Positions 1-64,000 of a DNA stretch of 64,000 nucleotides are shown here, in pieces. The position numbers were made by a program, and so were the translations under genes. This DNA comes from Streptomyces sp. NBC_01216 (GTDB lineage Bacteria; Actinomycetota; Actinomycetes; Streptomycetales; Streptomycetaceae), in NCBI RefSeq assembly GCF_035994945.1, contig NZ_CP108677.1:806001-870000 (forward strand), read 5' to 3'. Under the pieces are notes generated by a model. That model worked only from the letters and a program-made list of their open reading frames with translations. It had not been told where the DNA came from and ran no database searches. How positions within the stretch are numbered: the stretch's first letter is position 1; the number at the start of each line of letters is the position of its first letter.

Positions 1-1
1 C

Positions 2-655
2 ACCATGACCTGGGCGCCCGATAGCCTGCGGGCTCCCGAACTCGCCGACGCCTTGCGAGCGCTCGGCGCGGGCGCACCGCGCATGCTCGGATACGGCGAT
101 GCCCGCAACGAACGGGCGGCCCCTGGCCGTCCCCGGCTCGTCGACGCACCGCTCGACGAGGTGGTCGCCGCCCTGGTCCAGCACATCCGCTCGTTCCGCC
201 CCGACATCATGGTCACGCACGACGCCCTGGGCCAGCTGACCGGCCACCCGGACCACCGCCGTACCCACCAAGCCGCTCTCCTCGCCGCTCAGGACGCGGG
301 GCTCGCACATCTTCACCCCGAGGCCGGTGAGCCCTGGCAACCGCGCGCCGTGTACTGCGCCACGCACCCCGAGTCTGGCGTCGGAGAGCTCGGACCACTG
401 CTGGAAGCCGTTGGCAAAGCCGTGCTCGCGGTCCCGGACGCCTACGCCACCACCGCCGTCGACGTCACTCCGTACCTGGCGCAGAAGTGGCAGGCGATCC
501 TCGCACACCGCGGGGAGGTCGCCCGCGAACGGCCGCTACCCGGGATCCTCGCCCGCCTGCCGGGGGAGATCCGGAGCAAGGTCATGGCGACTGAGTACTT
601 CACCCGCCTCACCCCCGGTCCCACACAGGGCGACCCGACCCAGCTGAGCATCTGA
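2..655 (+). CDS. PIG-L family deacetylase, 5' end cut by window edge
   Basis: This is the C-terminal two thirds of a LmbE/PIG-L zinc-dependent de-N-acetylase, a family that removes acetyl groups from GlcNAc-type substrates such as mycothiol precursors and antibiotic intermediates. The visible part carries the VTHD...GHPDHR segment, in which the HPDH histidine is a zinc ligand. The N-terminal HPDD metal motif, normally about 100 residues earlier, is not present. The frame is open to the left edge, so the gene very probably begins outside the window and the ATG at 5 is internal. The next gene starts 65 nt downstream on the same strand, so the two may have formed one operon. The substrate cannot be predicted. 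Confidence 0.8.
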   Translation, partial: TMTWAPDSLRAPELADALRALGAGAPRMLGYGDARNERAAPGRPRLVDAPLDEVVAALVQHIRSFRPDIMVTHDALGQLTGHPDHRRTHQAALLAAQDAGLAHLHPEAGEPWQPRAVYCATHPESGVGELGPLLEAVGKAVLAVPDAYATTAVDVTPYLAQKWQAILAHRGEVARERPLPGILARLPGEIRSKVMATEYFTRLTPGPTQGDPTQLSI

Positions 656-720
656 CACCCCGGCTACTTGCCGACCACGCCTTCACCGCCCACGAGCAAG
701 CACTCACCGATCGGAGAACG

Positions 721-1128
721 ATGGCCACCACTTCTGCACCCGAGGAACGTCCCCGTGGGATCAGGACATTGCGGCTGGCGGTCGCGCAAAGCACGGTGCC
801 GGAGGACCCCACTGATCAAGGAGCACTACGGGCCGCCGGGCAGGAGATCCGGGCCCTGATGGTCGAGGCCTCCGAGGCGGGTGCGCGGCTGGTGCAGTTC
901 CCCGAGGGGGCGATCACCTACCCGAGCAAGCACGTGATGGCGGCAGGCCCGACCGGTGAGCTGTTGCCGGCTGACTGGAGCCGTGCCGCATGGGATGTGA
1001 TGCGCGAGGAAGCGGAGTCGATCACCGCGCTGGCGGGAAGGCTCGGCCTATGGACGGTGTTCGGATCGCTCCACCCGCTCACACCGCCGAACCGACCGCA
1101 CAACAGCCTCTCTGCGCCACGAGGCGCA
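721..1128 (+). pseudogene. Carbon-nitrogen hydrolase (nitrilase), N-terminal fragment broken by a group II intron
   Basis: The ATG at 721 follows a GGAGA ribosome site. The product starts like a nitrilase-superfamily amidohydrolase: LRLAVAQSTVPED, then GARLVQFPEGAITYPSK, where the FPEG glutamate is the first member of the Glu-Lys-Cys triad. WTVFGSLHPL and RPHNSL follow. Family similarity ends after NSL at about 1110, and the group II intron begins at about 1129, so the Lys and Cys motifs are missing. They are not found beyond the intron or beyond the next insertion sequence. Because the intron lacks its 3' end, splicing cannot restore the gene. It is therefore a dead fragment unless the missing half lies elsewhere. 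Confidence 0.85.
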
Positions 1129-3443
1129 GTGCCGTATCGCCCGCGCAGCGGGCAGAGATTGGAGGAATGTCTCTGGATCTGATGGCTTACCCAAGATCCG
1201 AAAGGTGAAGGGAACAGCAGCATGCCAGGAAACCGGCGACCGTGCCCAGGCGTATGGGGCGGTGCGTCGGGAGATCCGCGTGATATGGCGAAAGCTGAAT
1301 TGCCTGAATCCCAGTTCCAGAAGGTGTAAATGTTGTCACCCGCCGGAAAGACGCCTGAAACCGGCGCCGGCCCCTACGGCAGGATGTAAAGGCTTCTGTT
1401 GCAATTCTCCGGGGCGCGGGAGCGATGCCCAGTCAGGGCATTTAAGGAAACGAACGGGACGCCTAAGTCACGCTAGAACGTACGGCACTGACGAACGTGG
1501 GATCGCCTAAGGGACGCGAGTCCTATGGCGACAGAGTGCCCGTAGTAGTCGCAGGGGTAACGTCCTGCCAATCTGGAGACCGGGAGAGCCGGATCACAGG
1601 GCGAAGGGGCACAGGTGATGGACAAAATGGAACCGCGAGGTATGCGAAATGCAAGACGCCGAAACGGTGCTTTCTGTCCTCCGCGAACGCGGCAAGAAGG
1701 GCTTGTCGTGCAGTGAGCTCTACAGGCAGATGTTCAACAAGGATCTGTACTTGCTGGCCTATGGTGGCATCTACTCAAACAAGGGTGCGATGACTCCGGG
1801 AGTCAGTGAAGAAACCGCTGATGGCATGTCCGAAGGGAAGATCGACCAGATCATCGAAGCAATGCGCGGCGAGCGATATCAGTTTTCTCCGGCCCGCCGT
1901 GTATACATCCCGAAGAAAAACGGGCGGCTTCGTCCCCTTGGCTTGCCTTCATGGGGAGATAAGCTTGTCGGTGAAGCGGTACGTCTTCTATTGGAAGCGT
2001 TCTACGAGCCGCAGTTCTCTCCCCGATCGCACGGTTTTCGGAAGGGGCGCGGGTGTCACACCGCGCTTGGCGAGGTGCAACGCACCTGGTCCGGAACCGT
2101 GTGGTTCATCGAAGGTGACATCTCCGACTGCTTCGGGTCAGTTGACCACGAAATCCTTCTCGGGATACTGGCGGAGAAGATCCACGATAACCGATTTCTC
2201 CGGCTCGTCCGTAACATGCTCAAAGCCGGGTACATGGAGGAATGGGTATACCAAGAAACGCTGAGCGGTACTCCGCAAGGCGGCGTTCTCTCCCCCCTGT
2301 TAAGTAACATCTACCTCGACAAGCTCGACGCATTCATAGAGGGGACTCTTATCCCCGAATACACACGGGGAAACCGCCGAAAGGGCAACACTGAGTACTT
2401 CAGGTTGAAAAGTCGGCGGCTTCGTGCGGTGCAACGCGGCGACCGGGTGCAAGCCCGAGAACTGCAAAAGCAGACGCAGCGCATCCCGGCAACGGACCCG
2501 ATGGACCCTGGCTATCGAAGGCTGACCTATGTACGGTACGCCGACGATCACTTGCTGGGCTTCATAGGGCCGAAGGCTGAGGCTGAGGAGATTAAGGAGA
2601 GACTGGCACAGTTCCTTCGGGAGACCCTCGGGCTGGAACTGAACCAGGACAAGACCCTGATCACACACGCTCGCACACGTGCGGCGCGGTTCCTCGGCTA
2701 CAACGTCATCGTCCAGCACGACAACACGAAACTCTCTCGGGGCCGCCGTTCGGTCAACGGGACAATCGCGTTGCGCGTGCCAACGGATGTGATCAAAGCC
2801 AAGTGCGCCCCTTACCGGAAACACGGAAAGCCGTGGCACCGGGGAGAGCTCCAGAATCTGGACGACTACGAAATCGTGCGGATCTACGGGGCTGAATACC
2901 GGGGCGTCGTGAACTACTATTTGCTCGCCCAGAATGTGTCACAACTCGGCATGTTGTGCTGGAACGCCCAGACATCAATGCTGAAAACACTGGCCGCCAA
3001 GCACCGCTCAACCGTCAGGAAAATGTCAGCCCGCTATCGGGTCAAGACTGAAACCAAAGACGGGCTGCGGATCTGCTACGAGGCCAGAAAGACACGCCCG
3101 GACAAGCCAGATCTAGTGTCACGATTCGGTGGAATACCTCTCAAACATGACAGGCGTGCGAACGTCCACGACCCGGCTCCGGTCCACGTTCGCCCTCCGC
3201 CCAAGGAGTTGATCCACAGACTCCGAGAGCGGCGATGCGAACTGTGCGAGCAAGGTGCGACGGTGGCAGTCCACCAGGTCGCCAAGCTCGCGGATCTGGG
3301 GACACGGGGGCCGGACCAGCCCGCATGGGCAGCCCTGATGGCCAGGAAGCGGCGCAAGACGCTCGTTGTCTGCCACGGATGTCACCAGCACATCCACGCC
3401 TCCTCAGCAGCGAACGCGGCATAGTCACGGGAGAGCCCAATGC
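1129..3443 (+). mobile_element. Group II intron, truncated inside domain V
   Basis: The intron RNA probably begins at the GTGCCG at 1129, close to the usual GUGYG start. About 500 nt of structured 5' sequence (domains I-III) precede an intact maturase gene (1649-3424). After the stop codon, GGGAGAGCCCAATGCATT looks like the 5' strand of domain V (AGC...). It is cut at about 3443-3446 by the IS5-family element at 3447. The 3' half of domain V, domain VI and the 3' exon are not found on the far side of the element. The ribozyme should therefore be unable to splice. The 5' boundary is inferred from the consensus and not proven. A perfect 6-bp hairpin (1113-1128) ends exactly at the proposed junction. 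Confidence 0.8.
1649..3424 (+). CDS. ltrA: Group II intron reverse transcriptase/maturase with HNH endonuclease
   Basis: This 591-residue multifunctional protein assists splicing and retrohoming of its host intron. Visible reverse-transcriptase blocks are IPKKNGRLRPLGLPSWGDK, SHGFRKGRGCHTAL, EGDISDCFGSVDH, SGTPQGGVLSPLLSNIYL and the catalytic YVRYADD near residue 300. A maturase (X) region follows. The C-terminal 60 residues hold an HNH-type endonuclease with paired cysteines (CELC and CHGCHQH). GAGG lies 9 nt before the ATG. The length is normal for endonuclease-bearing intron proteins and no frameshift is seen. The protein looks intact even though its intron is truncated, so it could still act in trans on related introns. 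Confidence 0.93.
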   Translation: MQDAETVLSVLRERGKKGLSCSELYRQMFNKDLYLLAYGGIYSNKGAMTPGVSEETADGMSEGKIDQIIEAMRGERYQFSPARRVYIPKKNGRLRPLGLPSWGDKLVGEAVRLLLEAFYEPQFSPRSHGFRKGRGCHTALGEVQRTWSGTVWFIEGDISDCFGSVDHEILLGILAEKIHDNRFLRLVRNMLKAGYMEEWVYQETLSGTPQGGVLSPLLSNIYLDKLDAFIEGTLIPEYTRGNRRKGNTEYFRLKSRRLRAVQRGDRVQARELQKQTQRIPATDPMDPGYRRLTYVRYADDHLLGFIGPKAEAEEIKERLAQFLRETLGLELNQDKTLITHARTRAARFLGYNVIVQHDNTKLSRGRRSVNGTIALRVPTDVIKAKCAPYRKHGKPWHRGELQNLDDYEIVRIYGAEYRGVVNYYLLAQNVSQLGMLCWNAQTSMLKTLAAKHRSTVRKMSARYRVKTETKDGLRICYEARKTRPDKPDLVSRFGGIPLKHDRRANVHDPAPVHVRPPPKELIHRLRERRCELCEQGATVAVHQVAKLADLGTRGPDQPAWAALMARKRRKTLVVCHGCHQHIHASSAANAA

Positions 3444-3553
3444 ATTGAGCAGTGTGCATCGTGAAAACTGCACGTCAGATGGTCTGGTGTGCGTAGGCGT
3501 CGGGACGCTCGGCGAGGTCCGGGGCGGTAGTCCAGCGACAAGATCATCGGTCA

Positions 3554-4393
3554 TCAGCGGGCGACTTCCTGGTTTGTCAGCACCAGCAGGGCCCGCACCA
3601 GCGTGGTCGCCCACCTCGGATCCGTGCGGACCTTGCCCAGGACTCTCCAGTTCTTCAGGTGGGCGAAGCCGTGCTCGACCGGGGCACGGACCGTGGCCAG
3701 CGCTTTGTTGGACAGTTTCTGGCCGCGGGTCAGGGGCCGGTTCCGGGCGGCCTTGTAGCCGGTGATCACCGCCGGGTCGGTGTCCGGGCCGCTGTCGTCG
3801 AGGCCGATGAACCCCAGGTCGGCGATGGCTCCGAGCCCGGCGGCCCGCAGGTGGGCGGTGAGCTTGTCGTGACGGGAGGCGGTGATCTCCGAGGTGCGTC
3901 CGGGACGTGCGGCGGAGACCCAGATCAGCCGACCCTTGTCGTCGGTGAGTGCGATCACCAGCAGGCCATGATGTTTGTGCTTGCCGGAGTAGTTCTTCCG
4001 GTTCGCCGTGCCGGTGCGGCGCCGGGTGCGGATCAGGGAGCCGTCCAGCAGTACGATTCCGCCACCCTTTCGGGCGATCTTTTTCAGCGCGCGGTCCAGG
4101 CGCGGGGCGCGGGCGGCGAGCAGGCCGACGACTTCCCGCACCCAGCGGGTGACGGTGGTGCGGTGGATGCCGTTGCCGCCGGCCAGGTCGCCGGGCCGCT
4201 GGTCACAGCGCAGTACTGCCAGCACGATGCCGGCGATCTTCCCGGCGGGCAGCGCCCGCCACCTGGAGCCGATCTTCTTGCAGTGGCCGCGTATCAGGTC
4301 GGCGAGCCAGTTCAGGGTGGCGCTCGACAGCGGCAGGCGGGCGGTGTAGACAAGGCTGTCAGGGCCCTCGGCGGACCCGTTGTTTTTCTTCAC
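3554..4393 (-). CDS. IS5-family DDE transposase
   Basis: This is a transposase of about 279 residues. An N-terminal helix-turn-helix region (LPLSSATLNWLADLIRGH to GIHRTTVTRWVREVVGLL) leads into a DDE domain. Visible catalytic blocks are LLDGSLIRTRRR (first Asp), the GAIADLGFIGLDD region (second Asp) and APVEHGFAHLKNWRVLGKVR near the C-terminus (Glu). The GTG at 4393 is preferred because family homology begins soon after it; an open frame continues upstream to 4507 but overlaps the companion gene and looks non-homologous. The gene seems intact. Confidence 0.85.
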   Translation of the reverse strand: MKKNNGSAEGPDSLVYTARLPLSSATLNWLADLIRGHCKKIGSRWRALPAGKIAGIVLAVLRCDQRPGDLAGGNGIHRTTVTRWVREVVGLLAARAPRLDRALKKIARKGGGIVLLDGSLIRTRRRTGTANRKNYSGKHKHHGLLVIALTDDKGRLIWVSAARPGRTSEITASRHDKLTAHLRAAGLGAIADLGFIGLDDSGPDTDPAVITGYKAARNRPLTRGQKLSNKALATVRAPVEHGFAHLKNWRVLGKVRTDPRWATTLVRALLVLTNQEVAR

Positions 4394-4457
4394 ACCAAAC
4401 TCAACTGCCGCCGGGGGCCTGTAGGTTACGCCCCTTGCCGTCCCCGGTCCGGTACTG

Positions 4458-4913
4458 CTACAGGCGCGCGGTGAACTTCCCGTCGGGCCGTTTGTGCAGC
4501 CAGCCACGATCGGCGAGCTTGGTCATCTTTGCCCGCAGCGGCTCCAGCTTCCCGCGCAACCCCACCTCAAGCCCCAGCTCCTCGCCCACCGACTTGACCT
4601 GCACCGGGCCGCCGGCGGCCCGCACGATCGACAAGATCCGGCGGTAGTCACCGGGCAGCGCGGCCTCGTCGCCGGTCTCACCGCGGTGCGGGATCAGCAG
4701 CACCGCACGCCCCGCCACCTGCGCTTTCATCGGGGCTTCCACCCCGGCGGCCTCCGTATCGGCCCGGTCCTGTTCGGCCAGACGGCGCAGGACCCGTTCA
4801 GCGATCCCCAGCTCCTCCCGCTCGGCCTCGACCTCCCCAAGCCGCTTCGCCAACTCCTCGGCGAGCGCGTCCAGTTCGCTCCGGCGAGCCGTGATCCGCT
4901 CCAGATCGGACAT
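4458..4913 (-). CDS. IS-associated coiled-coil protein of unknown function
   Basis: This 151-residue protein lies inside the IS5-type element, upstream of the transposase on the same strand. The ATG at 4913 follows a strong GAGGAGGG site; a GTG at 4919 is the alternative. Residues 1-55 form a charged coiled coil rich in Leu, Glu and Arg. The C-terminal half (DYRRILSIVRAAGGPVQVKSV to MTKLADRGWLHKRPDGKF) resembles a winged-helix fold. Such proteins often accompany this kind of Streptomyces element, so a role as transposase helper or regulator is plausible but not shown. The product's role is unknown. Confidence 0.7.
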   Translation of the reverse strand: MSDLERITARRSELDALAEELAKRLGEVEAEREELGIAERVLRRLAEQDRADTEAAGVEAPMKAQVAGRAVLLIPHRGETGDEAALPGDYRRILSIVRAAGGPVQVKSVGEELGLEVGLRGKLEPLRAKMTKLADRGWLHKRPDGKFTARL

Positions 4914-5123
4914 CCCCACACCCTCCTCACGATCTCCGGCGTACCGGCACGGTGACGGATCGTAGGCGGCCCGCTGACGCAGGCGCAGCAGAACCAGAGA
5001 ACCCTCCTGGCCGACCAGTCAGGCGATCTTCACCACGGACACCCGCCACCGACCAGCCCGAGCACCCCCGACCCCGCGCACACCAGCCCGCCCGACCTGC
5101 ACTTTTCACGATGCACACTGCTC

Positions 5124-5243
5124 ATTCGCCCAGCTCACGTTGCTGCCAGCATTCGAGAGGCACGGGATCAAGGCTGGGATCCAACCCGGGTCGGTTCTCC
5201 TTTCCAGCTCGACCGATGCGCAGGATTCATCGCCCAGTCATGA
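5124..5243 (+). pseudogene. 3' remnant of an unidentified gene cut by the insertion sequence
   Basis: Directly right of the IS end an open frame encodes IRPAHVAASIREARDQG followed by WDPTRVGSPFQLD, ending at a TGA at 5241-5243. Its composition and the WDPTRVGSPF motif look like the natural C-terminus of a small actinobacterial protein of unknown function. The other part of the gene is not on the left side of the element, where group II intron sequence lies instead. About 39 codons remain. Confidence 0.5.
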
Positions 5244-5289
5244 GATAGAGCGGAGTAGGGCGGCGCATCTGGCCCGGCATCATGGCCGG

Positions 5290-5604
5290 GTGACCACATG
5301 GATGCGCTGCTACTGGGACGAGGAAGACACCTGGTTCTACTTCGAGGTCGACGCCGAAGGCTGGGTGATCCGGCAGGTCGAACTCGAAGGGCCAGAGCTG
5401 ATCCCGATCGCAGCAGCTTCCCTCGCCGAGTGGCAGCGGGCCCGCGACGCAGGCCGCCTCGGTGATTACGACAGCAGATTCGGGATCACCGCCGAGCTGC
5501 CCGTTTCGGAATGGGAAGGCCACGACCCCGAACAACTCACCTTCGAGGAGTTCGAGGACGTCTGGGGCCCTGCCCGTCAGCAGATCGCATCCCGGCCCAG
5601 CTGA
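5290..5604 (+). CDS. Hypothetical protein, acidic, about 104 aa
   Basis: This is a small acidic soluble protein beginning VTTWMRCYWDEEDTWFYFEVD, with no signal peptide or membrane segment. The frame is open further upstream to 5140, but that part shows no protein-like pattern and overlaps the preceding remnant. The GTG at 5290 is therefore preferred; an ATG lies at 5302. The sequence (WVIRQVELEGPE, AASLAEWQRARDAGRL, EWEGHDPEQLTFEEFEDVW) has the look of a conserved actinobacterial family, but I do not recognise a characterised member. It lies 40 nt upstream of another small gene on the same strand. Confidence 0.7.
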   Translation: MTTWMRCYWDEEDTWFYFEVDAEGWVIRQVELEGPELIPIAAASLAEWQRARDAGRLGDYDSRFGITAELPVSEWEGHDPEQLTFEEFEDVWGPARQQIASRPS

Positions 5605-5643
5605 CCTCTCGGCGCCGCACTGGCTTCTTGGCATCATCGCGAC

Positions 5644-6039
5644 ATGACCCCGACCCTTCCCCGCACCATCCGAGCCGTCGACACCGCTCAGCTCCTGGAC
5701 CTGGCCCAGGAGGCCGCCATGCATGGCTTCAGCCAGCGGCTCCCGGTCGACTGGCTACGAGAGCACCTCGCCGCAGAAGCGACGCACTACCTGTTCCCGA
5801 CACTCGTGCAGCGGCTCACGCACCGTCCCGAGGTGCCGCTGCAGTGGAGGTGCCAGCAACTGCTGACCGTCAGCACCGGCGAGCAGATCTGGGGTCTCCT
5901 CGACGTCCTTCCCGACACCTTCGACAAGATCCCGGAGACCTTGGACACGGCGTCCAAGAAGGACATCGTCAACCGCATCGAGCAAGCAGTGAAGGTGCGG
6001 AAGTGGATGGAACGGACGGCTGCCGATGCAGGTTCATGA
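5644..6039 (+). CDS. Hypothetical protein, about 131 aa
   Basis: The ATG at 5644 begins a predicted soluble, mostly helical protein (MTPTLPRTIRAVDTAQLLDL...). It has no cysteine cluster, membrane segment or catalytic motif that I recognise. Codon use matches its neighbours and the frame is clean. It follows the preceding hypothetical gene by 39 nt and may be co-transcribed with it. The downstream region contains a strong hairpin (6233-6264) that could end this transcript. The function is unknown. Confidence 0.65.
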   Translation: MTPTLPRTIRAVDTAQLLDLAQEAAMHGFSQRLPVDWLREHLAAEATHYLFPTLVQRLTHRPEVPLQWRCQQLLTVSTGEQIWGLLDVLPDTFDKIPETLDTASKKDIVNRIEQAVKVRKWMERTAADAGS

Positions 6040-6455
6040 GGTCCGGCGCAGCCGGCTGGGCAGTCTGAGGAAATGACATCGATCTGAGACAGCCGCTTGC
6101 CGACACGTCGTGAGACTGGAGGGGAACGTCCAGGTCATAGCGTCGGCGCCTGACATCGAAAGTGAGAACCTACACTGGCAGGTCGGCTGCCCCTCTCCCC
6201 CATACCTGAGCGTTCACAGCTGAAGCAACGTTCGCCCAGCGCCCCCGTGCGGGGTCGCTGGGCGCTAGTTGATCAGCTGCTGCTGTTGATCGTGCTCGCG
6301 TCCCAGGTCCGGCGGACCCGAGTCGCCCTCTGCCCCACCGTCGGTCCCTACTCGCGGGTGGACTCGCAAGGCTCCGAAATTCAGGATGATCACTCCCTTC
6401 GCTCCCCTACCCTGCCGACACCGACAACCCCTCTCGACGAGGAGTGAACTCCCCG
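6040..6455. other. Intergenic region
   Basis: This 416-nt stretch has no convincing gene. It contains the hairpin at 6233-6264 and the ribosome site for the methyltransferase. The short open frame at 6247-6447 lacks protein-like features. Confidence 0.5.
6233..6264 (+). terminator. Hairpin, probable terminator
   Basis: CGCCCAGCG (6233-6241) pairs perfectly with CGCTGGGCG (6256-6264), and the inner CCCC/GGGG extends the stem around a short loop. No U-run follows, as is common in Streptomyces. Confidence 0.55.
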
Positions 6456-7277
6456 ATGACGAGCAACCCCGCGGTGCGCCCAGAGATTATCGAGTTCTAC
6501 ACCCGATCCAACGAAGCCGCACGGCTGCGGACCACCGCTACCGGCACCCTGGAGTTCACGCGCACCCGCGAGTTACTCCGCCGCCACCTTCCACCCGCAC
6601 CAGCCCGCGTACTCGATGTCGGTGGTGGTCCCGGAGTCCACGCCCGGTGGCTCGCCGACGACGGCTACACGGTGCACGTCGTGGACCCCGTCCCCAAGCA
6701 CGTCACCCAGGCAGTTGCCATCGAAGGCGTCACGGCCGAGCTGGGCGACGCACGTCGTCTCGCCGCCACAGCCGACACGTACGACGTCGTACTGCTCCTC
6801 GGACCGCTCTACCACCTCCACGATCAGCACGACCGGATCTCCGCGCTGACCGAAGCCGCCCGCGTAGCCAGGCCCGGTGGAGTCATCGCCGCGGCGGCGA
6901 TCTCGCGCTATTCGCCCCTCCTCGACTACATCGCGACCACCGGCATCACCGAGTCCGGGATCCAGGACGGCGTCCGCGACACCCTGGCCCAGGGCCGCTA
7001 TGCCGGACAGCGCGGCTTCACGGTCGCCTACTTCCAGACCTCCAGCGAACTGCGCGCGGAGATCACGGACGCGGGTCTCACCGACCCAACCCTCTACGGA
7101 ATCGAAGGACCCGGCTGGGTGGCAGTCAAGGCAATCGAGAAGTACACGGGCGCCAACCTCATGGGCACCCCCATGTACGAGGCGGCCCTCGCTGCGGCGC
7201 GCATCGCGGAACCGCACGCCGCCCTCACCGACGCCTCTGCCCACGTTCTCGCCATCACCGGGCCCGGGCCGGTCTAG
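6456..7277 (+). CDS. Class I SAM-dependent methyltransferase
   Basis: This soluble enzyme of about 273 residues has a Rossmann-fold methyltransferase core. Motif I (VLDVGGGPGVHARWLADDGY) binds S-adenosylmethionine. VHVVDPVPKHV (motif II acidic position) and DVVLLLGPLYHLHDQHDR (motif IV) follow, then a post-core ARPGGVIAAAAIS strand. The substrate cannot be deduced. The ATG at 6456 sits 11 nt after CGAGGAG; a GTG at 6444 overlaps that site and is less likely. The next gene begins 11 nt downstream, suggesting an operon with the reductase-like pseudogene. Confidence 0.88.
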   Translation: MTSNPAVRPEIIEFYTRSNEAARLRTTATGTLEFTRTRELLRRHLPPAPARVLDVGGGPGVHARWLADDGYTVHVVDPVPKHVTQAVAIEGVTAELGDARRLAATADTYDVVLLLGPLYHLHDQHDRISALTEAARVARPGGVIAAAAISRYSPLLDYIATTGITESGIQDGVRDTLAQGRYAGQRGFTVAYFQTSSELRAEITDAGLTDPTLYGIEGPGWVAVKAIEKYTGANLMGTPMYEAALAAARIAEPHAALTDASAHVLAITGPGPV

Positions 7278-7288
7278 GGTGTCACCTC

Positions 7289-7981
7289 ATGACGCTGCTG
7301 ATCGCGGGTGGGTCCGGGCTCCTGGGTACCGAACTGGTCCGGCGAGCCGTCGCGGCCGGGCACCCGACGGCCGCAACCTACGCGACCAGACCCGGGGGTA
7401 CCCCGGAAGTCGCCTGGCACCACCTCGATCTACGCAACCCCAGTAGCGGCGCAGCGGTCGTGGCCGAACTCAGCCCGCGCGTCATCATCAACGCGTCTAG
7501 TGGAGGTGCGGACTGGGCGGTCACGGCCGAGGGGCCCATCCGCCTCGCCATCGCCGCGGCGAAGGCCGGCAGCAGGATGATCCAGGTCTCCAGCGACGCG
7601 GTGTTCTCCGGCAAGACCCGCGTGCACTACGACGAACACTGCCGACCCGACCCCATCACCCCGTACGGAGCCGCGAAGGCGGCAGCGGAGACGGTGCTCC
7701 TCGTCCATTCGGACGCCGTCGTGGCCCGCACGTCCCTGATCATTGGTGACGGGCAATCCGGACACGAACGAACCGTCCACGAACTCGCCACCGGCACCCG
7801 CGAAGGTGTCCTCTTTACGGACGACTTCCGTTGTCCGGTGCACGTGAGCGATCTGGCCGCAGCCCTCCTGGAACTCGCATGGGGCGACACCACCGGCATC
7901 CATCACCTCGGCGGCAGCCAGGCCATCAGCCGTCACGTTCCCTGTCAAGTTCATCTGTTCGCATTCTGTGGAGTGCTCTGA
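7289..7981 (+). pseudogene. NAD(P)-dependent epimerase/dTDP-4-dehydrorhamnose reductase-like, 3' truncated
   Basis: The product begins with the nucleotide-binding motif MTLLIAGGSGLLGTELVRRA and continues as an RmlD/extended short-chain dehydrogenase: SSDAVFSGKTRVHYDE and the active-site tyrosine in TPYGAAKAAAE (YxxxK). Homology runs to GIHHLGGSQAISRH (about 7935). It then changes to VPCQVHLFAFCGVL and a stop, with no match to the usual C-terminal 50-60 residues. The break coincides with the start of transposon-derived sequence, so the 3' end was probably removed by insertion or deletion. The substrate-binding end is lost and the protein is probably inactive. Confidence 0.75.
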
Positions 7982-8117
7982 GGATCCGAGACGCTGTGAC
8001 TGATTCCCAATCGTCGTTGTCAGTCGTAGGGTTGTGCGGGAGAGCGAGCTCGCGGTCAGGGACGTGCATCTTGGTGGTCCTCAGTGCTGACGCCGAGGGC
8101 GGCTCGGGCCACCGCCA

Positions 8118-9212
8118 GGCGCTCCCTGGACTCGGATATCCACCCTTCACCTGGTGTTCGACTGCCTTCAGTGGCACGACATCGACGTGGAGAACCCGGA
8201 CGGGACGGTGCGCCGCCGGCCCGATGCAAAAGGTCCGCCGGCGGCACAAACTCCCGCTCCATCCCAGCGACGCCCAGGTCATCACCTGCCAGCAGGACCA
8301 CCTGCGGCGCCATTCCCCGCACCTGCTCCATGAAGACGGACGGCCCCGCTCGACCTGCATGGTGCTGTTTCCCACCCCGCGCCGCTCCCGCGCCAACGCG
8401 CTCGGCGAGCGGCCCTACGACAGCAGCACGATCGGTTACTGGCTTCAGACCTGGCTCGACCAGTTCGCAGTGACCGACGAACAAGGCAAGCCCTTCGACC
8501 CGGCACGGGTGCTCCCCTACGCCTTCCGGCACACCTATGCCCAGCTCCGCGCCGACGCCGGCGTCCCGCTCCACATCCTGCAAGTCCTCATGGCCCACCA
8601 GGACCCCTCCACCACCCAGGTCTACTACCGGCCCTCGCACCCCCGGCGGGTGGAAGCGGTGCGCGCCATCGCCGCCAAGTACCAGTTCGACCTCACCGGC
8701 GGCCGGATCCGCGCCCGCATCCCCGACGACGACATGGCCGACCGGATCCGCGCGGGCGTAGGCTCGGTGCCCGTCCCCGCGGGGCGCTGCCACGAGATGA
8801 ACAACGTCCGCGCCGACGGGCACGGCTGCCCGGTGTACAACCGCTGCTTCTCCTGCACCTTCTACACCACCGACTTCACCCACCTGCCCGAGCTGCGCCA
8901 ATTGCGCGCCGGGAAGGCGGAGCAGCTCGCTGCGCTGGAGAGGCCTACGGCGGCGTGCTTACCGCGGGACCGTTGAGCGCGGCGAGCCTGGAGCTGCTGC
9001 GCCAGGAGGTTCAGCAGATCGACGAACGCGTCGGCAAATGCGAAGCCGACATCAGCTCCCTCACTCCCGAGAAAAGGACCACGGTGGAATCCTGGCTCCA
9101 CACCAGAGACTGGTTTCTCACCGTCATCCCCGTGGCGGCGGTTCTGGCCGGGCAGCAGCGTCTAGACCAGCCGACCGTCGACCCGATCGTCACCGAATCG
9201 ACGACGGGATGA
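8118..9212 (+). pseudogene. Tyrosine recombinase (Tn554 TnpB-like), 5' truncated, two frameshifts
   Basis: Three frame segments join into one recombinase. Segment one (about 8151-8215) encodes LVFDCLQWHDIDVENPDGTV. Segment two (from 8224, another frame) encodes QKVRRRHKLPLHPSDAQV on to the catalytic C-terminal domain, with LPYAFRHTYAQ (HxxR type), LMAHQDPSTTQ and the tyrosine in QVYYRPS. After about 8941 the protein continues in a third frame as EAYGGVLTAGPLSAASLELL to TVDPIVTESTTG. The N-terminal half is missing. A cysteine-rich segment (CHEMNN, CPVYNRCFSCTFY) is typical of this transposon-type recombinase. The following DUF6262 gene overlaps its stop by 4 nt, matching the tnpB-tnpC order of Tn554-like elements. 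Confidence 0.8.
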
Positions 9213-9850
9213 CGCGCCCGGCCACCCCGCACAGGCAACCAGGCCGGGTGCCAATCCCCGCCCGTCGGGCCGAAGTCCTCGACGCGGGCAGGGCGGCCGC
9301 CGTTCAACGGCGCCGTGCCGACAGCGAACAATGCCGACAGCGGGTCCTCGCCGTCCTGGCCGCGATGCGCAAGAGCCGCCAGGCCCTCTCCGACGCGGAG
9401 ATCACCCGGCGGGTCGCCGTCAACTCGCAGTACCTTCAACGCCGCCGCGATCTCAAAGTCACAGCCGAGGCCGTCCGCGCCCATCTCGCTCAGGACCCGT
9501 CACGAGCTGCGGCAACTGCAACCGCCCATAAGGAGGCAGCACTCGAAGTCGAAAACCGCATGCTGTTGGAACAGAACGCCGCCCTGCAACGGACCCTTCA
9601 CGAGATCCAGAACGAGCTACGCACGCTACGCGCCAACGACCTAGGTGCCCGCCTCCGCGACGGCATGAACGCCCCCTCGCCGCGGGACTCGGAGATGGAG
9701 GAACTGCGCGCGCAACGAGACGCAGCACTCGCAACCGGCCGTCAAGCAGAGACTGCCATGCAGGCACTCCGTAACGTCAACCAGCGGCTGATGGTCGAGA
9801 ACGGCCGGTTGATCGCCGCGGATACTGCAGAACCCCTGATCAATCAGTAG
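9209..9850 (+). CDS. DUF6262 coiled-coil protein (Tn554 TnpC-like)
   Basis: This protein of about 213 residues starts at ATG 9209, overlapping the recombinase stop (ATGA). The N-terminal part is basic (RRAEVLDAGRAAAVQRRRADSEQCRQRVLAVLAAM), followed by ALSDAEITRRVAVNSQYLQRRRDLK, which resembles a DNA-binding helical domain. The C-terminal half is a long coiled coil (ALEVENRMLLEQNAALQRTLHEIQNELRTLR...). Such proteins accompany paired tyrosine recombinases in Tn554-type transposons and are thought to aid transposition or target choice. The gene looks intact while its partner is broken, so it is probably a relic on the way to decay. Confidence 0.75.
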   Translation: MTRPATPHRQPGRVPIPARRAEVLDAGRAAAVQRRRADSEQCRQRVLAVLAAMRKSRQALSDAEITRRVAVNSQYLQRRRDLKVTAEAVRAHLAQDPSRAAATATAHKEAALEVENRMLLEQNAALQRTLHEIQNELRTLRANDLGARLRDGMNAPSPRDSEMEELRAQRDAALATGRQAETAMQALRNVNQRLMVENGRLIAADTAEPLINQ

Positions 9851-10640
9851 ATGCCTGTCAGGCACGGTTCGCTGCGGGCTACTTACCTCCCACGCGCCTG
9901 TCGCATCTCTCGCACCCAAGGTAGTGCTGACAGCGTGGACGAGGTTCCGGTTCACGGGCATCGAGCACCTGGAGTTTGACCTGTAGCAGCACCCCGACGG
10001 AGGTTCCAGAACGTCGACCCCGCCCACCACCTGCGCGGCACCGTCGTCTACCTGCTGGAACAGCGTCACGCCGACTGCGCCCTGTCGGCCAAGGGTAACC
10101 AGGCGGCCCCGCTCGCCTGGGTCCACGCAGTTCTGCCACCCGCGGTCCCCGAAGCGGAGGAGCACGTCCAAACCGAGCGTTCCCGGTCGGATCATCCGCT
10201 CGTCGGTCTGGACCGCCCCGCTACCTGATCAACTGACTTTGACGCTGCCCTGGGGGCACATGGCCGAATTCCGCGATTCGGCTATTCAGTCGAGACGGCG
10301 GATGGCGAAGTGGAGCGGGCTGCGGGCAGCGGGCTCGGTCGTCTACAAATGCGCCGACTAAATCGATTCTCCGAATGGCCCTTCGATTAGGTGTCCGCTT
10401 TCGGCGGCCCGTAAAATACCTGAATCCCCGCACATGAAAGCGCGTTTGATGGGCGAGAGGTGACCATTTCCAGGTTCCTGGTCGGTGTTTTCCAGACATT
10501 ATGGCCGGATGGCTGTGCCACACGCACGTTCCGTATTGATGTTTCCGTGCCCCACGCCTACTTTATTTTCCGTAACGGCACAGGGGCCCCGCATTTCCGC
10601 GGGCGCCTCACCCAACCGTGTCCACAGGCGGGGGTCACCC
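9851..10640. other. Intergenic region with a possible transposase relic
   Basis: No intact gene is seen in 790 nt. A plus-strand frame at about 10019-10228 encodes HHLRGTVVYLLEQRHADCAL followed by SAKGNQAA, resembling the YLxxxxADYxxTVKGNQ segment of ISAs1/IS4-type transposases. It has no intact start, so it is probably a decayed fragment. The last 200 nt are slightly less GC-rich and presumably hold the promoter of the large operon that begins at 10641. Confidence 0.4.
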
Positions 10641-13600
10641 ATGGCGCTGACGGTCGACGAGCTGGTTGCACTGTTCCCGGCGGGGGGTGCCGGTACGTTC
10701 GAGCTCGACACCGGGCGGCTCGGGCTGACCGGCGAGGCCGAGTCCCTGGAGCACCTGCCCAGCGGCATTCTGACCCTCACTGAGGCGACTGCCGACAGCG
10801 CCGCTCTGACAGTGACCGGCAAGGTCACTTTGGCCGGTGAGGAGATGCCGGCCAGCGCCCGGTTCTTCGCCACCGGCACGGCGGTCGACGCGCTGCTCTT
10901 CGAGGCGAGCCCGGCGACCTGGCTGCTCCAGACCGCCGTCGCCCGCGTCGACCTGTCCGGACTGTCCGGCGGCCGGTCACTGAGGGTCCTGCTGGCCGCC
11001 GGACAGGTCGCGGCCGCGGCCGGACGGTGCCCCGGCACCGGGCCCTGGGTGGGCTTCCAGCTCGGTGGGGCGGTCGCCGACCCGCTGGAGTTCCGCGCCG
11101 AACTGCGCAAGGACTCCATCGGCGCGGCCCAGCCCCTCGACGGACCGCCGCTGCTGATCACCCCGCTGCTCGAGGCCCTCGGCGAGTACGGCGTCGAACT
11201 GCCCGGACCGCTGGTCGACTGGCTGGAGCGGGTCCAGCTGCACCAGCATCCGATGGGCAAGACGGACAACCTGATGGTCACCGCCGAAGCGCCGGTGGAC
11301 CACGGCACCGGCGCGAACCCAGTGGAACTGCTGGTGCTGCGGACCACGGCGCTCGGCCGCACCGGCCAGGACGGCAAACCCAAGGCCACCACCGTCGCCA
11401 TGGTCCGGGTCCGCACGGACTGGGACGGTTCCGGGCTGCCGGTGGTCGGACCCATGATCGGCAACGGACTGCTGTCCCTGCCCGCGCTCCAGGTCATGTA
11501 TGTCTCCGAGAATCTCGGCGCCGAAGACGTCATCAAGATCAACCGGGTCGTCACGGAGTACGACCTCGGCCCGCTCCAGCAGTTGCCGGTGGTGAACGCG
11601 GCGGCAGGGGTTCCGCTGGGCAAGAACGTGAGTGCGGCGGTCTACCTCGCGGTCATGGGCAATCCGACGCCGGCGCTGGTGATCACCGTCCCGCCGAAGT
11701 TCGGCCCGGATCCGCAGAGCCCGGAGAAGCCGAAGCTCGAATACGAGTTCGTGATCGGCAAGCAGTTCGGGCCGGTCTACCTCTCGTCGATCGTATTCCG
11801 CTACGACCGCAAAAAGGGCTTGCTGATCGAGCTCCAGGGCCAGGTCACGATCGGTTCTCTCACCTGGCAGGTCGCCGGACTCGGCTTCTACGTCGGCATG
11901 AGCGGCGGCTTCCCGCTGCTGCCCTTCCTGCACGGCATGAACATCGAAGCCACCGCCGCCGACGGGCTCATCGGCTTCAAGGGCGGACTGCTCAACAAGA
12001 CACCCGACGACCCCGCCCTCGACTTCGAACTCGCCGGGCTGATCCTCGTCCAGGCGATGGCGGTCGAACTCGGCGCCCAGGCGGTGTGGGCACGCAGCGT
12101 CGAAGGCTGGCACTCGGTCTTCATCTACGGCGAGATCTCCCTCCTCGGCGGCGCCTCCGTCTTCGGCCCGCCGCCCTTCACCGTCACCGGCTTCTCCGCC
12201 GGATTCGGGATCAACAGCTCCTTCAAGAAGGTCCCCACCGGCGCCGAGATCGCCGAATTCCCTCTGGTGGCACGGCTGGACGCGGCCCAGGCCCTGCCCG
12301 GCATGCCGGCCCCGACGCCTTACACCCCCGAAGACGCGCTCAAGGCCCTCACCGGACCCACCGGCTGGATCCGCCCCGCCGAGGGCCAGTACTGGATCGC
12401 CGCCGGAGTGAAGTTCACCAGCTTCGGCTTCATCGAGACCAAAGCCCTCGCCGTCATCGAATTCGGCGACTCCGTCAAGGCCATGCTGCTCGGCCGCACC
12501 TCCGTCAGCCTGCCGCGCACCCTCGACCCGAAGGCCCGGGCCATCGCCAGGGTGAACATCGGTCTGAGCCTCGGCTTCAGCTCCGCCGAGCACTGCCTGT
12601 CCATGGACGTGGCTCTGCTGCCCGGCAGCTATGTGCTCGATCCGTCCATCGAGCTCACCGGTGGCATCGCCGTCTACGTCTGGACCGGCGGCGGCCGCGC
12701 CGGGGACTTCGCCATCAGCCTCGGCGGCTACCACCCCGACTACAACGTCCCCGCCCACTACCCCCGGCCCAAGCGCCTCGGGTTCGTGTGGTCGCCGGCC
12801 AGCGACATCACCGTGCGGGCCGAAGCCTACGCCGCGATCACCCCCGCCGCGTTCATGTTCGGCGGGCGCCTGGCCGCCGTCTACGACAAGGGCATCTTCT
12901 CCGCGTGGTTCACCGCACACCTCGACGTGCTGGTCCAGTGGAAACCCTTCTACCTCGATGTCCGGCTCGGCATCAGCATCGGTGTCGCGGCCACCATCAA
13001 GGTGTGGTTCGTCCGGGTCCGCATCTCCGTCGAGGTCGGCATCGACCTCCACCTGTGGCTGCCGCCCTTCGGGGGCCGGGCCACCGTCAAACTCTGGTTC
13101 ATCTCCTTCAGCTTCGGCTTCGGCTCCTCCCGCGACAACACTCCCACCGTGGACTGGCCCGAATTCCGCACTCAGATCCCCGCACCCGCCCGGGTCATCC
13201 CCAACGAGGGCCTGCTCGCCGACGCCGACCAAGGCGAGATCGCCCGGCGTGCGGCCGCCAAGGAACCGACCCTCGTCTCCTCGGCCGGATTCACCTTCAC
13301 CACCGAATCCGGCATCCCCGCCTCGCACCTGTACATCAACGAACGGCTGATCAAGCAGTCCGACGAGGGGACCATCGACATCCGCCCCATGCGGAAGACC
13401 GGTGTCACCTCCGCCCACCGGGTCACCATCACCAAGGACGGCACGACCTTCCACCCCACCGACCACCACTGGGTGGTCAAGCCGGTCACCGGCACGGTCG
13501 CCCCCGGCCTGTGGGGCAAGCCCCTGGCCAAACCCGGTGATGCGCTCGACGGCGACCAACTGCTCGAAAACCGCCTCACCGGACTGAGGATCACCCTCCC

Positions 13601-13919
13601 CGAGCCGGACTACGGCACCGACACCGGGCCCGTCACCTCAAAGGCGCTTTCGTACGACGGACTCCCTGACGGTCGCATGCCCCTGCGCGTGTCCGACCCC
13701 GCCGGGCCCGAGCCGCGGGCCGACCGCCAGAGCGTCCGGACCATCGTCGACACCGTCGCCGCCGACACCGTCAAGGACCGCCGCACCGCCGTGCTCAGCA
13801 CCCTCGCCCGGCTCGGCGCGGGACCCGGCGCCGACACCGACAGCCCGCTCACCGGCTACGCCGCACTCGCCGGCCGCAGCCTGACCACCCCGCCCCTGAC
13901 CACCACCGCGACGAGGTGA
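10641..13919 (+). CDS. DUF6603-type large protein, first gene of a four-gene operon
   Basis: This protein of 1092 residues starts at ATG 10641 (MALTVDELVALFPAGGAGTF); the frame is open upstream but without protein-like sequence. Its central 600 residues match my knowledge of DUF6603. They are dense in alternating beta-strands with Gly and aromatic residues: WQVAGLGFYVGMSGGFPLLP, GWIRPAEGQYWIAAGVKFTS, FAISLGGYHPDYNVPAHYP, FSAWFTAHLDVLVQWKPFYL. The pattern suggests an extended beta-sheet or barrel-like fold. No signal peptide, catalytic motif or nucleotide site is visible. The gene is 6 nt upstream of the next one, and the whole operon lies between transposon remnants. The DUF has no established function. 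A surface, structural or carrier role is only an inference. Confidence 0.7.
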   Translation: MALTVDELVALFPAGGAGTFELDTGRLGLTGEAESLEHLPSGILTLTEATADSAALTVTGKVTLAGEEMPASARFFATGTAVDALLFEASPATWLLQTAVARVDLSGLSGGRSLRVLLAAGQVAAAAGRCPGTGPWVGFQLGGAVADPLEFRAELRKDSIGAAQPLDGPPLLITPLLEALGEYGVELPGPLVDWLERVQLHQHPMGKTDNLMVTAEAPVDHGTGANPVELLVLRTTALGRTGQDGKPKATTVAMVRVRTDWDGSGLPVVGPMIGNGLLSLPALQVMYVSENLGAEDVIKINRVVTEYDLGPLQQLPVVNAAAGVPLGKNVSAAVYLAVMGNPTPALVITVPPKFGPDPQSPEKPKLEYEFVIGKQFGPVYLSSIVFRYDRKKGLLIELQGQVTIGSLTWQVAGLGFYVGMSGGFPLLPFLHGMNIEATAADGLIGFKGGLLNKTPDDPALDFELAGLILVQAMAVELGAQAVWARSVEGWHSVFIYGEISLLGGASVFGPPPFTVTGFSAGFGINSSFKKVPTGAEIAEFPLVARLDAAQALPGMPAPTPYTPEDALKALTGPTGWIRPAEGQYWIAAGVKFTSFGFIETKALAVIEFGDSVKAMLLGRTSVSLPRTLDPKARAIARVNIGLSLGFSSAEHCLSMDVALLPGSYVLDPSIELTGGIAVYVWTGGGRAGDFAISLGGYHPDYNVPAHYPRPKRLGFVWSPASDITVRAEAYAAITPAAFMFGGRLAAVYDKGIFSAWFTAHLDVLVQWKPFYLDVRLGISIGVAATIKVWFVRVRISVEVGIDLHLWLPPFGGRATVKLWFISFSFGFGSSRDNTPTVDWPEFRTQIPAPARVIPNEGLLADADQGEIARRAAAKEPTLVSSAGFTFTTESGIPASHLYINERLIKQSDEGTIDIRPMRKTGVTSAHRVTITKDGTTFHPTDHHWVVKPVTGTVAPGLWGKPLAKPGDALDGDQLLENRLTGLRITLPEPDYGTDTGPVTSKALSYDGLPDGRMPLRVSDPAGPEPRADRQSVRTIVDTVAADTVKDRRTAVLSTLARLGAGPGADTDSPLTGYAALAGRSLTTPPLTTTATR

Positions 13920-13925
13920 CCGGCC

Positions 13926-16157
13926 GTGCCCGCTGAACCGGATCTGCGCATCCACTTCCTCGACCACCTGATCCCGCGTGCCACCCCCGGCGACTACCGG
14001 GTCGTGGTCAAGAACACCCTCAGCGACCCCGGCGGCGAACTGGACGCCCAGGACAAGCTGCTCCCGTCCGAGGAGACCTTCGAGATCAAGGCCGTCCGCT
14101 TCGTGCTCAGCGAAGCGTCCGTCCACGCCCACTACCCGCCGCGCGAGAGCACCGGCGCCTACACCAGGACCCTGCCGCACATCACCCTCAGCCGGTCGAT
14201 CCTGCCCTGGGAACGCAACCTCGCCGGAACCCGCGCCGAGCAGCCCCCGGCCCGCCCGCCCTGGCTCGCCCTGCTCGTCTTCGGCGAGAACGAACTGCCC
14301 GACGACCCCGCCGCGTCCGGGGACACCGTGCTGCGCACCGTCGAGGAGCTCCGCAACCCTGCCGAGGCGGGGGTCAAGGGCCCGAACCTGCCGTCCGGCG
14401 GCGTCGACGAGGCCGAGGCCCGGAGCAAGTGCCGGACCATCGACGTCCCGGCAGACCTCTTCAACGCGATCGCCCCACGCGACGACGAGATGTACTACCT
14501 CGCCCACGTCCGCAAGGTCGTCGACGCGAACAAGCCCCGGGCGGCCGACGGCGAAGTCTTCGTAGAAGGGGAGTACGCGGTCGTCAACGCCAACCGCTTC
14601 CCTCACAACCCCGGTAACTACGCCGTCCACCTCGTCTCCCTCGAAGGCTTCGAGGGCCGCTTGTCCGGCACCCTGCCCGGCACCACCACGGCCGTTCGCC
14701 TGTGCTCGCTGCACAGCTGGAGCTTCACCAGCAGCGAAGGGCCCGCCGCCGACCCCGGAGCGCTGCTGGAGAACCTCGTCGCCCACGGCGCCGAGGACCC
14801 CGAAGAGCTCGCCCTGCGTCTGCCGGTGACGGCACCGGTCACCGACGATCCCGAGGACGACTACGTCCGCGACCGCCTTGCCCGCGGCTACACCGCCGTC
14901 CCGCAGCCGACCCTCTCCGGCGAACGCACCTTCGCCTGGTACCGCGGCCCGGCCACCCCTGTCACCGCTTTCGCCGTGCCCACCGAGCACAGCCCCGGCC
15001 CGCACACCACCTCCGACCACGCGCTCATCTACGAGCCCGAGCACGGGATCTTCGACGTCAGCTATGCCGTCGCCTGGACTCTCGGTCGCACCATCGGCCT
15101 GGCCGACCCCGAATACACCACCGCCGTCGGCCGGGCCCGCCGCGAACTCGCCAACCGGGCGACGACGCTGATGGCGCTGGCCGGAGATCCGGAGCGCGCC
15201 TCGGTCGACCCGGATGCCCCGCCCGCCCTCGGCGCGCTGCGCGAACTCGCCTCCGCCGGCTTCCGCGAGCGGCTCAGCACCGGCCTCACGAGCACCCAGC
15301 TCCCGGACGACGCCGGACGCAGGATGCCGCAGCCGAGAGTGACACGTACACAGTCAAGGTCCGTGCTCGCAGAAGAACGCGCCGTCTCCCTGCTGCGGAC
15401 CACCGCGGAACGCAACGCCGAGGCCATCGCCGCCTGGCAGGCCCGCCTCGGCCTGCTCCAGGGCGTGCCGTTCCACCACCTCGTGCCCGATCCGCGGATG
15501 TTGCCCCTGGAATCCCTCCGGATGTTCCGCCTCGACCAGGGCTGGCTGGACGCGCTCGTCGCCGGAGCCGCCGACGTCGGCGTGCACACCTCCGTCGACA
15601 GCCGCCTCGCCCCCGAACTCAACCGGGCCACCGCCCGGTCGGGCAGCACGAAGCGAGCCGCCGGCGGGCTGCTCATCCACTCCGAACTCATCCCCGCCTG
15701 GCCGGACATCAAGGTCAACGCCTACCTCAGGGACGGCACCGTCCTCACCGAGCTGCGCCGCGCCAAACCGGACGAGAGGATCCTGCTCGTCCTCTGGGAC
15801 GGCGTACCCGACAAGGTCGTCATCCGCGAACCGGGACAGGGCATCCACTACGGCATCGACTCCGGGAACCGCCTCGGCCTGCGCAGCCTGGCCGCCGACC
15901 CGCCGATCGGCACCCCGCTGGAGACCTTCTACCCCGCCACCGGCAGCCTCTTCGACCTCCACCTGCGCTCCGACCCGGACACCGGACCCGCGGTGCTCCA
16001 GATGTTCGGCACCGGCGGCCTGGTGCCCGCCCTGGCCCGGGAGTTCGGGCTCACCGACCTGGACCCCGGACAACTGGCCCTGGAACTCGTCAACGCCCCG
16101 CTGGAACAGGAAATCCTCAGCCCCACCGGCACCGCTGCCCGGACGGAGACCGCCTGA
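13926..16157 (+). CDS. Unrecognised large protein (743 aa), operon gene 2
   Basis: The GTG start at 13926 follows a GAGGTG site. The soluble 743-residue product begins MPAEPDLRIHFLDHLIPRAT, with no signal peptide or membrane helix. The N-terminal 350 residues are beta-rich (VHAHYPPRESTGAYTRTLPHI, PPWLALLVFGENELPDD, YAVVNANRFPH), with a look of domains found in structural or virion-like proteins. The C-terminal half contains FHHLVPDPRMLPLESLRMFR and LDQGWLDALVAGAADVGVHT, a motif type that I associate with large uncharacterised bacterial proteins. No catalytic signature is seen. It overlaps the next gene by one base (TGATG), implying translational coupling and fixed stoichiometry. Its function is unknown. 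Confidence 0.75.
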   Translation: MPAEPDLRIHFLDHLIPRATPGDYRVVVKNTLSDPGGELDAQDKLLPSEETFEIKAVRFVLSEASVHAHYPPRESTGAYTRTLPHITLSRSILPWERNLAGTRAEQPPARPPWLALLVFGENELPDDPAASGDTVLRTVEELRNPAEAGVKGPNLPSGGVDEAEARSKCRTIDVPADLFNAIAPRDDEMYYLAHVRKVVDANKPRAADGEVFVEGEYAVVNANRFPHNPGNYAVHLVSLEGFEGRLSGTLPGTTTAVRLCSLHSWSFTSSEGPAADPGALLENLVAHGAEDPEELALRLPVTAPVTDDPEDDYVRDRLARGYTAVPQPTLSGERTFAWYRGPATPVTAFAVPTEHSPGPHTTSDHALIYEPEHGIFDVSYAVAWTLGRTIGLADPEYTTAVGRARRELANRATTLMALAGDPERASVDPDAPPALGALRELASAGFRERLSTGLTSTQLPDDAGRRMPQPRVTRTQSRSVLAEERAVSLLRTTAERNAEAIAAWQARLGLLQGVPFHHLVPDPRMLPLESLRMFRLDQGWLDALVAGAADVGVHTSVDSRLAPELNRATARSGSTKRAAGGLLIHSELIPAWPDIKVNAYLRDGTVLTELRRAKPDERILLVLWDGVPDKVVIREPGQGIHYGIDSGNRLGLRSLAADPPIGTPLETFYPATGSLFDLHLRSDPDTGPAVLQMFGTGGLVPALAREFGLTDLDPGQLALELVNAPLEQEILSPTGTAARTETA

Positions 16158-19100
16158 TGAGCGCCACGGACCTGATCGTCCCCGTCAAGGTGAACGCCCT
16201 TGTCGTCAACCGGCTGACCCGCACCGCCGAGACGTTCAACCGGTGGACACCGAACTTCGACGCCATGATCGAGGAGGGCACGGGCGCGGAACCGCCCCCC
16301 GGCGTCGGCACCGAGACCATGGGCCCGGACAGCGAAGGTGTCTACGTCCAGTGGCAGCTGCCCGAAGCGCTGGCCAACGGGCACTACGACCAGACGACGG
16401 GGGAGACGACCTTCCCCTTCGTCCCCAACCGCTGGCTGGTCGTGCGCTACAGCACCACAGCGGCGGCGGCGGACCGCAAGGCCGTCGGCTGGATCGTGCA
16501 GAGCGACTACCTGGAGAGCCGCCCGGTCCAGGACGCCGACGGCAACGACATCTACGGCACCAACAAGCACCCGAACCCCGATTCACCGGCGGGCGCTCCG
16601 CTGGAGCTGACCTTCCTCGGCCGCCGCCACGACCTCGCCCAGGCGCCGTGGACCGAACCACCCGCCCAGAAACCGCACCTGACCGCGGCCGGGCCCGGAC
16701 TGCCCGGCTTCGCGGCCTACCAGCCGTACAACAAAGACGTGTTCTCCCTCCACGACACCCTTGAGGACCTCAAAGGCGACCTGGACAACTACCCGCCCGA
16801 CGCGACGCTGAGCTACTTCGTCGTCGGCTGGTACAGCGACGACGCCCTCGACTACCTCAACCGCGCCGCGTCCGTGCCCGGCCTGCTCCCGCCGGACGCG
16901 GACGGGACGGCCGATCTCCTCGAAGCCCTCGGCTGGGCCACCCCCGAAGGCACCGCCGCCGATGCCCTGGACCGCACCCTCTACAGCGGCTCGGCGCTGG
17001 GAGTCGACTGGCAGCGCGAAGGCGCCACCCATGAGTCCGACAAACCGAGCAACATCGAGCTCAGCAAGATCCTGACACTGGGCAGCAGCAGCGCCGAAGC
17101 CCTCGGCCGGCTGGCCGCCCGCCAGACCCGGTCCGCGCGCACCGGGGACCTCGTACGCTCGCTCTTCCACGGCACCCTCGAAACACTCGACACCGCCGAC
17201 GGCGAAGAGGACCTCGACACCCTCACCCATCACTCCTGGTTCTCCGGCTCCGACGGCGGCTACGTGTGGAAGGTGACGGCGCGCCCCGTCGAAGGCGACG
17301 ACGAGCTGCCGCCCCCGCCGCCGGAACCCGGATGGCTGACCGAACTCAACGATGTCCAACGGCAGTACGACGACCTCACGCCCAGGCTCCGCCGCTCGCA
17401 GCAGCGCCTGTGGAACATCTGGTGGCTGCGCAACAAGCCGGTTCCCCCGTTCACCCCTGAGCACCCCGCCGGGTTCGACGCCGCAGCTGATGTCCAGCTC
17501 AACGAGAGCGATGCGACGAGTCTGGCCGGGCGGACCAAGGCTCTGCTCGACGAACAGTTCGTGCTGTCGAGGCAACTGCCCACCGGCGGCACCCCGGAGG
17601 AACTCGCGGCCGACATCGGGAAGTACGCGACCGAACGCGGACTCGACCCGCGCTACCAGCTGGAGCGCACCGCCCGCGAGTCCTACTACCGCCCCGCCGA
17701 CCCGGTCGTGCTCATCAAGGACACCGGCGCCAAGGAACCCCTCACCCGGGACACCCCGCTGCCCTGCCGCCTTCCCGAGGCCCTGATCACCCGGATCACC
17801 GTCGGCGGCACGACCTACGACCGGCCCACGACTCCGCCCAGCCCGGGACTGGCCGGACTCCCCGACGCCTGCACCCCGCTCCTCGCGGAGTTCGCCCTCC
17901 TGGACCAGGTGGCCCGGGTCCCCGGCGCTCTCGACGCGGCGCTGAAGGACCCTGCCGCCGTCGCCGGGCCCGTCCCCGAGCACACCGCGCCGTGGCGGCA
18001 GCCCTGGCTGCCCATGCACCTCGAATACGAACTGAAGTACTGCCCCACGCCCTTCCAGGCCGGCGACACCACCTACTGGACCTTCAACGGCAGCCGCTAC
18101 GAATGGTCCGGCCGGGGAGCCCAGCCCGGCGGCGGCGAAGCCGACCTGCGCTGGCTCACCTTCAAGAACCGGGCGTTCCTCACCCCGAGCGTGCCGTGGG
18201 TCCTGCAGAAGCAGATCGACCGCTACCTCGACACCTACTCCGGCGCTCCCACCGACGGCCTGCTCGCCCTGCGCGAGGAACTCGGCCACCCCGGAATGCT
18301 CTCCCAGCGCCTCGACGGCTTCCACGACTGGCTCGTCCAGCAGGACTCCACCGCCAGGACCACCGTGCACGTCCCCGAGGCCGTCGCCCGGCTCGTCGGC
18401 GACATCCAGAGCGTCCCGGAAGGCGGCCCGCTCGAACCGCCCGCCGACGACCCCGGAACACCGTTCCAGCCGGTCCGTGCCGGCCAGTTCACCTTTCACG
18501 ACCTGCGCATCGTCGACCGCTTCGGCCGCACCTACGACATCGTCAACAGCGGCAACTACGAACAGGTCTCCCTCACCCTCGCGGAGAGCGTTGCCCCTGA
18601 TGAGGTCCTGCACGAGGACCTCATCGGCACGGCCCGCTTCGTCCAGCTCGGCCCGCGTCTCCTCCAGGGCGCCCGCGTGCGGCTGGAGACCGTACGTGCC
18701 GTGGACGGACAGCGGCTCTCACCGATGGCTCGCGCGGCCACGACGGAAAACCCCCTGGCCGGCTGGTTGCTGCTCAACCATCTCGACCAGACCCTCGTCG
18801 TCCACGGACCCGACGGCGTCTGTCTCGGCGAACTCCGCGTCGTCAAGGACATCGACGGCGCGGACGACAGCGTGTGGCTACCGCTCCCCGGCTCGCCCCA
18901 TCCCGACGTCGACGCCCAGGAGTTCGAGGACGCCATGCCGCACCTGGCCCGGTTCGTCCGCACCCTGAAGGACAAACCCGCCGCCGCGCTGACCGGCCTG
19001 CTCGACACCATCGACCAGACCCTCGACACCATCCTCGACGACGCGGCCCAGGAGGACGGCTCTCCGCTGCGGCTCATCGGCCGTCCGCTCGCGCTGGTGC

Positions 19101-19798
19101 GCGCCGATCTGGGCGTCGAGCTCGAAGGACCGCTGCTGAGCAATCCGAGCTGGGACCAGGTGCTCGGGGAGTCGGAGGAGGAGTACGACGGATATCGCTG
19201 GCCGGTCCGGCTCGGCAACGAGAAGCGGCTCGGCGACGGCCTCATCGGATACTTCGCCGGGGCGACCGGACCCGACCAGGAGACCTCGTACGAGCTCTTC
19301 CACGCGGTCATGCCGAAGGGCGGCGGGGGCTACCTGACCCCGATCGACAAAGGCCACGGCCTGGCCGTGCCCGCGCGCACCCCGGACCAGCCGGTGACGC
19401 ACCACCTGACGCTGCTGATGGATCCGTACGCGGCGGTGCACGCCACCACGGACATCCTTCCGGTGACCAAGGTCCAGCTGCCCGACGACCTGGTGTCCGA
19501 GGCGATGCGGCGGATCCGGGCGTCCTTCCGGCTCGGCCCACTGCTCGCGGCCGAGCGGGTCGACAAGGCCGAGGAAGTCAGGCGGGCACGGGCGGGAGAG
19601 GAGCCGACGGAGGCAGGTGTGGTGCTGCCGCAGCCCGCGTCGTGGCACGGAGCGTGGAGCTGGGCCGAGCCGCGCGGGTCGGAGACCGAGTGGGTGGAGC
19701 TGCCGATCGTTCCGGCTGACACCGCGGCGCACTTCGGGGATCCGCAGGCGGAGGCCCGCTATGGATACCTGCTGCTCGACGCGACCGAGAAGTCCTGA
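16157..19798 (+). CDS. Unrecognised very large protein (1213 aa), operon gene 3
   Basis: Translation starts at the ATG that shares a base with the previous stop. The 1213-residue product (MSATDLIVPVKVNALVVNRL...) has no signal peptide. Near residues 45-130 are FNRWTPNFDAMIEEG, GVYVQWQLPEAL and FPFVPNRWLVVRYSTTA, a beta-rich segment. The middle contains an amphipathic helical region (LNDVQRQYDDLTPRLRRSQQ) that could form a coiled coil or stalk. The C-terminal third has FTFHDLRIVDRFGRTYDIVN and WGWLLLNHLDQTL-like strands, ending in RYGYLLLDATEKS. The composition suggests a structural or scaffold protein, not an enzyme. I recognise no domain. It is translationally coupled to gene 2 and followed 26 nt later by the tail-fibre-like gene. 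Confidence 0.75.
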   Translation: MSATDLIVPVKVNALVVNRLTRTAETFNRWTPNFDAMIEEGTGAEPPPGVGTETMGPDSEGVYVQWQLPEALANGHYDQTTGETTFPFVPNRWLVVRYSTTAAAADRKAVGWIVQSDYLESRPVQDADGNDIYGTNKHPNPDSPAGAPLELTFLGRRHDLAQAPWTEPPAQKPHLTAAGPGLPGFAAYQPYNKDVFSLHDTLEDLKGDLDNYPPDATLSYFVVGWYSDDALDYLNRAASVPGLLPPDADGTADLLEALGWATPEGTAADALDRTLYSGSALGVDWQREGATHESDKPSNIELSKILTLGSSSAEALGRLAARQTRSARTGDLVRSLFHGTLETLDTADGEEDLDTLTHHSWFSGSDGGYVWKVTARPVEGDDELPPPPPEPGWLTELNDVQRQYDDLTPRLRRSQQRLWNIWWLRNKPVPPFTPEHPAGFDAAADVQLNESDATSLAGRTKALLDEQFVLSRQLPTGGTPEELAADIGKYATERGLDPRYQLERTARESYYRPADPVVLIKDTGAKEPLTRDTPLPCRLPEALITRITVGGTTYDRPTTPPSPGLAGLPDACTPLLAEFALLDQVARVPGALDAALKDPAAVAGPVPEHTAPWRQPWLPMHLEYELKYCPTPFQAGDTTYWTFNGSRYEWSGRGAQPGGGEADLRWLTFKNRAFLTPSVPWVLQKQIDRYLDTYSGAPTDGLLALREELGHPGMLSQRLDGFHDWLVQQDSTARTTVHVPEAVARLVGDIQSVPEGGPLEPPADDPGTPFQPVRAGQFTFHDLRIVDRFGRTYDIVNSGNYEQVSLTLAESVAPDEVLHEDLIGTARFVQLGPRLLQGARVRLETVRAVDGQRLSPMARAATTENPLAGWLLLNHLDQTLVVHGPDGVCLGELRVVKDIDGADDSVWLPLPGSPHPDVDAQEFEDAMPHLARFVRTLKDKPAAALTGLLDTIDQTLDTILDDAAQEDGSPLRLIGRPLALVRADLGVELEGPLLSNPSWDQVLGESEEEYDGYRWPVRLGNEKRLGDGLIGYFAGATGPDQETSYELFHAVMPKGGGGYLTPIDKGHGLAVPARTPDQPVTHHLTLLMDPYAAVHATTDILPVTKVQLPDDLVSEAMRRIRASFRLGPLLAAERVDKAEEVRRARAGEEPTEAGVVLPQPASWHGAWSWAEPRGSETEWVELPIVPADTAAHFGDPQAEARYGYLLLDATEKS

Positions 19799-19824
19799 AC
19801 CTCCGTTAACAGAAGGGCTGTTGC

Positions 19825-21333
19825 ATGAGCGTTGTCATGGTGAACGCCACCAACCTGCTGCCGTACGAACCGTCGACCGACCCGACGCCGTTGCGGGTGA
19901 GCTCCGCCGAGGAAAACGAGTACGGCTCCGTCAACATCAATGTCGGCGGCGGGATCACCACGTCGGCCTGGTGCAACAAGATCACCGTCCGGGTGCCGGT
20001 CGGCGCGGGGGCCGAGCACCTCACCACCGAGGGCGCCGACATCAAGACCGGTGCCAGCACCGGCTGGACGCCGTCCGCCCCCGCCGTCTCCGGCGGCTTC
20101 GCGGTCATCACCTTCACCCCGGCCCGCGCGGTGCAGTTCACCGGGCAGATCGTCACCCTCACCCTGTCCAACATCGCGGTCAACCGCACGGCGGGTCAGG
20201 TCTCCATCGCGATCGTCGAGAGTTCGTCAAGGACGAACGGGAGCTTCACCAACAAGGACGCCGAGGTCATGGTGGACAAGTTCCCCGCCGGGTTCGTGTT
20301 CCGGAATTTCGCGCCCGAGAAGATCATGGTGGAGAACGGTGAGGTCGCCGTGCTCCGCTGGGAGGGCTCGGACGCGAAGTACACGATGCACTGGGGCGAC
20401 ACCCCCGCCGGAGTCTCCCTCGACAAGGAACGTGTCTGGCCCACCCCGCGCGGTCTGACCACCGTCACCGGCTTCATGCTCCGCGCCGAAGTCACCGCCG
20501 GCGGCGTCACCCTCACCCACACCCTGACCACGGCGGTCACCGTACGCATTCCTGACCTCGTCGTCAGGAACCTCACCGTCCAGGGCCCGGCCACATTCGC
20601 CGACAGCGTCAGTCTCAGCAACACCGCCAAGGACCTGACAGTCGCCGGATCGGTGCGCGGCGCGGGCAGCAACCCGCTGCGGGTCAGCCAGAACGCGGGC
20701 CTGAAGGTCGACGCGGCCCTGAACGTCACCGGGGCGAGTACGTTCGCCAACAGCGTCAGCCTCACCAACGCCGCCAAGGACCTGACGGTCGCCGGATCGG
20801 TGCGCGGCGCGGGCAGCAACCCGCTGCGGGTCAGCCAGCCCGCGGGCCTGAAGGTCGACGCGGTCCTGAACGTCACCGGGGCGAGCACCTTCAACAACAG
20901 CATCACGACCATCGGCGACGTCACCGTCGGGGGCACGCTCACCGCCAACGGCAACCTCAACGCCGTCGGGACAGGGACCGTCCGAATCGCCGACCTCCGC
21001 GGCCCGTACGGCGAACCGCTCAAAATCAACAGCCACGTCAACGTCTTGCCCGGCAACAACGTCACCATCACTGACAATCTCACCGTCGGCGGCAAGCGGG
21101 CTATCCGCGCCGGTGACCGCATCAAGCTGGAGGTCAACAGCCACAACAAGGAGCTTTATCTCTACTGTGAGACCGGTAACAGGGACAACGTCTACGGGGG
21201 CAGTAGGAACTACTCCAACGCCACCTGGCGAGTTCATTACTACGACTCCCGCAGCAGCGTGAACGATGCTTCGGACGGCCAAGGAACCATCGCTGAACCC
21301 GACGGAGGCGACATCCGCTCGGCGGATGACTGA
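19825..21333 (+). CDS. Tail-fibre-like repeat protein (502 aa), operon gene 4
   Basis: The ATG at 19825 follows an AAGG site. Residues 1-150 are a beta-rich domain (SVNINVGGGITTSAWCNKIT, VQFTGQIVTLTLSNIAVN). Residues 160-245 resemble an Ig-like fold (FRNFAPEKIMVENGEVAVLR, YTMHWGDTPAG). From about residue 250 there are two near-identical 49-residue repeats (FADSVSLSNTAKDLTVAGSV...LNVTGAST), then a partial third and TLTANGNLNAVGTGTV units. These LTV/LNVTG repeats are typical of beta-solenoid phage tail fibres and adhesins. The C-terminal 80 residues (KLEVNSHNKELYLYCETGNR, YSNATWRVHYYDSR) could be a binding tip. No signal peptide is visible, so export would need a phage-like or other route, or cell lysis. 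Confidence 0.75.
   Translation: MSVVMVNATNLLPYEPSTDPTPLRVSSAEENEYGSVNINVGGGITTSAWCNKITVRVPVGAGAEHLTTEGADIKTGASTGWTPSAPAVSGGFAVITFTPARAVQFTGQIVTLTLSNIAVNRTAGQVSIAIVESSSRTNGSFTNKDAEVMVDKFPAGFVFRNFAPEKIMVENGEVAVLRWEGSDAKYTMHWGDTPAGVSLDKERVWPTPRGLTTVTGFMLRAEVTAGGVTLTHTLTTAVTVRIPDLVVRNLTVQGPATFADSVSLSNTAKDLTVAGSVRGAGSNPLRVSQNAGLKVDAALNVTGASTFANSVSLTNAAKDLTVAGSVRGAGSNPLRVSQPAGLKVDAVLNVTGASTFNNSITTIGDVTVGGTLTANGNLNAVGTGTVRIADLRGPYGEPLKINSHVNVLPGNNVTITDNLTVGGKRAIRAGDRIKLEVNSHNKELYLYCETGNRDNVYGGSRNYSNATWRVHYYDSRSSVNDASDGQGTIAEPDGGDIRSADD
20596..20889 (+). repeat. Two tandem 147-bp in-frame repeats
   Basis: Copy one (20596-20742) and copy two (20743-20889) differ at only a few positions and each encodes 49 residues beginning FA[DN]SVSL. 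A third, diverged unit starts with FNNSI at 20890. The high DNA identity indicates recent duplication or gene conversion. Confidence 0.9.
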
Positions 21334-21368
21334 CTGAGCGTTTCGCCCTGTGAGGTGTGTTTGATCCC

Positions 21369-21806
21369 AGGTCAGGTTCCGCGCCAGTTGGGGGTGGCTT
21401 CGCCGGTGAGGCGGCGGGCCATGAGGTCGATCATCGCGAAGTGGACCATGGCTTCGAACCGGTGCGGGTGGGTTTCGTAGTCGCGGGCGAGTCGGCGGTG
21501 GTGCATGAGCCACCCGATGCTCCTCTCGATCGTCCAGCGTCTGGGAATGACCGTGAACCCCTTGACGCGCCCCGGGGCGTTAGACGGGGTGGACGTGGAT
21601 GCCCAGGCGGGCGCCGTGGTCGATGGCGGTGGTGCGGTAGCTGCCGTCCACCCAGACCTTGGTGACGCGCGGGTGGGCGGCGGCGATGCGGGTGAGTAAG
21701 GTGACACCGGCCGCGGTGTCGGAGGCGCTGGCGGCGGTGACCAGGACTCCACCGCTGGCCGCACCCTCCTGGAGCAGGCCGCCGCCGACCACCCCAGCCT
21801 TCGCAA
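21369..21806 (-). pseudogene. IS5-family transposase relic
   Basis: On the minus strand one frame encodes GVVGGGLLQEGAASGGVLVT to HPRVTKVWVDGSYRTTAIDH, the DDE core. Near 21580 it stops, and another frame continues with KGFTVIPRRWTIERSIGWLM and HHRRLARDYETHPHRFEAMV, the characteristic IS5 C-terminus. The start is missing and a frameshift separates the halves, so it is inactive. It lies 36 nt past the end of the large operon and marks that edge of the cargo. Confidence 0.75.
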
Positions 21807-21916
21807 ATCTGGGTCGACGGGGCTACCGCAAGCACTTCGTCGAGCACGCAGCCGCCCTAGGTATCGACCTCGGAATCCTCCAACGTGCCAGACGCAGAGG
21901 AGCCGCCCCGGTGTGA
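21796..21916 (+). pseudogene. Second IS5-type transposase fragment, opposite strand
   Basis: About 40 codons read GYRKHFVEHAAALGIDLGIL then QRARRRGAAPV. This matches the WVDGGYRKHFVEHAA segment of another IS5-type transposase, with a lost base just before it (IWVDG is in a different frame). It abuts the minus-strand relic, so two transposase fragments of opposite direction meet here. Confidence 0.55.
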
Positions 21917-22045
21917 CGGTGGCCGGGGCGGCTCTGTAGGCGGAGTGGTCAGCGGTTCGGTGGTCGGAATGGGACGACGTTGTCCGCGACGGGAGAAGGC
22001 TCGCTCTCGGATTCCTTCTGAACCGTTCCGGGTTCGGTAGAGATC
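21917..22045. other. Spacer between IS relics
   Basis: No gene is seen. It probably contains the outer end of the IS3 element. I could not define its terminal repeat because the partner end is lost. Confidence 0.4.
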
Positions 22046-23139
22046 TCAGATGTTGGTTGTGACCTGGGGTTTCGTGGTTGCTCGGTAGTGGTTGTTCTCG
22101 TATTCGACGGGCGGGACGTGGCCTATCTCACCGTGGAGTCGTCGGTGGTTGTACCAGTCGACGTACTCGGCGGTGGCGAGCTCGACGTCGGACAGCGTCT
22201 TCCATGGCCGTCGGGGCTTGATCAGCTCGGTCTTGAACAGGCCGATCGTGCTCTCCATCAAAGCGTTGTCATAGGCGTCGCCGACCGAGCCGATCGAGGC
22301 GGCGATGCCGGCTGCGTCCAGGTGCTCGGCGAGCCGGAAACTCGTGTACTGCGACCCGGCGTCCGAGTGATGGATCAACTCGCCTGGCTGAACGGGGTGT
22401 TGGTCGCGGTCGCGCTGCCAGATCGCCATCTCCAGGGCGTCCAGCACGAAGACCGTCTCCTTCACGGTGGCCGCGGACCAGCCGACGATCCGGCGGGAGA
22501 AGGTGTCCACGACGAAGGCGACGTAGACGACGCCGGCCCAGGTCTTCACGTGGGTGAAGTCCGCGACCCAGCAGCGGTTCGGGGCGCCGGCGATGAAGTC
22601 CCGGTCCACAAGGTCGGGGGCCCGGTCGGCCTGGCCGCCGGGAAGCGTGGTGATCACACGTCTGCCGCGGACCGCTCCTGCGATGCCGAGTTCCCGCATC
22701 AGGCGCTCGACGGTGCAGCGGGCCACCGTGACGCCCTGCCGGTTCAGCTCCCGCCAGATCTTCCTCGCCCCGTAGACGCGGTAGTTGGTGTCGTAGACGT
22801 GCTGGATCAGCTCTTTCAGCTCGCTGTCCCGCACGGTCCTGGCGGACGGTGCGGCCTGGCGTTGGTGGTGGGCGTAGTAGGTGGAGGGGGCGATCTTGCA
22901 GTCGTGCATCGTCAGCACGCGGCAGATCGGCTCGACACCGCCGAAGCGGCCCTTGTGCTCGTCGATGAACGCTACGAGCGTGTGTGTGGCCGGTCGAGCT
23001 CGGCCGCGAAGAAAGACGCCGCGGCTTTCAGGATCTCGTTCGCCCGCTTGAGCTCGGCGTTCTCCTTCTTCAGTCGCTTCAGCTCGGCCGATTCCTCGGT
23101 GGTCACGCCAGGACGCACTCCGGCGTCGACCTGGTCCTG
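22046..23139 (-). pseudogene. IS3-family transposase OrfA-OrfB, OrfA truncated by IS1380
   Basis: The minus strand carries the end of OrfA (VRQDQVDAGVRPGVTTEESA, ELKRLKKENAELKRANEILK, stop at 22972). Overlapping it in the -1 frame is OrfB, an rve-type integrase: HTLVAFIDEHKGRFGGVEPI, YRVYGARKIWRELNRQGV, NRCWVADFTHVKTWAGVVYV (first Asp), LIHHSDAGSQYTS (second Asp) and DNALMESTIGLFKTELI (Glu). The DDE triad is intact. OrfA lacks its N-terminal helix-turn-helix because IS1380 sequence starts at 23140. The missing part is not on the other side of IS1380. OrfAB in IS3 elements is normally made by -1 frameshifting; here the product cannot be complete. Confidence 0.85.
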
Positions 23140-24813
23140 CCTCACCCCGGATCCACCGGTTGATGTGCGGCGGTGACGTTGCCGGGAACGAGGAAGTGCC
23201 CTGTGACCTGCGATGATGGGAGTTCTCACGCTTCCAGCACGCACGACCAACAGGGCACTTCTGAGATGCAATCTTCCCATGCCGCGGCGAAGGTCTCCGC
23301 ACGGTTCGATGATCCGAATCTGATCGCGTACGGCGGGCTCGCGCCGCTGGTGCGCCTGGCCGAGCGGTGCGGCCTGCCCGGCCTGGTCGGCGAGATGATG
23401 CGGCTGCCGGCCTCGAAGAACGGCACCGGTTCCTTCCCGGCCGCCAAGTCGATGGCGCTCATCGCGGGCATGGCCGCGGGCGCGGACAGTATCGACGACA
23501 TGGACCGGCTGCGGCACGGCGCGATGCGGCGCCTGTTCACCGGGGTCCGCGCCCCGTCGACCCTCGGCAGCTTCCTGCGGTCCTTCACCCACGGGCACGT
23601 GAAGCAACTGCACGCCGTCGCCCGCCGGTTCCTGCCTCGCCTGGCCGCGCACACCCCGCTGCTGCCCGGCGCCGACACGGTCGCCTACCTCGATCTGGAC
23701 GACACCATCAAGCCGGTCCACGGCTATGCCAAACAGGGCACCGGTTACGGATACAACAAGGTCAAGGGCCTGAACGCGCTGATCGCGACGCTGTCCACGC
23801 CGCTGGCCGCCCCGGTGATCGCCGCAACCAGGCTGCGCAAGGGCAGCGTGAACTCGGTGCGCGGAGCCGGTTCGTTCGCCGCCGAGGCGGTCCGCACCGC
23901 CCGCGCGTCCGGTGCGACCGGGATGCTGACCGTGCGGGCGGATGCGGCCTACTACGCCGCCGAGGTGATCGCCGCCTGCCGCGCGCTCGGCGCCCGCTTC
24001 TCCGTCACGGTGCGGATGAACGCCTCCGTCAAGCAGGCCATCGCCGCTATCGACGAGACGGCCTGGACGCCGATCAAGTACCCCAAGGCGGTGTGGGACA
24101 GCGAGGAGGAACGCTGGATATCGGACGCCGAGATCGCCGAGATCGAGTACACCGCCTTCACCTCGAAACCGAAGAAGCAGCAGGTCACCGCCCGTCTCAT
24201 CGTGCGACGCGTCAAGCGCCTGAACCCCGCGACCGTGCCCGGGGGCCAGGGCGAGCTGTTCACCGCCTGGCGCTACCACGCCGCGTTCACCGACAGCACG
24301 CTGCCGCTCATCGACGCCGAGCGTGACCACCGGCGCCACGCGATCGTGGAACAGGTGATCTCCGAGCTGAAGAACGGCCCGTTCGCACACGCCCCCTCGG
24401 GCAGCTTCCAGGCGAACGCCGCCTGGCTCGCGCTGGCCGCCCTCGCCTTCAACCTGACCCGCGCCTGCGGAACGCTCGCCGGCACCTTTCACGCCCGCGC
24501 GACGTGCGCGACCATCCGTGATCACCTGGTCAACGTGCCCGCCCGTCTGGCCCGTTCGGCCCGCCGGCTCACCCTGCACCTGCCCGAACGCTGGCCCTGG
24601 CACGACGCCTTCGAAGCCCTCTTCAACACCTTGCACACCCCGCCCCAACCGACCTGACCTGCCCGTATCTGACCCGCCCGCCAGGGCCCGAGAGCTGTGG
24701 ACATGTGGAAAAGCTGGGCAGACCAGCGGCCACCCCATGCCCGCCGCCAGACGCATCGCCTCGATCACCGAAAACGATCACTCACGAAACGAGCCGGTGG
24801 ATCCGGGTTCAGG
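23140..24813 (+). mobile_element. IS1380-family insertion sequence, 1674 bp
   Basis: Twenty-base inverted repeats with two mismatches bound the element: CCTCACCCCGGATCCACCGG at 23140-23159 and the complement of CCTGAACCCGGATCCACCGG at 24794-24813. Their CCT start and the length fit the IS1380 family. One intact transposase gene lies inside. The flanks (CCTG on the left, GTTG on the right) show no target duplication. The left flank is IS3 orfA and the right flank is an unrelated gene, so the element joins two sequences that were not neighbours. Confidence 0.88.
23266..24657 (+). CDS. IS1380-family DDE transposase
   Basis: The ATG at 23266 begins a 463-residue transposase (MQSSHAAAKVSARFDDPNLI). 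Catalytic blocks are YLDLDDTIKPVHGYAKQG (first Asp), LTVRADAAYYAAEVI (second Asp) and RRHAIVEQVISELKNGPF (Glu). An inserted beta-rich region lies between the second Asp and the Glu, as usual for IS1380. The length is normal and no disruption is seen, so the element may still be mobile. An upstream in-frame ATG at 23173 lies within the terminal-repeat region and is less likely. Confidence 0.9.
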   Translation: MQSSHAAAKVSARFDDPNLIAYGGLAPLVRLAERCGLPGLVGEMMRLPASKNGTGSFPAAKSMALIAGMAAGADSIDDMDRLRHGAMRRLFTGVRAPSTLGSFLRSFTHGHVKQLHAVARRFLPRLAAHTPLLPGADTVAYLDLDDTIKPVHGYAKQGTGYGYNKVKGLNALIATLSTPLAAPVIAATRLRKGSVNSVRGAGSFAAEAVRTARASGATGMLTVRADAAYYAAEVIAACRALGARFSVTVRMNASVKQAIAAIDETAWTPIKYPKAVWDSEEERWISDAEIAEIEYTAFTSKPKKQQVTARLIVRRVKRLNPATVPGGQGELFTAWRYHAAFTDSTLPLIDAERDHRRHAIVEQVISELKNGPFAHAPSGSFQANAAWLALAALAFNLTRACGTLAGTFHARATCATIRDHLVNVPARLARSARRLTLHLPERWPWHDAFEALFNTLHTPPQPT

Positions 24814-25119
24814 GTTGGATTGCCAGGCGATCACTTGCCGTAGGCCAGCTCGCAGCTGCTCCTCATCGGCTTCGGAGCGCGAGCGAACGCCCATGGCGTG
24901 GTTGATGCGAATCTGAACGTCGATGATTCTCTCCCCTACAGCACGGGCGAGTGGTCCTACTCTGCTGGCGATCTCGCGCTTCAGGCCGGTCATGTCCTTC
25001 GCGTCGATCTCGTCCTCGGACAGCCTGCTCTGGGAGAGGGGCACAGGGAACGAGGAGGGATCGCTCAGCCATTCTTCGGTATGGGCCAGTCCGCGAATGA
25101 GGAGTTCCAGGGTGACTTG

Positions 25120-25992
25120 GAGGGTGTCTCACGTGGTGTGACGCCGGTGCGGCATGATGCTGGTCGTGGGTGCTGATCTGTCGCAGCGGCTGGTTCCTGA
25201 TGGTCTGTGGGAGCTGGTCGCCCCGTTGATGCCGTCGTTCAAGTGCCGTCCGCAGGGCGGCGGGACTGCCCCGTTGGACGAGCGGGCCGTGTTCACGGCG
25301 GTGGTGTACGTCCTGGCCAGCGGGTGTGCCTGGCGGCATCTGCCGGAGACGTTCGGTGTCTCGCCCGCCACCGCGCACCGCCGGTTCACCGCGTGGACGA
25401 GGGCGGGGCTGTGGCGTTGTCTGCACCGGGCGGTCCTGGACGAGCTCAGTGCCCGGGGCGAGCTCGACTGGACCTCCGCGATCGTCGACGCCGCCTCGGT
25501 GCGGGCGAAAAGGGGGGTTCGCTGACCGGGCCGAACCCGGTCGATCGCGGCAAGAAGGGCAGCAAACTGCACGTGCTGTCCGAGGCGCGGGGCATCCCCC
25601 TGGCCGTCGCCGTGTCCGGAGCAAACACCCACGACAGCCAGGCCCTCAAGCCGCTGATCCGAGGCATACCCGCCATCCGCTCCCGCCGCGGGCCACGCCG
25701 GCGCAGGCCGGTCAAGCTCCGCGCGGACAAGGCATACTTCTCCGCCCACCACCTGGCCTGGCTGCGCGAACGCGGAATCATCCCGCGTATCGCCCGCCCG
25801 GGCATCGAGTCGAGCGAGCGGCTCGGCCGACACCGTTGGAAGATCGAGAGGTCGATCGCCTGGCTCTTCGGCTACCGCCGCCTCACCGTCCGATACGAGC
25901 GAAAGGGCTCCCACTTCCTCGCCTTCCTCGGCCTGGCCGCCGCCCTGACCTGCTACAAGAAGCTCGCGAAACTCACCACGTGAGACACCCTC
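25120..25992 (+). mobile_element. IS5-family (IS427-type) insertion sequence, 873 bp, with target duplication
   Basis: Perfect 19-bp inverted repeats, GAGGGTGTCTCACGTGGTG at 25120-25138 and its complement at 25974-25992, bound the element. TTG is duplicated outside both ends (25117-25119 and 25993-25995). Excising element plus one TTG reconnects the host reading frame, which confirms the boundaries. Confidence 0.93.
25154..25983 (+). CDS. IS427-type transposase, OrfA/OrfB joined by -1 frameshift
   Basis: OrfA (25154-25525) carries the N-terminal DUF4096-like domain (VPDGLWELVAPLMPSF, TAVVYVLASGCAWRHLPETF, VSPATAHRRFTAW) and ends SAIVDAASVRAKRGVR, with the first catalytic Asp in IVDAAS. OrfB continues in the -1 frame with LTGPNPVDRGKKGSKLHVLS, KLRADKAYFSAHHLAWLRER (second Asp) and RHRWKIERSIAWLFGYRRLT (Glu), to the stop at 25983. 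The overlap contains the homopolymer run AAAAGGGGGG (25508-25517), a typical slippery site for -1 frameshifting in this group. Both parts are full length, so the element is probably competent to transpose. Confidence 0.9.
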
Positions 25993-27167
25993 TTGGTCCC
26001 GGTAGCGAATGCCCATGGCGTCGTTGATGACGGGGTGGATGACGCGGAGCGGCTGCTTGAGTTTCCTGCCGACCTCGGCGGCGAGATCGTTGAGCAGGCG
26101 GCGGGCGCGGCTCTGCGTCAGTACCGGTACGGCCTGGCAGACCCAACAGGGGATGCCGGCCGATGCCGCCGGGCGCTGGCTGCACAGGGAGCAGACGAAT
26201 CCGGGGCACGCTTCGCACAGCATGTCGGCGTGTTCCTCGGTGTAGGCGCCGGCTCCCGCCTCACGGAGTTGGTCGCCGATCGAGCGGCAGGATCTCACGC
26301 AGAGCCGGTTCGCCTCGGCTGCGCCGGTCTGCGGGGAGAGGCCGGTGAAGGACACGCGACCCCCGTGGGTTGTCAGCCCTTCATGGCGCGCTTCCCGGTA
26401 GGCCTGGAGTAGCTGGCGGGCGCTTGCGCCTCCCAGGCTTTCCTGGCGTCCCGCGCATGCACAGGGAAGTCGGTCGGCGTAGCCGCAGTACTCCGCGCCG
26501 AACAGGCCGCATTGGGGGCAGAGCGTCCACTGGTACAGGGCATCGGCGTAGGTTTCCATCCCGCAGGTCTCGTGGTTTCGCCACGGCCCCTCGGCGAGGC
26601 TGTCTCCGAAGCAGATCCACTCCGGAATGGGCCCGGTGGCCAGGAACGCTCGGCCCTGCCACTCCTCGTCGAGGGCCACCTCGTCGTCTGAGGCGATGTC
26701 GTCCTCGGGGTACGCCGAGTGGCCGGGCCCTGCGACGGCCGCTGCGAAGTCCCCCCACCAGGAGGGGTCCTCTACTCCGGATTCCTGAGCGTGGAACCAG
26801 AAGCACTCACGAGGCAACCAGAAAGTCGGGGTGAAGGTCACACCCCTCGCCGTGGTGAACGCGGCAGGTTCGTAGGTCCATGGGATCCCCATGTCTGAGA
26901 AGAAGATCGCCCAGCGGGCGTGGAGTTCGGTTTGGAACTCGAAGGTGATCAGCTCGTACGCCATGATGGAGCGCTCCCGAAGGGTCGGCCGACTCGGCTG
27001 CGCCCCACGATGACGCGCACGGGACGCGTGGCGGCGGCTGCGTCACCGGTCCGGAGCAGTGGCGTCGCCCTGATGGGGCCACCACCGATCACGGGGTGTA
27101 CCCCGCAAGCTGACGAACGGGCCCCGGAGGCCCATCGGGGCTCCGGTCCGGGTCGCGTCCAGAAAGT

Positions 27168-28646
27168 GGTGTAAAAGGCGACGAGCGTAGGTTTCGTACT
27201 GAACCGACCAAAGTTCGTACGGAAGGACCCACGCTCGTGCACCATCGAGTATCCCCGACCGAGACCATCCGCGGCGAGATCGACGCCGTGTTCGCCGAGG
27301 GCCGGCCGCTGGCCGACTGCCTCGAGGACGTCGCCCGCCTCGGTGCCCGTCTGATCATCCAGTCCGCGCTCGAGGCCGAGGTTGACGAGTTCCTGGGCCG
27401 CGCCCGCTACCAGCGCGCCGACGCGGTCCAGGGTCAGGACCAGGCCCCGGCGGCGGACGCCCGGCCGGTGCCCGCTGCGCGGGCCGGCCACCGAAACGGT
27501 CACCGCGAGGTGACTGTCAAGACGACGTCTGGGCCGGTGAAGATCAAGAAGCCGAAGCTGCGCGGGACCACGGAGAAGTTCGCCTCGCGCCTGTTCGGGG
27601 CCACGGTGACGCGGACGAACGCGCTGGAATCCCTCGTCATCGCCTCGTTCGTGCGGGGCCTGTCCACCCGCGACGTGGAGAACACCCTCGCCGAAGCATT
27701 GGGCTCAGACGCCGCGCTGTCGAAGTCGACGGTCTCCAATATCTGCCAGAACATCCGTACGGACTACGACAGTTGGCGTCAGCGAGACCTGTCCCACGTC
27801 ACGCTGGACTACCTGTTCATCGACGCCTCCCATTTCCGGATGCACCCGAACGCCCCCGCCGAACCGGTCCTCGCCGCGTGGGGCATCGACACCGACGGCA
27901 AGCCCGTCTTCCTCGGCCTGGAAGCCGCCGGCTCGGAGTCCCACGACGCCTGGGCCGACTTCCTGACCGGCCTGCTCGAGCGCGGGCTCACGCCGCCGCT
28001 GCTGGTGATATCCGACGGCGGCGCTGGACTGATCTCCGCCAGCGAGCTCGTCCTGGGCCGCAGCCTGCGCCAGCGATGCCTGATCCACAAATGCCGCAAC
28101 GTCACCTCCAAGGTCAGCCGCCACGACCTGGAAGCGGTCAAGAAGGACTTCTGGGAGATCTTCGACACCGCCACACTCGGGATCCCGCCCGGCCAGCAAC
28201 TGGTCGACGCCGTCCAGCGCCGCATCGACGACTTCGCCACGAAGTGGGGGAAGGCTTACCCCGCAGCCGTCAAATCCCTTCTCACGGACCGGAGTTCACT
28301 CACCGCCTACCTTCGCTTCCCCGTCGAACACCACAAGCGGATCCGCCACTCCAACTTCATCGAGCGGACCTTCGGCGAGACCCGCCGACGGGTCAAGGTC
28401 ATCGGCCGCTTCCCCGGCGAGACCAGCTGCGTCTCCCTCGCCTTCGCCGTCCTCGACCGCGCCGCCACCGGCTGGCGCGGCTTCACCACCACCCCCGCCA
28501 CCGCACGCCAGCTCGAACGCATGCGCCGCGGCCTGCTCCACCCCGCCGAAGCAGAAGTGATCCACCTCGCAGCACCGGCCCGCGTGTCCCTCACCAAGGC
28601 CGCGTAACATCGACCACCACGAAACCCCTCGTCGAGCTTTTACACC
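27168..28646 (+). mobile_element. IS256-family insertion sequence
   Basis: GGTGTAAAAG at 27168-27177 is mirrored by CTTTTACACC ending at 28646. Further inside, the repeats continue imperfectly (CGACGAG... GTTTCG). The transposase lies between them. The flanking 8-9 bases are not duplicated, so either the element is old or its surroundings were rearranged. Confidence 0.82.
27237..28607 (+). CDS. IS256-family (mutator-type) transposase
   Basis: This is a 456-residue transposase. The N-terminal region contains LIIQSALEAEVDEFLGRARY and RNGHREVTVKTTSGPVKIKK. The DDE domain shows LDYLFIDASHFRMH (first Asp), PPLLVISDGGAGLISASELV (second Asp), the CLIHKCRNVTSKV helix and IRHSNFIERTFGETRRRVKV (Glu). 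These are all family signatures and are intact. The GTG at 27237 is taken as the start because family homology (SPTETIRGEIDAVFAEGRPL) begins at once. The gene is full length with no frameshift, so it may be active. Confidence 0.92.
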   Translation: MHHRVSPTETIRGEIDAVFAEGRPLADCLEDVARLGARLIIQSALEAEVDEFLGRARYQRADAVQGQDQAPAADARPVPAARAGHRNGHREVTVKTTSGPVKIKKPKLRGTTEKFASRLFGATVTRTNALESLVIASFVRGLSTRDVENTLAEALGSDAALSKSTVSNICQNIRTDYDSWRQRDLSHVTLDYLFIDASHFRMHPNAPAEPVLAAWGIDTDGKPVFLGLEAAGSESHDAWADFLTGLLERGLTPPLLVISDGGAGLISASELVLGRSLRQRCLIHKCRNVTSKVSRHDLEAVKKDFWEIFDTATLGIPPGQQLVDAVQRRIDDFATKWGKAYPAAVKSLLTDRSSLTAYLRFPVEHHKRIRHSNFIERTFGETRRRVKVIGRFPGETSCVSLAFAVLDRAATGWRGFTTTPATARQLERMRRGLLHPAEAEVIHLAAPARVSLTKAA

Positions 28647-28940
28647 GCTCCGAGGACGCGACCCCGGTCCGCATGGACCTCGCCGGGGAGGGTGTCGATG
28701 CGGTACGTCTGCCGGCCTGTGCTGCTGGAGTTCGCGCCACCCGCAGGTGGCGTGGTCCGGAAGCGGCGTCGTAACGCTGGACGGCATCTCACCCGCAGGC
28801 TACCCAAAGCCCGGCTGAGCGCAGAAGACACTTGCCTTGAGGCGAGCCGCGCCCGACCCGACGGTTATCGGGGTGAAGAGGTCGGCGTCGTCGCATACCC
28901 GCCGGTGGGCTGGCGCTTGGGCCGATCCGGTGCGTGTCGG

Positions 28941-29240
28941 CTACCGGTTCCCCGGGAGCCGAGCCGTCAGGAGGAGCTCGGCGGTCGCGCGGGCGGTCAG
29001 GGCGCTGTCCGGGGTCCGGTCGAGGTGCGCGGCGGTGACGGGCCCCGTCGCAGAGCCGTACAAGGGCTGCGACGAGTCCGCTGTCCGTGTCAGCGCCGAG
29101 CGGCGCCAAGAGGCGTGTGAAAAGGGCGGGCAGTCAGGCACGGTCATCGGCGATGGGCGCCCGGATTCCTCGTGGTGGGGGTACTCCGCCGCGGCGTTGG
29201 TGAAGGGGCAGCCGCGGAAGCCGGGCTCCTTCACCCGACT
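28941..29240 (-). pseudogene. TetR-family regulator, C-terminal relic with frameshifts and a nonsense codon
   Basis: On the minus strand one frame reads VKEPGFRGCPFTNAAAEYPH. A second frame carries the natural continuation (LPALFTRLLAPLGADTDSGL, VAALVRLCDGA) with a TGA where AWL is expected. The first frame then resumes with AAHLDRTPDSALTARATAEL, typical of TetR C-terminal ligand domains. The N-terminal DNA-binding domain is absent: sequence beyond 29250 leads into the IS630 element. The gene is decayed and non-functional. Confidence 0.7.
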
Positions 29241-29348
29241 ATGCGGCCGATGCACGGCGGAATATAGCTGCAAATCCCCGGTTTCCGAAACCGGGGATCG
29301 TGTAGATGATCGAAACTCCACCGCCGCTTCCCTGCACTCGAGTCGAAA

Positions 29349-30466
29349 GGTATTGAGCCGAAACTCATCGGTTGCCTGGTCGTTGATCGGGTGTGATCGA
29401 GGGTGGGGATATGCGTCGGCTGTCGCCGGATGCGCAGGAGGATCTTCGGCTGCGGGTGGTTGCGGCGCTGGAGTCGGGGCGGGTGGCGACGTACGGCCGG
29501 GCCGCGGAGATGTTCGGCGTGTCCGAAAGGTCGGTGGGCACCTGGTGGCGGGCCTTCAAGGCTGGTGGCAGGCCAGCGCTGCTGGCGGCGGAGCGTGAAT
29601 CGCGGGCGGGGAAAGGCGAGTTGCTCGATAGCTGCGCACGCGGTGCGGTGTTGCGGGCGATGCGGGACTACACCCCGGCCGACCTGGGGCAGAGCGGGGT
29701 GATGTGGACCCGTGCCTCGACGAGAGCCTTGATCCGGCTGGTGTGTGGGGTGTCGATGACGGAACAGGGGGTGGGCAAATGGCTGCGTCGGCATGGCTTC
29801 ACGCCGCAGCGTCCCGCCCGCCGCTCCTACCGGCAGCAGCCCGCACAGGTGCGGGCCTGGCTGGAGGAGGAGTACCCGGCGATCGCCGCACGGGCCCGAC
29901 GGGAGAAGGCCGAGCTGGTCTGGGCCGACCAGTGCGGCCTGCGGTCCGACACCGCTCCGCCCGGACGCTCCTGGGCCCCCGCCGGGCACACCCCGATCGT
30001 GCGGGTCAACGGCCGCCGCTTCAGGGTCAACATCATGTCCGCGGTCGCTTCGCGGGGCGCGCTGTGGTTCACCGTCTTCCCCGGCAAGTTCACCGCGAAG
30101 GTGTTCTGCGCGTTCCTCGACCGCCTCGCCGCGCAGGCCCGCCGCAAGGTTCATGTCATCGTCGACCGGCACCCGGTCCATCGCAGCAAGGCCGTCAAGG
30201 AGTGGCTCGTCGAGAACGCCGAGCGGATCGAGCTGCACCTGATGCCCGGCTACAGCCCTGAACTCAACCCCGACGCGCTGCTGAACGCCGACCTCAAACA
30301 CCACATCCACGCGGCCCGCGCCACCTCGACCGACGACCTCGCCCGCGAAACCCGCCGCTTCCTACACCGCCGACAGCGCCAACCCCACATCGTGTCCGGC
30401 TACTTCCACGGCCGCCACGTCCGCTACACGATCCAGTAGGAAACCCATCAGTTTCGGCTCAATACC
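29349..30466 (+). mobile_element. IS630-family insertion sequence
   Basis: TTGAGCCGAAACT after TA at 29351-29352 is mirrored by AGTTTCGGCTCAA before TA at 30463-30464. A TA duplication is the hallmark of IS630/Tc1-type insertion. Homology of the ends extends a few bases outwards (AGGTA...TACCT). One transposase gene fills the element. Confidence 0.85.
29411..30439 (+). CDS. IS630-family transposase
   Basis: This transposase of about 342 residues starts at ATG 29411 after a G-rich site; a GTG at 29393 is the alternative. The N-terminal helix-turn-helix is VATYGRAAEMFGVSERSVGT WWRAF. The DDE domain has LVWADQCGLRSDT (first Asp), HVIVDRHPVHRSKAVKEWL (second Asp) and MPGYSPELNPDALLNADLKH. In related transposases the last block usually reads NPDE; here Ala replaces the Glu that normally completes the triad. 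If this reading is right, the enzyme may be inactive despite a full-length frame. Confidence 0.9.
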   Translation: MRRLSPDAQEDLRLRVVAALESGRVATYGRAAEMFGVSERSVGTWWRAFKAGGRPALLAAERESRAGKGELLDSCARGAVLRAMRDYTPADLGQSGVMWTRASTRALIRLVCGVSMTEQGVGKWLRRHGFTPQRPARRSYRQQPAQVRAWLEEEYPAIAARARREKAELVWADQCGLRSDTAPPGRSWAPAGHTPIVRVNGRRFRVNIMSAVASRGALWFTVFPGKFTAKVFCAFLDRLAAQARRKVHVIVDRHPVHRSKAVKEWLVENAERIELHLMPGYSPELNPDALLNADLKHHIHAARATSTDDLARETRRFLHRRQRQPHIVSGYFHGRHVRYTIQ

Positions 30467-30871
30467 TGTCGTCCGATGGCACAGCTTCGATCCCATAATC
30501 CCTAGCGCCGCCCTGCTCCGGGAGCGCCACGGCGCCCAAGACTCGTTCCGGAAGCCAACCACCGCCCCACAGCCCGAACGGGGATGCCACGCGCCTTCCA
30601 CCTCGGGGCGGAATCGTCTCGGGCTAGGCGCATTGATCACTCAGTGAGCCGCGGCCCTCGAGAGCAAACCGCTGCCTCGGATGGACCCTCAGCCAGCCGC
30701 ACCCACCAGCGGAGTTGTTCTCCGTGTGCGAATCCGGCGGTCTTTCGCTGGACTTTTCAAACGTTCCCCCTATGGTCGTCGTCCCACCATTCCTCCACAC
30801 AGGGGAGCGTGACCGACCTGTCTCTTGCACCGACTCGCCCGATCGGCGTTCTACGCCATCGCAAGGACCCC
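30467..30871. other. Intergenic region upstream of xis
   Basis: The 405 nt between IS630 and the excisionase gene show no convincing gene. They presumably include the xis-int promoter. No clear operator or terminator was seen. Confidence 0.4.
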
Positions 30872-31123
30872 ATGTCATCCCAGGAATCCGCGAAGAGCGG
30901 ACGAAACGTTTCCCCCGATCTGGTCACCGGCAAATGGCTAACGACCGATGAACTCGCAGGCATCTTGAACGTCGATCCCTCCACACTCCGTCGCTGGCGC
31001 ACCGCCCGCCCCCTGCAGGGGCCGCCGTTCGTCCCTGTGTCCGATCGCGTCACCCTCTACAGCGCGATCGACGTCGAGCACTGGCTGCGCAGTCGCCGCG
31101 TCGACCCTGAACAGGCGGCCTGA
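30872..31123 (+). CDS. xis: Excisionase-like helix-turn-helix protein (Xis)
   Basis: This 83-residue protein starts at ATG 30872. The core, GKWLTTDELAGILNVDPSTL followed by RRWRTARPLQGPPFVPVSDR, is a MerR-like winged helix-turn-helix. It ends with the SAIDVEHWLRSRR pattern found in actinobacterial excisionases. It is encoded one base before the integrase gene on the same strand, the standard xis-int arrangement of pSAM2-like integrative elements, where Xis promotes excision. The upstream open frame to 30584 does not look like protein. Confidence 0.85.
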   Translation: MSSQESAKSGRNVSPDLVTGKWLTTDELAGILNVDPSTLRRWRTARPLQGPPFVPVSDRVTLYSAIDVEHWLRSRRVDPEQAA

Positions 31124-31124
31124 C

Positions 31125-32360
31125 ATGGCGATAGCGACACCCACCGCCGCTGTCGAAGCCGTTCCGATCGGGGTCCGTCTCACCGCTGATGTCGAGTACC
31201 GGCCGAATCGCCCTTCGCCCTACCGGGCACGCGTGCGCTGGTGGGACCCCGAGACCAAGTCCCGCAAGTCCGTCTCTGAGGCCAAGGAGACCGAGGATGA
31301 AGCCCAGGAGTGGATCTCTGCCCTGGTCGAGGCCGCCCAGGCCGGCATCAACCCGTCGCTTGCCACCATGCCGCTGGCCGACTACGGCACCGCAAACATG
31401 GACCTCGCGCTTCGAGGGCTGGAACTCAAGACACTCGACCCCTATATGGCCGGTTGGCGTCTGCGCGTAGTGCCCTCCCTCGGGCACCTGCCGGTTCGAA
31501 TGATCACCAACGGTGCAGTGGACCGCACCGTCTACCGGTGGATCGCTGACGAATACAGCCGCTCCACCGTGAAGAACACCATCGCCGTCCTCGTTCGCGT
31601 CATGGAGCAGGCCGTTCGCGACGGGCTCATCAAGGTCAACCCCGCCCGGGTCAGCGGCTGGCAGCGCCAGTACCAGCAGGTCGAGGACGAACTGAACGAC
31701 CCGCGTGCGCTTGCCCTGCCGGACTGGGAGACCCTCCGGGCCCTCGCCAAGGCCCTGGTCGCTCGCTCATACGGCCAATACCAGGGCTGGGGCGACGTGG
31801 TCACCTTCGCCGCATCGACAGCAGCCCGCATCGGCGAGGTCTCCGGAGTCCGCGTCAAGGACATCGACACCGACAACTGGATCTGGACCGTACGACGGCA
31901 GACCACCCCCGCCCAAGGCGGTCTCGTCGACAAGGCCACCAAGGGAAAGCGCGCCCGCAAGGTACCCCTCATCGAAGAAGTACGGCCGATGGTCGCCCAG
32001 CGGCTGCTGGCCGTCGGCAATGACCCCGATGCCCGGATCTTCTTCGGACCGCGTGGCGGTCGCATCTCCACCGCGGTCCTGCGCGACGCCACTCACTGGG
32101 ACGACGTCGTCACGGAACTCGGCTTCGAACACCTCCGACGGCACGACCTGCGCCACACCGGACTGACCTGGTTCGCCGACGCCGGCGTGCCGCTCCACGT
32201 CCTGCGCAAGATCGCCGGGCACGGCTCGCTGACCACCACTCAGCGCTACCTGCACCCCGACGCCGGCCAGATCACCGCAGCTGGTGCCGCGCTGTCTGCG
32301 CACCTCATGGTGCTCCGTGCACCTCGTTCGCTGCCAGTCACGGCCGTCACCGCAATCTGA
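31125..32360 (+). CDS. int: Tyrosine recombinase (phage-type integrase)
   Basis: This is a 411-residue site-specific recombinase. After an Arm-DNA-type N-terminus (YRARVRWWDPETKSRKSVSE), the SAM-like core-binding domain covers roughly residues 100-185. The catalytic domain shows STAARIGEVSGVRVKDID (Arg I), HLRRHDLRHTGLTWFADAG (HxLRH), HGSLTTTQRYLHP and the nucleophilic tyrosine in QRYLHP. All catalytic residues are present. The gene ends 100 nt before the 3' end of tRNA-Pro, the expected position for an integrase whose attachment site is the tRNA 3' end. It looks intact, although the rest of an integrative element is not evident in the window. Confidence 0.93.
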   Translation: MAIATPTAAVEAVPIGVRLTADVEYRPNRPSPYRARVRWWDPETKSRKSVSEAKETEDEAQEWISALVEAAQAGINPSLATMPLADYGTANMDLALRGLELKTLDPYMAGWRLRVVPSLGHLPVRMITNGAVDRTVYRWIADEYSRSTVKNTIAVLVRVMEQAVRDGLIKVNPARVSGWQRQYQQVEDELNDPRALALPDWETLRALAKALVARSYGQYQGWGDVVTFAASTAARIGEVSGVRVKDIDTDNWIWTVRRQTTPAQGGLVDKATKGKRARKVPLIEEVRPMVAQRLLAVGNDPDARIFFGPRGGRISTAVLRDATHWDDVVTELGFEHLRRHDLRHTGLTWFADAGVPLHVLRKIAGHGSLTTTQRYLHPDAGQITAAGAALSAHLMVLRAPRSLPVTAVTAI

Positions 32361-32406
32361 CCCGCACTGACCGCCCTGGTCCCCAACTGGTCCCCAAAAA
32401 CGATCA

Positions 32407-32440
32407 AGAGGCCGTTTTGGATTGCTCCAAAACGGCCTCT
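32407..32440 (+). terminator. Strong hairpin between int and tRNA-Pro
   Basis: Fifteen bases (32407-32421) pair perfectly with 32426-32440 around the loop TTGC. The hairpin could terminate int on the plus strand and the tRNA transcript on the minus strand. Confidence 0.8.
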
Positions 32441-32459
32441 GACCTGCGACTCTTTCGAG

Positions 32460-32533
<74 letters not shown>

Positions 32534-32651
32534 ATGCCCGTCTGACCTGGGGTTTCCCCTGGCCGAACGCGCATGAGAACAATACCGCACTTCCCCCGGT
32601 GCTCACGAACCACTTCCCGGGCTTGACCTCAAGTCCACTTGAGGTAGCACG

Positions 32652-33407
32652 GTGGCTGCCATGACGAACACGGTCGACACCCTCGCCTCGCACGCACCGC
32701 GGACCCCGCGGGTCCGCCACGACTCCCGGGCCGGCCTCGACCGGCTGAACCGGCTGATGGCCCTCATGACCGGCGACGAGAAGCACTCGCCGGCCGCCAC
32801 GTCCACGCTCGACGCGCTGTGGGTGCTGTACGACCGGGTGCTGCGGGTCACGCCGGAGAACATCGGGGACCCGGGGCGAGACCGCTTCCTGCTGTCCAAG
32901 GGCCACGGACCCATGGCTTACTACGCCGTCCTCGCGGCGAAGGGGTTCTTCCCGGAGGAGCTCCTCGCCGGCTTCGGGTCGTACGACTCGCCGCTCGGGC
33001 ACCACCCGGACCGGACGCTCGTGCCGGGCGCGGAGATCGGCAGCGGGTCGCTGGGGCACGGGCTGCCCCTGGCGGTGGGGAGCGTGCTGGGGCTCCGGGC
33101 ACAGGGCCTGTCCGAGCCTCGGGTATGGGTGTTGATCGGCGACGCCGAACTGGACGAGGGCAGCAACCACGAGGCGCTCGCCTACGCCGGCCCCGCCGGC
33201 CTGGAGCAGCTGCACACCGTGGTGATCGACAACGGTTCCGCCACATACGGCCGGCCCGGCGGGATCGCGTCGCGTTTCGAGGCCGCCGGATGGTCCACGC
33301 AGACCGTCGACGGCCGTGATCACGAGGCGCTGCACGCCGCCTACACCGCGCCGCACCCCGGGCGACCGCGGGTCGTCGTGGCCCGTGTCGAGCCCAAGCA
33401 CGCCTGA
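32652..33407 (+). CDS. Transketolase, N-terminal (thiamine diphosphate) subunit
   Basis: This is the separate N-terminal subunit of a split transketolase, which moves two-carbon ketol units between sugar phosphates using thiamine diphosphate. Of 251 residues, RDRFLLSKGHGPMAYYAVLA, GSLGHGLPLAVGSVLGLRAQ and the cofactor motif VLIGDAELDEGSNHEALAYA (GDxxxxEG...N) are visible. The GTG at 32652 stands 6 nt after GAGGT; an ATG at 32661 is the alternative. The C-terminal subunit is encoded 33 nt downstream. The main chromosomal transketolase in such organisms is a single chain, so a split pair suggests a specialised pathway. Confidence 0.9.
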   Translation: MAAMTNTVDTLASHAPRTPRVRHDSRAGLDRLNRLMALMTGDEKHSPAATSTLDALWVLYDRVLRVTPENIGDPGRDRFLLSKGHGPMAYYAVLAAKGFFPEELLAGFGSYDSPLGHHPDRTLVPGAEIGSGSLGHGLPLAVGSVLGLRAQGLSEPRVWVLIGDAELDEGSNHEALAYAGPAGLEQLHTVVIDNGSATYGRPGGIASRFEAAGWSTQTVDGRDHEALHAAYTAPHPGRPRVVVARVEPKHA

Positions 33408-33440
33408 ACCCCACCGTACCGGACCGAGGAGCACCTTTCC

Positions 33441-34334
33441 GTGGACACCATGCGCGACCGTTTCGTCTCCACCACCAGCCGACTGCTCGACGAGGACCCT
33501 CGCCTCGCCGTCGTCCTCGCCGAGATCAGCCGGGACGGTTTCCGGGAGGCCGAACGACGACACCCTGACCGGGTGATCAACGTGGGGATCCGCGAGCAGC
33601 TGCTGGTCGGCGCGGGCGGCGGACTCGCCCTGACCGGCATGCGTCCGTTGCTGCACACCTTCGCGAGCTTCCTCGTGGAGCGTCCCTTCGAGCAGCTGAA
33701 GCTGGATTTCGGCCACCAGGGTGTTGCCGGGGTCCTGGTCAGCGCCGGCGCCTCGTACGACTGGCCGGCCGGCGGGTTCACCCATATGTCTCCCGGTGAC
33801 GTGGCCCTGCTCGACACCCTCGACGGCTGGACGGTCCACGTGCCCGGCCATCCGGACGAGGCGGAGGAGCTGGTGCGCCGGGCCGTCCGGGGCGACGACC
33901 TCGTCTATGTCCGGCTCTCGACCCAGTCCAACGCCGCGTCCCGAACCGCCACCGGTGGCTTCACCTCGGTCCGTGCGGGCCGGGACGGCGTGGTCGTCGC
34001 GGTCGGTCCGATGCTGGACGACGTCCTCGCGGCCACCGAGGGCCTCGATGTGACCGTCCTCTACACGGCCACGATCCGTCCCTTCGACGCCGACGGTCTG
34101 CGCCGGGCCGTGGACGTCTCCCGCCCGGACGTCGTCCTGGTCGAGCCGTACCTCGCCGGCACGTCCACGTCCGCGGCCGACGACGCACTGATGGACCTGC
34201 CCCACCGCGTGCTCGGCCTGGGCGTCGCGCGGCGCGAGCTGCGCAGGTACGGGAGCGTCGAGGAGCACCTGGCCGGCCAGGGGCTGGACGCGGCCGGGCT
34301 GAGGGGGCGGATCACGGCCTTCCTCGGCCAGTGA
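33441..34334 (+). CDS. Transketolase, C-terminal (pyrimidine-binding) subunit
   Basis: This is the partner of the preceding gene, 297 residues, starting at GTG 33441 after GAGGAG. The pyrimidine domain shows RVINVGIREQLLVGAGGGLA, with the catalytic glutamate in IREQ that activates the cofactor. HTFASFLVERPFEQLKLDFG follows. The C-terminal transketolase domain (GRDGVVVAVGPMLDDVLAAT, VDVSRPDVVLVEPYLAGT) follows. Both subunits should form one active alpha2beta2 enzyme. The reaction type is clear; the sugar substrate is not. Confidence 0.9.
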   Translation: MDTMRDRFVSTTSRLLDEDPRLAVVLAEISRDGFREAERRHPDRVINVGIREQLLVGAGGGLALTGMRPLLHTFASFLVERPFEQLKLDFGHQGVAGVLVSAGASYDWPAGGFTHMSPGDVALLDTLDGWTVHVPGHPDEAEELVRRAVRGDDLVYVRLSTQSNAASRTATGGFTSVRAGRDGVVVAVGPMLDDVLAATEGLDVTVLYTATIRPFDADGLRRAVDVSRPDVVLVEPYLAGTSTSAADDALMDLPHRVLGLGVARRELRRYGSVEEHLAGQGLDAAGLRGRITAFLGQ

Positions 34335-34949
34335 CCAGCCCCGGACCCGGGGAGAGAGCAGCGCCACCGCCCCGGTACGCCGTCGGCCCCCGCCCCGGTC
34401 CGGCTGCGGCACCGCCGGCGCCGCGGAGGGCAGCTCCCGCTCGACGGCGGAGCCAGGCGCGCGCCGCGGCGGACACGACGGGCCGCACGCCACTCACTCC
34501 CCGTAGCGCTCCTCGCGCTCCCGCGCACCCTCCTGCGCCGGTCCCGCTGCCGGACCGAAGGCCGCGCGGGCCCGGGAGGCCCGTCGTCGCGGCCTTCGCA
34601 GGGCACGGCATCAACTCCGGCATGCCGAATCTTTGATGAAGAAGTGACTGATGTAGTGAATCATCCGTCCTGATCGGCATACTTCCGCGCACTGATCGCC
34701 AAGGACAGGTGGCAGAAACGCGCCCAAGGGGAATGTCCCGTTCGCCGGACCGACTAGGCCAAGACCATGCGAAACACAGTCGGTTCCAAACGTCAATCAG
34801 TCCTGTTTCGGACAAAGTCCGTGGCGATATTGCTCCGGTCTCGAAAGATCAACACCATGTGGTGGTCGGCCTGTTCGGGACGGGGTCACTGCCGATGCAC
34901 CACCTGTTCGAACAATCACGCGAACAGGCGTTTCGCAGGGAGGACTCGT
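34335..34949. other. Long upstream region of the acyl-CoA dehydrogenase-like gene
   Basis: This stretch contains no supported gene. The first 280 nt are GC-rich; the last 300 nt are noticeably more AT-rich, as in regulated Streptomyces promoters. The inverted repeat at 34903-34928 lies near the start codon. Confidence 0.5.
34903..34928 (+). promoter_or_regulatory. Inverted repeat, possible operator
   Basis: CCTGTTCG (34903-34910) and CGAACAGG (34921-34928) are perfect inverted halves with a 10-nt spacer, ending 21 nt before the ATG at 34950. The spacing fits a dimeric regulator. The binding protein is unknown. Confidence 0.4.
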
Positions 34950-36149
34950 ATGGACGGCTACTTCACCAGCCGACTGCATCATCAGCTGCGGTCGAGCGTC
35001 CGGGACTTCGCGGAGCGTGAGGTTCGGCCACGCATACCCGAGATGGAGGCGGCACGTTCCGTCCATCACGAACTGTCGCGGCTGATCGCCGAACAGGGCT
35101 GGCTGGGAGCGACAATCGGCCACGAGTACGGCGGCATGGCGGCCGGCCATCTGGCCAAGACCATCATCATCGAGGAGCTCTCCCGGGTCAGCGGTGCGAT
35201 GGGCGCCATGGTCCAGGCATCCCAGCTCGGCACCGCCAAGATCGTCCACTTCGGCAGCGACGAGCAGCGCAAGACGTGGCTTCCCGCCATCGCCGCGGGC
35301 GCGTGCCTGCCGACCATCGCCGTCACCGAACCCGGCTCGGGCGGTCACGTCCTCGGGATGACGGCGAGCGCGGTCCGCGACGGGGACGACTACGTCCTCA
35401 ACGGCAGCAAGGTCTTCGTCGGCAACAGCCACGTCGGCGATCTCCACGGCGTGGTGGTGCGGACGGGCCCCGGCTCCAAGGGCCTGACGGCCTTCCTGGT
35501 CGAGTCGGACCGTCCCGGCTTCCGTACCGGCCCCCAGCAGCAGGCCATGGGCCTGCACGGCTTCAGCTTCGGCGAGCTGATCTTCGAGAACTGCCGTGTC
35601 CCCGCAGCCAACCGGCTCGGCGACGAAGGCGAGGGCCTCGCCGTCGCGTACTCGTCGAGCGTGCTGTACGGACGGGCCAATCTGACGGCCGTCTCCCTCG
35701 GCATCCACCAGGCGATCATGGAGGAGACCACGCAGTTCGCCACCGAACGGCACCGCTACGGGAACCCGCTCCACGAACTGCCCACCGTGAAGCTGAAGCT
35801 GGGCCAGATGCAGTCCCGCCTGATGACCGCGCGGCTCACCGCCTACCACGCGGTCCACCTGCTCGACCAGGGCGTGTCCTGCGACGCCGAGCTGATGAAC
35901 GCCAAGCTCGTGAACGTCGAGTCGGCCCTCGACTCGGGTCGCAACGCGATGGAGGTCCACGCCGCCGCCGGGCTCTTCACGGACCGCCCGATCGAGCGCT
36001 ACCTGCGGGACGCCCACCACATCTTCGCCCCGGCCGGCACCTCCGACATCCAGCTGCTGCGCCTCGCCGAGGTGGCCCTGGGCACCGCCAAGGGCAGCTG
36101 GTCCGAGCGGCTCTCCGACCTGGTACGAAGGGAGCCGGCCCACGCCTGA
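34950..36149 (+). CDS. Acyl-CoA dehydrogenase family protein, catalytic glutamate apparently absent
   Basis: This 399-residue flavoprotein starts at ATG 34950 after GGGAGG; the open frame upstream to 34767 looks non-coding. Family landmarks are LIAEQGWLGATIGHEYGGMA, LPTIAVTEPGSGGHVLGMTA (FAD and substrate contact), LNGSKVFVGNSHVGD and RYLRDAHHIFAPAGTSDIQL. In canonical enzymes the last block reads EGTxxIQ with catalytic Glu; here it is AGTSDIQ. The alternative Glu position (usually xLERxxxA) reads VLYGRANLT, also without Glu. It may thus act on a carrier-bound substrate with a different base, or perform a non-dehydrogenase reaction. It lies downstream of the split transketolase and may share its pathway. 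Confidence 0.85.
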   Translation: MDGYFTSRLHHQLRSSVRDFAEREVRPRIPEMEAARSVHHELSRLIAEQGWLGATIGHEYGGMAAGHLAKTIIIEELSRVSGAMGAMVQASQLGTAKIVHFGSDEQRKTWLPAIAAGACLPTIAVTEPGSGGHVLGMTASAVRDGDDYVLNGSKVFVGNSHVGDLHGVVVRTGPGSKGLTAFLVESDRPGFRTGPQQQAMGLHGFSFGELIFENCRVPAANRLGDEGEGLAVAYSSSVLYGRANLTAVSLGIHQAIMEETTQFATERHRYGNPLHELPTVKLKLGQMQSRLMTARLTAYHAVHLLDQGVSCDAELMNAKLVNVESALDSGRNAMEVHAAAGLFTDRPIERYLRDAHHIFAPAGTSDIQLLRLAEVALGTAKGSWSERLSDLVRREPAHA

Positions 36150-36261
36150 TCGCAAGGATCGCGTACCTCCTCCCCCCTCCCCCGGGTCCCCACGCACACG
36201 CGCCCCGGCCCGGCCGAAGCCGTTCCGGGGCGCCGCTCTCGTGCCGGGGTGCGTAAGTCCC

Positions 36262-36831
36262 TCAGAGCAGTCCGTCCTCACGGCGGTGGATCTGCTCCAC
36301 CAGCTCCGCGGCCAGCGTCTTGATCGTCTCGAGACCGGCCCGGCCCCACGGCCGGACGTCCGTGTCGACCACGCAGATCGTGCCGAGTGCCACGCCTGTG
36401 CGGTCGATCAGCGGCGCGCCCATGTAGGAGCGGATGCCGATCTCGTCGACGACCGGATTCCCCGCGAAACGCGGGTAGTCGCAGACGTCCTCCAGGACCA
36501 GGGCCTTGCGTCGCACCACCACGTGCGGGCAGTAGCCGTGGTCGCGTGCCATGAACCGGCCCACGTTGCCGCCGGCAGCCGCCGCACCCAGGTCACTGCC
36601 CGAGTGGGTACCGGCCGGGGTGTGCAGCCCTGCGAAGAACTGCTGGTGCTCGTCGATGAAGTTGACCATGGAATAGGGGGCGCCGGTCACGTCCGCGAGC
36701 CGGTGGGCGAAATCGTCGAATGCCTGCTCCGGCCGCTCCCCCAGACCCAGTTCGCGCAGCCGCTGCACACGGACGGGCGCCTCCCGGTCGACGGGGGTCA
36801 GCAGCAGATGACCGGTCGGGTCGTAGGTCAT
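36262..36831 (-). CDS. GAF domain protein, last gene of the conservon operon
   Basis: This 189-residue cytosolic sensor-type protein consists mainly of one GAF domain: FDDFAHRLADVTGAPYSMVN, FIDEHQQFFAGLH, CPHVVVRRKALVLEDVCDYP, IRSYMGAPLIDRTGVALGTI, CVVDTDVRPWG. The ATG at 36831 overlaps the stop of the upstream cvnD gene (ATGA), implying coupled translation. GAF domains bind small ligands or redox groups; which one cannot be told. Its presence after cvnD suggests an input or partner role for the conservon G-protein-like system. Confidence 0.85.
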   Translation of the reverse strand: MTYDPTGHLLLTPVDREAPVRVQRLRELGLGERPEQAFDDFAHRLADVTGAPYSMVNFIDEHQQFFAGLHTPAGTHSGSDLGAAAAGGNVGRFMARDHGYCPHVVVRRKALVLEDVCDYPRFAGNPVVDEIGIRSYMGAPLIDRTGVALGTICVVDTDVRPWGRAGLETIKTLAAELVEQIHRREDGLL

Positions 36832-37451
36832 GTCGTGGCTCCGTAGCTCGGCACGGTGGCCGGGGTGGTGGTGAGCAGATGCTGGACGAGGGTGAGGAGG
36901 GTACGGATGCCGGCGCTGGATATCCGGGCGTCGCACAGGACGACCGGCACCTCGGGTCTCAGGTCGAGCGCGGACCGGACCTCGTCCGGCTCGTATCGGT
37001 ACGCGCCGTCGAACTCGTTGACCGCCACGACGAACCCGATGCCCCGCCGCTCGAAGAAGTCGACCGCCGAGAAGCAGTCCTCCAGGCGGCGGGTGTCGGC
37101 CAGGACGACCGCCCCGAGGGCACCCTCGGAGAGTTCGTCCCACATGAACCAGAAGCGTTCCTGCCCAGGAGTACCGAACAGGTAGAGCACGTTCCGGTCG
37201 TCGAGGGTGATGCGCCCGAAGTCCATCGCGACGGTGGTCGTGGTCTTGCCCTCCACGCCTACCAGGCTGTCGGTGGCCGCGCTGACCTGGGTCAGCAGCT
37301 CTTCGGTACTCAGCGGTTCGATCTCGCTGACCGCGCCCACGAAGGTCGTCTTGCCCACGCCGAAGCCGCCCGCCACCAGGATCTTCAGTGCGGTGGGGAA
37401 GGGGTCGGCCGCGAGACCGTCGTGGCGCTCAGAGCCGTTGTCGTAGGCCAT
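36828..37451 (-). CDS. cvnD: Conservon protein CvnD, small GTP/ATP-binding protein
   Basis: This P-loop protein of 207 residues shows KILVAGGFGVGKTTFVGAVS (Walker A) early in the chain, DFGRITLDDRNVLYLFGTPG (a switch II-like DxxG counterpart) and VVAVNEFDGA (NxxD-like specificity loop). It is the G-protein-like component of Streptomyces conservons, four-gene membrane-associated signalling units. It overlaps cvnC upstream (by 23 nt) and the GAF gene downstream (by 4 nt), so all are probably made together. Confidence 0.92.
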   Translation of the reverse strand: MAYDNGSERHDGLAADPFPTALKILVAGGFGVGKTTFVGAVSEIEPLSTEELLTQVSAATDSLVGVEGKTTTTVAMDFGRITLDDRNVLYLFGTPGQERFWFMWDELSEGALGAVVLADTRRLEDCFSAVDFFERRGIGFVVAVNEFDGAYRYEPDEVRSALDLRPEVPVVLCDARISSAGIRTLLTLVQHLLTTTPATVPSYGATT

Positions 37452-37803
37452 CGAGCACTGCCTCCAGCAGGGAACGGTCGGTTGGGTTGGTGTGGAAGCG
37501 GGGCGCCCGGGCGGTGAGCGCCCCGCAGTCCACGAGGTCGGAGAGGAGGACCTTGGTGACGACGGCCGGGAGCCGTAAGTGCGCCGCGATCTCCGCCACC
37601 GAGGTGGGCCCGTCGCACAGCCCGAGAGCGAGACTGTGCTCGGGGCCCATGTGGCCCTGCGGAGAGGAACCCGTGGCCATCACCATCGACAGGAGGTCCA
37701 GCGCGGTGGTGGGTTTGGTCCGGCCACCGCTCACGGTGTAGGGACGGATAAGCCGCCCCGCCGCGTCGTCGAGCCAGGGCCCCTCCTGGGACGTCACGCT
37801 CAC
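37429..37803 (-). CDS. cvnC: Conservon protein CvnC, DUF742
   Basis: This 124-residue DUF742 protein starts at GTG 37803, overlapping the cvnB stop (GTGA). It contains RLIRPYTVSGGRTKPTTALD, HSLALGLCDGPTSVAEIAAH and LPAVVTKVLLSDLVDCGALT, a winged-helix-like fold, and FHTNPTDRSLLEAVLDGL at the end. It is thought to work with CvnB and CvnD in the conservon complex. Its biochemical role is not established. Confidence 0.92.
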   Translation of the reverse strand: MSVTSQEGPWLDDAAGRLIRPYTVSGGRTKPTTALDLLSMVMATGSSPQGHMGPEHSLALGLCDGPTSVAEIAAHLRLPAVVTKVLLSDLVDCGALTARAPRFHTNPTDRSLLEAVLDGLRQRL

Positions 37804-38234
37804 CGCCCCGTGCTGCCCGCCGCGCCGGCGGCCTGTCTGGCCGGTGTCGCCAGGTACGGCCGGACGCTCTTGACGAGCATGGCCATCTCGTAGCCGAGGA
37901 CGGCGGCGTCCGCCTCACGCCCGGCGAGCACGGCCAGGCAGGTGCCCGAGCCGGCGGTCGAGACGAAGAGCAGGGTGGAGTCGAGTTCGACGACCACCTG
38001 CCGGACCTCGCCGCCGTCGCCGAACCGCGCGCCGGCGCTGCGTCCGAGCGAGTACAGCCCGGAGGCGAGCGCCGCCATGTGGTCGGCTGCGTCGGTGTCG
38101 AGGCCGTGGACCGATTTGACCAGGCCGTCGGAGGAGAGCAGAACCGCGTTGCGGGTGTAGGGGACCCGCTGGACCAAGCCGGTCAGCAGCCAGTCGAGAT
38201 CCGAGGAATGGCCGGTCGGCGCATTGCTCGCCAT
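37800..38234 (-). CDS. cvnB: Conservon protein CvnB, roadblock/LC7 domain
   Basis: This 144-residue roadblock/LC7 protein, of the MglB-like fold, regulates small G-proteins. Visible features are DLDWLLTGLVQRVPYTRNAV, LLSSDGLVKSVHGLDTDAAD, HMAALASGLYSLGRSAGARF and VVVELDSTLLFVSTAGSGTC. The ATG at 38234 is preferred: AAGGAG lies 10 nt upstream, inside the end of cvnA. The upstream open frame overlaps cvnA without homology. It probably acts on CvnD. Confidence 0.92.
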   Translation of the reverse strand: MASNAPTGHSSDLDWLLTGLVQRVPYTRNAVLLSSDGLVKSVHGLDTDAADHMAALASGLYSLGRSAGARFGDGGEVRQVVVELDSTLLFVSTAGSGTCLAVLAGREADAAVLGYEMAMLVKSVRPYLATPARQAAGAAGSTGR

Positions 38235-38241
38235 GGTGCAT

Positions 38242-40128
38242 CTACTCCTTGTGCGCGTCGCCGGGACGCTGGGATTCATGGGCCGCGGACTGGGATTCCG
38301 CCAGTCCGATGCCTCGCTGGAAGGCGGCCATCAGGCCGGGGTCGTGCAGGGTGTGTTCCTCGGGTGCGCGGGCCGGGGGCTCGTCACGTAGCTGCGGGAC
38401 GAGGTGCTCCTGGGCGCGCCGCTTCGGGAGCAGGGGGCGGCCCGGTGCCTGACGGCGGGGGGCCGGGGGCGCCGCCTGGGTCTTCGGGGACCCGGGTCCG
38501 GCACCGCTACGGACGTGTGCGGTGTGCTCGCCCCGTACGGGGAGGGGGCCGGCGTCGTACGTGGGGGGCCGGGTCCCGGGGTTGTCGTTCGCCGGCCTCG
38601 GCTGGAATCCGGGGGGCGAGGTGGTGTAGGTCTGCGGCACGTGGGCGGCGGGCCGCTCCGGTGCCGGAGTGCGCGGTGCGCCGTCCCCGTACGGGGACGG
38701 CGCGGCCGGGGGCGCCGCGTTCGGTGTGTGCCGGGGCGACGGTACGGCCTCGGGTGCGGGCCGCGCGGGCGGCACGGCGGGGACGGCCGCTTCGGCGGCG
38801 ACCGGGGGAACCTGCGCCTGCGACTGGGCCTGGGCCTGGGCCGCGGCACCGGTCTGGGGTTCGCTCTGGGGGAGCCGGTCCGGCTCGGAGCCGAGCAGCC
38901 CCTGCGGCAGGACGAGGACGGCCTGGACGCCGCCGTAGATGTTCGACTGGAGCCGGACGGCGATGCCGTGGCGCCGCGCGAGGGCGGAGACCACGAAGAG
39001 GCCGATGCGGCCGTCCTGGAGCAGGTGGGCCACGTTGACCTGGTCGGGGTCGGCGAGCAGCGCGTTCATCTTGTTCTGCTCGGTGACCGGCATGCCCAGG
39101 CCGCGGTCCTCGACCTCGATGGCGAGCCCGGCGGTGACGTACTGGGCCCGCATCAGCACGGTGGTGTGCGGGGCGGAGAACAGTGTGGCGTTCTCGACCA
39201 GTTCGGCGAGCAGGTGGATGACGTCGGCGACGGCGTGGCCGCGGAGCGTGCCGTCGATCGGTGGCACCAGCTTGACGCGCGGGTACTGCTCGACCTCGGC
39301 GATCGAGGAGCGCAGCACCTCCGTCATGGTGACCGGATTCGACCACTGACGCCGGGAGATGGCGCCGCCGAGCACGGCGAGGTTCTCGGCGTGCCGGCGG
39401 ATGCGGGTCGCGAGGTGGTCGACGTGGAAGAGGCCCTTGAGGAGTTCGGGGTCCTCGACCTCGTTCTCCAGCTCGTCCAGGAGCTGGATCTCGCGGTGAA
39501 CAAGGGACTGGAGGCGCCGGGCGAGGTTGACGAAGACCTCGACCTTCTGTTCGTTGCCGACGCTGCTGGACAGGCGGGACGCCTGCACCACGGCGGCGAC
39601 GGCGGCCTCGTGGGACCGGCCGAGCTCCTGTGCGAGTAGGTCGAACTCATCACCGGAGGCGGCACCGGACGGCGGGGCCGGGCGGGCCGGCGGGCCCTCC
39701 CCGCGGCGCAGTTGCTCGACGACCGCGCGCAGTTCGCTCTGCCCTCGGGCGCTGGAGCGGCGCAGGGCGTTGCAGCGGTCCAGTACGGACTTGGCGGCCC
39801 GGTCGGCGCCGAGCGCCGCCGCGGTCACGGAGGCGACCGTGAGGGCCGCGGCTCCCGTCAGCGCGGCCCAGAGGCCGGGCGACGGACTCGCTCCGGTGGA
39901 GCGGAGGGTGAAGAGGACCGCGGCCGCTCCGCCGAGTGCGACGGCGACGGCGGGAAGGACCGAGGTGCGCAGGAGTTGGGGGCGGATACGGGCTTCCGCG
40001 GGATGGGGGGCGGAACGCTGTGCGGGGTCGGGAGCCCCCGCACCGGGAGCGGGACGGGCGCCCGACCGGCCGTGGCGCCCGCCCTCGCGGCGGTCGGACC
40101 GCGTGGCAGGTGCGCGAAGTTGAGACAT
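38242..40128 (-). CDS. cvnA: Conservon protein CvnA, sensor histidine kinase-like
   Basis: This 628-residue membrane protein has two hydrophobic segments near residues 55-110 (LLRTSVLPAVAVALGGAAAV, LWAALTGAAALTVASVTAAA). A long helical region with ARRLQSLVHREIQLLDELEN follows. The HATPase domain has VIHLLAELVENATLFSAPHT (N box), VEDRGLGMPVTEQNKMN (G1) and DGRIGLFVVSALARRHGIAV (G2). The last 200 residues are a proline/alanine-rich tail of low complexity. It heads the conservon operon. It resembles nitrate-sensor-type kinases but lacks a clear ligand domain; the long tail is probably a docking or linker region. Confidence 0.92.
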   Translation of the reverse strand: MSQLRAPATRSDRREGGRHGRSGARPAPGAGAPDPAQRSAPHPAEARIRPQLLRTSVLPAVAVALGGAAAVLFTLRSTGASPSPGLWAALTGAAALTVASVTAAALGADRAAKSVLDRCNALRRSSARGQSELRAVVEQLRRGEGPPARPAPPSGAASGDEFDLLAQELGRSHEAAVAAVVQASRLSSSVGNEQKVEVFVNLARRLQSLVHREIQLLDELENEVEDPELLKGLFHVDHLATRIRRHAENLAVLGGAISRRQWSNPVTMTEVLRSSIAEVEQYPRVKLVPPIDGTLRGHAVADVIHLLAELVENATLFSAPHTTVLMRAQYVTAGLAIEVEDRGLGMPVTEQNKMNALLADPDQVNVAHLLQDGRIGLFVVSALARRHGIAVRLQSNIYGGVQAVLVLPQGLLGSEPDRLPQSEPQTGAAAQAQAQSQAQVPPVAAEAAVPAVPPARPAPEAVPSPRHTPNAAPPAAPSPYGDGAPRTPAPERPAAHVPQTYTTSPPGFQPRPANDNPGTRPPTYDAGPLPVRGEHTAHVRSGAGPGSPKTQAAPPAPRRQAPGRPLLPKRRAQEHLVPQLRDEPPARAPEEHTLHDPGLMAAFQRGIGLAESQSAAHESQRPGDAHKE

Positions 40129-40765
40129 GAGTGTCCTTGGTACGTGCCCGGGTATCGGCGTAACTACGGGGGGACGACGGGGGGCGTACTGACATGGGTG
40201 CGATGAGCCTACCGATGATCACCAAGTACCCACTGTAGTCGTCAACCGTTCGGGTGGGGTGCGCAGTTGGCAAACTTACCCGTAGAACGCCCCGCTCTGG
40301 TATCGGCCTTCGCGTGACAGGCCGAGAACATTCGGCCGGTTCTCGACGCAACGGCGAGGGGATCGCTGAGCGGAGGAGCGGCCAGGCGCCCGCACACCCG
40401 CGCGCGTCACGGAATCACGCCGTGACCGGAATCGACCCACACCCTTCCGCGTCGCGGCCCACAGCCGTCCGGAACCGGCGACGCCTCCGCCACGCTCCCC
40501 TCCCTCCTCTTCCTTCGGAGTGCGGCCGTCCGCACCGCCCCGCGCCCGCCGTGCGACGGTTCGCATCGTCACCCTTGCGAAGGGGCCGTGACCGTCCGTA
40601 ACGGTTCGGACCCTCACGACCCAGTGCGTGGCACGTCGTCCCGTTTCGCCCCGGCGCGGGCGCCGGGCGGCCGGGGCGACACCGGGCCCGGCTTGACTGT
40701 CCGACGCCGTGGCCGGTAATGACATGCAAGCACCCACGCACGGTGCGGAACGGGGATGCACTTCC
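40129..40765. other. Divergent promoter region, cvn operon and kinase gene
   Basis: These 637 nt lie between oppositely directed genes and should contain both promoters. The sequence next to cvnA (about 40,180-40,290) is less GC-rich. No gene or clear operator is seen. Confidence 0.5.
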
Positions 40766-43090
40766 ATGAAGCCACTGATACCGGGCGATCCCGCCTCGGT
40801 CGGCGACGGCCGCTACCACCTGACCCACCGACTGGGCCAGGGCGGCATGGGTGTGGTCTACCTGGGCCGCTCCCCCTCCGGCCGCGCCGTAGCGGTGAAG
40901 GTCGTACGACCCGAGCTGAGCACCGAACCCGGATTCCGGCGCCGGTTCGCCGACGAGGTGGCGGCGGCGCGCCGGGTGAGCGGCTTCCACACCGCACCGG
41001 TCGTCGACGCCGACCCGGACGGGGACCCCGCCTGGCTGGTGACGGCGTTCGTACCCGGACCGACGCTGGCCGCCGTCCTGGACCGGGTGGGAGCCCTGCC
41101 GGCCGACACGCTCACGGTGCTGGCCGCCGGGCTCGCGGAGGCCCTGGAGTCGATCCACCGGGCGGGGGTCGTCCACCGGGACCTCAAACCGGCGAACATC
41201 ATCGTCGCGGAGGACGGGCCGCGGGTGATCGACTTCGGCATCGCGCGGGCCCTGGACGGCACGGTGCTGACCCAGACCGGCTTCCAGGTGGGCACCCCCG
41301 GCTTCCTCGCTCCCGAGCAGCTGACGCGGGGCATCGTGACGCCCGCCGTGGACGTCTTCGCGCTGGGCGTGGTGCTCACCCAGGCGGCGGGCGGCTCGCC
41401 CTTCGGCGACGGTCCGTCGATGGCCCGCCACTACAAGATCGTGCACGAGGAGCCGGACCTGACCGCGGTGCCGGACGGGCTGCGGACGCTGGTCGCCGAG
41501 TGCCTGTCGAAGGACCCGGCGGGCCGCCCCTCACCCGGCGACTTCCTGCGTCGGCTGGCGGTCCGCCATCCGGAGGGGGACGACTGGCTGCCGGAGGCGG
41601 CGACGGTCCTGCTTCCCCGCGGCGTCCGGGACCGGTCGCCCACGGCGGGGACGGAACGGGCTCCGGCGTTCCGCACCGGGTCTCCGGCAGCGGAAGCGCC
41701 GCCTTCGGGGACACCTCACCCAAGGGACCCCGGACAGGACGGTGCCGGGCCGGCCGACGCGGCGACGCCGGACCCGCGCGGCACCGCGCCGTGGAACGCC
41801 GGCCCCCGGACGATCGACCCGCGGACGGTGGACCCGCGCGCCGCGGACCGGCCGAGCGGCCGGGACGCACGACCCCCGGCCGGGGCCACCACGCCCACCC
41901 CGGTTCCGCCCGCGACCGCCCCCGCCGGGGCGGCACCGCCCGTCCCTCCGGGCCCGGAGGGACGGCACGGCTCCCCGACGGTGACGGCGGCGCCCGACGG
42001 GCGGCCCGGCACGCAGGCGGACACCACGCCGCCGGGCGGGCGAGGAGCGGACTCCGCGGCGCCCGGCGCGGGGGGCGGACCGGGTGCGTTCGGCGGGCCG
42101 GGAACGGGCACGCCGCGGCGGACGCCCGCGCTGGTCGCCGCCGCCGTGGTGCTCTCGCTGTCGGCGGTCGGCCTGTCGCTGTGGCACCCCTGGTCGGGGA
42201 TCTCCACCGGCGACAGGAAGGGGGCCGACGGCCCGGTCACTCCGACGGCCACCGGTCCGGCTCCCTTCCCCACCGGCCCGGTACTGATCCGCGAGGACAC
42301 CGAGCCGGGCTGGCCGAAGAGCTGCCACGGGTCGATCGCGCGTCGCGACCCCGGCAACGCCACTCCCGTCCGGCTGATCACCGGGGATCCCTGCGTCATG
42401 CTTCCCCAGTGGTCGCCGGACCACCGCTCGTTCGCCTACACCCGGGTCGCCGAGGACGGCGCGTCGGTATGGCTGGCAGACGCCGACGGCTCGAACTCCC
42501 GGCGCCTCGCGTCCATCGCCGGGGGACGGGTGTCCTGGTCGCCCGACGGGACCCGGCTCGCCGTGCTCCGGACCGCGAAGGGCGTCCAGCAGCTGTTCGT
42601 GGTGGACATCGCCGACGGTGCGGCGCGGCAGCTCACCACGGGCACCGGCCGGGTCGAGGACCCCGCCTGGTCACCCGACGGCACCCGCATCGCCGTCTGC
42701 ATGCAGGCGGGCGACGCGGGCTGGCAGATCCACCTGGTGGACCCTGCCGCCCCGGGCTCCGCCCCCCGGCAGCTGACCCGGCTGCCGCACCCGGCCTTCG
42801 ACCCGGTGTGGTCGCCGGACGGCCGCACCTTCGCCTACACGGCGGGGAAGTACGGCGAGGGCACCCAGGGCGACATCCGGCTGATCGGTACCGACGGGAC
42901 CGGAGACCGGGCGCTGGTGGCGACCGGAGCGCACGAGATGGACCCCGCCTGGTCCCCGGACGGCAGCTGGCTGGCCTTCGTCCGCGGCCCGTACGAGCGG
43001 CCATGGGTGTGGGCCGTCCGCGCGGACGGCACCGGTGCGTACTCCCTCTCCCCCGCCTCCTCCTCGGAGGGCCACCCCGCCTGGCGCTGA
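40766..43090 (+). CDS. Membrane Ser/Thr protein kinase with C-terminal beta-propeller
   Basis: This protein of 774 residues starts at ATG 40766. The kinase domain (about residues 15-270) has LGQGGMGVVYLGRSPSGRAV, the VAVKVV lysine, VVHRDLKPANIIV, VIDFGIARAL and GTPGFLAPEQL, so it should be active. A Pro/Ala/Gly-rich linker leads to a single membrane helix (TPALVAAAVVLSLSAVGLSL). The outer part carries at least five WSPDG/WSPDH repeats, a TolB/WD40-like beta-propeller probably used for ligand sensing. This is the PknB-type plan with a propeller sensor. Two lipoprotein genes follow on the same strand, separated by a strong terminator. Confidence 0.93.
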   Translation: MKPLIPGDPASVGDGRYHLTHRLGQGGMGVVYLGRSPSGRAVAVKVVRPELSTEPGFRRRFADEVAAARRVSGFHTAPVVDADPDGDPAWLVTAFVPGPTLAAVLDRVGALPADTLTVLAAGLAEALESIHRAGVVHRDLKPANIIVAEDGPRVIDFGIARALDGTVLTQTGFQVGTPGFLAPEQLTRGIVTPAVDVFALGVVLTQAAGGSPFGDGPSMARHYKIVHEEPDLTAVPDGLRTLVAECLSKDPAGRPSPGDFLRRLAVRHPEGDDWLPEAATVLLPRGVRDRSPTAGTERAPAFRTGSPAAEAPPSGTPHPRDPGQDGAGPADAATPDPRGTAPWNAGPRTIDPRTVDPRAADRPSGRDARPPAGATTPTPVPPATAPAGAAPPVPPGPEGRHGSPTVTAAPDGRPGTQADTTPPGGRGADSAAPGAGGGPGAFGGPGTGTPRRTPALVAAAVVLSLSAVGLSLWHPWSGISTGDRKGADGPVTPTATGPAPFPTGPVLIREDTEPGWPKSCHGSIARRDPGNATPVRLITGDPCVMLPQWSPDHRSFAYTRVAEDGASVWLADADGSNSRRLASIAGGRVSWSPDGTRLAVLRTAKGVQQLFVVDIADGAARQLTTGTGRVEDPAWSPDGTRIAVCMQAGDAGWQIHLVDPAAPGSAPRQLTRLPHPAFDPVWSPDGRTFAYTAGKYGEGTQGDIRLIGTDGTGDRALVATGAHEMDPAWSPDGSWLAFVRGPYERPWVWAVRADGTGAYSLSPASSSEGHPAWR

Positions 43091-43098
43091 CGACCACC

Positions 43099-43150
43099 GG
43101 CCCTGCGGCTCTGTGCCGTCCCAGTCTGGACGGCACAGAGCCGCAGGGCC
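43099..43150 (+). terminator. Perfect 23-bp stem-loop terminator
   Basis: Positions 43099-43121 pair without mismatch with 43128-43150 around a 6-nt loop, starting 8 nt after the kinase stop codon. The stem is exceptionally long and GC-rich and probably isolates the kinase gene from the lipoprotein genes. Confidence 0.9.
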
Positions 43151-43410
43151 GCATCACCGCGGGCGGCGACGTTCCGGGCTTCGCGTCGCCGCGAGGCGCC
43201 GACGGCGCCCGCCACCCCGCCGGAGTGCCCGGAAGCGGCACCCGAAGACCCCCACCGGGCGGCGCTCCGGCGTGCCCCGGCCGGGCGACGGCACAGGTTG
43301 AGACGGCATTGAGACTTCCGGGGCACGAGGCCCGGATACCTTCGGACTTCCGTGCACGGAACACGCGGTGCGGCCCACCAGGTGACAGGACACAGGTGAC
43401 GGGGGAACGG

Positions 43411-44217
43411 ATGACAGGGGGAAGCAGCATGGGCGGACGACTCGGATCACGCCTGGCCGTACTCGCCGGGGCGGTCGCGGTCGTGGCCACCGGACTGACC
43501 GGCTGCGCGGAGGGCGGCTCCGGGAGCGCGCCGTCCGACGCGTCGGCGAGGCCGTCGGGTGGGGCGGTCTCCACCGCCCCCGGCGGGGACACGGAGACCG
43601 GCGCGGCGGGGACGGGCATGTCCGAGTCGTGCGCGAAGCGACTCGCCGAGCCGGGCGACCCCGTCCCGGGCGCGGTGTTCGCCGAGTGCCTGGTGAGCGC
43701 CACCGACCTGGCCGGGACCGCACGGATGACCACCACGTACCCGGACTCCTCCGCCGGCGGACCGGTGAGAATGCGCAAGCCCTTCGAGCTGTACCTGAAG
43801 CTGTCGGACGGGCGGGAACTCCTCATCCGGGAAGAGCGGGGCTGGCTGAAGGGGCCCGGCGGCTGGACCGAGGCCAAGTCGGGTGGCACCGCGCAGGAGA
43901 CGATGGCCGACGCCGTGGTCAGGTCCTACCTGGCGCTCACCGACCCGCGCGTGCGGAAGGAGTTCTTCGCCAGCTCCGACTGGCAGCCGGCGTCCTCCTC
44001 CGTGGAGACCGTGAACAGCCGCCGGACGATTCGCTACACCGGTCACCCGAAGCTCGGGGACGTCGCCTACGACGACTACCAGATCTGGGTCGACACGAGG
44101 TTCCTGCCGATGCGCACCGTGTCCACCGTGACCCTTCTGGGCCGTACGGAGACGGGACGCCAGGACTACACGAACTGGGGCAAGCCCATCCGGTTGCCGT
44201 CCGATCTGCCGCGCTGA
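43411..44217 (+). CDS. Lipoprotein (LppX/LprG-like)
   Basis: The product of 268 residues carries a lipoprotein signal (LAVLAGAVAVVATGLTGCAE) with lipobox LTGC. A Ser/Gly/Ala-rich linker leads to a beta-rich domain: TARMTTTYPDSSAGGPVRMR, ELYLKLSDGRELLIREERGW, TIRYTGHPKLGDVAYDDYQI, WVDTRFLPMRTVSTVTLLGR. This resembles actinobacterial LppX/LprAFG-type lipid-binding lipoproteins and is attached to the outer face of the membrane. ATG 43411 is used; ATG 43429 after AGGGGG is equally possible. The next lipoprotein gene starts 40 nt downstream, so they are probably co-transcribed. Confidence 0.82.
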   Translation: MTGGSSMGGRLGSRLAVLAGAVAVVATGLTGCAEGGSGSAPSDASARPSGGAVSTAPGGDTETGAAGTGMSESCAKRLAEPGDPVPGAVFAECLVSATDLAGTARMTTTYPDSSAGGPVRMRKPFELYLKLSDGRELLIREERGWLKGPGGWTEAKSGGTAQETMADAVVRSYLALTDPRVRKEFFASSDWQPASSSVETVNSRRTIRYTGHPKLGDVAYDDYQIWVDTRFLPMRTVSTVTLLGRTETGRQDYTNWGKPIRLPSDLPR

Positions 44218-44257
44218 CCCGACGCCGGAGCAGCACATCGCCCTTGGGGGAGCACCG

Positions 44258-44923
44258 TTGACCATCGAACGATTCACCCGGACCGCACGCACCGTCGCGG
44301 TCATCACCCTCCTGCTGCCGCTCGGGGCGGCCTGCGGCGGAGGAGACACGGCGGACCACGCGTCGGCCTCACCGACGTCCACGGCCGCGCGTTCCTCCGC
44401 CCTCTCGGAGGAGGACCCGGGAAGCCCGTCACCCGACGCGTCCGCGGGCACGTCCGCCTTCGACCCGGCGGCGGTGCCCCTCTCCGAGGCACCCCTGGGC
44501 GACTTCCCCTACCTCACGATCCCGGAGGGCTTCGAGAACCCGAACGCGCCGATCCCTGTCGTCCCGCACGGCCGTGTCCCGTTCTGGACGGGCGACCGTC
44601 TGGAGTGGGTCGAGGGCAGGGTCCACCAGTCGCCGGTCTACGCACGCAACGGCAGGGAGTTCTCCGGGCCCGAGCTGACGGCCGCGGTCGGCTCGGCGGT
44701 CACCGCGCTGGGTGGGGTCCGCGTCACCGACTCGCCGATGCCGGGCGAGATCAGGGACTCCATCCCCCGCGAGGTGCGCGTCGACTACGCCGAGGGCTTC
44801 GGGGACATGTACAACAACCCGGTCAGCACATACGTCATCCGTCGGGCCGACCGGCTGATCTGGATTCACCTCTGCGCCGACTCCGCGGGCGCGTCCTGGC
44901 TGATCGCCGAGTCGACGACCTGA
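44258..44923 (+). CDS. Lipoprotein of unknown function
   Basis: The TTG start at 44258 follows GGGGGAG. The 221-residue product has a signal sequence (RTVAVITLLLPLGAACGGGD) with a lipobox-like GAAC. A low-complexity Ser/Pro/Ala linker is followed by a domain with FPYLTIPEGFENPNAPIPVV, PFWTGDRLEWVEGRVHQSPV and IHLCADSAGASWLIAES. The PFWTGDRLEWVEGRV segment resembles the domain that precedes OmpA regions in some Gram-negative proteins, but no OmpA part is present. It probably works with the neighbouring lipoprotein and is possibly linked to the upstream membrane kinase. Confidence 0.75.
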   Translation: MTIERFTRTARTVAVITLLLPLGAACGGGDTADHASASPTSTAARSSALSEEDPGSPSPDASAGTSAFDPAAVPLSEAPLGDFPYLTIPEGFENPNAPIPVVPHGRVPFWTGDRLEWVEGRVHQSPVYARNGREFSGPELTAAVGSAVTALGGVRVTDSPMPGEIRDSIPREVRVDYAEGFGDMYNNPVSTYVIRRADRLIWIHLCADSAGASWLIAESTT

Positions 44924-44929
44924 CTCCCG

Positions 44930-46786
44930 TCATTCCCCGGCCGCGGTGAACCTGGCGCCGATGACGGAGAGTCCGTGCCTCAGCCGGCGGAAGTACGTGG
45001 CCCGGCTGAGGTGCAGACGGGCCGCCGCCTGGTCGTGGCTTGCGCACCGCTCCAGGTAGTAGGTCCGCAGTACCCGGCCCGCCTCGGCCTCCGTGGGGGA
45101 CGGGCTCTGGGCGAGCGTGCGGACGGCGTCGTCGAGCCAGGCGCGCAGGCCGGCCACACCGGCGATGTGCGGTGCGGCGAGCAGCGGACTGCGCGCCAGT
45201 GCCACCGGGTCGCCGATCCGCCGCAGCGCGCGGCCGACGAGCCGGGGATCGGGGCCGGCGGCGACAGACGCGGTGCCGTCGGCGTCGGCGTCGGCGTCGG
45301 TCAGCCTGCCCAGCCAGGCCGGGAGTTCATGGGGGGTCATGTCACCGCTGAAGACGCGCGGGGGGTGTCCGCCTCCGTAGACGTCGTCACGGACGGCGCC
45401 GTGCGGGCGGAAGCGCAGGCCGCCGAGGAGGCTCTGGTAGTCGGGGCTGGCGGTGGAGACGACGGACCGGCCGTACCGGACGGCGAGCGTCAGGGTGTGC
45501 CGCAGGATCTGGGCGCGGATCACCGGGTCGGGACAGAAGGCCGCGCCGATGAACAGGCCGGCGGGCTCGGCTCCGGCGAGGAACCGGTCCGCGTGCTGCT
45601 GGAGCAACGGCTCGGCCCCGGAGAGGGTCCGCTCCTCGATCACGGTGAGGTTCGCGACCCCGACCGGCCGCCCCTCCTCGTCCCGGGCGATGACGAAGTC
45701 CGCCGTGCCCTCGCCGAGCCACCGCTCGGCCAGGCGGTCGGAACGGCGTGGGTCGAAGCCGTTGTGCAGCGCCCACTGGTGCAGGAGCGCGCCGACGGCG
45801 TCGGCGTCGGCGGCGACGGCGGGCCGGATCGAGGCCGGGGAGGGCGCCATCGGCCGCAGGAGCCGGCGGACGGACGGATCGCCGGCGAGGAAAAGCCCCT
45901 GCTCCACGAGACGGAGGCGCTCGACGGGGGTGCGCGCCGCCCGCAACTGGGCGGCGCGGTATCCGGCGGCACGGGTGCGCAGGGTGCCGTGTTCCACGGG
46001 GCGGCGCCAACGGTAGGCCAGTTCCATGACCTGGCGGTAGGGGTCAGGCAGGGCCAGGCCGAGGGCGGTCCGCCGCACCAGGCTCAGTGCCGCGAGTCCG
46101 GTGAAGAGCTCGGGCCCGGCCCGCAGCAGCCTCTCGTCGCCCGCTCCCACCGTGGCGAGCAGCCGCAGCGCGTTGCGCCGACGGATTCCGGGCAGCTCCC
46201 GGCCGAGTCGGCGCAGGATGTCCTCGGTGACGTGGTCGGCCACGGCGCCGGGCACATCGGGGGGAACGCCGTCGTGGAGGGCGCGGCAGGCCGACTCGGC
46301 CAGCAGCGGAACGCCGCCGGCCAGCGAGGTCACCAGCGCGCGCCCGGCCGGGGAGTCGATCCGCGCCGCCGCCGCGAGTGCCCCGACCTCCGCGTCCGGC
46401 AGCGGGTGCACGGCGACGGTGACCACCTCGGAACCGGCCCAGCCCGGGGCGGACAGCAGCGGCTTGCGGCTGAGCACCAGCACGGTCGGACGGGTGTCCC
46501 CCGCCTGGTCCAGGGTGTCGCGCAACGATCCCAGGTCCTCGCGCCGGTCCGCGTTGTCGATCACCAGGAGGCGGGCGGAGGGTGCGCCGAGTTCCCGGGC
46601 CAGCGCGTCGAGCGCGCCCGGACGGTCCAGCTCGACGCGGGCCGCGGGGCCGAGCCGGGCGGCCATCCAGGTCTTGCCCGAGCCAAGAGGTCCGGTCAGG
46701 TTCACCAGCCGGTGGGTCGCCACCGTCCGTTCCAGCGCGGTGAGCTGCGCCGTTCCCGGTCGTGCCGCTCCGCTGGTTCCACCCAT
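44930..46786 (-). CDS. P-loop ATPase / GNAT-like / HTH fusion regulator
   Basis: The 618-residue product has three regions. Residues 1-290 are a STAND/NACHT-like ATPase: LVNLTGPLGSGKTWMAARLG (Walker A), ARLLVIDNADRREDL (Walker B) and PTVLVLSRKPLL (sensor-type). Residues 330-500 resemble a GNAT fold (IRPAVAADADAVGALLHQWA, FVIARDEEGRPVGVANLTVI, LLGGLRFRPHG). The C-terminal 60 residues hold a helix-turn-helix (HDQAAARLHLSRATYFRRLR). It is likely an ATP-dependent transcription regulator with a ligand or acetyl-CoA-binding middle domain. A GTG at 46795, better spaced from AGGGG, is an alternative start. It converges with the lipoprotein gene. Confidence 0.82.
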   Translation of the reverse strand: MGGTSGAARPGTAQLTALERTVATHRLVNLTGPLGSGKTWMAARLGPAARVELDRPGALDALARELGAPSARLLVIDNADRREDLGSLRDTLDQAGDTRPTVLVLSRKPLLSAPGWAGSEVVTVAVHPLPDAEVGALAAAARIDSPAGRALVTSLAGGVPLLAESACRALHDGVPPDVPGAVADHVTEDILRRLGRELPGIRRRNALRLLATVGAGDERLLRAGPELFTGLAALSLVRRTALGLALPDPYRQVMELAYRWRRPVEHGTLRTRAAGYRAAQLRAARTPVERLRLVEQGLFLAGDPSVRRLLRPMAPSPASIRPAVAADADAVGALLHQWALHNGFDPRRSDRLAERWLGEGTADFVIARDEEGRPVGVANLTVIEERTLSGAEPLLQQHADRFLAGAEPAGLFIGAAFCPDPVIRAQILRHTLTLAVRYGRSVVSTASPDYQSLLGGLRFRPHGAVRDDVYGGGHPPRVFSGDMTPHELPAWLGRLTDADADADGTASVAAGPDPRLVGRALRRIGDPVALARSPLLAAPHIAGVAGLRAWLDDAVRTLAQSPSPTEAEAGRVLRTYYLERCASHDQAAARLHLSRATYFRRLRHGLSVIGARFTAAGE

Positions 46787-47042
46787 CCCTCCCACCACCC
46801 ACCCCTGCGTGTCAGTCCACGCGGCGCCCCGCCTGGACTGACACGCTACGAGACGACCGTCGGCCGCGACAGCCCCTCGCGGGCGGGCGAGGGCTCGGAT
46901 CGCCGGGCGCCGCCGCGCCCTCCGGGAACGGACCGCGACCTCACGGCCCCGGGATGGCGCGGCGTGCGAACGGCGCTCCCCGGGGTCCGTTCCCCCGTCG
47001 TGGGCGGGTCCGGCGGCGCACGGACGGTCTACCCGTGCGGCG

Positions 47043-48242
47043 TCAGCGTTCACCCGCGAGGTCGAGATCGCCGCTGCGCGTCCCGGCCCCGGTCCCGACG
47101 CGCCGGGTGCCGCTCCACGGGTGCGCGAGCGGGTGGGACACCCCGCGCCACCAGAGCTCCGCGGGCAACTTCCCCGCGGGCTCGAAGGGCTCGCCCGGCC
47201 GCGGGAACGCCACCGCCTGGCCGGCCTCCTCGGCCGCGTCCTGCGTCCACTCCCCCGGCTCCGCCCACGCGTGCAGTGCCAGGTTGAAGGTGCCCCAGTG
47301 GATCGGCAGCAGCACACCGTGCGGACGTCCGCCCTGCAGATCGAGGTGGGCCCGCATGCCCTCGGCCGGGGTCATGTGGATGTCGGGCCAGTACTCGGAG
47401 TAGGCGCCGATCTGGATCATGGTCAGGTCGAAGGGACCGTGCGCGGCGCCGATCTCGGCGAAGCCGGGGAAGTACCCGGTGTCGCCGCTGTGGTAGATCC
47501 GGTGCTCGGGTCCGGCGACGACCCAGGACGCCCAGAGGGTGTGCTGCTGGTTGCGCAGGCCCCGGCCGCAGAAGTGACGGGCGGGCGTGGCGGTGAGCCG
47601 CAGCTCGCCGACGTCGGTGGTCTCGTTCCAGTCCAGCTCCCGCAGGCGCGCGGCGGGCACGCCCCAGCGCTCCAGGTGGGCTCCGACGCCCAGCGGAACC
47701 GCGAAGACCGTGTCGGTCGAGGCCAGCGCCTTGATCGTGGGCAGGTCGAGGTGGTCGTAGTGGTCGTGCGAGATCACGACGACGTCGACCGGCCCGAGCT
47801 CGGCGAGGGGCACCGGAACGGAGTGGAGCCGCTTGGGCCCGACGAACGGGAAGGGGGAGCAACGCTCGCCCCAGACCGGATCGAAGAGCACCCGGCGGCC
47901 GTCGATCTCGACGAGGACGCTGGAGTGCCCCATCCAGGTGACGCGCAGCCCGGAGGCCGGCGGCCGGGCGAGGTCGGCCAGGGTGGTGGCGTGGACCGGG
48001 ATCGGGGCTCGGGGGGCCCGGTGCACCCGGGCTTCCCTCTCGAAGTAGACCTTGGCGAACTCGACGGTGGAACCGGAGGGTCGGTGGCGGGCCGACACGG
48101 GGTTCTGGAAGACGCCGTCCGCGAAGTTCGGCGAGCGGCGGATGCGGTCCAGTCGCGCGCCTGTCGGGTCGGCGCCGAAGGCCTCCGGACGCAGGGCGCG
48201 CAGACGGGCCCGCAACGTACGGTCGGAGCCAGTGCCGGTCAC
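47043..48242 (-). CDS. MBL-fold metallohydrolase (NAPE-PLD/UlaG-like)
   Basis: This 399-residue metallo-beta-lactamase-fold hydrolase has LRVTWMGHSSVLVEIDGRRV, VVVISHDHYDHLDLPTIKAL (HxHxDH dinuclear metal site), LTATPARHFCGRGLRN, IYHSGDTGYFPGF and LLPIHWGTFNLALHAWAEPG. This order is that of the N-acyl-phosphatidylethanolamine phospholipase D-like branch, which cleaves phosphodiesters. The N-terminal 90 residues match that branch too. The GTG at 48242 is preceded by GGAGG. It is divergent from the TetR gene, which may control it. The substrate is unknown; a membrane lipid is plausible. Confidence 0.88.
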   Translation of the reverse strand: MTGTGSDRTLRARLRALRPEAFGADPTGARLDRIRRSPNFADGVFQNPVSARHRPSGSTVEFAKVYFEREARVHRAPRAPIPVHATTLADLARPPASGLRVTWMGHSSVLVEIDGRRVLFDPVWGERCSPFPFVGPKRLHSVPVPLAELGPVDVVVISHDHYDHLDLPTIKALASTDTVFAVPLGVGAHLERWGVPAARLRELDWNETTDVGELRLTATPARHFCGRGLRNQQHTLWASWVVAGPEHRIYHSGDTGYFPGFAEIGAAHGPFDLTMIQIGAYSEYWPDIHMTPAEGMRAHLDLQGGRPHGVLLPIHWGTFNLALHAWAEPGEWTQDAAEEAGQAVAFPRPGEPFEPAGKLPAELWWRGVSHPLAHPWSGTRRVGTGAGTRSGDLDLAGER

Positions 48243-48478
48243 AGGACCTCCTGAGAGTCGGGGGATCGTTCCATTATGAGCGGATCCGGGCTTTCCCGGT
48301 CGACCAGAGGCCCTGACTGATCGCCACGCGGCCGATCTCTGTCATGTCACCGACGGCGCCGGTGTCCGGGCCGGTCGTCGCCGTCCGGCGGAGGGCGGCC
48401 GGACCGGGCGTCGGCGCGCACGGTCGATCAGTGCCGCGTCGTGGGTTCACGCAGGCCACACGGCGTAGGCTGCCCGGC

Positions 48479-49129
48479 GTGACGAGAGTGCGGTTGAGCG
48501 TGGCGGAGCGACGGGAGGAACTGCTGCGGGCAGCGGTGGAGCAGATCGAGGCGCGCGGATGCGCGGCCGTTCGGATCGCCGACGTCGCCTCCGCGCTCGG
48601 GGTGAGCAACGCGCTCGTGCTGTATCACTTCTCGACCAAGGAGAAGCTCGTCACCGAGGCGTTCGCCTACGCGGCCGAGAGCGATCTCGGCCGTTTGCGC
48701 AAGGTGCTCTCCCGCCGCACGTCGGCGGAGCGGCGGCTGCGCGCGGCGGTCCGCTGGTACGCGCCGTCCGGCCAGGCCAAGGGCTGGCGGCTGTGGATCG
48801 AGGGCTGGGCGGCGGCGCTGCGCGACCCCGCGCTGCGCGAGGTCGCCAAGGGGCTCGACCAGCAGTGGAAGGCGGCGTTGACCGGGGTGATCGCCGAGGG
48901 CAGGGCCGCCGGTGAGTTCGTCTGCGAGGACCCGGCCGCCGCGGCCTGGCGGCTGACGGCGTTCCTGGACGGGCTCGCCGTACAGATGACCTCCTATACG
49001 GGCTCGCTCTCCCGGGCGGCGATGTTGGAGTGGGCCGACGACGCGCTCTCCCGCGAGCTGGGGCTCTCCGCCCCGGACGGGGGTACGGCGGACGCCGGTA
49101 CGACGGACGGGTCCCGGCCCGTCCGGTAG
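48479..49129 (+). CDS. TetR-family transcriptional regulator
   Basis: This is a 216-residue regulator. The N-terminal TetR domain reads VAERREELLRAAVEQIEARG, IADVASALGVSNALVLYHFS and TKEKLVTEAFAYA, the last two containing the recognition helix. The C-terminal ligand domain contains WRLWIEGWAAALRDPALREV and WRLTAFLDGLAVQMTSYTG, similar to BetI-type regulators. The GTG at 48479 is chosen because homology begins there; no clear ribosome site precedes it. It is divergent from the MBL-fold gene across about 240 nt and probably represses it or itself. Confidence 0.88.
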   Translation: MTRVRLSVAERREELLRAAVEQIEARGCAAVRIADVASALGVSNALVLYHFSTKEKLVTEAFAYAAESDLGRLRKVLSRRTSAERRLRAAVRWYAPSGQAKGWRLWIEGWAAALRDPALREVAKGLDQQWKAALTGVIAEGRAAGEFVCEDPAAAAWRLTAFLDGLAVQMTSYTGSLSRAAMLEWADDALSRELGLSAPDGGTADAGTTDGSRPVR

Positions 49130-49361
49130 CGCGGCCGGGAAGCGGGACGGCCGGGACCGGCCTGTTCCGCGCACCGGCGACGGGCCGCCGACGGGCCCCG
49201 GGGCGGGCGAGTCCGCGTCTCGACGCATCCGCTCGGCCACCGTCCCGGCCGCGGACGGGTCCGCCGCGACCACCCGGCCGCCCCGGCGCACCAGGCTGTC
49301 AGTGGACCTTGGTAGAACTCTGACGACAGTTGATCGACGCCGCCCGGCCCCTGGAGCACTC

Positions 49362-50321
49362 ATGACGATTTCGGACCGACTCCGGGAGTTGCACGGTCTG
49401 CCCGTGTACGAATTCCCCGGCCCTGACTCCACGGCCCTGCTGCCGGACCCGGCCTCCGTCGCCTGGCGCCTGTCTGCATCGACGTACTGTGAGGACGGCG
49501 ACGAGCAGTGGGCGGAGATCTTCGACCGCTTCCTCGCTCGGGTCGACGTGTCCCGGGTCCGCGCCCTGGTCGTCGGCGGCTGGGACGAGGCGTACGAGGA
49601 CTCCTCGGCGGACATCGTCACCTCCCTCGTCGGCGCGGGTGACCGTCTCACCGCGCTGGACGCCCTCTTCCTCGGTGACATGACCGGGGAGGACTGCGAG
49701 ATCTCGTGGATCCAGCAGACCGACGTGACGCCGCTGCTCGCCGCCTACCCGCGGCTGCGGGAGTTCGGTGTGCGCGGCGGGAGCGGTCTGCTCTTCCCGT
49801 CGGTCCGGCACTCCGGACTCCGCACCCTCGTGGTCGAGTCTGGCGGTCTGGGCGCCGAGGTCGTGCGCGGCATCGCGGGCAGCGACCTGCCCGCCCTGGA
49901 GAACCTCGAACTCTGGCTCGGCACCGACCAGTACGGCGGCGACAGCACACCCGCCGACCTGGAACCGCTGCTCGCCGGCACCGGCTTCCCCGCACTGCGC
50001 CGGCTCGCGCTGCGCGACAGCGACGTCCAGGACGCGATAGCCGCCGCCGTGGCGGCCTCTCCCGTGGTCTCGCGGATCGCACACCTCGACCTGTCGATGG
50101 GCACGCTCACCGACGAGGGCGCGGCCGCGCTGCTGGCCGGACGGCCGCTGACCCACCTCGGGCGCCTCGGCCTCGCACACCACTTCCTCTCCGAGGAGAT
50201 GGGCGAGCGGATCGTCGCGGCCCTCGCACCGCACGGTGTGGAGGTCGACGTCTCAGACCGGCAGCTGCCGGAGACGTACGGCGACGGGGAGACCTACCGG
50301 TACGTCGCGGTCGCGGAATGA
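49362..50321 (+). CDS. STM4015 family protein
   Basis: The ATG at 49362 follows GGAG. This is a soluble protein of 319 residues with leucine-rich-repeat-like periodicity: VRALVVGGWDEAYEDSSADI, LRTLVVESGGLGAEVVRGIA, LENLELWLGTDQYGGDSTPA, LRRLALRDSDVQ, IAHLDLSMGTLTDEGAAALL. It ends in a YRYVAVAE tail. It is the first of five overlapping genes with the order 4015-4014-4013-4012-4011, named after Salmonella STM4011-4015. The family has no assigned function; the LRR fold suggests a binding scaffold. Confidence 0.85.
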   Translation: MTISDRLRELHGLPVYEFPGPDSTALLPDPASVAWRLSASTYCEDGDEQWAEIFDRFLARVDVSRVRALVVGGWDEAYEDSSADIVTSLVGAGDRLTALDALFLGDMTGEDCEISWIQQTDVTPLLAAYPRLREFGVRGGSGLLFPSVRHSGLRTLVVESGGLGAEVVRGIAGSDLPALENLELWLGTDQYGGDSTPADLEPLLAGTGFPALRRLALRDSDVQDAIAAAVAASPVVSRIAHLDLSMGTLTDEGAAALLAGRPLTHLGRLGLAHHFLSEEMGERIVAALAPHGVEVDVSDRQLPETYGDGETYRYVAVAE

Positions 50322-51445
50322 CCTCCGCCCCGCGCCTCGCCGTCGTCGGCAATCCGGGCAACCGCCGTGTCGCGTTCTTCCGCGACGCCGTGCGGGCCGC
50401 CGGGCTGCCCGAGGCACGGGTCGTGCCGTGGGCCGACGTCCTGCGGGGCCGGGCCGGGTTCCGGGCGGGCGAGACGGTCCGGCTGGACTCGCCCGGTGAG
50501 GACCCGGACGTGGAGCGGATGTTGCGCGGTGCGGACGATCCGACACGGGTGGAGGGCACGGCCCGCTGGTACCGGGCGTTCACCGTCGCCGCGGCGGATC
50601 TCGCCCGGTCGGCCGCCACGGCGGCGGCGGTACTGCTCGACGACCCGGCCGAACTCGCCGTGCTGTTCGACAAGAGGCTGGCCCACGCGCGGTTGAGGGA
50701 GGCAGGGGTCCCGGTGCCGGACTCGCCCACCTCCGGGCCGCACGCGCCGCCGGTGGAGAGCTGGGCCGACGTCCGGTCCCTGTCCTCGGCCGCCGGACTG
50801 CGCCGGATCTTCGTCAAACTCGCCCACGGCTCCTCCGCCTCGGGGGTGCTCGCCGTGCAGACGAACGGCGCGGGCCGGGTGCACGCCACCACCTCCGTGG
50901 AGCGCGGGCCGGACGGCAGGCTCTTCAACTCCCTTCGGGTGCGCCACTACACGACGGAGCGGGAGGTCGCCGCCGTCGTGGACGCGCTCGCCCCGGACGG
51001 TCTGCACATCGAGCGCTGGCTACCGAAGGCGACGCAGGAGGGCCGCGCGGCCGATCTGCGGGTGGTGGTGGTCGACGGCCGCGCCACCCATGCCGTCGTC
51101 CGCACCAGCCGTTTCCCGATGACCAACCTCCACCTGGGCGGCACCCGGGGCAGCCTGGGCGCGGCGCGGGAGGCGGTGGAGCGGGCCGGAGCCCGCTGGT
51201 CCGACGCGCTCGGCGTGTGCGAGCGGGCGGCGGCGTCCTTCCCCGGGACCCATTGCGTCGGAGTGGACCTGCTGCCCTCGGTCGGCTGGCGCCGGTTCGC
51301 CGTGGGCGAGGTCAACGCCTTCGGCGATCTCCTGCCGGGCCTCACCGGGCTGCCCGGCAGCGGCGCCGAGGGCCTGGACACCTACGCGGCGCAGGTGGCC
51401 GCCCTCCTCCGTACTCCCCGCACCACAGGAACGAGCACCAGGTGA
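50318..51445 (+). CDS. STM4014 family protein (ATP-grasp-like)
   Basis: This protein has 375 residues and its start overlaps the previous stop (ATGA). The layout, LAVVGNPGNRRVAFFRDAVR, LFDKRLAHARLREAGVPVPD, RIFVKLAHGSSASGVLAVQT, DLRVVVVDGRATHAVVRTSR and RRFAVGEVNAFGDLLPG, follows ATP-grasp ligases. The lysine in FVKLAHGSSASG and the acidic residues near the end (GVDLLPS, GEVNAFG) could bind ATP and magnesium. Within this operon it may ligate an amino acid or modify a peptide. The substrate is unknown. Confidence 0.85.
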   Translation: MTSAPRLAVVGNPGNRRVAFFRDAVRAAGLPEARVVPWADVLRGRAGFRAGETVRLDSPGEDPDVERMLRGADDPTRVEGTARWYRAFTVAAADLARSAATAAAVLLDDPAELAVLFDKRLAHARLREAGVPVPDSPTSGPHAPPVESWADVRSLSSAAGLRRIFVKLAHGSSASGVLAVQTNGAGRVHATTSVERGPDGRLFNSLRVRHYTTEREVAAVVDALAPDGLHIERWLPKATQEGRAADLRVVVVDGRATHAVVRTSRFPMTNLHLGGTRGSLGAAREAVERAGARWSDALGVCERAAASFPGTHCVGVDLLPSVGWRRFAVGEVNAFGDLLPGLTGLPGSGAEGLDTYAAQVAALLRTPRTTGTSTR

Positions 51446-52422
51446 ATCCCCCGACGGTCCGTCCCGCACCGGACACGGCCTCCGCGGCAGGCACGCGCGA
51501 GCCCGACATGAACACGGTCGTGGGCAGCCACGACCTCCTGCTGGTCACCCTCGACACCCTGCGCCATGACGTGGCCGTCGAACTGGCGGCCTCGGGCCGC
51601 ATCCCGAACCTGGCCCGGCACCTGCCGGGCGGCCGGTGGGAGCGCCGGCACGCTCCGGGCAGCTTCACGTACGCCTCGCACCAGGCGATCTTCGCCGGCT
51701 TCCTGCCCACCCCGGCCGTGCAAGGTCCCCATCCGCGGCTGTTCGCCGCCCGGTTCGCGGGCAGTGAGAGCACGGCCGACGGCACCTTCGTCCTGGACAC
51801 GCCCGACCTGGTCTCGGGCCTCGCCGCGGAGGGCTACCGGACGGTCTGCGTCGGCGGAGTCGGCTTCTTCGACAAGCGACCGCCGCTCGGCGCGGTCCTG
51901 CCGGGGCTGTTCCAGGAGAGCCACTGGGAGCCCGCGTTCGGGGTCGCCTCCCCGGTGTCGTTCGAGGCCCAGGTGGACCGGGCCGAGGAGGTCGTGGCCG
52001 CGCTGCCGGCCGGCCGGCGCCTGTTCCTCTTCGTCAACGTGTCCGCGCTGCACCAGCCCAACTGGTTCCACCTGCCGGGCGCGACGCGCGAGGACGGCGA
52101 CACGCGTGCCACGCACGCCGCGGCCCTCGAGTACGTCGACCGGCACATCGGCCGGCTCTTCGCGGCCATGAGCAGCCGCCGCCGCTGCTTCGCGATCGTC
52201 TGCTCGGACCACGGCACGGCCTACGGAGAGGACGGCTTCACCGGGCACCGGCTCGGCCACGAGGTGGTGTGGACCGTGCCGTACGCGCAGTTCTTCCTGG
52301 ACGGTCCCGCCACCGGTAAGGCTTCGGACCCCGCCCCCGCGGGAGCCCCGGACGCGGGGTCCGCGGACCCCGGCCCCGGCACGCCGGGTGCCGCCGGTCC
52401 GCGCGAGGAGGCGGCGGCATGA
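51442..52422 (+). CDS. STM4013 family hydrolase (alkaline-phosphatase/sulfatase fold)
   Basis: This protein has 326 residues. The GTG at 51442 overlaps the previous stop (GTGA); an ATG at 51508 is a shorter alternative. The core, LLLVTLDTLRHDVAVELAAS, GSFTYASHQAIFAGFLPTPA, FLFVNVSALHQPNWFHLPG and AIVCSDHGTAYGEDGFTGH, follows the alkaline-phosphatase superfamily with metal ligands in LDTLRHD and CSDHGT. The nucleophile would be the Thr/Ser of the SFTYASH region. The last 40 residues are a Pro/Gly/Ala-rich tail. It is probably a phosphoester or sulfate hydrolase of the operon. Confidence 0.85.
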   Translation: MNPPTVRPAPDTASAAGTREPDMNTVVGSHDLLLVTLDTLRHDVAVELAASGRIPNLARHLPGGRWERRHAPGSFTYASHQAIFAGFLPTPAVQGPHPRLFAARFAGSESTADGTFVLDTPDLVSGLAAEGYRTVCVGGVGFFDKRPPLGAVLPGLFQESHWEPAFGVASPVSFEAQVDRAEEVVAALPAGRRLFLFVNVSALHQPNWFHLPGATREDGDTRATHAAALEYVDRHIGRLFAAMSSRRRCFAIVCSDHGTAYGEDGFTGHRLGHEVVWTVPYAQFFLDGPATGKASDPAPAGAPDAGSADPGPGTPGAAGPREEAAA

Positions 52423-53756
52423 CGCGCCCCGAGCCCCCGCGCCCGTACCAGAGCTACGTGTACGCCTATCCCCACAAGACGGCGTACCGGAGGCTGCCCG
52501 ACCCCGCTCCCTCGCTCGCCGCTCTGTGGGCGCACGAGCCCAAGGACGCGCTCTCCCTCTACGCGCACGTGCCGTTCTGCGAGGTCCGCTGCGGTTTCTG
52601 CAATCTCTTCACCCGGATCGGCGCCCCGGACGAGCTGACCACCCGCTATCTCGACGCCCTGGACCGGCAGGCGTCCGCCGTCCGCGAGGCGCTCGGGGAG
52701 CGCTCCCCGGTCCGTTTCGCGACGGCCGCCTTCGGCGGAGGCACGCCCACCTTCCTGACCGCCGGCGAGCTGGAACGCCTCTGCGACATCGCCGAACGGC
52801 GGATGGGCGCCGACCTGCGGGCCGTGCCGCTGTCGGTGGAGACCTCGCCGTCGACGGCGACCGCCGACCGGCTCGCGGTGCTCGCCGACCGGGGCGCGAC
52901 GCGCCTGAGCATCGGGGTACAGAGCTTCGTCGAGTCGGAGGCGCGGGCCGCTGTGCGTCCGCAGCGCCGAGCGGAGGTGGAGGCCGCGCTCGGCCGCATC
53001 CGGGACACCGGCGTACCGGTGCTCAACATCGATCTCATCTACGGCATCGACGGGCAGACCGAGGAGAGCTGGCGGCGCTCGCTGGACGCGGCCCTCGCCT
53101 GGCGCCCCGAGGAGCTGTACCTCTATCCGCTGTACGTCCGTCCGCTCACCGGGCTGGGCCGGCTCTCGCCCGACGCCGACCCGGAGTGGGACGAACAGCG
53201 ACTGCGCCTGTACCGTCACGGCCGGGACCACCTCCTCGCGCGGGGCTACGAGCAGGTGTCGATGCGGATGTTCCGCCGCGCGGGCGGCCCGCCGCAGGGT
53301 GGCGCCGATCATGCCTGCCAGACCGACGGCATGGTCGGTCTGGGCTGTGGCGCCCGTTCCTACACCTCGACGCTGCACTATTCCTTCGACTACGCCGTCG
53401 ACATGCGCGAGATCCGCTCGATCATCGACGTGTACACGGGCACCGCGGACTTCGGCCACGCCCGGGTGGGCCGACCGGTCGACGCGGGCGAGGCGCGCCG
53501 GCGCCATCTGCTGCAGTCGCTGCTGCAGGCCCGGGGCATGCCCGTGGCGGAGTACACGGGACGGTTCGGCTCCTCGCCTCACGCGGACTTCGCCGAGGAG
53601 CTGGCCCGGTTCGAGTCGCTGGGCTGGCTGGACCAGGAGGCCCCGGACGGGCTGCTCCGGCTCTCCGCCGAGGGGCTGGCGCACTCGGACGGGATCGGTC
53701 CGGAGCTGTTCTCCCCGGCGGTGCGGGCGGCCATGGCGGCCTACGAGCCGAAGTAG
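52419..53756 (+). CDS. STM4012 family radical SAM protein (HemN-like)
   Basis: This is a 445-residue radical SAM enzyme whose start overlaps the upstream gene by 4 nt. The cluster-binding CEVRCGFC (CX3CX2C) lies near residue 54, after LSLYAHVPF. HemN-like hallmarks are FGGGTPTFLTAGELERLC, SVETSPSTATADRLAVL, RLSIGVQSFVESEARAAVRP and LNIDLIYGIDGQTEESWRRS. A C-terminal winged-helix region (RGMPVAEYTGRFGSSP) matches HemN/HemW. It is not a coproporphyrinogen oxidase by context. The radical chemistry and substrate are unknown, but a role in modifying the operon's product is likely. Confidence 0.9.
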   Translation: MTRPEPPRPYQSYVYAYPHKTAYRRLPDPAPSLAALWAHEPKDALSLYAHVPFCEVRCGFCNLFTRIGAPDELTTRYLDALDRQASAVREALGERSPVRFATAAFGGGTPTFLTAGELERLCDIAERRMGADLRAVPLSVETSPSTATADRLAVLADRGATRLSIGVQSFVESEARAAVRPQRRAEVEAALGRIRDTGVPVLNIDLIYGIDGQTEESWRRSLDAALAWRPEELYLYPLYVRPLTGLGRLSPDADPEWDEQRLRLYRHGRDHLLARGYEQVSMRMFRRAGGPPQGGADHACQTDGMVGLGCGARSYTSTLHYSFDYAVDMREIRSIIDVYTGTADFGHARVGRPVDAGEARRRHLLQSLLQARGMPVAEYTGRFGSSPHADFAEELARFESLGWLDQEAPDGLLRLSAEGLAHSDGIGPELFSPAVRAAMAAYEPK

Positions 53757-53765
53757 GGGGGCCGC

Positions 53766-54659
53766 GTGGACCTGACGATCCTGTACCGGGGGCCGCTCGC
53801 CTCCTGCGACTACGACTGCCCCTACTGTCCCTTCGCCAAGCGACGTGACAGCCCCGAGCGGCTGCGCGCGGACCGGGCGGCGCTGGAGCGGTTCGCGGCC
53901 TGGGCCGCCGCGCAGACCGGCGACCGGCTGCGGATCCTCTTCACTCCGTGGGGCGAGGGCCTGGTGCGGTCCTGGTACCGGCGCACGCTCACCGAACTGT
54001 CCTGGCTGCCGCATGTCGAACGGGTGGCGATCCAGACCAACCTGAGCTGCCGCACCGACTGGACGGCCGGGGCCGATCCCGGCACGCTGGCGCTCTGGTG
54101 CACCTACCACCCCGGCCAGACGCCCTACGAGCGGTTCCTCGCGAAGTGCGGCGAGCTGACGGCCCGGGGGACGCGGTACAGCGTCGGGATCGTCGGGCTG
54201 CCCGAGCACCGGGAGGACGCCCGGCGGCTGCGGGCCGCTCTCCCCCCGCGGGTCTATCTGTGGGTGAACGCCGCCGAAGGGCACACGTACACCGACGAGG
54301 AGGCCGAGGACTGGACCGCCCTCGACCCCCTCTTCCCGTACAGCCGCCGGCCGCATCGCTCCGCCGGTCTCCCCTGCCGGACCGGCGAGTCGGTGATCTC
54401 GGTGGACGGCGACGGCACGGTCCGGCGCTGTCACTTCGTCAAGGACGAGCTGGGCGGTCTGTACGACGGCTCGTACCGCGCGGCCCTGACTCCCCGGGCG
54501 TGCCCGCTGGCCGTCTGCGACTGTCACATCGGCTACGTCCACCTGGAGACGCTGCCGCTGTACGACGTGTTCGCGGGCGGTGTGCTGGAGCGGATCCCCG
54601 TGTCCGTGCCGCCGTCTCCCCCGGGGGCGCCCTTGTCCCGGCCGCCTACAGGGGCATGA
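53766..54659 (+). CDS. STM4011 family radical SAM protein
   Basis: This 297-residue enzyme starts at GTG 53766, 10 nt after the previous stop. CDYDCPYCPFAK near residue 14 is the CX3CX2C cluster motif. RILFTPWGEGLVRSWYRRTL, VERVAIQTNLSCRTDW and ALWCTYHPGQTPYERF follow. The C-terminal part has extra cysteines (GLPCRTGESVISVDGDGTVR, RCHF, ACPLAVCDCHIGYVHL), suggesting a SPASM-like auxiliary iron-sulfur site. Its 3' end overlaps the convergent GDSL gene by 14 nt. It is the last gene of the STM cluster; function unknown. Confidence 0.9.
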   Translation: MDLTILYRGPLASCDYDCPYCPFAKRRDSPERLRADRAALERFAAWAAAQTGDRLRILFTPWGEGLVRSWYRRTLTELSWLPHVERVAIQTNLSCRTDWTAGADPGTLALWCTYHPGQTPYERFLAKCGELTARGTRYSVGIVGLPEHREDARRLRAALPPRVYLWVNAAEGHTYTDEEAEDWTALDPLFPYSRRPHRSAGLPCRTGESVISVDGDGTVRRCHFVKDELGGLYDGSYRAALTPRACPLAVCDCHIGYVHLETLPLYDVFAGGVLERIPVSVPPSPPGAPLSRPPTGA

Positions 54660-55440
54660 GGTCGGGGCGCTTGGCCGCCACGTGATCGCCCGAGCTCTCG
54701 CCCCGCAGCCGACGCCCTATCCACGGGACCAGGTACTCCCGGGCCCAGTGGATGTCGTCCCGCCGCACTTCGAGGGTGCCGCGCGGCGGCAGCGGGGGCC
54801 AGGGCTGGTCGGGGTCGGCGGGCACCTCCATGCCGAGGACCTGGGCGGCACGGAGCGCGACCCGGGTGTGGCCTTCCGGCGACAGGTGCAGCCGGTCGTC
54901 GTCCCAGGCCCGCCGGTCCTGGACGGACCGGAGGGACCACAGGTCGAGCACGGGACAGCCGTAGCGGTCGGCGACGGCCCGGACATGCGCCGTGTAGGTG
55001 GCGATCTTGCCGCGCAGGTGCCGCAGCACGGGAACGTCACGGGTGTCGAACCCGGTCGTCACCATGACCGTACCGACGGCCGAGGTCAGGTCGGCGACCG
55101 CGTGCTCGAACCGCTCGGCCACGTCGTCGGGGTCGGTACCGGGGCGGATGATGTCGTTGCCGCCGGCGCAGAAGGTCACCAGGTCCGGGGCGAGCTCCTT
55201 CGCGCGCGGCACCTGCTCCGCGACGATCTGGTCGAGGAGCCGGCCGCGCACGGCCAGGTTGGCGTAACGGAATGCGTCGTGCTCCGGCCGTTGATCGGCG
55301 AGCAGGACCGCGAAGCGGTCCGCCCAGCCGAGGTACTTCCCGTCGGGCCCCGGGTCTCCGACGCCCTCGGTGAAGCTGTCACCGATCGCCGCGTACGACC
55401 CGAATGCGTGGATGTCTGTTGATCTCGAATCGTCTGCCAC
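54646..55440 (-). CDS. SGNH/GDSL hydrolase
   Basis: This 264-residue esterase/lipase-type hydrolase has block I FGSYAAIGDSFTEGVGDPGP (GDS with nucleophilic Ser), LAVRGRLLDQIVAEQ (block II Gly), VTFCAGGNDIIRPGTD (GxND) and WDDDRLHLSPEGHTRVALRA (Asp-His). No signal peptide is present, so it should be cytosolic. The GTG at 55440 is used. The 3' end overlaps the convergent STM4011 gene. The substrate is unknown; this group is common in Streptomyces. Confidence 0.9.
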   Translation of the reverse strand: MADDSRSTDIHAFGSYAAIGDSFTEGVGDPGPDGKYLGWADRFAVLLADQRPEHDAFRYANLAVRGRLLDQIVAEQVPRAKELAPDLVTFCAGGNDIIRPGTDPDDVAERFEHAVADLTSAVGTVMVTTGFDTRDVPVLRHLRGKIATYTAHVRAVADRYGCPVLDLWSLRSVQDRRAWDDDRLHLSPEGHTRVALRAAQVLGMEVPADPDQPWPPLPPRGTLEVRRDDIHWAREYLVPWIGRRLRGESSGDHVAAKRPDLMPL

Positions 55441-55545
55441 GGGAGCATTTTTCCCCCGGGGGTGTGACCTACGCGACCGTAAGGAGGGGTTGACGACAGG
55501 TGAGATACACCACCGGTCAAGATTGCGCCAAGCCGGAATACGCCG

Positions 55546-55572
55546 AGGCCCGGCACGCGGGGTGCCGGGCCT
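55546..55572 (-). terminator. Hairpin downstream of the M23 peptidase gene
   Basis: AGGCCCGGCAC (55546-55556) pairs with GTGCCGGGCCT (55562-55572) around a 5-nt loop, 17 nt past the peptidase stop codon at 55589. Confidence 0.8.
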
Positions 55573-55588
55573 GACGGAGCGTCGGTGA

Positions 55589-56524
55589 TCAGATGGCGGC
55601 GCCGTGCGCGCGCAGGTAGGCCAGCGGGTCGATGTCCGAGCCGTAGCTGGGGGTGGTGCGGATCTCGAAGTGGAGGTGCGGCCCGGTGGAGTTGCCGGTC
55701 GAACCGGACAGGCCGACCTGCTGGCCGCCGGTGACGGTCTGTCCGGCGGAGACGGACAGCGAGGAGAGGTGGGCGTACTGGGAGTACGTGCCGTCGGCGT
55801 GCCGGATGACGACCTCGTTGCCGTAGGCGCCGCTCCAGCCCGCGGAGTAGACGGTGCCCGGACCGACGGCCTTCACGGAGGTGCCGGAGGAGGCGATGAA
55901 GTCGACGCCGGTGTGGTAGCCGGAGGACCACATGGAGCCGGAGGCGCGGTACGGGGTGGAGATGCCGCCGCCGACCGGCGCGACCCAGCCGGAGGAGGAG
56001 GCCCGCGAGGACTGCGGGGCCGCCGGGGCGGCCTCCACCGCGGTGCGCTCGGCGCTGCGGGTGCCTCGGGTCTCGGCCGAGCCGGCGGAGGACTTCTTGG
56101 CCGCGGCCTTCGCGGCGGCCTTCGGGGCGGGAGCCTTGGCCGTCGACTTGGCGCCGAGGGTGAGCTTCATGCCCGGGAGGATCAGGGAGGGGTTCTCGCC
56201 GACGACCTGGCGGTTGTCGGCGTAGAGCTTCTTCCAGCCGCCGGCGAGGTGGTGCTCGGCGGCGATCTTCGACAGGTAGTCGCCGGGGACGACGGAGTAC
56301 GTGCGGGGCTTGGCCTTCGCGGCCGGGGCGGCGGCAGGGGCCTGCGTCGCGGCGGCGGTGACGGCCTGCCGGGGAGCCGCGGCCGGAGCGGCCTGCTCGG
56401 CGGCGTGGGCGCCGGTCGCACCGAAGAGCGGCAGGACGACGACGGCGCCACCGGCTCCGGCGGCGACGAATCCGCGGGTGATCGGGTTGGCCTTGGGACG
56501 GCGGTGCTTACCCTTCGCGGGCAT
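55589..56524 (-). CDS. Secreted LysM-M23 peptidase (cell-wall endopeptidase)
   Basis: This 311-residue exported protein starts at ATG 56524 (MPAKGKHRRPKANPITRGFV), with a signal peptide ending near GATGAHAAEQ. A LysM domain for peptidoglycan binding (YSVVPGDYLSKIAAEHHLAG, LYADNRQVVGENPSLILPGM) and an Ala/Lys/Pro linker follow. The C-terminal M23 domain has GYHTGVDFIASSGTSVKAVG (HxxxxD zinc site), YAHLSSLSVSAGQTVTGGQQ and HLHFEIRTTPSYG (HxH). All zinc ligands are present. It probably cuts peptidoglycan cross-links during growth or germination. A c-di-AMP riboswitch in its 5' leader predicts control by osmotic or cell-wall signalling. Confidence 0.93.
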   Translation of the reverse strand: MPAKGKHRRPKANPITRGFVAAGAGGAVVVLPLFGATGAHAAEQAAPAAAPRQAVTAAATQAPAAAPAAKAKPRTYSVVPGDYLSKIAAEHHLAGGWKKLYADNRQVVGENPSLILPGMKLTLGAKSTAKAPAPKAAAKAAAKKSSAGSAETRGTRSAERTAVEAAPAAPQSSRASSSGWVAPVGGGISTPYRASGSMWSSGYHTGVDFIASSGTSVKAVGPGTVYSAGWSGAYGNEVVIRHADGTYSQYAHLSSLSVSAGQTVTGGQQVGLSGSTGNSTGPHLHFEIRTTPSYGSDIDPLAYLRAHGAAI

Positions 56525-56540
56525 GGCGAATTCCTCTCCG

Positions 56541-56690
56541 TCGCCTGCGAGGTGAGCTGTCGGGTTCGGACTGGAGATGTCCGGTCGCGCTCTCACGCGA
56601 CTTCACCCCGAGCCGTCCTGGACTGAAGGACCGGCGTACTACCTGGGTCCCCCGCTCCTGCCACACGTGGGTGGGTGCGAATTCCGGACG
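56541..56690 (-). promoter_or_regulatory. ydaO-yuaA (c-di-AMP) riboswitch
   Basis: The minus-strand leader of the peptidase gene contains the conserved blocks GAGCGGGGGACCCAG, CTCGGGGTGAAGTCGC and TCCGAACCCGACAGCTCACC, then TCGCAGGCG, ending about 17 nt before the start codon. This order (GGGGGA, GGGGUGAA, CCGACAGCU.ACCUCGCAGGC) is that of ydaO riboswitches, known upstream of cell-wall hydrolase genes in Actinobacteria. High c-di-AMP would lower expression. Confidence 0.88.
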
Positions 56691-57074
56691 GTGGCAGGAT
56701 TCGGCGGTCCGACCGGATTGAGCGTGACCGTAGACGAGCGGGGTCGGCGGGAACAAGCCGCCGCATTCCGCGGACATTCCGGCCTTCGATATCCGAAGGG
56801 AATTTCCGGTCACCCTGCGTGGATGACGACCCTTCTCCCTCCTTTCGCCGCAGGGGTGTCGCGAAAGACGATCAGGCACGGTCCGTCACGGCTATGACGC
56901 TGCTCACGCACCCGCCCCATCTCCCCCACAACCAGGGCGTGTTACCCCTAATGCATTAATTCGGACACAACGCCCATTACCGTCCCAGGGGTGTGTGGAC
57001 CAGCCACATGCCGGGATGATTGCGCCAGGAACCGATCGCGCACGATCGAAGATCGTCAACACTCAGGAGCACTC
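56691..57074. other. Divergent upstream region, peptidase and phosphatase genes
   Basis: These 384 nt contain no gene. The peptidase promoter and upstream leader are expected here, together with the promoter of the phosphatase gene. The sequence around 56,930-56,990 is relatively AT-rich. Confidence 0.5.
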
Positions 57075-57887
57075 GTGACGCAGCAGCTGCCACAGGTCCC
57101 GTCGACCGAACCCGAGCTGAGCGGCGTACGCAACTTCCGCGACGTCGGCGGCCTGCCCGCCACGGACGGCCGGTCCGTGCGGTTCGGGCGCCTCTTCCGC
57201 AGCGGCCACCTCGCACACGCCACCGGGGAGGACGCGACCTTCCTGACGACACTCGGCCTGCACACGGTCTTCGACTTCCGCAATCACGCCGACCGCAAGA
57301 TCGAGGGCCCGGACGTCGAACTCCCGGGCGTACGGAACGTGAACATCCCGCTCAACGACCCGGCCGACGGCAAGGACTTCTGGAAGCTCGTCAGCCAGGG
57401 CGAGCTGCACCAGCTACGCGAGGCGCTCGGTGACGGCAAGGCGGCCGCCCGCATGTCCGCTTCGTACCGAAAGATGATTGTCGAACGCACGACGGAGCAC
57501 AGCCACGTCCTGCACGCGCTGGCCGAGGACAGCGTCCCCGCCCTGATGCACTGCGCGGCGGGCAAGGACCGCGCGGGCCTGTCCATCGCGATCTCACTGC
57601 TCGCGGTCGGCGTGGAGCGCGAGGCCATCGAGGCCGACTACCTCAAGTCGAACGATCCGCACCGCCGCTACAAGGTGCGCCGCAGCTCCACCGCCGCGGA
57701 CGCCATGTCGCCCGAGGTGATGGAGCTGCTGCGCCCGCTGTTCGACGCGCGCCTGGAATACATCCGGGCCGCGTTCGAGACGATCGAGCAGACCTGGGGC
57801 ACGGAGGAGAGCTATCTCACGGACGGACTGGGACTCTCCCCGGAGACCCGCGAGCGGCTGCGCGCACGCCTGCTCACCGAGGCGTAG
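57075..57887 (+). CDS. Tyrosine-protein phosphatase (PtpB-like)
   Basis: This 270-residue phosphatase starts at GTG 57075 after GGAG. The N-terminus has ELSGVRNFRDVGGLPATDGR and RFGRLFRSGHLAHATGEDAT, typical of the Y_phosphatase3 family. The catalytic loop MHCAAGKDRAGLSIAISLLA is the CX5R signature, with Cys nucleophile and Arg. The KDRAG version is shared with MptpB-like lipid/tyrosine phosphatases that may also act on phosphoinositides. It is cytosolic by sequence. It is convergent with the DUF6126 gene, with 2 nt between the stops. Confidence 0.92.
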   Translation: MTQQLPQVPSTEPELSGVRNFRDVGGLPATDGRSVRFGRLFRSGHLAHATGEDATFLTTLGLHTVFDFRNHADRKIEGPDVELPGVRNVNIPLNDPADGKDFWKLVSQGELHQLREALGDGKAAARMSASYRKMIVERTTEHSHVLHALAEDSVPALMHCAAGKDRAGLSIAISLLAVGVEREAIEADYLKSNDPHRRYKVRRSSTAADAMSPEVMELLRPLFDARLEYIRAAFETIEQTWGTEESYLTDGLGLSPETRERLRARLLTEA

Positions 57888-57889
57888 CC

Positions 57890-58045
57890 CTACTGGTTCT
57901 GCCCGCCGAGCAGGAAGAGCAGATAGAGGAAGCCCGCGAAGAGGTGCCCCGCCACCAGGTAGGCGAAGAGGCGCAGCACGAGCCCTTTCGGGAACTTCCC
58001 GGCCTCACGCTCCTCGCCGGTGACAGGTACAGACTTTTCGGACAT
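57890..58045 (-). CDS. DUF6126 small membrane protein
   Basis: This 51-residue protein (MSEKSVPVTGEEREAGKFPK...) has one membrane segment, RLFAYLVAGHLFAGFLYLLF, and a short polar end. The ATG at 58045 fits the usual size of the family. It follows the XRE-cupin gene by 20 nt and probably shares its transcript. The pairing of this small hydrophobic protein with an XRE regulator next to the hopanoid cluster also occurs in S. coelicolor (SCO6770/6771 by memory). Its function is unknown. Confidence 0.8.
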   Translation of the reverse strand: MSEKSVPVTGEEREAGKFPKGLVLRLFAYLVAGHLFAGFLYLLFLLGGQNQ

Positions 58046-58065
58046 GACGGCCCCTTCCGATGGGC

Positions 58066-58716
58066 TCAGCGCTGATGCGGTGCTCTTTCGCCGAGACACA
58101 GCTCGGCCACGGGGCTCTGCATCAGCGTGTGGACGAAGAGCAGTTCGGCGCCGTCGCGGGTGGCGGCGCCGATGCGGTGCGGGGTCAGCGAGTCGAAGTG
58201 CGCGCTGTCCCCCGGGTCGAGCACATGCACGGCCTCGCCCAGGGCCAGGCGCACCCGGCCGCCGAGGACGTGCAGCCACTCCTCACCGGGATGGACCCGC
58301 ACGATGTCGGCTCTGGTGGCGTATGGCACGTGGACGCGGAGCGCCTGCAGGGCGCGGCCGGGGCCGCCCGCCTGGCGGTAGACCCAGCCGTCGGCCTCGA
58401 CCGGTTCGGAACGGCCGGCCCGGACGATGGGATCACGCTCGGGCGGGGCCTCGCCCAGCAGCTCCGAGACCGTCGTACCGTAGATGCGGGCGAGGGCGAG
58501 CAGCATCGGCAGCGAGGGCTGCCGGCGGCCCGTCTCGAGACGGGAGAGATGGGCCGGAGAGAGCCCGGCCCGCTGGGCGGCGGCCTCCAGGGTGACCCCC
58601 CGGCGTCGGCGCAGGCCGCGCAACTGGGGGGCCACGTCGGGCAGTGCGGGCGGGGCGTCCTGGCCGGCGAACGGCGGCGCCGGGTCCGAGGACCGCTCCT
58701 CGGGGAGGTGCTCCAT
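58066..58716 (-). CDS. XRE-family regulator with C-terminal cupin
   Basis: This 216-residue regulator has an XRE helix-turn-helix (LRGLRRRRGVTLEAAAQRAG, LSPAHLSRLETGRRQPSLPM) at residues 30-90. A cupin sensor domain follows (VRVHPGEEWLHVLGGRVRLA, LDPGDSAHFDSLTPHRIGAA), with the glycine and histidine positions of a small-ligand-binding barrel. Such regulators often control the gene next to them, here DUF6126. A link to the hopanoid genes is possible but not shown. Confidence 0.9.
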   Translation of the reverse strand: MEHLPEERSSDPAPPFAGQDAPPALPDVAPQLRGLRRRRGVTLEAAAQRAGLSPAHLSRLETGRRQPSLPMLLALARIYGTTVSELLGEAPPERDPIVRAGRSEPVEADGWVYRQAGGPGRALQALRVHVPYATRADIVRVHPGEEWLHVLGGRVRLALGEAVHVLDPGDSAHFDSLTPHRIGAATRDGAELLFVHTLMQSPVAELCLGERAPHQR

Positions 58717-58829
58717 GCACCCATTGCGCCAGGAACTTTCCTCTGGGGCAAATTTATTGCCTCACAGGCAAATATCCCCGGCCCTGACCGGGGGCGCCGA
58801 AACGCGCGGCACGCCCCGGGACCGGCCCC

Positions 58830-60260
58830 TCAGCGCTGCGCCACCGCCTGCTTCACCAGCGTCTTCCCGAAGTCCCACATCAGCCCGCCGCCGCCGTGGG
58901 CGTCCTCCATCACCGCCGTGAAGGCGGTCACGAAACGGTCCACGTCCGCGTCGTCGAGGACCAGGGGCGGGATCAGCTTGATCACCTCCAGATGATCCCC
59001 GGACACCTGGGTCAGAATCCGGTGCCTCTGCAGGAGCGGTACGACGACCATCTGCGCGAAGAGCCCCTTGCGGGCGGCCTGGAGCATGGTCCACCGGCTG
59101 CGCAGCCCGAGCGAGGACGGCCGGCCGAACTCGATGCCGATCATCAGTCCACGACCACGTACCTCGTGGAGCAGTTCGTAGCGGGGCACGAGCGCCCTGA
59201 GCTTCGAGGACAGCAGCTCGCCGGTGCGGCGCGCGTGCGCCACCGTCCCCTCGGACTCCATGACCGAGAGCACGGCGAGTCCGGCCGCCATGGCCTGCGC
59301 GTTCGATCCGAAGCTGGCCGAGTGGACCAGGACCCGGTCCATGGACGAGTAGACCTTCTTGAAGATCCAGTCCTTGCCGAGGGTGGCGCCGACGGGCACG
59401 TAGCCGCCGGAGAGCGCCTTGGCGACGCAGACCAGGTCGGGCTCGACTCCCTGCTCGTGCTGGTAGGCGTAGAAGTCGCCGGTCCTGCCGAGTCCCGTCT
59501 GCACCTCGTCGGCGATCAGCAGAGCACCGTGCCGGTGCAGCAGGTCCTGGGCCGCGCGGAGGAAGCCGGGCGGGGACTCGTGGACACCCTTGCCCTGGAT
59601 CGGTTCGACGACGAAGGCGGCGACGTCGCCCCGGCGCAGCTCCCGCTCCAGAGCGTCGAGATCGCCGAGTCCGATCTCGGTGTCGGGCAGCAGGGGGCCG
59701 AAGCCGTTCCGGAAGCCCTTCTCGCCGTTGACCGACAGGGAACCGGTGGTCAGTCCGTGGAAGGCGTGGGAGCAGTACAGGACCCTCGGTCTGCCGGTGG
59801 CGTAGCGGGCGAACTTCAGCGCCGTCTCCACGGCCTCCGTGCCGCTGTTGCCGAAGAAGACCCGGTCGAGGTGGGGGCTGTGGGAGAGCAGGCGTTCGGC
59901 GAGGAGGCCGGGGAGGGGCTGGCAGTCGAAGCGGGTGAGGTCGGCGAGGGAGGCGTCGAGGACGTCGTGGAGCGCCTTGCGGACGACGGGGTGGTGCCGT
60001 CCCAGGCCCATGACGCCGAAGCCGGCCAGCATGTCGAGGTAGTCGCCGCCCTCCGCGTCCCAGAAGTGGGCTCCCTCGGCGCGCTCGTAGACCTTGTCGA
60101 AGCCGATGGTGCGGAGCATGCGCGGCAGTTGGTGGTTGAGGTAGGCGGTGTGCAGCGCGTAGCGTTCGGCGCCGCGTTCCGCGAGCAGGGTCGCCAGGTC
60201 GAACTCCCCGGCCGCCGAAGGTCCGGGCCTGCTCACCACGGGTTCGGGCTCCTTGCTCAT
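58830..60260 (-). CDS. Class III aminotransferase of the hopanoid cluster (HpnO-like)
   Basis: This 476-residue PLP-dependent aminotransferase shows FGNSGTEAVETALKFARYAT (phosphate site), SHAFHGLTTGSLSVNGEKGF, LLIADEVQTGLGRTGDFYAY (Asp contacting the cofactor) and VCVAKALSGGYVPVGATLG with the Schiff-base lysine. In hopanoid pathways this enzyme aminates ribosylhopane to give aminobacteriohopanetriol. In Streptomyces clusters it normally follows dxs; here hpnH is the next upstream gene, across a 204-bp gap without ispG or dxs. The ATG at 60260 gives the expected length. Confidence 0.88.
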   Translation of the reverse strand: MSKEPEPVVSRPGPSAAGEFDLATLLAERGAERYALHTAYLNHQLPRMLRTIGFDKVYERAEGAHFWDAEGGDYLDMLAGFGVMGLGRHHPVVRKALHDVLDASLADLTRFDCQPLPGLLAERLLSHSPHLDRVFFGNSGTEAVETALKFARYATGRPRVLYCSHAFHGLTTGSLSVNGEKGFRNGFGPLLPDTEIGLGDLDALERELRRGDVAAFVVEPIQGKGVHESPPGFLRAAQDLLHRHGALLIADEVQTGLGRTGDFYAYQHEQGVEPDLVCVAKALSGGYVPVGATLGKDWIFKKVYSSMDRVLVHSASFGSNAQAMAAGLAVLSVMESEGTVAHARRTGELLSSKLRALVPRYELLHEVRGRGLMIGIEFGRPSSLGLRSRWTMLQAARKGLFAQMVVVPLLQRHRILTQVSGDHLEVIKLIPPLVLDDADVDRFVTAFTAVMEDAHGGGGLMWDFGKTLVKQAVAQR

Positions 60261-60366
60261 CGGGCGTTCTCCCTCACTGACCGTTGTCCTTGTGTGCCGG
60301 GGCGACGGCGGCCGGGGCCGGGGGCGCGACGGGCGCCGCCGGTCCTCCGGTCGCGCGTCGGCTCAG

Positions 60367-60463
60367 AGCCTGTCGGGTGGCCTTCGGCACCGGGGCATCC
60401 CGGCAACGCCGGCAGCGCGCGTGCCAGGGCGTGACCGCCCGGTCAGAGGCCACCCGACAGGCT
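60367..60463. repeat. 17-bp perfect inverted repeat, possible MITE or scar
   Basis: AGCCTGTCGGGTGGCCT (60367-60383) is mirrored exactly at 60447-60463 across a 63-nt loop, ending at the hpnH stop. It may be a terminator, a miniature inverted-repeat element or a deletion scar where ispG-dxs usually lie. Confidence 0.7.
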
Positions 60464-60464
60464 T

Positions 60465-61487
60465 TCAGCGCTTGTCGCCGGACACGGTCTCGCGGACCGC
60501 GCGGAGGGACTCCTTGAGCGAGCCCATCGTGGCGAGTACGGCGGTGGGCTCGTAGCCGCAGTGCGCCATGCAGTTGGCGCAGCGCGGGTCCTTGCCGCGG
60601 CCGTACTTGTCCCAGTCGGTTTCCTCGATCAGTTCCCGGTAGGTGGGCACGTATCCGTCGCTCATCAGGTAGCAGGGGCGCTGCCAGCCGAAGAGCGAGT
60701 AGTTCGGGATCGCCCACGCCGTGCAGGGGAAGTCGGCCTTGCCCTCCAGGAAGTCCAGGAAGAGCGGGGAGTGGTTCAGTCGCCAGCGCCGGCGGTTGCC
60801 CCCCGCGAAGGACTTCTTGAAGAGTTCCCGGGTCTGCTCGACGCCCAGGAAGTGCTCCTGGTCGGGGGCCTTCTCGTAGGCGTACGCGGGCGAGATCATC
60901 ATCTCGTCGACCTGGAGGTCGTCGTTGAGGTAGTTGAGCACCTCGATGACGGTCTGCGGGGTGTCGGTGTTGAAGAAGGTCGAGTTGGTGGTGACACGGA
61001 AGCCCTGCCGCTTGGCCTCCTTGATCGCCGCCACCGCTTCGTCGAACACGCCCTCCTTCGCCACGGACTCGTCGTGGCGCTCGCGGAGCCCGTCGATGTG
61101 CACGGCGAAGGCGAAGTACGGCGAGGGGGTGAAGTCCTCCAGCTTCTTGCGCAGCAGCATGGCGTTGGTGCAGAGAAAGACGTACTTCCTCTTGGCCACC
61201 AACTGCCGGACGATCTCGTCGATCTGAGGGTGCATCAAGGGCTCGCCGCCGGCGATGGAGACCATCGGCGCCCCGGACTCCAGGACCGCGCCGACCGCCT
61301 GGGCGACGGGCATGCGCTGCTTGAGCACACCCGCCGGGTGCTGGATCTTCCCGCAGCCCTCGCATTTGAGATTGCAGGCGAACAGCGGCTCGAGTTCGAC
61401 GATCAGCGGGAACTTGTCCCGCTTGCGGAGCTTCTGTTCGAAGAGGTAGGTCCCGACCCGGATGGACTGACGGAGCGGCATGGCCAT
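60465..61487 (-). CDS. hpnH: HpnH, adenosyl-hopene transferase (radical SAM)
   Basis: This 340-residue radical SAM enzyme joins a 5'-deoxyadenosyl group to diploptene, forming adenosylhopane, the first step of side-chain building. The motif FACNLKCEGCGKIQHP (CX3CX2C) lies near residue 35. GAPMVSIAGGEPLMHPQIDE, NSTFFNTDTPQTVIEVLNYL and the C-terminal CANCMAHCGYEPTAVL are typical of HpnH. The ATG at 61487 follows AGGAGG by 10 nt; an ATG at 61481 is close. It lies 7 nt downstream of hpnG in the same direction, so they are surely co-transcribed. Confidence 0.95.
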   Translation of the reverse strand: MAMPLRQSIRVGTYLFEQKLRKRDKFPLIVELEPLFACNLKCEGCGKIQHPAGVLKQRMPVAQAVGAVLESGAPMVSIAGGEPLMHPQIDEIVRQLVAKRKYVFLCTNAMLLRKKLEDFTPSPYFAFAVHIDGLRERHDESVAKEGVFDEAVAAIKEAKRQGFRVTTNSTFFNTDTPQTVIEVLNYLNDDLQVDEMMISPAYAYEKAPDQEHFLGVEQTRELFKKSFAGGNRRRWRLNHSPLFLDFLEGKADFPCTAWAIPNYSLFGWQRPCYLMSDGYVPTYRELIEETDWDKYGRGKDPRCANCMAHCGYEPTAVLATMGSLKESLRAVRETVSGDKR

Positions 61488-61494
61488 AACTCGC

Positions 61495-62160
61495 TCACCT
61501 CCTGGGGAGCAGCAAAGAACGGTGCCATTCGAAGAATGCGGGAAGGACGGCACGGAGGACGCGGAATGCCGATATTCCACCGCGGACCGTGCCGATCCGG
61601 ACCAGTTCGTGCTCTGGAGCGTCCACGACCACTCGGACGGCCGCAACCGGGCGGGGTCCGGCCGCCAGCGCGGTGCGCAGGGTGGCGGCCGATTCCATGT
61701 CCACCGCGAGGGCTCCGGTGGCCAGCAGCTCGGACCGTTCGTGGCCGCGGACGACGTGGTCGGTGCCGGCCAGCGGGCCGGTGTGGACGGTGCGCCCGGG
61801 GACCGTCCTCGACAGCGCCTTCACCAGCAGTTCCGGCCCGGTGCAGGGGAGGGCGCCGGCCGGACCCGTCGCAGCGCCGAAGGTCTCCTCGGCGACGACG
61901 AGGTCTCCGGGGTGCATGCCGGGGGCGAGTCCGGCGCAGAAGCCCGAGGCGACGACGACGGCGTCCCGCCAGGGCTCCTGGCCGAGTGTCCGGGAGACGG
62001 CGCGGCGGGCTCGTTCCGGGCCCATGCCCGTGCGCAGGACGGTGAACGGGACCGGGGCCCCGGACCGGCCGCCGCTGCGCAGGGCGAGCTGTTCGATGCC
62101 GAGCGCACAGGCGATCAGCAGGGGCGGCGCGGACCGCTCGGGCCCCGGGTCCCCGTCCAT
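61495..62160 (-). CDS. hpnG: HpnG-type nucleosidase (adenosylhopane adenine-releasing)
   Basis: This 221-residue protein of the nucleoside phosphorylase fold removes adenine from adenosylhopane to give ribosylhopane. Visible are LLIACALGIEQLALRSG, VVVASGFCAGLAPGMHPGDL and the substrate-binding VDMESAATLRTALAAGPRPV (MESA motif). The ATG at 62160 overlaps the shc stop (ATGA), so translation is coupled. It is followed 7 nt later by hpnH, giving the order shc-hpnG-hpnH, which matches the pathway order. Confidence 0.92.
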   Translation of the reverse strand: MDGDPGPERSAPPLLIACALGIEQLALRSGGRSGAPVPFTVLRTGMGPERARRAVSRTLGQEPWRDAVVVASGFCAGLAPGMHPGDLVVAEETFGAATGPAGALPCTGPELLVKALSRTVPGRTVHTGPLAGTDHVVRGHERSELLATGALAVDMESAATLRTALAAGPRPVAAVRVVVDAPEHELVRIGTVRGGISAFRVLRAVLPAFFEWHRSLLLPRR

Positions 62161-64000
62161 CAGCGCTCCCTGTAGAGGGTCGGCTCGCCGTTCACGTAGC
62201 GGCCGAGCGCGGTGAGCGGGAACACCTGTCGGTAGAGGTGGTAGTTGATGGAGAAGTCCCAGGGGAATCCGGTGCCGGTGAAGTACGGCTCGTCCCAGGA
62301 GCCGTCCTCGCGCTGGGTCCCGGCGAGCCAGGCGACGCCGCTGCGCACGGCCGCGGATGCGCGTTCGCCGGCCGCGAGCAGGGCCAGGAGCGCCCAGGCG
62401 GTCTGCGAGGCGGTGGACGTCCCGTGGCCAGACCAGGACTTCTCCTGGTAGGAGCGCAGGTCCTCGCCCCAGCCGCCGTCGTCGTTCTGTACGGATTCCA
62501 GCCAGGCGACGGCCCGGCGGATCGCCGGGTGGGACGTGGGCAGTCCGGCCGCGGTCAGGGCGGGTACCACCGAGCCTGTGCCGTAGACGTAGTTGACGCC
62601 CCAGCGTCCGAACCAGGCGCCGTTGGGTTCCTGTTCGGCGAGCAGCCAGTCGATTCCCTTGCGGGTGCTGGGGTGTCGGGACATGCCCTCGAAGGCGAGC
62701 ATCTCGACGACGTGCGCGGTGACGTCGGCCGAGGGCGGATCGACCACCTCGCCGAAGTCGCAGAACGGCAGCCGGTTGGGCAGGCGGCTGGTGTTGTCGG
62801 CGTCGAACGCCGCCCAGGCGCCGTTCCTCGACTGCATGCCCAGGTTCCAGCGGGCGCCGCGGGTGATCGCCGCCTCGACCCGGGCGGGATCGGGATGCTT
62901 GACCCGGCGCAGGGCGAGGATGACCTCGGCGGTGTCGTCGATGTCCGGGTAGTTGTCGTTGTGGAACTCGAAGGCCCAGCCGCCGGGCGGGAGTCCGGGG
63001 CGGCGTACGGCCCAGTCGCCGCGCTTGGCGATCTCCTCGCCGAGCATCCAGTCGGCGGCCTTGACGAGGGCGGGATGGTCCGCCGGGAGGCCGGCGTCGG
63101 CGAGCGCGATGGTGGCCAGGCAGGTGTCCCAGACCGGGGACTGACATGCCTCGATCATCCGCGAACCGTCCTCCCGCCAGACGGCGAAGCGGTCGAGGGA
63201 CTCCAGTCCGGCCCGCATGACGGGGTGCTGGAGGTCGTAGCCGAGCAGGTGGAGAGCGATGACCGAGTAGACGGCGGGCGGCTGGATGCCGCCCCAGCAG
63301 CCGTCGTTCTCCTGGCGTTCGATGATCCAGCGGGCGGCGACGTTCATCGCGGCCCCGCGCAGCCGGCGCGGGGCGACCCGGTGATAGAGGTGCATCGCCT
63401 TGTCGAGGCGTTGGAAGAGGCCGTCCCACGTGGTCGGCGGCGCCGGTGGTCTGGGCGGGTTGGGCCGTGCCGGGTCGGTGTGCAGCTCGTCCAGCGGGAA
63501 GGGCGCGGGACGTACCGGCCGCTTGGCGGAGACCACGGTGAGCGGGACGATGGTCTGCCGGGCCCAGCAGCCGAAGTCGTAGATGTTGAGCGGGAACCAC
63601 CTGGGCAGGTAGATCAGCTCGGGCGGCAGCTCGGGCAGGTCCTCCCACCGCCACCAGCCGAAGAGGGCGAGCCAGATCCGGGTGAAGACCCGGGCGGCGG
63701 CGATTCCTCCCCGGTCGCGGATCCAGGCGGAGGCGCGAGCCATGTGGGGTGCGTCGGGCGGGTCCCCGGCGAGCCGGAGCGCGACGTATGCCTCGACGGT
63801 GGCGGAGAGCTCGCCGGGCCCGTCGTGGAAGGTGGACCAGGTGCCGTCCTCCTGCTGCCGTCCGCGGATGTGCAGGGCGGCGGCGTGTGTGGTGCCGGCG
63901 TCCAGGATGCCCAGGAACTGGCGCAGCAGAAGGTCCTCGGCGTCCATGGTGACGTTGGTCTCCAGGTCGCCCTTCCACCAGCCCTCGGCGTCCTGGCGGC
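62160..64000 (-). CDS. shc: Squalene-hopene cyclase, N-terminus beyond the window
   Basis: At least 613 residues of a squalene-hopene cyclase, which folds squalene into the pentacyclic hopene. The catalytic acid motif is DIDDTAEV (DXDD). Several QW repeats (QxxxGxW types) are visible, such as QEPNGAWFGRWGVNYVYGTG, QNDDGGWGEDL and QREDGSWDEPYF. The frame is open to the right edge (QDAEGWWKGDLETNVTMDAE), so the start lies outside; an ATG at 63947 is internal. Streptomyces enzymes are about 680 residues long, so only the first tenth is missing. The enzyme is a monotopic membrane protein. Confidence 0.96.
   Translation of the reverse strand, partial: RQDAEGWWKGDLETNVTMDAEDLLLRQFLGILDAGTTHAAALHIRGRQQEDGTWSTFHDGPGELSATVEAYVALRLAGDPPDAPHMARASAWIRDRGGIAAARVFTRIWLALFGWWRWEDLPELPPELIYLPRWFPLNIYDFGCWARQTIVPLTVVSAKRPVRPAPFPLDELHTDPARPNPPRPPAPPTTWDGLFQRLDKAMHLYHRVAPRRLRGAAMNVAARWIIERQENDGCWGGIQPPAVYSVIALHLLGYDLQHPVMRAGLESLDRFAVWREDGSRMIEACQSPVWDTCLATIALADAGLPADHPALVKAADWMLGEEIAKRGDWAVRRPGLPPGGWAFEFHNDNYPDIDDTAEVILALRRVKHPDPARVEAAITRGARWNLGMQSRNGAWAAFDADNTSRLPNRLPFCDFGEVVDPPSADVTAHVVEMLAFEGMSRHPSTRKGIDWLLAEQEPNGAWFGRWGVNYVYGTGSVVPALTAAGLPTSHPAIRRAVAWLESVQNDDGGWGEDLRSYQEKSWSGHGTSTASQTAWALLALLAAGERASAAVRSGVAWLAGTQREDGSWDEPYFTGTGFPWDFSINYHLYRQVFPLTALGRYVNGEPTLYRER

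Follow-up and report, generated by a model that had tools for sequence, protein, structure and literature searches.

The question raised by this locus is whether four adjoining genes for large, structural-looking proteins encode the parts of one assembled structure, as an earlier note on this DNA had proposed, and of what kind such a structure would be. The window, that is the whole 64,000-nucleotide stretch analysed, covers positions 806001-870000 of contig 1 in a 7.72-Mb genome that carries one DUF6603 gene. This gene, g1 (10641-13919, + strand), encodes a DUF6603 protein of 1092 aa, as shown by its open reading frame and its PF20248 match, and has an AF2 model. It is followed by g2 (13926-16157, +), whose 743-aa product is modelled by AF2 as beta-rich with central helices, by g3 (16157-19798, +), with 1213 aa and no known family, and by g4 (19825-21333, +), encoding a fibre-like protein of 502 aa. 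All four genes lie on a single strand, and the spacers g1/g2, g2/g3 and g3/g4 measure 6, -1 and 26 nt. The codon-position GC of g1-g4 is that of real genes (GC3 0.90-0.91, GC2 0.49-0.51), and g1-g3 are under purifying selection, with dN/dS of 0.15-0.37 against four relatives (L004-L007). The gene arrangement, lengths and spacers described earlier are thus confirmed by ORF coordinates, codon-position GC and the dN/dS of g1-g3.

A simple Kyte-Doolittle scan (19 residues; not a dedicated predictor) found neither a signal-peptide-like nor a transmembrane segment in g1-g4, in agreement with the earlier claim that signal peptides are missing, and no secretion gene was seen with the cassette. Sensitive profile searches, which the note had called for, identified g1 as a DUF6603 protein and gave no family for the other three: in Pfam, NCBIfam and PHROGs, nothing came at or near a curated cut-off for g2, g3 or g4, the best rows being at chance level (E 0.065-0.22).

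Mobile elements flank the four genes. Downstream, Pfam identifies an IS3-type rve gene (22046-23302, -), a DDE_Tnp_1_4 transposase (23173-24657, +) and, below cut-offs, a DDE fragment (21372-21806, -). Upstream, a tyrosine-recombinase tail within 7831-8976 scores 25.9 bits against a Pfam cut-off of 27.1, and shares 35% identity over 217 aa with a recombinase of another DUF6603 locus (L099). The transposase genes and the recombinase tail bear out most of the mobile-element neighbours reported earlier, but the identification as Tn554 is confirmed only in part, because Pfam gave no match for the ORFs 8955-9212 and 9038-9850.

Co-occurrence of the genes in the same order elsewhere had been set as a test of the proposal, and both order and coupling proved to be conserved far beyond the genus. 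A scan of named bacterial genomes with a g2 alignment confirmed 151 stretches, of which the best 80 were kept and gave 79 loci. As these loci were collected via g2, the frequency of g1, g3 or g4 on their own cannot be read from them. In this set from the best 80 of 151 stretches, g1-g2-g3 were found by blastp in order and on one strand at 75 of the 79 loci. With profiles, which added L037 to the blastp set, g1 is present in 76; the three loci that have no g1 (L024, L025, L026) contain only part of g2. Where g3 is present and the sequence continues for 2.5 kb or more beyond it, which holds for 70 loci, a g4-type anchor lies downstream of g3 in 68. Such anchors number one in 38 loci, two in 27 and three in 3, and the median gap from g3 to the anchor is 27 nt. 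No g4-type anchor follows g3 in L055 and L078, and the L078 protein at that position clustered with the g4 group. Gene calling was based on ORFs, and flanking genes may be misjudged. Two loci, L066 and L067, lie at opposite ends of a single chromosome and have identical coordinates and content.

The hosts are mostly actinomycetes, joined by two cyanobacteria (L071, L077) and a Marinomonas (L078), as well as by MAG loci from Acidovorax (L058) and Chloroflexota (L069), which could be mis-binned. A Paenibacillus plasmid (L097) has g1-g2-g3, with no g4 match there. The closest relatives of the locus, among the matches listed, are Streptomyces; the searches for relatives scored only candidates sharing most words, and listed the best 120 of 340 and the best 120 of 185.

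Within the order, g2 occurs in 25 of 197 genomes, the source genome counted. DUF6603 is present in 23 and g3 in all 24 of the other g2-bearing genomes, and by the listed coordinates 20 of the 24 keep g1-g2-g3 in order on one strand. The exceptions have g3 upstream of g1 (G325, G474), a set split over contigs (G316) or only remnants (G337). Two genomes (G342 and G400) carry three sets each, and several copies in the 197-genome sample are decayed by stops or splits. From this spread, the triple sets and the decayed copies it follows that the cassette occurs sporadically, has multiplied in some genomes and has been lost from others. DUF6603 alone is distributed more widely: within the phylum, 9 of 296 genomes carry it. 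Among the eight other genomes of these nine, g2 and g3 adjoin the DUF6603 gene in the stretches fetched for L089, L091 and L096, and neither was found beside it in L090 and L092-L095 with the g2 and g3 profiles (E 1e-5). Taken together, the four genes form a genuine, widely spread cassette.

The cassette fits no known system beyond its Pfam domain, because the phage, PHROG, sheath, PADLOC and literature searches all came back empty. A tblastn search with g2 as query found no relative in 50,697 phage records. The contractile sheath PF04984 (Phage_sheath_1), the one sheath family sought, has no match in the whole genome, against 3 of 14 for the control genomes. Tube, baseplate and AAA+ ATPase genes are markers of contractile injection systems, and with a threshold of E 1 neither Pfam nor NCBIfam nor PHROG showed any such family in g1-g4. 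The same threshold gave no Pfam domain of the Tc (ABC) toxin complex in the four genes, and none of the PADLOC protein models matched them at E 0.01 or below. In the literature searched, neither DUF6603 nor PF20248 was named by any paper. With no g2 in phage records and no contractile-sheath family in the genome, the earlier view that this is not a known phage tail or contractile injection system stands. With extracellular contractile injection systems (eCIS) the cassette shares the idea of a multi-gene, fibre-bearing particle and the variable enzyme neighbours; it differs from them in the missing sheath, tube, baseplate and ATPase families. A likeness in function to a fibre-bearing complex can be drawn only by inference.

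The architecture of g4, as read from its sequence, is probably that of an attachment fibre, with a conserved anchor, a repeat shaft and an exchangeable tip. The anchor comprises residues 1-250 (19825-20574, +), the shaft contains a 147-bp tandem duplication (20592-20905, +; 2.1 copies, 91% matches), and the interchangeable tip comprises residues 415-490 (21067-21294, +). In P0276 the anchor is 22% identical to that of g4 and the tip 75% over 53 aa; P0258 and P0264, with anchors 94% identical, have no such tip. The change of g4 is also faster, its dN/dS being 0.67 against L006 and 0.61 against L007, though 0.26 against L004, whose tip is the same. A conserved N-terminal anchor with an exchangeable C-terminal tip is the layout of phage tail fibres, and g4 shares this anchor, shaft and tip. 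It differs from them in sequence, being related to none of the PHROG families: homology to phage proteins was not detected, the PHROG rows being at chance level. Rows for g4-type proteins fell in 3 families, each with one member of 13, and the best E was 0.0056.

For g2, the AF2 model is confident (mean pLDDT 86.7, pTM 0.77) and features a central pair of long helices, which may be the stalk-like part claimed earlier. The model had no convincing match in the PDB or among viral models (BFVD). Several g2 relatives, among the matches listed, carry a CBM96-type domain (PF24517). Discoidin domains are found in 7 of 23 aligned g3 members and are absent from g3 here, for which no solved relative was found by sequence.

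Residues 372-889 of g1 (11754-13307, +) match DUF6603 (PF20248) with 444 bits against a curated Pfam cut-off of 27. PF20248 has no described function, so that membership in it is uninformative on the operon. In the AF2 model of g1 (mean pLDDT 76.0, pTM 0.56), this region is predicted to be a long, strongly amphipathic antiparallel beta-meander. Its strand alternation is 3.10, compared with 1.45 (sd 0.20) in shuffles, of which 0 of 2000 reach 3.10. Such a meander is also shared by porins, ushers, LptD, SprA and ApoB100. The likeness to outer-membrane barrels and ApoB is, however, weak and loose, with an rmsd of 9-17 A over 210-330 residues and a Foldseek TM of at most 0.16 by query length. Moreover, g1 differs from these proteins in having no signal peptide, the scan revealing no hydrophobic N-terminal segment of the kind expected for outer-membrane beta-barrel export, and the cassette hosts are mostly Gram-positive. 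Structure predictions for all four proteins had been asked for earlier, and the g1 and g2 models gave no convincing enzyme match.

A second DUF6603 cluster (L092, L095, L098, L099) resembles the cassette in that DUF6603 is followed by a remote g2 relative, detected by hmmsearch --max with E 6e-9 in L098 and 3e-5 in L099, and by hhalign with E 6e-4 at a probability of only 28%. It differs in its larger partner, which is unlike g3 (hhalign E 0.65). This larger (Y-type) partner is also found in L094.

The N-terminal region of g1 (residues 1-365; 10641-11735, +) is a separate protein in some relatives. Its profile matches 11 of the 12 separate proteins of cluster 6 (E 2e-5 to 3e-29), and in the 10 loci with free N-domain genes, g1 has no N-domain in 10 of 10 (base rate of a short g1, 29 of 76). 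In 12 of the 76 loci with g1, an ORF on the same strand lies ahead of g1 and ends no more than 60 nt before it. These ORFs belong to an MBL cluster in L011, L033, L053 and L076 (Pfam Lactamase_B in L053, no Pfam match in L033, and clustering only for L011 and L076), are of the hemopexin type in L018 and L022 (Pfam on L018, clustering only for L022), M91-like in L019, L021 and L058 (clustering only for L021), a subtilase in L055, and of no family in L072 and L078. The MBL neighbour of L053 resembles PADLOC LmuA and RTasMBL. No enzyme gene adjoins g1 at the window locus, nor in most loci; the enzyme neighbours of relatives lay beyond the DNA on which the earlier note was based.

The M91-like family has 12 members, namely a cluster of 11 loci and L058. 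Pfam M91 scores are weak (28.9 bits in L040 against a cut-off of 25, 19.9 in L019 and 18.2 in L058). HExxH occurs in 9 of the 12 members, with none in L016 and with L066/L067 cut by the contig. In 11 of the 12, L055 being the exception, the M91-like gene lies at most 79 nt from a g1 N-domain gene, either a full g1 or a free N-domain. With the duplicated L066/L067 counted once this becomes 10 of 11, and the loci behind these counts are related and not independent events. Of the 197 genomes of the order, two encode a relative of the L040 protein over nearly its full length, in both cases a few kb from the cassette, and four other matches in this sample cover only its C-terminal part. The relative in G341 is identical to the query, so that G341 is the source of the query or nearly so, and G400 is the sole independent case. 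Because M91-like genes adjoin N-domain genes, these arrangements point to the g1 N-domain as a likely partner of an enzyme, although most loci have no enzyme neighbour.

The reading that we favour, tentatively and short of calling it probable, is that g1-g4 would form one multi-part target-binding complex, not built from phage-tail parts. In such a complex, g4 would be the attachment fibre, and g2 and g3 would make up a body or hub holding it, with sugar-binding domains added in some relatives. After contact, the amphipathic DUF6603 beta-sheet of g1 would bind or insert into a membrane or lipid layer, and in those lineages that have an enzyme passenger, it would dock at the g1 N-domain. Since no export signal was seen, the complex may leave the cell via lysis or an unrecognised route. 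The conserved operon, the modular tips and faster change of g4, the amphipathic meander of the model with its loose likeness to barrels and ApoB, the glycan-binding-type domains of g2 and g3 relatives and, at a minority of loci, enzyme genes adjoining the N-domain speak for a target-binding complex. Against it stand the lack of a secretion gene and signal peptide, the weakness of the barrel likeness, the g1 pLDDT of 76, the occurrence of DUF6603 also without g3, the few loci with an adjoining enzyme, and the weak M91 scores, with one family member lacking HExxH. Physical assembly, release, membrane insertion, docking, target and activity are all steps that we infer, and the earlier interpretation is thus supported in part. 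It is doubtful, though conceivable, that the cassette encodes a delivery or attack particle not of phage-tail descent and horizontally spread across several phyla, in which, besides the g4 fibre, the g2/g3 hub and the enzyme dock of the N-domain, the DUF6603 sheet would also serve as translocation path.

Another reading is that the four proteins make a static apparatus of the surface or matrix, which would hold the cell to sugars or other cells as an adhesive layer or an appendage and would deliver nothing. Discoidin and CBM96 domains in relatives, the fibre-like g4 and the lack of an adjacent enzyme gene in most loci agree with this, but we consider it unlikely, as the four proteins have neither signal peptide nor anchor segment, adhesion alone leaves the amphipathic DUF6603 sheet unexplained, and enzyme neighbours do exist in a minority of loci. 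The same sheet could instead act inside the cell, as an ApoB-like belt round lipid with g2-g4 as coat or binding proteins. Such a lipid-handling or storage complex seems distinctly improbable, since swapped and fast-changing fibre tips, sugar-binding domains and a sporadic spread (25 of the 197 genomes sampled from the order) better suit an outside partner.

Tip swapping likewise points to outside targets and thereby away from a conflict or self-killing system, which would act inside the colony under stress and kill by its membrane sheet. A sporadic, horizontally spread and multi-copy cassette (three sets in G342 and G400), its decayed copies and mobile-element neighbours, and the LmuA- and RTasMBL-like MBL of L053 would fit such a system; g1-g4 have, however, no PADLOC match, and no regulator or immunity gene was recognised, which makes it quite unlikely. 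Descent from a phage tail or contractile injection system, for which only the fibre-like g4 speaks, is highly improbable given that g2 has neither a relative in the phage records nor a viral fold, and that no PHROG family and no sheath family were found.

Independently of which reading holds, an order-conserved cassette of very large proteins, at present labelled hypothetical, occurs across distant bacteria and is, as far as the literature searched shows, apparently undescribed as a system. If the cassette does encode a particle for delivery or attachment, that particle would be of a type independent of phage tails, and DUF6603 would gain its first role.

DUF6603 genes also occur in a second type of cluster (loci L092, L094, L095, L098 and L099, the last two at L098:13489-26082 and L099:13036-25081), whose carriers include a Rhizobium plasmid. 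One partner in these clusters is a remote g2-like protein. The larger partner, of 1420-1936 aa and split in L098, shows no relation to g3. Directly upstream of the L099 cluster lies a recombinase block of three genes, with a DUF6262 protein (L099:6200-10354), and a degenerate tyrosine-recombinase tail occupies the same relative position in the window (within the ORF at 7831-8976). Across the loci, such a block upstream of the DUF6603 cluster is not a general feature.

The genes upstream of g1, the DUF6603 gene of the cassette, vary between relatives. In seven loci (L032, L043, L045, L049, L060, L064 and L070), a gene oriented divergently from g1 lies upstream of it and encodes a conserved protein of 235-267 aa, for which no Pfam family was found with the L049 member; judged by eye, this protein begins with a CxxC-type motif resembling a zinc ribbon. 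In L053, an MBL-fold gene (L053:4458-5627) is located upstream of g1, and matched LmuA (E 2e-10) and RTasMBL (E 5e-7) in PADLOC. The cyanobacterial loci L071 and L077 share an opposite-strand gene group upstream of g1, including a paired membrane-type protein and, in L071, a class 3 lipase.

On plasmids, the annotations further upstream of the cassette are baseplate-V, DUF4280, pentapeptide and GH-E nuclease in Paenibacillus (L097:748-7515, ~7-14 kb away), and CATRA-type caspase/TPR and CHAT-domain in Streptomyces (L100:4029-9085, ~5-10 kb away).

Some cassette copies, at loci L008 and L010 and in genomes G391, G382 and G477, carry a split or stop-bearing g1 or g2. These copies are in ongoing decay.
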